Part shown: one piece after another, positions 1 to 20,374 of the stretch
Numbering within the stretch: the stretch's first letter is position 1
How the letters are laid out: the number at the start of each line of letters is the position of its first letter
Virus record (IMG/VR): IMGVR_UViG_3300005468_000363
Coordinates: 1-20,374 of that record
From: a virus
Length of the DNA: 20,374 bases
Direction: 5' to 3' (one strand)
Position numbers and translations under genes: made by a program
The notes under the pieces: model-generated
Told to the model about the DNA's origin: nothing
The model's input: the letters and a program-made list of their open reading frames with translations, nothing else
Database searches by the model: none

Positions 1-1128
1 CGCAGCCGCGCGGTCAGCCGCGACCTTTTCCGCCGCCTTCGCCAGGATCGTTTCCAGGTCCAGGTCTTCCATCGTGTCTTGTGTTCCTTGGTCTGTGGGT
101 GTGCTCAGGCCGAATGCCTTCGCGATCCGAAACGCCGCTTTCGGGTTGACTGGGTAGGCGGCAATGGTCGATTCGATCAGTGGCTCGATTTTGAGGTACC
201 GCTTGCCGCCACCAGGCAAGTTTTCCCATTCAGTGAAGTTGCCGATGAAGCTCATGCCCGAGACGTTGCCCTTGCGGATGGCGCTTCGGCCGGGGCCTTC
301 GTTGGCAACTCCGCGCACCCACACGCCTGAGCCACTTTCGGGCAGGCGGGTGAAGTCAGCGGCATCGGAGGGGTGCTCGGCGGTCTTGAGGACCTTACCG
401 TCGCGCAGGATGGCCGCCTTTTGCAGGTGGCCGATAGGGAGGGCCTTGTCGTTGTGCTCGATGCTGACCGGCGCACTGCGCGCGAAGTAGTCGTCGAGGC
501 TGCCTACGAACGACTCCGGCTCGGTGATGTCGCGCTCCAGGTCGCGGTGCGGGGTGGACATCCAGCCCTCGAAGTAGACGCTCTCATCGTCGCCTTCTTC
601 GGACCACGCCTTGACGATCTGGCCCTGCTTGGCGAGGGGGTTGAACGCCTTCGTGACGCGGTGAGTGTGGCCGGCGCCGCCGCCGCCTTCCGTCGCGTCT
701 TCTATCGCGTTCGGTAGCTCTGCGTGGTTGTGCCGGACGCCCAGCTCGTGCATGAGGCTGTGCGCCTCATCGGGGAGCAGGTGGGTCAGGCCGCGATCAG
801 ATGCGAACTGGACGAGGCGGCGCTTCTCGGGGGTGTCGCCCTCCATGCTCTCGTGGTGCCACGCCTCGGAGAAGAGGGCCGAGAGGTCGTCGTTCTTGGC
901 CTTCTTGACCTTCGTCTTGTCGAGCAGCCACTTCTTGGCGGTGTCGGGGAGCTTGCTGGTCAGGCCGTTCGCGTGGGCGTAGGCGATCACCCGCTTGCGA
1001 ATCTCGTCGGGGTTGGCAGCGTGGCCGGCGAGGTCCCAGGCAGCCGCGACGTGCTCAGGATCGAGCGGGTAGCTGCCGTGCGGGCCGGCGTGGGGGTCCT
1101 TTGCCCGCTGTTCGGCGGAAATGCTCAT
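1..1128 (-). CDS. Prohead (head maturation) protease, partial, C-terminus off the left edge
   Basis: Open for 376 codons from an ATG at 1128 to the window edge with no stop. The ATG shares a base with the portal stop codon (TGATG), and an AAGGA site lies inside the 3' end of the portal gene, so translation is probably coupled. Residues 1-160 form a charged helical N-terminal region with His clusters. Residues 170-340 look like a phage prohead protease: a VSIEHN segment supplies the candidate catalytic His (H225) and NVSGMSFIG supplies the candidate Ser (S293). The sequence after about residue 350 turns acidic and helical, which would fit a fused scaffold region. The family cleaves scaffold and capsid N-termini during head maturation. 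The position directly behind the portal is the usual one. The major capsid protein should follow off the edge. Confidence 0.8.
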   Translation of the reverse strand, partial: MSISAEQRAKDPHAGPHGSYPLDPEHVAAAWDLAGHAANPDEIRKRVIAYAHANGLTSKLPDTAKKWLLDKTKVKKAKNDDLSALFSEAWHHESMEGDTPEKRRLVQFASDRGLTHLLPDEAHSLMHELGVRHNHAELPNAIEDATEGGGGAGHTHRVTKAFNPLAKQGQIVKAWSEEGDDESVYFEGWMSTPHRDLERDITEPESFVGSLDDYFARSAPVSIEHNDKALPIGHLQKAAILRDGKVLKTAEHPSDAADFTRLPESGSGVWVRGVANEGPGRSAIRKGNVSGMSFIGNFTEWENLPGGGKRYLKIEPLIESTIAAYPVNPKAAFRIAKAFGLSTPTDQGTQDTMEDLDLETILAKAAEKVAADRAAA

Positions 1129-2729
1129 CAGTCGTTCCTTACGCCAGCGTTGCGGGCGGTTTGGGTGAGGCCGCGCGGCTTCTGGCCGGCGGGGTTCTTG
1201 CCTCCGCGAGCGTCGCGACCGATCTGCCGGGAGGGTTTGGGGTACATGACCTTGGGCGCGGTCGATCCCGAGCCGTCCGGCGTAGTCAGGCTGTCGGGCA
1301 GGCGGGGCGCGCGGATGATTGGCGGAGAGATCGGGGCCTTCTTGCTGCTGCCGCTGCCGTCTGCGCTACCGTCGTCCTCGCCCTCTGCGGCTTCGTCCTC
1401 TGCCTCGACGACCCCCTGGAGCGCCGCAAGCTGGATCGCGGCGAACTGCTGGACCATGCTGAGCGGGATCGCGCCGGTCTGCGTGAAGATCAGCGGTTCC
1501 TCGCCACCGGGGACGGAGGGGTCGCCTCGGCGGTTCCGCACGGCGTTGGGGGAGGCGAGGCCGTTCTTGACGTACGCCTCGTCGATCTGTGCCTGGATCA
1601 GCTCGTCGCGGCTGTCGATCTCGTCGTAGGAGAACTCGATGTCGTCCCAGCCGAGGGTGTCGTAGATGAACCGCTTGGTCAGCGTGGCCGTCCAGGCGTT
1701 CAGCAGTGGCTCGACTGCCCGCTTCTTGAACGTGAAGCTGAGGTTGTAGCCGTTGCTCTTGTTGATGTCCTGGCTCTCGCCCAGCTCGTTCATGGTCACG
1801 CCCATGACGGCCATCTGGTAGCCCCGGACTTGGTTGAGCAGGTCCTTGGCTTCCAGCTCTTTGAGGGCGTAGCCGAAGGGGTACCACTTGCTGCCGCCGC
1901 GCGAGCCGGTGATTACGATGCGGTGGTTCTTGCGCGCCTGGGAGTTCCAGCTCGCAATCGCCGCCTGCTGCTCCTCGGGCGTGATGTCGCCGGCATCGAA
2001 GACGCCGAAGGGCACGTTGGAGTCGGTGAAGCGGGCGCCGATGAAGGCGAGCATCATGTTCTCAATCACGGCGGCGGGGAAGAGCTGGGCGATCCGGCTG
2101 GAGGGGTAGCGGGAGTTCGTCTGCGGGTTGCGCCGGATGAGGATGATCTCTTCGGGCTGCCAGGCGTGCACGCCGTCTTTGCCGTGGATCGGGAAGCCCG
2201 ACGCGTCGAGCATGTCGTAGCCCAAGATCGTGCCGTGTTCGTCGAAGTCGATGTACAGGCGGGCGGCGTCCAGCGGCCAGAGGTTGGCGGGCATGCCGTC
2301 TGCATCCGGCTCGATCTCGATGGCACCCCAGCCCATCGTGGTCACGTCCCGCAGAATCGACTCGGTGAACTCGATCCATGTGTCGCCGGGGTTGGGACTG
2401 GTCATGAACGACCGCAGGAAGGCAGCGCGAGCAGGGTTGATCGGCTTGGCGGGGTCAACCGAGCGGAGCTTGAGGGGGACGCCGACCGAGAAGTCGAGGA
2501 TCGCGTTCATGCCGGCGGCCGGGGTGGGCGTCTTCTGCACGACCTCGCGCATGCGCTCGGGGGAGATCAGGCCCATCACGTCGCCCTGGAGCGGACGCGG
2601 CTGGCCGTACTCGGGCGGGGCGTTTAGTACGTAGCTGGTGATACTGCCCCGGCTTGCTTTACGCACCTGCTCGCGTTCCGGGCGGGGGCCGGCGCCGGAG
2701 CGCAGGGCACGAGTCAGCAGCGTCGCCAT
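1128..2729 (-). CDS. Phage portal protein, HK97-like
   Basis: A 533-residue protein. Portals form the dodecameric ring at the capsid vertex through which DNA enters and to which terminase and tail attach. Portal-like features include GMNAILDFSVGVPLKLRS near residue 75, a central wing/stem region, the segment YQMAVMGVTMNELGESQDINKSNG around residue 325 that resembles the conserved part of phage_portal (PF04860) proteins, and the ERxGDPSVPGG-type segment NRRGDPSVPGGEEP near residue 415. The C-terminal 110 residues are low-complexity, acidic then Pro/Lys-rich, as is common. An AAGGA site lies six bases before the ATG. Its gene order with terminase upstream and protease downstream is the standard head module. 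A rightward membrane gene starts only 30 bp from its start codon, so the two genes diverge from an almost absent intergenic space. Confidence 0.88.
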   Translation of the reverse strand: MATLLTRALRSGAGPRPEREQVRKASRGSITSYVLNAPPEYGQPRPLQGDVMGLISPERMREVVQKTPTPAAGMNAILDFSVGVPLKLRSVDPAKPINPARAAFLRSFMTSPNPGDTWIEFTESILRDVTTMGWGAIEIEPDADGMPANLWPLDAARLYIDFDEHGTILGYDMLDASGFPIHGKDGVHAWQPEEIILIRRNPQTNSRYPSSRIAQLFPAAVIENMMLAFIGARFTDSNVPFGVFDAGDITPEEQQAAIASWNSQARKNHRIVITGSRGGSKWYPFGYALKELEAKDLLNQVRGYQMAVMGVTMNELGESQDINKSNGYNLSFTFKKRAVEPLLNAWTATLTKRFIYDTLGWDDIEFSYDEIDSRDELIQAQIDEAYVKNGLASPNAVRNRRGDPSVPGGEEPLIFTQTGAIPLSMVQQFAAIQLAALQGVVEAEDEAAEGEDDGSADGSGSSKKAPISPPIIRAPRLPDSLTTPDGSGSTAPKVMYPKPSRQIGRDARGGKNPAGQKPRGLTQTARNAGVRND

Positions 2730-2759
2730 AGGGTATCCTTACAAATCAGGAGGTGGGAC

Positions 2760-3095
2760 ATGCGCGTCGGGCGTATGGTGTACTGGTTCGCCACGGGGGC
2801 TTGCTTTGGGCTGGGGTTGGATGCATACGCGCTGGGCATCTTCTTCTTAGTCGGTGTGATGCTCGTGCTGGTCGGGGTGTTTGTGCAGCGGGGGCGCGAA
2901 GCCGTCGCCGTCGTCTTGGGGTTGGGTGTCGGGTCGGCGGCCCTCTTGGCCCTCTTGACCAAGACCGACTTTCAAGGGGGGCCACCCGTTGCGCCGGTCG
3001 TCTACGGGTGCCTCAGCATCTCCATCCTCAGCACCTTGGTCGGCTTGGTGGCCCTGGCCGCAGTGTTTCGTGGACGACCGACAGCGCCTAGATGA
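2760..3095 (+). CDS. Small multi-pass membrane protein, unknown function
   Basis: 111 residues with about four hydrophobic segments (roughly 5-25, 28-45, 52-68 and 82-105) separated by short Arg/Lys-containing turns. An excellent AGGAGG site lies six bases upstream of the ATG, which fixes the start. No enzymatic motif is visible. It is rightward, against the leftward structural module, and sits between portal and terminase, so it looks like an inserted extra gene. A short hairpin (AGTGG/CCACT, 3131-3145, followed by only TT) lies downstream and could be a weak terminator. Superinfection exclusion is a common job of such phage membrane proteins, but nothing here proves it. Confidence 0.7.
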   Translation: MRVGRMVYWFATGACFGLGLDAYALGIFFLVGVMLVLVGVFVQRGREAVAVVLGLGVGSAALLALLTKTDFQGGPPVAPVVYGCLSISILSTLVGLVALAAVFRGRPTAPR

Positions 3096-3276
3096 CTCTC
3101 AGCCGTCCAGCAAAGTTTTGAACCGCCTCTAGTGGTCAGTCCACTTTGAAATTGCCAAGGCTCCTTTACAGCCCCATCTGCTTCCGACTCCTCAGAGACC
3201 GCGCGGTGTGCTATGTTGGGCGTAGCGACAGGTCAGCGGATACCACAGGGACGGTCCAAGGAAAGAGAGGCAGACC

Positions 3277-3792
3277 GTGCGCTATTTTGACCGCTTGCCG
3301 CCGCTCTTGCAGGTGGCATTCATCGTGGGGCTGCTGCTCTTACTCACGACAGCCGTAGTCGGCTTCTTTGCGCCCGTTCTGTGGGTCCTTGCGCTCGTTG
3401 CGAGCCAATCGTCTGCTTCCCCTCCCTGGTATATTGACCCCGTTCGCCTGTACGTCATACCAGCGAATCTCGGCATGCTCGGCGGGGCCTGTCAGTTTGC
3501 TGTGACCACGTACAGCCGGCGCTTTCGCCGGCCAGACCGGAGACCGTTCCCGCTGGATTCGTGGCAGAGCCAAGTGCGGGTCATCGCCCTGTTGGCAGCC
3601 TTGCCGCTCGGCGCGATCGTGGTGGTGCTGGTCCTCCCTCTGGGCTTGGTCCTCCCTCTGGGCTGGCCCGCCGACTTCCTCCCTATAGGGATCACCCTGC
3701 TCGCGTTGGGCGCGCTGCTGGCGGCATGCGTGTGGTTGATCTCCGTCGCGGTGCAGCAAGCGGCAGACCAACGTAAACACCAGGGGACTTGA
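3277..3792 (+). CDS. Integral membrane protein, unknown function
   Basis: 171 residues beginning with GTG behind an AAAGAGAGG site. Hydrophobic stretches at about 12-45, 60-80, 100-130 and 135-160 suggest four membrane segments. An Arg-rich loop (SRRFRRPDRRPF, near residue 80) is probably cytoplasmic. A perfect 18-bp tandem duplication near 3631-3666 encodes a doubled LVLPLG inside the third hydrophobic block, a likely slippage product. It ends 56 bp before the convergent terminase stop. Orientation and character match the membrane gene at 2760, so the two may be a cargo pair. I do not recognise the family. Confidence 0.65.
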   Translation: MRYFDRLPPLLQVAFIVGLLLLLTTAVVGFFAPVLWVLALVASQSSASPPWYIDPVRLYVIPANLGMLGGACQFAVTTYSRRFRRPDRRPFPLDSWQSQVRVIALLAALPLGAIVVVLVLPLGLVLPLGWPADFLPIGITLLALGALLAACVWLISVAVQQAADQRKHQGT

Positions 3793-3847
3793 TGACCTCG
3801 CGATGTCGTTGGCCTTCTGCTGTGCCAAGAGCTATTTGGACTGACTA

Positions 3848-5452
3848 CTAGTCGTCGAAGGGGACGTTGTGGGCCTTCGCGTAGTCCTCGTCGAAGGCAG
3901 CGCGGAAGGGGTCGTAGGTGAGGCGGGCAGGGGCGTCGGGGTCGCGCTTGGGCCGGCGTATGTCGGCGAGGGGAGCTTCGACCACGCCCTCGGCAGTGCC
4001 GACTTGGCCGGCAGCCTGGAGGCGGGCCAGGTTGTGCAGGTCGTCGAAGGCTTCCACACCCGCGAAGCCGGCGAGCATGCGGGGGATGCAGGCGAGGTGG
4101 GCGGCGAGGGCCATCGCCATCACGATGTCGTCGTGGCCGCGCTTGGCCTCGGCGCGGAGCATGCCGGTCGCGCTGTACTCGTATTGGAAGTAGCGCAGCT
4201 CACGGATCACGTCGGGGTCGTAGGGGATCACCAGGCGGTGCTCGGCGAACATGCGCGCGAGTTCCTGGACGACCTCCATCTTGGCCGGGTTGGAGTTGAA
4301 CTTGTAGCCTTCGGCGCCGATGTCGGCCAGCTCCTCGACAACTGACTCGCCGAGGGAGGTCGCGTCGATCAGCGTGCGGGCGTGGTTGTAGCGGGCGCGG
4401 TTGTCGCGGATGGCGGCCTTGATCGCGGTCCAGCCTCGGCGGCGGAAGCGCGTCATGGAGGCGAACACGACTTGGGCACTGTCGGTCGTGTCGAAGAGGG
4501 CGCTGACATAGTAGTCGTTGACGTTGGCGAGGTCGGCGCCCTGGACGTAGCGGTGGCTCTCGCGGGGCGCGAGCGGGAAGGGGGCGCTCTTGCTCTCGCT
4601 CTCGAAGCCGGGGTAGTGCTCCCAGGCCCACTGGAGCTGCGCGGGCGGGAAGACGGCCAGGTCGTCGTCCACGAACTCGGCCAGGTACTCGGTGCGCCAC
4701 AGGAGCGAGTCCTCGCCGTACTGCTTGCGCACGCGGTCGAGGAATGCCTGGTCGGCGTGGGGGTTGGAGGTGGACGGGAAGTTGAACCAGGAGGAGGCGG
4801 GGCCGATGCCGGAAGACGCGGTAGTGGGTTCGGCGACCTCGACCTGGGCCTGCTCGAAGAGCTGCTTGAACGCGCCCTCGCCCCACGGGGTGGAGATGAG
4901 GATGAGGGCGGCGTCGGGGACCTTACCCGTGACCGTCATCATCGGCATAATCACGTCGGTGAGCGTCTTGTCCTTGAAGAAGGAAGCTTCGTCGCAGACG
5001 ATCACGTGGGCGTTCTTGCCGCGAATGTACTGCGGGGAGTTGGCGCCACGGGCATGCAGCTCGCAGCCGTTCGCCAGCTTGATCTTGGGGAAGGGGTACT
5101 CGACGATCTTGCCCGAGACGAGGGGCTTGAGCGTCGTGCGGAAGTGGTGCGCAACCTCGTTGAAGATGATCCTCGATTGATCGAGCGTCGGGGCGATGAT
5201 GTAGACCTTGCGGTTGGCGTGGGTCGCGAGGTACCAGGCGATGTACGCGCCCATGACCACCGATTTGCCCCATTGCCGGCCGCACGAGGCGACGGTGATG
5301 CGGCGGATGCCTCGGAGGATGGCTTCTTGCCCCTCGTGGGGGACGAAGGGGGTCCCGTCCGGCTTCTTGAGCACTTGCCGGCAGAACTCGACGGGATCGG
5401 TGGCGAGCAGGTCCGGGTCGAGCGCGGCGGGCTTAGCTGGGCGGCGGGGCAT
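3848..5452 (-). CDS. terL: Terminase large subunit (packaging ATPase and nuclease)
   Basis: 534 residues, a normal length for the family. The N-terminal ATPase shows a Walker A-like CGRQWGKS (57-64), a Walker B segment VIVCDEAS (about 150-157; D154/E155) and the coupling motif ISTPWGEG (186-193). The C-terminal RNase H-like nuclease is represented by QGADLANVNDYY, TLIDATSLGES and HDDIVMAMALA, whose acidic residues are in the expected order for metal binding. TerL pumps DNA through the portal and cuts concatemers. The start lies six bases after the stop of the upstream gene, with only a weak ribosome site, suggesting coupling. Large terminase is normally next to the small subunit. Here the best small-subunit candidate is 12 kb away at 17635-18069. 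Confidence 0.93.
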   Translation of the reverse strand: MPRRPAKPAALDPDLLATDPVEFCRQVLKKPDGTPFVPHEGQEAILRGIRRITVASCGRQWGKSVVMGAYIAWYLATHANRKVYIIAPTLDQSRIIFNEVAHHFRTTLKPLVSGKIVEYPFPKIKLANGCELHARGANSPQYIRGKNAHVIVCDEASFFKDKTLTDVIMPMMTVTGKVPDAALILISTPWGEGAFKQLFEQAQVEVAEPTTASSGIGPASSWFNFPSTSNPHADQAFLDRVRKQYGEDSLLWRTEYLAEFVDDDLAVFPPAQLQWAWEHYPGFESESKSAPFPLAPRESHRYVQGADLANVNDYYVSALFDTTDSAQVVFASMTRFRRRGWTAIKAAIRDNRARYNHARTLIDATSLGESVVEELADIGAEGYKFNSNPAKMEVVQELARMFAEHRLVIPYDPDVIRELRYFQYEYSATGMLRAEAKRGHDDIVMAMALAAHLACIPRMLAGFAGVEAFDDLHNLARLQAAGQVGTAEGVVEAPLADIRRPKRDPDAPARLTYDPFRAAFDEDYAKAHNVPFDD

Positions 5453-5458
5453 GCGTAC

Positions 5459-5947
5459 CTATTTCACGAGGCCGTAGTAGCGCGCGAGGTCGTTGGGGCT
5501 GATCTCCTGGCGTGCATCGAGGACGGTTTCGAGGAGCTGGAGGTCGTCGGTCGCGATAGCGGCGAACATCGCGGCCAGGTCGGAGCAGTCGAGGGAGTGC
5601 AGCCGGCCGACGTAGAAGGGGCAGTGGATCAGCTTAAGGAGCTGGTCGAAGATGTCCACCCAGCCGTACCGGTTGCCCACCCGGTCGAGGGCCATGCTCA
5701 GCGCCAGCTCCAGGCGGTGCGGTTCGGCGACCTTGAGGGGGATGCGCTCTGCCCGGTCGCGGTCGTCCACGTGGAAGTAATTGACCCGGATGCCGGAGCT
5801 GGTCGCTTCGAGGATCGTGCCGTCGCCGAGGTCGATGGCGGCATGCACATAGTCGGCGGCCCGGTTGCCCCCCGATGTGGCCGCGACGATGATCCGGTCA
5901 TACCACGCACCGGAGTTGTGGAACAGGAGGAGGTCGCCGCGTGCCAT
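5459..5947 (-). CDS. Permuted NlpC/P60-like (papain-fold) amidase/peptidase
   Basis: 162 residues. The order of the candidate catalytic residues is permuted relative to ordinary NlpC/P60 enzymes: a His in DYVHAAIDLGDG (H35) comes first and the Cys in SLDCSDLAAM (C121) comes later, as in the YiiX/YaeF-like permuted papain fold. The N-terminal RGDLLLFHNSG is the typical entrance strand of that fold. Such proteins cleave amide or ester bonds in cell-wall peptides or lipids. An AAGGA site lies eight bases before the ATG. It sits directly upstream of terL in the late module, so a role in cell-wall passage or lysis is reasonable but not shown. Confidence 0.7.
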   Translation of the reverse strand: MARGDLLLFHNSGAWYDRIIVAATSGGNRAADYVHAAIDLGDGTILEATSSGIRVNYFHVDDRDRAERIPLKVAEPHRLELALSMALDRVGNRYGWVDIFDQLLKLIHCPFYVGRLHSLDCSDLAAMFAAIATDDLQLLETVLDARQEISPNDLARYYGLVK

Positions 5948-5963
5948 GTGGGGAGTCCTTGAT

Positions 5964-6308
5964 CTAGGCGAAGTCTACTTCGGTGGTGACGCCTGTGTAG
6001 CTGGGGGTCGTGCCGGAGATGGCGTAGCGGATGCGGACCATCGGCTCGGTGACGGCGGGCTGGCTGAAACGGTACTGGCCGGAGGCGGTGATGGCGGCGC
6101 TCTGCGCGACGACAAACCAGTTCACACCGTCGAAGCTCGCTTCGAGGAAGACGGTCATGGAGGGGGTGGTGCCGGTCGGGGAGTTGGCGACGTTGACGCG
6201 CACCGAGACGAGGCCATGCTCGCCGTCGTTGACGAGTACGGCGCCGGTCGTGTTGGCCGTCAGCGTGGCATTGCTGCGCTCACCGAAGCGGAAGGCGCGG
6301 ATGGGCAT
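5964..6308 (-). CDS. Small beta-rich phage structural protein (putative)
   Basis: 114 residues with no membrane segment or signal peptide, and rich in Thr, Ser and Val. The pattern TVFLEASFDGVNWFVVAQSA, then alternating hydrophobic strands ending RIRYAISGT, is what is seen in small phage beta-sandwich proteins such as head-decoration or tail-associated domains. An AAGGA site lies six bases before the ATG. It lies 16 bp upstream of the permuted NlpC gene in the same direction and is probably co-transcribed. I do not recognise a specific family, and virion location is inferred from context. Confidence 0.6.
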   Translation of the reverse strand: MPIRAFRFGERSNATLTANTTGAVLVNDGEHGLVSVRVNVANSPTGTTPSMTVFLEASFDGVNWFVVAQSAAITASGQYRFSQPAVTEPMVRIRYAISGTTPSYTGVTTEVDFA

Positions 6309-6317
6309 GGGAGGTCC

Positions 6318-6536
6318 TTACGGGAGGGGTGTGGATGTTGGTTGCGGTACTTGTGTGGTGACGATGTACTGCTGGCCCACTGCGTAGTTGGCCGCGAGGG
6401 CGGCAGTGCAGGTGATCGAGACGCTGCCAGTGGTCACGCCGGGGCTGGGCACCAGCGTGAAGGTGACGATGTAGACGACCTGACCGGCGGGGTTCAGCGT
6501 GCCGTTGATGCCCGTACAGAGGAAGGTCAATTGCAC
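6318..6536 (-). CDS. Small secreted-like or structural protein, unknown
   Basis: About 72 residues, rich in Thr, Val and Pro, with strand-like alternation (VVYIVTFTLVPSPGVTTGSVSITC). An upstream in-frame GTG at 6545 is only one base from the AAAGG site, whereas the GTG at 6536 has a ten-base spacing, so the latter is preferred. The protein ends in PQPTSTPLP. It lies between the lysin and the beta-rich protein at 5964, nine bases from the next gene, and is probably in the same operon. No known family recognised. Confidence 0.5.
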   Translation of the reverse strand: MQLTFLCTGINGTLNPAGQVVYIVTFTLVPSPGVTTGSVSITCTAALAANYAVGQQYIVTTQVPQPTSTPLP

Positions 6537-6555
6537 GCTGAACACCTTTCAGGGG

Positions 6556-7251
6556 CTAGTAGATGAAGCTGACGCCGGGGCCGGTGTGTGCGTAGCGGAA
6601 GGAGACGCGACCCCAGCCGCCACCGTTCCAATAGAAGTTCATCTCGGAGACGAGAAACCAACCGCCCGAGTAGACGGCCTCGACGTGCGAGACGTGGCCC
6701 AGCCAGCTTGCGCCCTGGACGCCGGGGGCAAAGACGACAGTCGCGCCGACTGCGGGGGAAGAGCCGACGCTGAGACCGCGAGATCGGGCGCCGTAGGCCC
6801 AGTTACCTGCGTTACCGAGGTAGGCGACCTTGCTGCCGGCCCGGTAGGCCGCGTACCACGTGCATTGGCCGAAAGGGTAGCCAAGCATGCCGCTGCCCGA
6901 CATGGCGTAGCTGTAGCGGCCAGTAAACGCCCACTGGGAGATGCCGGCCGGCGTGGGGGAGGTCGTCGGCGGCGTGTAGGAGTAGGGCTTCGGAGCTGGG
7001 GCGGGAGCGGGAGCGTAGCCGGGGCTGTTGGGGACCCAGGCGGGGTTGGTCGAGATCACCTGGCCGCCTGAGATGTACCAGTGCTGGGTGCAGTGGTAGC
7101 CGCCGACAAACGAGCGACAGAGCCATGTACCGCTCACCCAGGTCGTGCTGGTCCAGATCAGCCCGCTCGCGTGTGCGCGCGGGGCCGGGGTGCCGGCGGC
7201 CAGGCCCGCGAAGAGCAGGATCGCCAGGATAGGCAGGAGGAATCGTCTCAA
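6556..7251 (-). CDS. Secreted CHAP-domain lysin
   Basis: 231 residues from a TTG start preceded at eight bases by AAAGGA. The reading frame is open further upstream, but there it runs through the tRNA-like element, so the later start is chosen. Residues 1-28 are a signal peptide (RRFLLPILAILLFAGLAAG followed by an Ala-His-Ala-Ser cleavage region). Residues 30-78 are a small Trp/Cys-rich domain, and 79-103 an Ala/Pro/Thr linker. Residues 120-231 are a CHAP domain with candidate catalytic Cys130 in GYPFGQCTWYAA, His189 in GHVSHVEAV, and the downstream EMNFYWNGGGWG signature. CHAP enzymes cut peptidoglycan cross-bridges or stem amides. The signal peptide suggests export by the host Sec system rather than a holin, or a role on the virion. 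Confidence 0.85.
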   Translation of the reverse strand: MRRFLLPILAILLFAGLAAGTPAPRAHASGLIWTSTTWVSGTWLCRSFVGGYHCTQHWYISGGQVISTNPAWVPNSPGYAPAPAPAPKPYSYTPPTTSPTPAGISQWAFTGRYSYAMSGSGMLGYPFGQCTWYAAYRAGSKVAYLGNAGNWAYGARSRGLSVGSSPAVGATVVFAPGVQGASWLGHVSHVEAVYSGGWFLVSEMNFYWNGGGWGRVSFRYAHTGPGVSFIY

Positions 7252-7334
7252 TACACTGTTCCTTTCATTGACGCGCCCACGATTGACGCGCATTCGTCTT
7301 GGGTGAGGGAACAGGATGAGGTGAGAGGTAAGGG

Positions 7335-7416
7335 CGCAGAGGGGAGGACTCGAACCTCCATTTTCGGCTACCGAGGGCGCCTGTAGCGACGTGCTGCCGT
7401 TGGACACTACCTCTGC
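7335..7416 (-). tRNA. tRNA-like element with abnormal anticodon arm (possible tRNA pseudogene)
   Basis: On the minus strand the 7-bp acceptor stem (GCAGAGG with CCTCTGC), the D arm (GTG/CAC closing a loop with CAACGG) and a perfect T arm (GGAGG-TTCGAGT-CCTCC) are all present. No CCA is encoded. The middle does not fold normally. One pairing gives GCTAC/GTAGC around an 11-base loop. The other gives a class II shape with a variable arm TCGG-TAG-CCGA but a mismatched anticodon stem. Isotype cannot be assigned. It lies upstream of the lysin gene in the late transcript. It could be a degenerate phage tRNA, a tRNA-like processing signal or an attachment-site remnant. Confidence 0.5.
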
Positions 7417-7444
7417 GATGGCGCCGGGCGGGGGTACCCGGCAG

Positions 7445-7464
7445 CGTGCTAGGGGGAGCACGCG
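7445..7464. other. Perfect 7-bp hairpin (GCGTGCT/AGCACGC)
   Basis: The arms enclose a six-base AGGGGG loop in the leader region between the candidate leftward promoter and the tRNA-like element. There is no T-run on either strand, so it is not an intrinsic terminator. It could be an RNA stability element or processing site. The rest of 7252-7707 holds only the tRNA-like element and candidate promoters. Confidence 0.35.
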
Positions 7465-7667
7465 GGCAATGGAGGGGGAGAGCTGGCGCGTGGGCCGAGA
7501 GGCAGGAAAGAGGTGGAGGTGGGGCTGTCGCCCGTGCGCGCATATTCTGTATTAAGTATACCGCTTGACAGGGGCCTGTGCGACACGAGTTTTTAGCGAT
7601 CTCCCGCTGCTTGACTGGAACTAAGTACCTAGTCCGCTTGCCTCATCACTGTCCGCCAGATGTAGGC

Positions 7668-7673
7668 TATAAT
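7668..7673 (+). promoter_or_regulatory. -10 box (TATAAT) of the gene at 7720
   Basis: A perfect TATAAT preceded by TGTAGGC, about 47 bases before the ATG at 7720. No good -35 hexamer is found at 16-18 bases. Confidence 0.5.
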
Positions 7674-7719
7674 ACCTAGCCGTACAGCAACGTTGCTGTG
7701 GGAATGAATGGAGCCAGAT

Positions 7720-8346
7720 ATGCGGCGTTTCACTTCCTGGTTTGGCGCGCAGACACGGGTCTTGCAGATCGGTATCGGAGTAGGAGCACTCATCGTCGTC
7801 TGCGCTTGCTGTAGTATCGGTCTCGCCGTCGCCAGTAATGGCGGGACCACTGGGGGCACCAGCCCCACCCAGACTGCGGGACCAACAGCGACTGCGAAGC
7901 CGCCCGCCGCCACACAGACTCCTCAAGTAGCTCACTTTCCGCCAACAACGCATGCAGATTTGCAGGGGCTTGCTGCAAAGGGGGATGCAAGCGCAATACA
8001 CGAGTTCCACAGCGAGAGTGTAGGGCTGGTCGCGACCTGCCCTCAGCCAAAAAGGGAGGTGACGGTTGACCCAAGCGTGACTGGTCAGCAGTTGGCAGAG
8101 GACTTACTTGCCTACTTCTATGGTCAGCAGCTCGGTAACCCGTGTGGATCGGTCGTATTCGCCTACCATAGTCAGAGCGAAGCGGGTGATGTCTACACGG
8201 CAGGACGCGTCCTCCTCGATGTTACCGACTCAAGTGGTCAGGCGAACGTTGACCCCAATGCAACCAATCTCACGTACTCGCTTACCCTTGATATTGGTGG
8301 GGCTTTGGCGGGCCAGCAGGAGTACATCATCACGTACCACCAATAG
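7720..8346 (+). CDS. Membrane-anchored protein with Thr/Pro linker, unknown ectodomain
   Basis: 208 residues from the ATG at 7720, which has GGAG six bases upstream. An in-frame ATG at 7708 has a poorer site. One hydrophobic anchor (about residues 13-38, IGIGVGALIVVCACCSIGL) is followed by a Gly/Thr/Pro/Ala-rich spacer of about 40 residues and an extracellular domain of about 120 residues. The domain includes HEFHSESVGLVATCPQP and a closing beta-rich part (YSLTLDIGGALAGQQEYIITYHQ). The type of linker is common in Chloroflexota surface proteins (background knowledge). A near-perfect -10 box lies just upstream. Function unknown; surface masking or lysogenic conversion is possible. Confidence 0.7.
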   Translation: MRRFTSWFGAQTRVLQIGIGVGALIVVCACCSIGLAVASNGGTTGGTSPTQTAGPTATAKPPAATQTPQVAHFPPTTHADLQGLAAKGDASAIHEFHSESVGLVATCPQPKREVTVDPSVTGQQLAEDLLAYFYGQQLGNPCGSVVFAYHSQSEAGDVYTAGRVLLDVTDSSGQANVDPNATNLTYSLTLDIGGALAGQQEYIITYHQ

Positions 8347-8363
8347 CGTGCCGTCGTGGTTTC

Positions 8364-8382
8364 TCGCTGCTGCGTCACGTAG
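8364..8382. repeat. Left copy of a 19-bp direct repeat flanking the SEFIR gene
   Basis: TCGCTGCTGCGTCACGTAG, identical to 10781-10799. The bases just outside differ in both directions. On the minus strand both copies encode YVTQQR in an open frame, so this copy may be a fragment of the gene at 10745. Confidence 0.8.
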
Positions 8383-8570
8383 CATGAGTTTTGGGTGGAG
8401 TGCTTGACGGTGCTCGGCTGTGTGTGGCTGAGTAGCGGACAGTGAATATGCGGGGCGTGGCGGCGGTCAATGGGACCGAGCTGCGCCCTTCGTGTATAGG
8501 TGCGGCGGTGTGCCGGCTGTGGCATACCGCGACGAGGCTTGAGCGGGGGCAGCACAGCATCCGCAAGAGA

Positions 8571-8600
8571 TTGGCTGCTGATCGGCGCTTGTCGTATTAT
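8571..8600 (+). promoter_or_regulatory. Promoter of the SEFIR gene (TTGGCT-18-TATTAT)
   Basis: A -35-like TTGGCT (8571-8576) and a -10 TATTAT (8595-8600) are separated by 18 bases and lie 45 bases before the SEFIR start codon. The rest of the gap at 8347-8645 holds only the direct repeat and no convincing gene. Confidence 0.5.
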
Positions 8601-8645
8601 GGAGACAGGCGGTGTAAATGTTCGAGCTAGGAGTTTGGCGCCACT

Positions 8646-10670
8646 ATGGAAACGCCTCGCACCGCGTCACGTGCGGATGCTCTTATCCATGTTTGGGATG
8701 CCAGTCAGGTATTCGTCCGGCTTGCACTGAGTCGTGATGATGCCGGCATGGTAGTACGCAGTCTCGTCGTGGAGGTCCTTCCCCAAATCTGGCTGTCTAA
8801 CCATGATGAGACGCTGCTTGCTCCGTGGCTGCAAGATCAATATCCGTTATTCAGCAGTTCCTACGCTGTCTTTTTCTGTGGCTTGCTCAAGAGCGAAATT
8901 GTGCGTGGGTGGTTCGAGCGACCAGAGGATTGTGGTCTGCAAGTCTTCGATGGCAGTCAATCAATCTCCGCCCTCAGGGTGCCATTCACGTTCCCTGAAG
9001 TCCATGACAATGTCACGGAGTGGCACCTACCTAGCTATTCACAGAACGCGGTCAAACCGATCCCGTATCCGAGTACACTATACACATTCACACCAAGGTC
9101 GCCTCACAACGGCCACTCCAGAGACGATGACCGATTAGTTAGCGAAGATGGCGACAGTATCCCGAGCTTCCGTATGACCCGCGCTGAGCTGATGTTTGGG
9201 GTAACAGACCGTAATCAGGCACACCAACGCGGTGACACTCTAGCGGTTCGTGTAGTGGATGCACGGGGGTGGCTCAAGCAGGTTCGCGTCACGCCGGAAA
9301 CGCTATTCGCTACGTTGGGTGGCACCGACCTTCTTCAGGGGTGTAAGGTCGTGGTGCAAGGCCAGACGGTGAATCAACGAGCACCAGTCACAAACCACCA
9401 TGTGTCTCTTCCACTCCCAGCTCGAATTACAGGTGAGGTAGAGGTTGCGCTGGTGGGCAAGGGAACAGTGCTCGACTCTGCATGGTTTTTCGGCACGGAT
9501 CACGCGTATCCGTATTTTTCGCGTTGCCCACACGTAATCGTCGAGCGTGAGGATGTCGTGGGATATAAGCCCCCAGCGAGCGCGGAGAACACCTCGTACT
9601 CACCGAATGACGTTTTGGCTAAGGAAGAGTTAGGGCAACCCCGGCCCAAGGTCTTTTTCAGCTACAGTCACGATTCCGAGGAGCACAACCAGAGAGTACG
9701 TGAACTTGCCAAGCGCCTGCGTCACGAAGGAATCGAGTGCAACATCGACCAATACGTGCCAAACCCACCCGAGGGCTGGCCACGATGGATGATGAAGCAG
9801 ATCAATTGGGCTGACTATGTGCTCGTGGTATGCACGGAAACCTATTGCCGGCGGTTTAACGAGCAAGAACAGCCAGGTAAGGGGCTGGGCGTGGCATGGG
9901 AGAGCCAGATCATTACCCAAACCCTCTATGAGCAAGCGGGAAATAACGACAAGTTCATTCCCGTTATCTTCTCGGACGAGGACTCTGTATACATTCCGAT
10001 GCCACTGCGTCCCCCAACCCGGTACAATCTCGCCGACGACGGGAAATACGAAGAACTGTACGCACGCTTAACCCATCAAACACTTATTGCCGTACCGCCG
10101 CTTGGCGAGATTAGGAAGTTGCCGCTTCAAGATGATGGCACGTCCAATCAGCGGAATGCACAACCACCTGTGCAAGCACAGCGGTTCGGATCTGAGGCAC
10201 AGCTCGTCCTGGGCTATCTTGTGCGCTCCTTTGGCCCTGAAGATAGCATGAGCCTGGATTCGCTGGCGCAAGCACTCGGCTTAGAGGTCGGCCAAAGCCT
10301 CACTGATGCGTTACACGAATTAGGAGACCTCGATGCCATCAAAGGTTATGGAAACGCTAGACACAAATATGACGTGTTCCAGGTGACCCCCCATGCATGG
10401 GAATATGTCGGCGCGAACACCGCTGGATTTGACGTCACACAGGATATGGTTGTAGTTGCGACGGCTGCCAGCAAGTATGACCAAGTTGACCGCGAGGAAC
10501 TACTCACGGAGACGGGCTTATCCTCAAAGAGGCTCGACATAGCAGCATTGCTTCTAGACGAACACGACTATCTCAAACTTGTCCGGCCAGGCGGGCGCGG
10601 AGTCATGTTTGCTACAGTCATTACGACGTACAAAACACGCCAGTTTGTTCAACGACACAAGGCGTTGTGA
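8646..10670 (+). CDS. SEFIR-domain protein with C-terminal winged-helix pair, probable antiphage defence
   Basis: 674 residues in three parts. Residues 1-330 are an uncharacterised globular region. Residues 335 to about 490 are a SEFIR/TIR-like domain. Its box 1 is KVFFSYSHDSEEH. It is followed by LAKRLRHEGIECNIDQY, EGWPRWMMKQINWADYVLVVC and GVAWESQII, the typical bacterial SEFIR succession. Residues 515-674 look like two winged helices (AQLVLGYLVRSFGPEDSMSLDSLAQAL and DREELLTETGLSSKRLDIAALLL). Bacterial SEFIR proteins have been reported to protect against phage by consuming NAD+; activity here is inferred. GC content is visibly lower than in the structural genes, and a 19-bp direct repeat brackets the gene, both suggesting separate acquisition. 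A GGAG site lies 12 bases before the ATG. No partner gene is evident. Confidence 0.85.
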   Translation: METPRTASRADALIHVWDASQVFVRLALSRDDAGMVVRSLVVEVLPQIWLSNHDETLLAPWLQDQYPLFSSSYAVFFCGLLKSEIVRGWFERPEDCGLQVFDGSQSISALRVPFTFPEVHDNVTEWHLPSYSQNAVKPIPYPSTLYTFTPRSPHNGHSRDDDRLVSEDGDSIPSFRMTRAELMFGVTDRNQAHQRGDTLAVRVVDARGWLKQVRVTPETLFATLGGTDLLQGCKVVVQGQTVNQRAPVTNHHVSLPLPARITGEVEVALVGKGTVLDSAWFFGTDHAYPYFSRCPHVIVEREDVVGYKPPASAENTSYSPNDVLAKEELGQPRPKVFFSYSHDSEEHNQRVRELAKRLRHEGIECNIDQYVPNPPEGWPRWMMKQINWADYVLVVCTETYCRRFNEQEQPGKGLGVAWESQIITQTLYEQAGNNDKFIPVIFSDEDSVYIPMPLRPPTRYNLADDGKYEELYARLTHQTLIAVPPLGEIRKLPLQDDGTSNQRNAQPPVQAQRFGSEAQLVLGYLVRSFGPEDSMSLDSLAQALGLEVGQSLTDALHELGDLDAIKGYGNARHKYDVFQVTPHAWEYVGANTAGFDVTQDMVVVATAASKYDQVDREELLTETGLSSKRLDIAALLLDEHDYLKLVRPGGRGVMFATVITTYKTRQFVQRHKAL

Positions 10671-10744
10671 CATGCGCTCTGTTCAAGTGGTTTATCAGTT
10701 AGCTGTGTGGTGACAAGGCCAAGGGGCGTAGAGCATAGGGGTGC

Positions 10745-10942
10745 TCACCTGGCGGTCCAGCGCGGCGTGAACCACACCCTTCGCTGCTGCGTCACGTAGA
10801 ACGTAACCTCGGTCTCGCGTCCGATTTCGTTCACGTGCTGCTGGGCCATCTCGCGGAGCTGCGCCCGGAGGGCCTGCACCCGGTCGCGCTCGATGCCAAC
10901 GAGGTAACGATTCAGGCAGACTGGGAGTGTATATTGGCACAT
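10745..10942 (-). CDS. Small hypothetical protein (weak)
   Basis: About 65 residues from an ATG at 10942, with an in-frame ATG also at 10993. It is plausible as protein: a charged helix RDRVQALRAQLREMAQQHVNEIG follows YTLPVCLNRYLVGIE and precedes YVTQQRRVWFTPRW. No good ribosome site is visible at either start. The end of the frame contains the right copy of the 19-bp repeat. Apart from this frame, the 400-bp gap 10671-11070 shows nothing else. It may be a remnant of a gene disrupted when the SEFIR cassette arrived. Confidence 0.35.
   Translation of the reverse strand: MCQYTLPVCLNRYLVGIERDRVQALRAQLREMAQQHVNEIGRETEVTFYVTQQRRVWFTPRWTAR
10781..10799. repeat. Right copy of the 19-bp direct repeat flanking the SEFIR gene
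   Basis: Identical to 8364-8382. It lies inside the minus-strand frame at 10745-10942, where it encodes YVTQQR. Confidence 0.8.
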
Positions 10943-11070
10943 GCGTGTCGCCGATGGACTGCTGTTGCTGGTTGGAGCGAGCAGTATCATCATATGGGTG
11001 ACGCGGATGGTGCAGCCTCTCGTAGCGCAGGAGCATCCAACTGAGGCACTCAGGAGGAGAGGACAACGCC

Positions 11071-11700
11071 ATGCTCACTCGGTCATTCACGACCCTGATG
11101 GCTCTTGTGCTCATACTGCTCGTCTTTACTGGGTGCGCTTTGCCAGGCAGCCCCAGTATTGGTGGATCTAGCCTGCCGCCAACCTTTACTCCGCTGCCGT
11201 CACCGTCCCCTTCTCCGACACCTCCCATCCCAGGCCCGGTCCCAACCAATTGCCCGGTGAGTACGCTGCATCCACAGAGCGCTTTGACTGGGCTAGGCCC
11301 AGTCATTGGGGCCACGCCGGTCTGGGTGACGTGGGGGCTTACCGGACCTGCGATCGTCCACCTGGAGGTCCCTCCCCCCTACCCCAGCACCTACTTCGCC
11401 CCCTACGGCTGGCAGGCGGCAAAATTGATCTGGGAGGTCGGGCCACGGTACATGAAGCTGGCCACGATACGCGGACACGAGCGCTTAGATCGCACGCCAC
11501 TGCTGTTCCAGTTCCTCGCCACTACTCCGACGGCGAATGCAGTGCTGGACCCGCAGCATCCGGACCATCCAGCCTCGGCGGTCGGCGTCGACTGGGCGGA
11601 GTGGGGGTCCTATCTCGTCGTGCCGAAGGCGGGCTGCTACACGATGGAGGTCTCATGGCCGACCGGGCAGTGGAGCATTACCTTCGCCGCAGGCGCGTAA
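11071..11700 (+). CDS. Lipoprotein with Pro/Ser linker, unknown function
   Basis: 209 residues with a lipoprotein signal: a charged start, a hydrophobic core (MALVLILLVF) and the lipobox FTGC with Cys22. Residues 35-57 are a Pro/Ser/Thr spacer, then a folded domain of about 150 residues with many Trp and Pro residues (WVTWGLTGP, WEVGPRYMKLATIRGHERL, WAEWGSYLVVPKAGCYTMEVSWPTG). The last part resembles a beta-sandwich closing strand pair. An AGGAGAGG site lies 12 bases before the ATG. It is followed by another small gene and a second lipoprotein, so this looks like a surface cargo block. Family not recognised. Confidence 0.75.
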   Translation: MLTRSFTTLMALVLILLVFTGCALPGSPSIGGSSLPPTFTPLPSPSPSPTPPIPGPVPTNCPVSTLHPQSALTGLGPVIGATPVWVTWGLTGPAIVHLEVPPPYPSTYFAPYGWQAAKLIWEVGPRYMKLATIRGHERLDRTPLLFQFLATTPTANAVLDPQHPDHPASAVGVDWAEWGSYLVVPKAGCYTMEVSWPTGQWSITFAAGA

Positions 11701-11736
11701 CAAAGCCCCCGTGCCCACGCCAATAACAAGAGTGCA

Positions 11737-11952
11737 ATGAGTGTTCCGCAGATGCGCGCAGGCCATGTAATTGTGGCTCCGTCTGAATTGTCACCCAACG
11801 AGGGTGGTGAGGTACTGGCCGCAGTGTTGGCAGAATATCTCGATGGTGTAGAGATCGTAGCGGGTGGTCTCAGCGTGTGGCATGGAAAGAATATAGTACA
11901 GACGTTCTATTTGGCGCATGTTACCCCATCCGGGCGCCCGCGTCCTACATAG
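11737..11952 (+). CDS. Small hypothetical protein
   Basis: 71 residues with no signal peptide. The sequence is well mixed (GHVIVAPSELSPNEGGEVL, AEYLDGVEIVAGGLSVWHG), ending in a basic Pro-rich tail. The ribosome site is weak (AAGAG). It lies between two lipoprotein genes in the same direction, 36 bp after the first and 29 bp before the second, consistent with an operon. No family recognised. A moderate chance remains that it is spurious. Confidence 0.45.
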   Translation: MSVPQMRAGHVIVAPSELSPNEGGEVLAAVLAEYLDGVEIVAGGLSVWHGKNIVQTFYLAHVTPSGRPRPT

Positions 11953-11981
11953 CAGGAAAGCTGCGAAAGAGAGGGAGACGT

Positions 11982-12680
11982 ATGCTGCGGCGAGGCGGCG
12001 GGTACACGATACTGGGCAGGGCGGCTGTCGTGCGTGGACCTATGGTGTTGTGTGTGGTCGTCCTGCTGGGCGTCATGGGCTGCGCGGCGGACTCGACGGG
12101 CAACACATCGACCAGGTTTTCGGTTATACACACGACCGCTATCCAGAAGCCTGAAATTATGACGTACGAGACGGTCCTGGGTGGCGGCTTCTCCGCTTTC
12201 TACCGCAAGTTCGGCAGCGGCACCTGTTGCGCCTACAGCGGATGGGACTACCAGGGGCCATACGGGCAGATGTGGACCGGGGTGGATACCGAGGACCCCG
12301 GATTCACTTACGGCGGAAAGCCAAACCCCAGGGTGAAGGCGATTGTCAACATGGGCGTCCACCTTACCGCGGCAATGTGGACGGTAAGCCAAGCGGATGC
12401 CATCTGCAACCCGTTCCTGCCGCCCGACGCGATTCGTCTGAGCACCCTCTTGGTGACAGACGCAAGGGGCGGTGTGAGGGGCATTGAGAGGCGGTACAAG
12501 AGCGTGCTGCTCGCCAACACGCTCCCGGCCGACGCCTTCACGGACACGAAGAGCCTGACGTTCGATCCCGGCACGTTCTACTACATGATGTACTACAGCG
12601 CAACGTCTAGCGGCTCGCCTAGCATACTAGTAAAGGCGTGCGTACTGAGCACCGACGAATACATCGCCCTGTCCCTATAG
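11982..12680 (+). CDS. Second lipoprotein, unknown function
   Basis: 232 residues. The frame is open upstream, but the ATG at 11982 has a GAGAGGGAG site four bases away and gives a proper lipoprotein signal: an Arg-rich start, the hydrophobic stretch PMVLCVVVLLGV and the lipobox VMGC with Cys34. The mature domain of about 195 residues is rich in Tyr, Gly and Thr (GGGFSAFYRKFGSGTCCAY, DPGFTYGGKPNPRVKAIVN, FDPGTFYYMMYYSATSSG) and is probably beta-structured. No known family recognised. With the genes at 7720 and 11071 this makes three exported cargo proteins, which would fit alteration of the host surface by a prophage. Confidence 0.72.
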   Translation: MLRRGGGYTILGRAAVVRGPMVLCVVVLLGVMGCAADSTGNTSTRFSVIHTTAIQKPEIMTYETVLGGGFSAFYRKFGSGTCCAYSGWDYQGPYGQMWTGVDTEDPGFTYGGKPNPRVKAIVNMGVHLTAAMWTVSQADAICNPFLPPDAIRLSTLLVTDARGGVRGIERRYKSVLLANTLPADAFTDTKSLTFDPGTFYYMMYYSATSSGSPSILVKACVLSTDEYIALSL

Positions 12681-13318
12681 GAGGAGTGGTGGCAGGGGGC
12701 GAGGATCGCGTAAAGGGGAGGGAAAGCCGTTGAGTTGGGGGGTGGTACGGGGAGGAAACTCATGCGAAAGTCGTGTCGCACGCGCCTGTCCACCGCTCCG
12801 TCGCGACCGATGGATGGGGGGCGGTTTGCGATTTTCTTCTCACACTCGACCTTTCGACTCAGACTTGACGGATTGCCCACGAAGGCGGATTTTTAGCGGG
12901 GACAACCTTGCCCTCCCCGCACGCGCGCGTGGGGCTGGCGCAAACCGACTGCTTGTTCCAAGACACACCGCACGCATGCTACGATGTCGCATGCCATGCG
13001 CTCTCACGTCTGCTCAAATTCATGTTATGTAATGGTCCGCAAACGGATGTTTGCGGGCATCGCATGCTACTTGCCATAATCACATCACGCTTGCGCACGA
13101 CTACATGACGCGCTCACACCTCCGCATGCGCACGCCAGATGCACGCACGCCACGCACGTACACGCACACATGCACGTATGCCCGTACACGCGTCATGGGG
13201 CAGTGAAATTGCGTGCAGACATCTCCGCACGCTCACCCGAGCACATCCAGGAAACGTACACAACGCCGTATGCCTGTCTGATAATATCACCGTCTGCTCA
13301 CTTAACCTAATGTCACTC

Positions 13319-13410
13319 GCTTGCTTATCATCATCTCCGCTTGCATGATATAATGACTCTGCTTGTATGCTTATAACACTGCTCGCTTGCGGTGTAACGC
13401 CGTGTGCTTG
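13319..13410 (+). repeat. Five GCTTG repeats spaced about two helical turns apart
   Basis: GCTTG starts at 13319, 13339, 13361, 13385 and 13406, spacings of 20, 22, 24 and 21 bases. Each is followed by a short AT-rich stretch such as TTATCA, ATGATATAAT, ATGCTTATAA or TTTTATGA. All would lie on roughly the same face of the helix, as for iterons or clustered operators. Confidence 0.5.
13346..13354 (+). promoter_or_regulatory. Extended -10 promoter (TGATATAAT)
   Basis: A perfect extended -10 element, TG-A-TATAAT, lies within the GCTTG repeats. No strong -35 is seen, as is usual for this class. It would transcribe rightward toward the ribozyme array, about 620 bases away. Confidence 0.5.
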
Positions 13411-13420
13411 TTTTATGACC

Positions 13421-13500
13421 GTCAATAGCCAATTTGGGCTATGGTCAATAGTATCTTTCTCCTATTGCACTTTTGCTAGCCTAAAACGTCTTGACAATAG
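13421..13500. repeat. CAATAG repeats and hairpin, candidate operator
   Basis: GTCAATAG occurs at 13421-13428 and 13444-13451, CAATAG again at 13495-13500, and the inverse CTATTG at 13462-13467. The first two are separated by an ATAGCC/GGCTAT hairpin. The third overlaps a TTGACA hexamer at 13491-13496, so a regulator bound here could control that promoter. Confidence 0.35.
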
Positions 13501-13927
13501 TGGCTAGTGCATGTAAGCTAGTAGCGGCTCCTCGGAGCGGACCAACGCGGGCCGGTACTCCCACGCTGGTAGCGAGCACCTTAACAACTCCATAGGCGTT
13601 CCCCCTCATCCCGGCACGCGGGATGACGGGCGGCCGGGCGGGCGATTCGCAGGCCGTCGTCGGGTCACGGTGATGTCGTGACGGGGTGAATGGCGGAACG
13701 TCTACGGAACAAAACACGCGGCAATCAAGTAGCCGCCAATTCCCCTAGCTGCACTGGCGACGTGTTGCAGCGGCGATAAGGCAGTATGCCTGCGGGGGTG
13801 GCAGTGAACGGGCGCGGCAGCGTGTCGAGCGAGCGGGGATCACGCGGACCCCAGTGTCACATGAGCGCGCTAGAGTGCGACGCCAGACACCCCGCACCCC
13901 GCTAGCTCGGTAAAGTAGCATCACAGG

Positions 13928-13958
13928 TTGACAGGTTTACATCTCTCCTCGCCTATTC
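13928..13958 (+). promoter_or_regulatory. Candidate promoter directly before array gene A
   Basis: A perfect -35 TTGACA at 13928-13933 is followed at 17-19 bases by a poor -10 (within GCCTATTC). If used, transcription would start almost at the ribosome site of gene A, giving a very short leader. Confidence 0.35.
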
Positions 13959-13959
13959 A

Positions 13960-13973
13960 GGAAAGGGGTACCC
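13960..13973 (+). promoter_or_regulatory. Shared translation signal GGAAAGGGGTACCC (gene A copy)
   Basis: The same signal precedes every array gene: 14365 (B), 14778 (C), 15169 (D, changed to GGGAAAGGGGGC), 15435 (E), 15764 (F), 16305 (G), 16722 (H), 17093 (I), and also the regulator gene outside the array (19542). It is a Shine-Dalgarno variant (AAAGG then GGT against AAAGGAGGT) fused to a conserved palindromic GGTACC. The late genes in this window use plain AAGGA sites instead. Confidence 0.75.
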
Positions 13974-13974
13974 G

Positions 13975-14250
13975 ATGTATTACGACGAGACGACCGTTAA
14001 CGACCTGCTGAGCAAGGCGCAAGAAATTGCGTTCCGTGCCATGACGGCAGCATACAAGCATCTGCCGGACGACGTGAAGAGCGAAGTATGGCACCTCATC
14101 ATGGACGAACACGCGGACGTGTTAGGCGAGATACGCGAGGAACTGGGCATAGAACTCTGCGAAGAGTGCGGCGAACTCCTGGACGCATGCGAGTGCGAAG
14201 AGGAAAGCGAAGAGGAAACCGAAGAGGCGACCGAAGAGGCGACCGCGTAA
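13975..14250 (+). CDS. Array gene A: small acidic protein with Cys motif
   Basis: 91 residues. Residues 1-58 are helical (LLSKAQEIAFRAMTAAYKHLPDDVKSEVWHLI is split by turns). Residues 61-75 hold CEECGELLDACEC, a C-x2-C-x6-C-x-C pattern able to bind zinc. The tail is a Glu/Thr/Ala repeat (EEETEEATEEATA) encoded by an imperfect GAAGAGGCGACC repeat. The start follows the shared GGAAAGGGGTACCC signal at one base. It is the first gene after the long control region. No ribozyme follows it; instead a 9-bp hairpin lies just after its stop. Function unknown; many small Cys-rich phage proteins bind host factors. Confidence 0.8.
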   Translation: MYYDETTVNDLLSKAQEIAFRAMTAAYKHLPDDVKSEVWHLIMDEHADVLGEIREELGIELCEECGELLDACECEEESEEETEEATEEATA

Positions 14251-14251
14251 G

Positions 14252-14280
14252 TCGCCGCTAGCTAGTAACCGTAGTGGCGA
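14252..14280 (+). ncRNA. Hairpin after gene A (TCGCCGCTA/TAGTGGCGA)
   Basis: A 9-bp stem with one G-U pair and an 11-base loop starts one base after the stop codon. There is no T-run, so it is more likely a 3'-end stability or processing element than a terminator. Confidence 0.5.
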
Positions 14281-14334
14281 GGGGAGATGTAAGCTTAGTC
14301 AACAATTCACGTTATTGCGAGTAGCTAGCAGACT

Positions 14335-14650
14335 GCTGGCTAGTCGTGCTGACAGGGGAGGCATGGGAAAGGGGTACCCGCATGCTTCCATCTCTGCCAC
14401 GTCTCGCGTATGTCGTGCCGTTGCGCTTCAGGCGCACGCGCACACTACAGCGCATGGCGTACAACCTCGTGACATTCCACTATCTCAACATCCGCCGCGA
14501 TACACTGCTCGCTAACAAGGTTATCACTGAGCTAGCGCGCAGGGGAGTAGCGGACTACCGGGAACCGCTCCACCCGAAAGGGTATGCGGCAGCGTTCGGC
14601 TACTAGTTAGCTAGGTAATGTCGCCTCCCCTGTCAGCAGGGCTAGTCAGC
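14335..14650. repeat. 28-nt inverted repeat enclosing gene B
   Basis: Left arm 14335-14362 and right arm 14623-14650 can pair at 27 of 28 positions. The inner 16 are perfect (TGCTGACAGGGGAGGC with its complement), followed by one G-G mismatch and 11 pairs including two G-U. The G-U pairs suggest the RNA duplex is what matters. The ribosome site and all of gene B lie inside. No target duplication is obvious. Confidence 0.7.
14382..14606 (+). CDS. Array gene B: small basic protein
   Basis: 74 residues from the ATG at 14382, two bases after the shared signal. A longer frame from 14346 would begin inside the inverted repeat and is rejected. It is Arg-rich (PLRFRRTRTLQRMAYNLV), followed by a helix LLANKVITELARRGVADY and a C-terminal PKGYAAAFGY. 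It has no Cys motif, unlike several neighbours. Composition suggests nucleic-acid or ribosome binding, but nothing specific is recognised. It is the only array gene flanked by a long inverted repeat rather than by ribozymes on both sides; the first ribozyme starts 110 bp after its stop. Confidence 0.7.
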   Translation: MLPSLPRLAYVVPLRFRRTRTLQRMAYNLVTFHYLNIRRDTLLANKVITELARRGVADYREPLHPKGYAAAFGY

Positions 14651-14716
14651 TCCCCACCCCGCGCAAGGATACGCGCGAGTGTAGCCGCAAGGATGCGAGC
14701 ACATATCCCCACACAT

Positions 14717-14768
14717 GCCGAAACGCGCAAGCGTCTAGCCGGTGTGCCCGTCCGGCTACTGATGAGGC
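14717..14768 (+). ncRNA. Type II hammerhead ribozyme 1 (between genes B and C)
   Basis: Stem II 3' strand GCC (14717-14719), GAAA (14720-14723), stem III CGC-GCAA-GCG closed by a GNRA loop plus the A-U pair, and cleavage expected after C14735 in GUC. Stem I is TAGCCGG/CCGGCTA (14736-14742 with 14752-14758), then CTGATGA (14759-14765) and stem II 5' strand GGC (14766-14768). The stem I loop GTGCCC (14744-14749) pairs perfectly with GGGCAC (14770-14775). Confidence 0.95.
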
Positions 14769-14796
14769 AGGGCACAAGGGAAAGGGGTACCCGAAA

Positions 14797-15099
14797 GTGG
14801 CAACAATCATCCTGCACAGTTTCCCGGACATGGGGTGCTATGCGGAGCATGACAGCGGCGCATGTTTCACGCTGGTTGACGGGTCTATATCGTGGCCCGA
14901 ATGGCCGGACGAGTGCGCATGCGGAGCTGAGTTGCCGGACGTGTGCGAGGGGGATTGTCCAGACTGCGGGGAACCGTACTGGCAGCTCATCGCAGAGTCG
15001 TGCAGCGAGTGCGGCGAGTACATCGAGCATGACGACACGTACTGGCTGTGCCTTGACGGAGGCGAGACCTATTGCCGGGATTGCATCTCCGTTGAGTGA
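14797..15099 (+). CDS. Array gene C: small Cys-rich zinc-ribbon protein
   Basis: 100 residues from a GTG four bases after the shared signal. Twelve Cys residues, most in pairs: CACG (45-48), CEGDCPDCG (54-62), CSECGEYIE and CLDGGETYCRDC near the C-terminus. These would make two to three zinc ribbons. The middle resembles a GxWPEWPDEC segment rich in Trp and acidic residues. The stop TGA is one base before the next ribozyme. Predicted to be an acidic zinc-binding adaptor, possibly an RNA-polymerase or ribosome binder; the partner is unknown. Confidence 0.82.
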   Translation: MATIILHSFPDMGCYAEHDSGACFTLVDGSISWPEWPDECACGAELPDVCEGDCPDCGEPYWQLIAESCSECGEYIEHDDTYWLCLDGGETYCRDCISVE

Positions 15100-15100
15100 C

Positions 15101-15158
15101 GCCGAAACGCGCAGGGACGCGCGTCTAGCTAGGCTGGCTACCTAGCTACTGATGAGGC
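15101..15158 (+). ncRNA. Type II hammerhead ribozyme 2 (between genes C and D)
   Basis: GCC (15101-15103), GAAA (15104-15107), stem III CGCGC/GCGCG with loop AGGGAC, and cleavage expected after C15125. Stem I is a perfect 8-bp TAGCTAGG/CCTAGCTA with loop CTGGCTA (15134-15140), then CTGATGA (15149-15155) and GGC (15156-15158). Loop GGCT (15136-15139) pairs with AGCC (15160-15163). Confidence 0.95.
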
Positions 15159-15184
15159 AAGCCGAGACGGGAAAGGGGGCAAGC

Positions 15185-15367
15185 GTGAGGAAGTATGTAG
15201 CAAGCGTGGGTATATTCCACGCGGGAACCGGCGCGTATGAGGCGCGGCAGCTCTGCTTACTCGCCACGACGGACGCGGAGGCGTACGCGGGCGCTAAGCG
15301 GGCTGTACAGCGGTGCGGGTCACTGAGGCACGCAACCGTGATTGTCCAGTATGTCGTGCCGATATAG
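15185..15367 (+). CDS. Array gene D: 60-residue protein
   Basis: 60 residues from the GTG at 15185. An in-frame ATG at 15152 lies inside the ribozyme core CTGATGA and is rejected. Its signal is the one divergent copy (GGGAAAGGGGGC). The sequence starts RKYVASVGIFHAGTGAYEAR and continues CLLATTDAEAYAGAKRAV, giving a strand-helix-strand pattern (V-rich ends) without Cys pairs. The last G of its TAG stop is the first base of the next ribozyme. Function unknown. Confidence 0.7.
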   Translation: MRKYVASVGIFHAGTGAYEARQLCLLATTDAEAYAGAKRAVQRCGSLRHATVIVQYVVPI

Positions 15368-15425
15368 CCGAAACCCGCAAGGATAGCGGGTCCTAGTGAG
15401 TTGGCTACTCGCTAGCTGATGAGGC
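15367..15425 (+). ncRNA. Type II hammerhead ribozyme 3 (between genes D and E)
   Basis: GCC (15367-15369, starting with the last base of the TAG stop), GAAA (15370-15373), stem III CCCGC/GCGGG with loop AAGGATA, and cleavage expected after C15392. Stem I is CTAGTGAG/CTCGCTAG (one U-G) with loop TTGGCTA (15401-15407), then CTGATGA (15416-15422) and GGC (15423-15425). Loop TTGGCT pairs with AGCCGA (15427-15432; includes one U-G). Confidence 0.95.
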
Positions 15426-15452
15426 AAGCCGAAAGGGAAAGGGGTACCTAAC

Positions 15453-15698
15453 ATGCAGGCATCGTCAATACCCGTGCGAGAGACGGGCGGACAGCTCCCC
15501 GCGTACGCGTGGCCGGGGGGATACCCGCTGTTTTACCTGGACAATCACGGGAGTGTGTTATGCGCGGACTGCGCAACGGACACGCTAGACGATGAGTACT
15601 CGGCGGAGTTGGTGGCATGCGACATCAACTATGAGGAACCGCTGATGTACTGCGACCAGTGCGATAAGCACATCGAACCGGCATACGGGGACGACTAG
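15453..15698 (+). CDS. Array gene E: small zinc-ribbon protein of a recurrent phage family
   Basis: 81 residues. The signature GGQLPAYAWPGGYPLFYL, then VLCADCA and MYCDQCDKHIEPAYGDD, resembles a small protein type I know from phage and bacterial genomes, with two CxxC pairs expected to hold one zinc. The cellular role of that type is unknown to me. The ATG follows the shared signal by four bases. The stop TAG shares its G with ribozyme 4. Recognition is from memory of the motif, not from a search. Confidence 0.82.
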   Translation: MQASSIPVRETGGQLPAYAWPGGYPLFYLDNHGSVLCADCATDTLDDEYSAELVACDINYEEPLMYCDQCDKHIEPAYGDD

Positions 15699-15754
15699 CC
15701 GAAACGCGCAGGGACGCGCGTCCGCGTGTATTGCCCGGCACGCGCTGATGAGGC
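15698..15754 (+). ncRNA. Type II hammerhead ribozyme 4 (between genes E and F)
   Basis: GCC (15698-15700), GAAA (15701-15704), stem III CGCGC/GCGCG with loop AGGGAC, and cleavage expected after C15722. Stem I is CGCGTG/CACGCG (15723-15728 with 15739-15744) with a 10-base loop, then CTGATGA (15745-15751) and GGC (15752-15754). Loop TGCCC (15732-15736) pairs with GGGCA (15756-15760). Confidence 0.95.
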
Positions 15755-15781
15755 AGGGCAGATGGAAAGGGGTACCCATCA

Positions 15782-16084
15782 ATGGCAAACCAGACGAGCG
15801 ACTATCCCACGTGGGCTATCGGATTGTGGATTGACAATGACGAGTGCTCACAAGAGACGGCGCTAGAGATAGCGCGCGAGCAATGGGAAGAGGCAGACGG
15901 GGACCGCGATACCGCAGTGTACCGGACTGCTGACCGTCTGAAGGACTGGCACGACGAGATGGTAGACATGCAGGACATGCACACTGGCCCGCTGTCCGAC
16001 CTCTTGTCGTGGGCACTCCAGCAGGTTGACTGGCACGAGCTGGCGAGCGGCTACGTTGATATGGTCCGCTCAGGCGACTACTAG
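15782..16084 (+). CDS. Array gene F: small acidic helical protein (YxTW...LWIDNDE family)
   Basis: 100 residues. The N-terminal pattern YPTWAIGLWIDNDECSQETALEIA and the C-terminal LLSWALQQVDWHELASGYV match a small phage/plasmid protein type I recall as a DUF (possibly DUF7249, not verified) in which a YxTWxxxLWIxND motif is followed by acidic helices. There are no Cys pairs. The ATG is four bases after the shared signal. It is followed by the longest spacer of the array (156 bp), which contains a structured 30-nt element before ribozyme 5. Function of the family is unknown to me. Confidence 0.8.
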   Translation: MANQTSDYPTWAIGLWIDNDECSQETALEIAREQWEEADGDRDTAVYRTADRLKDWHDEMVDMQDMHTGPLSDLLSWALQQVDWHELASGYVDMVRSGDY

Positions 16085-16091
16085 TCAGCCA

Positions 16092-16121
16092 GGGGGAGGC
16101 ACGGACGCCACACCCACCCCC
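16092..16121 (+). ncRNA. Structured 3' element after gene F (GGGGG...CCCCC with inner GGC/GCC)
   Basis: A 30-base element with the outer pair GGGGG/CCCCC and the inner hairpin GGC-ACGGAC-GCC. A near-identical 30-base copy follows gene I at 17455-17484. In both, similar sequence continues downstream (a GCAGGGACA block and then a GAAACTACGG block), so the repeated module is about 120 bases long. Confidence 0.6.
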
Positions 16122-16240
16122 CACGAAGGAAACCGCAGGGACACCCACCCCGCGCACACCCACACGCGCACACGCACCTCTTAGCGTGTCACTGACGCCG
16201 TGAAACCCGTGAAACTACGGCAGTCTACGGACCCTCGCAA

Positions 16241-16296
16241 GCCGAAACGCGCACACACGCGTCTAGTCAGCCTGGCTAGCTGGCTACTGAAGAGGC
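16241..16296 (+). ncRNA. Type II hammerhead ribozyme 5 (between genes F and G)
   Basis: GCC (16241-16243), GAAA (16244-16247), stem III CGCG/CGCG with loop CACACA, and cleavage expected after C16263. Stem I is TAGTCAGC/GCTGGCTA (one U-G) with loop CTGGCTA (16272-16278), then CTGAAGA (16287-16293; position 7 is the variable one in the consensus) and GGC (16294-16296). Loop TGGCT pairs with AGCCA (16298-16302). Confidence 0.94.
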
Positions 16297-16320
16297 AAGC
16301 CAACGGAAAGGGGTACCGAA

Positions 16321-16653
16321 GTGGGAAGCATCCTGGACGATGAGACGAGCTGGCGCGAGTACATGGCGGGCCAGATGGAAGTCTACCAGGCGGTGTACGG
16401 ACTATGGCCCCGCGTTGCCGCGATTGTGGGCGATGCCGAGCTGAAGTGTCTATCGTGCGCTGTCAAGGCGTACGGACCCGTCAAGGTGACGCAAGTCATG
16501 AACGGGGACGATACGGTCCTATCCCACGAAGGGGAGGCGCACGGGGGATATTTCCTCGGCGCCGTGCTACGCGGCAGCCAGGACCTCTACACGGAGGAGT
16601 CGGGCTTTACCGAGCCTGAGTGCTGCATGGCATGCGGGGAACCGCTCGCCTAG
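16321..16653 (+). CDS. Array gene G: small protein with two Cys pairs
   Basis: 110 residues from a GTG three bases after the shared signal. The N-terminal half is helical (SWREYMAGQMEVYQAVYGLWPRV is one long amphipathic region). CLSC (about 41-44) and CCMACGEP near the end are the candidate zinc ligands, widely separated around a region DTVLSHEGEAHGGYFLGAVL. The stop TAG shares its G with ribozyme 6. No known family recognised. A helix-plus-zinc-knuckle adaptor is a reasonable guess. Confidence 0.78.
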   Translation: MGSILDDETSWREYMAGQMEVYQAVYGLWPRVAAIVGDAELKCLSCAVKAYGPVKVTQVMNGDDTVLSHEGEAHGGYFLGAVLRGSQDLYTEESGFTEPECCMACGEPLA

Positions 16654-16712
16654 CCGAAACCCGCAGGGACGCGGGTCCGCGTGTAACTCCCCATATCGCG
16701 CGCTGATGAGGC
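16653..16712 (+). ncRNA. Type II hammerhead ribozyme 6 (between genes G and H)
   Basis: GCC (16653-16655), GAAA (16656-16659), stem III CCCGC/GCGGG with loop AGGGAC, and cleavage expected after C16677. Stem I is CGCGTG/CGCGCG (one U-G) with a 13-base loop, then CTGATGA (16703-16709) and GGC (16710-16712). Loop TCCCC (16688-16692) pairs with GGGGA (16715-16719), a different sequence from the other copies but still complementary. Confidence 0.95.
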
Positions 16713-16738
16713 ACGGGGAACGGGAAAGGGGTACCCGA

Positions 16739-17026
16739 GTGATGGTGCGAACAACAGGCGGTGTGCTGACTGAAAGGGCCGTAGGTATCTGCCCGGCGTG
16801 CGGTGAGGCTGTCTACAACTCAGCCGAGCTGGACGGGCCGGTGTGGACGTGCCGCACGGACCTCTCGCCACACAATGCGTGGTGGCTACCGTCTGAAGTC
16901 ACGGAGCGGGATATGGCGCGCGACGGGGTATGGAGCTACTGCCCGAATGACCACGGCGGGTATTGCTTCGAGCCTGAGACCCATATGCCGCTTCACGCAC
17001 GATGCTACGACGCCGGCAAGTATTAG
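16739..17026 (+). CDS. Array gene H: small Cys-rich protein
   Basis: 95 residues from the GTG at 16739; an ATG follows directly at 16742 and either could be used. The in-frame ATG at 16706 is in the ribozyme core and is rejected. CPACGEAVYNSAEL is a clear knuckle. Further Cys/His residues (WTCRTDLSPHNAWW, SYCPNDHGGYCF, HARCYD) would complete one or two zinc sites. Trp-rich. The last base of the TAG stop begins ribozyme 7. No specific family recognised. Confidence 0.78.
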   Translation: MMVRTTGGVLTERAVGICPACGEAVYNSAELDGPVWTCRTDLSPHNAWWLPSEVTERDMARDGVWSYCPNDHGGYCFEPETHMPLHARCYDAGKY

Positions 17027-17083
17027 CCGAAACCCGCACGGACGCGGGTCCCGTTGCGCTGGCTACGCAACGGCTGATGAGGC
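17026..17083 (+). ncRNA. Type II hammerhead ribozyme 7 (between genes H and I)
   Basis: GCC (17026-17028), GAAA (17029-17032), stem III CCCGC/GCGGG with loop ACGGAC, and cleavage expected after C17050. Stem I is a perfect 8-bp CCGTTGCG/CGCAACGG with loop CTGGCTA (17059-17065), then CTGATGA (17074-17080) and GGC (17081-17083). Loop TGGCT pairs with AGCCA (17085-17089). Confidence 0.95.
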
Positions 17084-17109
17084 AAGCCAAGTGGAAAGGG
17101 GTACCACGA

Positions 17110-17448
17110 ATGTCCGGTAAGTTGGTCGAGTTCTACAAGCTCGACGACGGCCGCCTACAGATCATGCTCACCCGTGAGGGCCGGGACGAGCTGAACTCAG
17201 ATGAGTTCACCTATCCTGACTTCGAGGAGATGATCGAGTGGCAGCTCTGCAACGGTTGGGAGTTCATCTGGCCCGAAGAGATTGGGGCACTCACGGACGC
17301 CCCAATCCTCAGCGATGCGGCAGAGCGCGACGACAAGGGCGTGCTAACCTCGGTCGGGCGCGTGTACTGGTACCCTCAGTATCAGGTACACAACCCGGTT
17401 GAGGAGCTGGACCGGCGCGTGTCCATCTACTTTCAAGAGGTGGACTAG
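17110..17448 (+). CDS. Array gene I: small conserved phage/plasmid-type protein
   Basis: 112 residues, the last gene of the array. The sequence GKLVEFYKLDDGRLQIMLT, then GWEFIWPEEIGALTDAPILSD and GRVYWYPQYQVHNPVEELD, resembles a small family I have seen in phage and bacterial accessory regions; its function is unknown to me. It has no Cys pairs. The start follows the shared signal by four bases. No complete ribozyme follows; instead comes a second copy of the 30-base GGGGG...CCCCC element, then a short GCCGAACGCGG that may be a ribozyme remnant (17587-17597). Confidence 0.82.
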   Translation: MSGKLVEFYKLDDGRLQIMLTREGRDELNSDEFTYPDFEEMIEWQLCNGWEFIWPEEIGALTDAPILSDAAERDDKGVLTSVGRVYWYPQYQVHNPVEELDRRVSIYFQEVD

Positions 17449-17454
17449 CGCCAC

Positions 17455-17484
17455 GGGGGCGGCATGGATGCCACACCCACCCCC
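17455..17484 (+). ncRNA. Second copy of the structured 30-base 3' element (after gene I)
   Basis: GGGGG/CCCCC outer pair with inner GGCA-TGGA-TGCC. Compared with the copy at 16092 the inner stem gains a pair through A-T where the other has A-C. Similar sequence continues to about 17590. A TTTTT run at 17530-17534 lies within this tail, but the stem before it is poor, so a terminator is only possible. Confidence 0.6.
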
Positions 17485-17634
17485 ATATAGAGGAATAGCA
17501 GGGACAACAGACGGCCGTTTGCGCGCCCGTTTTTCCCCGATACGTCATGGAGAGCAAAAGTGCGTGAAATTGGGGAAACTACGGAGCCGAACGCGGAGGA
17601 TGTTTCTGGAACTGCAATAGGCGGATGCTCGGGC

Positions 17635-18069
17635 CTATGCGCCGCGCTTGCTGAGGTCAAGCAGCCACTTGCGCTGCTCCTCCAGGTCGGGATCGCGGTC
17701 CTTGCCGGCAGCCTGGCGAGCCTTGCGGGTGACTGATAGTTGCTCCATAAGCGCGCGGTACTGGGTGAGTGGGTGCTGGCGGGCCATCGACACAAGCTCC
17801 TTGGTCGCCATCTCGCCCTGGAGCATGCGCAGATACTTGACGAACTCGGCCGAGGCCATGAGCAGCGTGATCCGGTCGGTCTCGGTGAGGTCGGGGTATT
17901 CCTCTATATAGGCGCCGAAGTGGTAGTCGAACCACGACCGCTCGTAATCGTCCATGTGGAGGTTGGGCATGCGGGGCATCTTGGGCTTGGGTGGACGGCC
18001 GGTGCGGGGGGACTCGTCGAGGGGCATGAGGGCGGTCACGGTGAGCTTGTCAGCGGGTTGGCGGGGCAT
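17635..18069 (-). CDS. terS: Putative terminase small subunit
   Basis: 144 residues. The N-terminal RPPKPKMPRMPNL is basic and Pro-rich. Residues 40-130 form helices (LTETDRITLLMASAEFVKYLRMLQGEM, then HPLTQYRALMEQLSVTRKARQAAG), which resembles P27-like small terminases, where a helical core follows a basic tail and an HPxxxxxR segment precedes the final helices. Small subunits bind the packaging start site and regulate TerL. Doubts: it is 12 kb from terL, and the assignment rests on pattern alone. A GGAG lies 12 bases before the ATG. It converges on the ribozyme array. Confidence 0.45.
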   Translation of the reverse strand: MPRQPADKLTVTALMPLDESPRTGRPPKPKMPRMPNLHMDDYERSWFDYHFGAYIEEYPDLTETDRITLLMASAEFVKYLRMLQGEMATKELVSMARQHPLTQYRALMEQLSVTRKARQAAGKDRDPDLEEQRKWLLDLSKRGA

Positions 18070-18135
18070 AAGAGCGGGATTCTCCTGGAACTAAGACGCG
18101 TCTACAGGCAGTGTCAAAAGTAGACGGGAGTAGCA

Positions 18136-18432
18136 TCAGGGGACAGCTACTGAGTCACTTACCCAGACTTCGGTTCCCGAGGGTACATCTGCTTTCCCAA
18201 CGCCGAGCAAGAGACAGTCATATCCCGCGCGGTCAGGTGGCACGCATGTTCCGATGGTGAAAATCGCCTCCACGCCAATGATTGAGTGGTTAGGCCGCCG
18301 AAGGGTAACGGTGCGCCGAATCGGCATCTGCGAGAGGTGCGGTAGCGCGTCGAACGGCACGAGAGGCCAGACGACCAAACCACGTCCATGAATATGGAAC
18401 ATATCCTCAACTACCAGCAGTCGCCTGTCCAT
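18136..18432 (-). CDS. Stand-alone EF-Tu domain-2-like beta-barrel protein
   Basis: 98 residues. LLVVEDMFHIHGRGLVVWPLV matches the domain-2 signature of translation GTPases (VEDxFxIxGRGxVV), and PSGTEVWV is the closing strand with the usual TEVxV pattern. There is no GTPase domain, so it is a single barrel, as in small proteins known from several bacteria. The GAGG upstream of the ATG is a modest ribosome site. It may bind ribosome or tRNA, but nothing is known for such isolated domains. It lies 66 bp before the putative terS and runs the same way. Confidence 0.65.
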   Translation of the reverse strand: MDRRLLVVEDMFHIHGRGLVVWPLVPFDALPHLSQMPIRRTVTLRRPNHSIIGVEAIFTIGTCVPPDRAGYDCLLLGVGKADVPSGTEVWVSDSVAVP

Positions 18433-18505
18433 ATGTTCGCCTCAGTCTTTTGAAACTACCTCTACATTCAGTCTAGCATCGAAGGGTGGGCAGTGCGACA
18501 GCAGC

Positions 18506-18523
18506 TCATACGCCGTCGCATCA
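18506..18523 (+). repeat. 18-bp repeat TCATACGCCGTCGCATCA, copy 1
   Basis: Identical to 19310-19327 and in the same reading frame (SYAVAS) of two related toxin fragments. Similarity continues for about 60 bases without gaps. Confidence 0.8.
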
Positions 18524-18535
18524 GACCATTGCAGA

Positions 18536-18847
18536 GTGGTTTTCAGCTTCCATGCCGACTCGCGGATTGACGAGGGGGCGAACTACAACCTTACAATGCG
18601 ACGCGGTATCAGTCAGGCTGGTGAGAGAGGCTACGTGCGTCTAGACCTGCGAGGCGACGCCATTAATGTTAAAGCTCCGAGCGATCTCGACCTCCCACAT
18701 ATCAACGATGCCGAAATGCACCTTTGGCGTGCCGCGGAGGCGCAAGGCGCAACCATCAACGCGATCGGAGCGACACGGCCCGTTTGTGTGTGGTGTCAGA
18801 CTCGTCTACCAGACAGCATTCCGATTGTGACGGAGTTGAAATCATGA
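18536..18847 (+). CDS. Deaminase-like toxin domain, probably N-terminally truncated
   Basis: 103 residues if started at the GTG at 18536, but protein similarity with the second copy begins upstream (18506), and the frame is open further upstream without ATG, so the true N-terminus is missing. Residues 60-100 (NDAEMHLWRAAEAQGATINAIGAT, then RPVCVWCQTRLP) resemble the zinc site of deaminase-fold toxins: (H/C)AE followed by CxxC. Here the first ligand is Asp instead of His or Cys, so activity is doubtful. The stop overlaps the next start codon (ATGA), the usual layout of a toxin with its immunity gene. There is no ribosome site of quality. Confidence 0.5.
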   Translation: MVFSFHADSRIDEGANYNLTMRRGISQAGERGYVRLDLRGDAINVKAPSDLDLPHINDAEMHLWRAAEAQGATINAIGATRPVCVWCQTRLPDSIPIVTELKS

Positions 18848-19173
18848 GTGGAACATCATCAGAGGCATTGAAGAAACTTGAGGTCGAGGAATTGACCGAG
18901 CTGCTCAGGACCGACGTCGCTTTTGCCGATCTCCGAGCAGCCCTCACCACCCATCACATGCAACTCGACGAATGTCTCCTTGGCGGGCTGATCGATGGGG
19001 AGGACGGATCTAGCTACGGAGTGTTTGTTTGTCGAGACGGAGTCTGCATCGTGTTTGAAAAAGTGAGGAGCGGTGAGTTCATCCGTTGGGAGCGTGTCGA
19101 AGACCCCGAATCCCTCACTTGTGCTTTTGGAGCGATCAACGTAGCCATATCGCTTGCGACTGCCGACCGCTAG
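18844..19173 (+). CDS. Probable immunity protein
   Basis: 109 residues, acidic, no signal peptide. It starts at an ATG that overlaps the toxin-like stop (ATGA). An N-terminal helix pair (ALKKLEVEELTELLRTDVAFADL) is followed by a beta-rich centre (YGVFVCRDGVCIVFEKVRSGEFIRWERV) and a short helix. This helix-sheet plan is common among small immunity proteins. No specific family recognised; the assignment rests mainly on the coupling with the deaminase-like frame. Confidence 0.55.
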   Translation: MSGTSSEALKKLEVEELTELLRTDVAFADLRAALTTHHMQLDECLLGGLIDGEDGSSYGVFVCRDGVCIVFEKVRSGEFIRWERVEDPESLTCAFGAINVAISLATADR

Positions 19174-19191
19174 CGCCTCGGCACAGAAACC

Positions 19192-19239
19192 GCAGGAGGC
19201 AGCGCAGCCGGCGGAGACGTCGGCTACGCCGCCTCCTGC
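19192..19239. repeat. Strong imperfect inverted repeat after the immunity gene
   Basis: 19-base arms (19192-19210 and 19221-19239) pair at 17 of 19 positions: GCAGGAGGC, GCG and AGCCG blocks with two A-C mismatches, around a 10-base loop. There is no T-run. It lies 18 bases after the immunity stop and inside the Pro-rich frame. It could be a 3' RNA end or a recombination site. Confidence 0.65.
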
Positions 19240-19309
19240 TCCCTCGCCTCCGACTGCTCGTGGGGCGGTCTGGTCGCCGCCACGGCCGGTGGCGCCGATG
19301 AAATATGGG

Positions 19310-19327
19310 TCATACGCCGTCGCATCA
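19310..19327 (+). repeat. 18-bp repeat TCATACGCCGTCGCATCA, copy 2
   Basis: Identical to 18506-18523; marks the start of similarity between the two toxin-like fragments. Confidence 0.8.
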
Positions 19328-19558
19328 TGCAGTTGGAGAATGGCTCTCCGCTCCTGTGACGGCTGGCGGATTGAGGAAGCGACAAACTACCACACTTCGG
19401 TGCGACAGCGGTGCTCAGTCTCCTCCAGCCGATGGCCGTTGAGTGGTGGTCGGCTAAAGGAGGGGGAGCAATACAGCAGTTGCCCCTCATGTGGTGCGCG
19501 TGGTATCCTCCATGCTACTCGCACTTTTGGCAGCCGGAATTGGGAAAGGGGTATCAAC

Positions 19559-19960
19559 ATGGTTGATTCACGTCATGCCGGCTACACGCTGCGGACACTG
19601 CGCAAAGAGCGCGACCTGTCGCAAAAGGATGTCGAGCGTCTATCTGGGTACACGATCTCAGATCATGAACTCAGCCGCCTCGAAACCGGCGCAGTGGCGA
19701 ATCCCAGCATGAAGACCCTAGTGGAAGTGGGCAGGGCATTCGGCAAGGACCCAAACGAGATGGCCGCGCTGTACGGCTATTGGTTCCCGCTACCGGACAG
19801 CCTCGACGCGCGCCTGGCGTTCATGCGTTCGCTGCTTGCGAACCTGAGCGAGGAGGCGCAATCGCGAGTGCTCGATGAGATCGAGCGCATCGTGGGCAAA
19901 GCGGCGGGTTTGGCACGCAGCGAAATGAAGCGCAGAAGGCAGGAAACAAGCGCGTTGTAG
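19559..19960 (+). CDS. XRE-family helix-turn-helix regulator
   Basis: 133 residues. Residues 8-65 are a Cro/CI-type HTH (GYTLRTLRKERDLSQKDVERLSG, then HELSRLETGAVANPSMKTLVEVGRAFG). Residues 75-133 form a helical tail (LDARLAFMRSLLANLSEEAQSRVLDEIERIV) that ends in a basic stretch, KRRRQE. The ATG follows the same GGGAAAGGGGTA signal used by the ribozyme-array genes, which chooses this start over the longer upstream frame. An intrinsic terminator follows. It is a candidate repressor or developmental regulator; its operators could be the repeats in the 13.3-kb control region. Confidence 0.85.
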   Translation: MVDSRHAGYTLRTLRKERDLSQKDVERLSGYTISDHELSRLETGAVANPSMKTLVEVGRAFGKDPNEMAALYGYWFPLPDSLDARLAFMRSLLANLSEEAQSRVLDEIERIVGKAAGLARSEMKRRRQETSAL

Positions 19961-19975
19961 CTGCCCACCAGACAG

Positions 19976-20009
19976 CGGGGTAGTACTTTCGGGTACTACC
20001 CCGTTTTTT
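19976..20009 (+). terminator. Intrinsic terminator after the regulator gene
   Basis: A perfect 11-bp stem (CGGGGTAGTAC/GTACTACCCCG), six-base loop TTTCGG, then TTTTTT at 20004-20009. This is the clearest terminator in the window. Confidence 0.92.
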
Positions 20010-20010
20010 G

Positions 20011-20039
20011 TTGCACAACCTCATCTGCATGTGATACAT
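20011..20039 (+). promoter_or_regulatory. Promoter of the Rad52-like gene (TTGCAC-17-ATACAT)
   Basis: -35 TTGCAC at 20011-20016, 17-base spacer, -10 ATACAT at 20034-20039 with TGTG just before it. It lies directly after the terminator, so the next gene is a separate unit. Confidence 0.6.
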
Positions 20040-20097
20040 TACCTTACGTGAGGTTCGCAATAGTGTGAGCAGCGTATGAAGCCATAGGGAGGAACTA

Positions 20098-20374
20098 GTG
20101 GCGACGCTACGGACAGCGGCAGAGGTCGCGGCACAGCTCGGGGATCGCAGCTATGCCGAGGCGGTCATGGCGAAGGTGGACAAGGGCAACAAGGGCGCGT
20201 TTAGCTACGTGCCCTGGAACGAGACAGTCGGGCTGCTCACCCGCATCTTCGGCCCGTTCGGATGGAGCGCGACGATCACGGGCAGCAGCTCGGACATGGA
20301 CAAGGGCGTCTACATCGTGGACCTCGAACTCAGTGTCAGTGTCCGCGACGACGAGACCGGCGAGAGCATCACGA
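20098..20374 (+). CDS. Rad52-like single-strand annealing protein, partial (C-terminus off the right edge)
   Basis: 92 codons from a GTG preceded by GGGAGG at five bases, open to the window edge. The segment FSYVPWNETVGLLTRIFGPF, then GWSATITGSS, resembles the conserved entry of Rad52/Sak-type annealing proteins (a YxxW motif, a helix, then FGxxGWS), followed by strands VYIVDLELSVSV. These proteins anneal single-stranded DNA in phage recombination and replication. It has its own promoter and suggests that an early DNA-metabolism region continues to the right. The family is assigned from motif similarity only. Confidence 0.68.
   Translation, partial: MATLRTAAEVAAQLGDRSYAEAVMAKVDKGNKGAFSYVPWNETVGLLTRIFGPFGWSATITGSSSDMDKGVYIVDLELSVSVRDDETGESIT

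Follow-up and report, generated by a model that had tools for sequence, protein, structure and literature searches.

A regular array of seven type II hammerhead ribozymes ahead of consecutive small genes in a phage record

The DNA analyzed here, which we call the window, comprises all 20,374 bases of an IMG/VR virus record and encodes a portal protein, a large terminase, a CHAP hydrolase, and a Cro/CI-type regulator. In the interval from a likely small terminase gene to that of the large terminase, on the opposite strand, there is a run of small co-oriented phage genes, and ahead of each of seven consecutive members of this run lies a type II hammerhead ribozyme on the plus strand (14716-17091), giving a density of seven ribozymes in 2.4 kb (Table 1). 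The products of these seven genes, o1 to o7 (60-112 aa), have no significant similarity to one another, so the idea that a gene-plus-ribozyme unit had been repeated in tandem in the DNA was rejected. The label of the family related to o3, DNA ligase, is doubtful for a protein of its size. A 52-nt repeat (77%), common to the gap before the fifth ribozyme and the region after o7, divides the gene run into o1-o4 and o5-o7. A scan for simple kinds of promoter and terminator recognized no promoter and no convincing terminator around the operon.

Table 1. Genes and hammerhead ribozymes (HHR-II) of the operon, with the neighboring small terminase gene.
Feature	Position	Strand	RF02276 score (bits)	Cleavage predicted after	Pseudoknot	Remarks
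First operon gene	13975..14250	+				Cassette GGAAAGGGGTACC at 13960; no ribozyme
Second operon gene	14382..14606	+				Same ribosome-binding cassette at 14366; no ribozyme before gene
HHR-II copy 1	14716..14776	+	36.1	C14735	UGUGCCC/GGGCACA	
o1	14797..15099	+				Small Cys-rich protein, 100 aa; no family reached the cut-off
HHR-II copy 2	15100..15167	+	37.5	C15125	UGGCU/AGCCG	
o2	15185..15367	+				60 aa; G of stop UAG common to copy 3
HHR-II copy 3	15366..15434	+	36.4	C15392	UGGCU/AGCCG	
o3	15453..15698	+				81 aa; phrog_18452 relative (E 1.1e-8); G of stop UAG common to copy 4
HHR-II copy 4	15697..15762	+	39.6	C15722	UUGCCC/GGGCAG	
o4	15782..16084	+				100 aa; weak phrog_871 / DUF7249 match; stop codon 156 nt from copy 5
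HHR-II copy 5	16240..16304	+	30.9	C16263		Core CUGAAGA (variable position 7 = A)
o5	16321..16653	+				110 aa; G of stop UAG common to copy 6
HHR-II copy 6	16652..16720	+	28.0	C16677	UCCCC/GGGGA	
o6	16742..17026	+				94 aa; ATG 16742, alternatively GTG 16739; G of stop UAG common to copy 7
HHR-II copy 7	17025..17091	+	35.5	C17050	UGGCU/AGCCA	
o7	17110..17448	+				112 aa; last gene of operon
Likely small terminase gene	17635..18069					Weak family match

All seven copies present the same motif order, namely GCC-GAAA, closed stem III, GUC, closed stem I, CUGANGA, and GGC. The catalytic core of CUGANGA and GAAA with its conserved closing pairs is found in every copy, the NUH cleavage triplet between stems III and I is always GUC, and stems I and III are closed and stem II open throughout. 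The Rfam model Hammerhead_II (RF02276) matches each copy (E 4.6e-5 to 0.052), with which the copies share the order of elements and the pseudoknot tail; they differ from it in a stem II of only 3 bp (GCC/GGC) and in that only two copies exceed the gathering score of 37 bits, a curation threshold rather than a structural feature, while the other five score 28.0-36.4 bits. These five scores speak for a chance hammerhead likeness in ordinary intergenic hairpins or repeats. However, a strict core pattern matched seven times on the plus strand of the window, never on the minus strand, and never in 200 dinucleotide shuffles, and the copies covary in their pairing, pseudoknot included; chance similarity is ruled out by the shuffles and the covariation, and we regard it as vanishingly improbable.

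To follow the covariation, pairs were counted over a named structure that includes a pseudoknot between loop I and the 3' tail, an element that is common, although not universal, in type II hammerheads. In the alignment of the seven copies, 96.1% of pair cells form, compared to 76% when partners are shuffled and 28-36% when they are slid. Two-sided changes occur in 13 of the 22 pairs, including all eight pairs of stem I and four of the five pseudoknot pairs, whereas the GCC/GGC of stem II is invariant. As pairing is kept despite these two-sided changes, selection on the fold is visible within the window alone. The pseudoknot is present in all seven copies with 4-7 Watson-Crick pairs, and comes in three matched versions: UGGCU/AGCC (four copies), GCCC/GGGC (two), and UCCCC/GGGGA (one). 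Free-energy folding is less informative here because the pseudoknot cannot be included; it preferred a different fold for copies 1 and 6, and folding energies were mostly not lower than for shuffled sequence, leaving the z-scores uninformative. An earlier note on this DNA, made from its letters, had missed the pseudoknot but was otherwise accurate on the ribozymes themselves: its seven type II hammerheads are all there on the plus strand with a full core, its claim that pairing persists while stems I and III differ in sequence is borne out by the pair counts, and its cleavage sites and fragment sizes of 390, 267, 330, 541, 414, and 373 nt coincide exactly with the predicted sites and the spacings between them. 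It had also named covariance-model scores below threshold for most copies as a result that would refute it, and five of the seven do literally fall short of the Rfam score, but the covariation is decisive for all seven.

In all seven cases the ribozyme is on the strand of the next gene and immediately precedes that gene's ribosome-binding cassette, with the ribosome-binding site (GGAAAGGGG) 8-11 nt after the ribozyme. The earlier note had described one ribozyme between each pair of genes, which is correct for the last eight genes of the operon but not for the two additional genes at its 5' end; these carry the same cassette and no ribozyme separates them, which shows that cassette and ribozyme are separable.

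Similar arrays recur in other viruses. The strict pattern was found in at least 120 stretches of viral_contigs, and scanning the full records behind them with RF02276 revealed arrays of 3-11 copies in at least about 20 other viral contigs, among them 11 copies in G065, 9 in G136, 7 each in G072 and G053, and 5 each in G074 and G016. For a wider survey we built a model from the seven window copies, which consequently match it by construction and for which E-values are rough. It recovered 114 copies in 26 loci, the window included, a few of the matches being weak; because most of these loci were picked for having several copies, the array frequencies are not population estimates, and because loci may be related to each other, the counts are not independent. 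Among 113 distinct copies from the 26 loci, 96.7% of cells are paired in an alignment that was fitted to the model and therefore leans towards structure, and a Watson-Crick pseudoknot of at least 4 bp is present in 55 of 103 copies (swapped tails gave an average of 15.7 and a maximum of 24). Within each locus all copies lie on one strand. Of the 88 intervals that separate one ribozyme from the next, 52 contain exactly one gene (window 6/6, L157 9/10, L180 3/3), as judged with a simple, home-made gene caller; its errors are visible in overlaps of more than 20 nt between 9 of the 114 ribozymes and a called gene. The median gap between genes is 91 nt where a hammerhead lies between them and 4 nt where none does. 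Closer relatives of this particular array were sought as well: in viral_contigs, no contig matched the core combined with the ribosome-binding cassette, no relative contig emerged from a search with the terminase, and blastn of cultured phages with one ribozyme copy gave chance-level matches alone. Relatives of o3 were found in 29 viral loci, most without hammerheads and two with, and in one locus (L168) the o3 relative lies within a ribozyme-bounded block.

We believe that the array is best, and probably correctly, read as a means of processing the operon mRNA into single-gene pieces. The operon (13975-17448) would be transcribed as one RNA, in which each ribozyme would cut itself during or shortly after transcription. 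Seven cuts would release the first two genes together on a 5' piece, then six internal pieces that each carry a single gene, and finally the last gene on a 3' piece. A type II hammerhead is cut between two closed hairpins: the mRNA on the upstream side would end in stem III and carry a 2',3'-cyclic phosphate, and that on the downstream side would start with a 5'-hydroxyl and the stem I hairpin, followed by the ribosome-binding site. In bacterial mRNA decay, hairpin ends and a 5'-hydroxyl should hinder 5'-monophosphate-dependent endonucleases and 3' exonucleases. The likely benefit would be single-gene mRNAs with hairpins at both ends and no 5'-phosphate, on which decay by the host might be slowed and whose genes would be uncoupled from their neighbors. 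The sequences show that the fold exists, is conserved, keeps its position, and recurs, whereas cleavage in this phage, mRNA stabilization, and benefit are inferred from them.

After cleavage the 3-bp stem II would be the sole link between the two products, which should favor quick parting and release over religation. Stem II is also where another outcome could arise. It is identical in the seven copies, and the other pairings fall within one product, so that the 3' end from one copy could dock on the 5' end of another, with religation yielding circular single-gene RNAs or reshuffled messages. The invariance of stem II in the window next to the varying stems I and III and pseudoknot fits this idea, as does the 79% compatibility of stem II across copies within the surveyed loci, and the hammerhead-flanked RNAs of retrozymes do circularize (PMC7761336). 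However, a stem of 3 bp should let the products separate, the invariance may merely reflect a recent common origin of the copies, and spliced or circular products of bacterial arrays were sought by Perreault et al. and none were found (PMC3088659). We therefore consider circularization or reshuffling very unlikely.

Terminase relatives with 56-60% identity were found in three genomes sampled from the phylum to which a Tepidiformaceae (Chloroflexota) genome belongs, and these three Chloroflexota genomes have the same order as the window: terS, an interval of 10-13 kb, and then terL and portal; a relative of the weakly matched small terminase sits at the corresponding place in the prophages. The phage is probably temperate and its host probably a member of the Chloroflexota. 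No comparable array was detected in these three genomes, the closest by terminase (best match 22.5 bits, E 0.05), and the array is therefore not essential to the phage lineage; we infer that it belongs to the variable cargo (accessory) region of a Chloroflexota phage. The ribozymes might be selfish or neutral elements that spread between phage genes with no benefit to the operon, a view to which their absence from the closest prophage relatives and the likeness of copies within a contig lend some weight. In the survey, the nearest neighbor of a copy lies in the same contig for 77 of 114 copies, compared to 4.8 under permutation, and arrays therefore seem to grow within a genome, even though the genes that the copies separate in the window are unrelated. 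Nevertheless, every varying stem and the pseudoknot show compensatory change, and the constancy of both their orientation and their position ahead of the ribosome-binding site argues for selection on activity in the mRNA, making spread without benefit unlikely in our view.

The ribozymes could also be interlocked with translation. At four of the seven sites in the window, the G of the upstream UAG stop codon is also the first base of the ribozyme (UAGCCGAAAC), and the pseudoknot tail ends 2-5 nt upstream of the next ribosome-binding site. Across the survey, 67 of 114 copies have an upstream stop that ends at -3 to +1 relative to the first base of the ribozyme; in 38 of the 114, from about 12 of the 26 loci, the stop abuts the ribozyme or shares a single base with it, whereas the control gave about 0.4-0.8% per offset. 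Ribozymes with an overlapping stop were also found in 44 contigs of bacteria or archaea, among them isolates of Streptomyces, Blautia sp. An249, and many Clostridia of the gut; several of the Streptomyces strains offer cultured systems. The footprint of a terminating ribosome extends about 12-15 nt downstream, and a ribosome terminating on a stop that touches or overlaps the ribozyme should therefore cover its core, that is, stem II, GAAA, and part of stem III. Cutting would then take place only when the upstream gene is not translated or between ribosomes, ribosome traffic would decide when the message is cut, and cleavage would mostly hit poorly translated messages. If this were true, such arrays would be a general, protein-free, translation-sensing means of mRNA segmentation in environmental phages. 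However, in a compact phage genome whatever lies between two genes would be forced up against the stop codon, as the median gap of genes without a hammerhead illustrates, and copies 1 and 5 of the window, together with many elsewhere, do not lie close to one. Because compactness explains the spacing equally well, we hold gating by ribosomes to be a tentative possibility of rather low probability, and retain processing of the operon mRNA as our preferred reading.

Part of this reading has precedent. Clustered prophage hammerheads flanking single genes were reported in 2011 by Perreault et al. (PMC3088659), with examples such as the ardA triple of Agrobacterium tumefaciens and others in Clostridium scindens and Azorhizobium caulinodans; cleavage was shown for three such transcripts in vitro and for one in E. 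coli, with processing into gene-length, single-gene mRNAs as the proposed role. A 2017 review (PMC6155905) noted that hammerheads are often near each other and flank small non-conserved ORFs, with their roles left open, and a 2023 paper found bacterial self-cleaving ribozymes to be enriched near other ribozymes for reasons unknown. The earlier note had thought that this was not a standard described arrangement, a view contradicted by the 2011 paper and the 2017 review, and our survey finds many comparable arrays; its proposal of a protein-free role in mRNA processing is supported. The survey puts numbers on an arrangement so far known from examples, in that arrays in environmental phages are easy to find, mostly have one gene per interval, and often touch a stop codon. 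Among open-licence papers we found no description of the one-per-gene frequency or the stop codon overlap, and the main text of Perreault et al. (PMC3088659) does not mention stop codons, ribosomes, or translation. An operon with seven ribozymes is also a compact system for experiments, as one base change can switch off each of them and the effect on mRNA and protein can be measured per gene.

Among known systems, the HDV-like theta ribozymes of gut phages (PMC10879173) are similar in being self-cleaving ribozymes within phage transcripts; they are of another ribozyme class and are reportedly tied to tRNA-based recoding rather than to the separation of genes in mRNA. The arrays of Perreault et al. 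are much closer, as both they and the window contain type II ribozymes with a loop I/tail pseudoknot and at least two hammerheads flanking phage genes, in the window within a putative transcription unit. The window differs from them in that seven copies of one style follow each other, with strictly one for each gene, in that stop codons overlap ribozymes, and in that the genes share a ribosome-binding cassette, and its array is thus an unusually regular example of the known clustered hammerheads.

The second gene of the window operon, which has no type II hammerhead ribozyme (HHR-II) before it, is the one gene enclosed by the arms of a 28-nt inverted repeat that are 89% complementary. Pairing of these arms in RNA could loop out the whole gene, and this loop-out is perhaps a substitute for the ribozyme, serving as the substrate of a double-strand-cutting nuclease. 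There is also a 52-nt repeat with the pattern GGGGG..GGC..GCCACACCCACCCCC and weak folding potential, which is present in two copies (77% identical), one after o4 and the other after o7, the fourth and seventh of the HHR-II-preceded small genes, as though the operon had two sub-blocks and each copy marked where one ends.

The third of these genes, o3, has relatives at 29 viral loci and belongs to a small-protein family that also includes a gene of locus L168. Both PHROGs and some phage records annotate the family as DNA ligase, a label that looks wrong for a protein of 81 aa. Elsewhere, in the phage cargo region, lies a possible defence or signalling gene whose 674-aa product carries a SEFIR/TIR-like domain (Pfam SEFIR, E 2.3e-14).

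Features of the window and of the compared loci
Feature	Locus	Position (strand)	HHR-II copies
Gene within inverted repeat	window	14382-14606 (+)	
Inverted repeat arms	window	14335-14362 / 14623-14650	
52-nt repeat	window	16092-16143, 17455-17506 (+)	
o3	window	15453-15698	
o3 family member	L168	3194-3391	
SEFIR/TIR-like protein	window	8646-10670 (+)	
HHR-II array	L157 (IMG/VR record G065)		11
HHR-II array	L159 (IMG/VR record G053)		10
HHR-II array	L173 (IMG/VR record G136)		9
HHR-II run	L199 (JABXKD010000121.1)	806-2013	3

Three loci carry HHR-II arrays that exceed that of the window in length, as counted with a model built on the seven window copies. Three HHR-II also occur among small genes at L199, on a contig of a Lokiarchaeota MAG, where one ribozyme starts no more than 3 nt from the stop codon of a ubiquitin-like gene. 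By eye, the products of these genes look like a ubiquitin-like/ThiS, a JAB-like and a ThiF-like protein, and the contig may be that of a virus binned with the archaeon.
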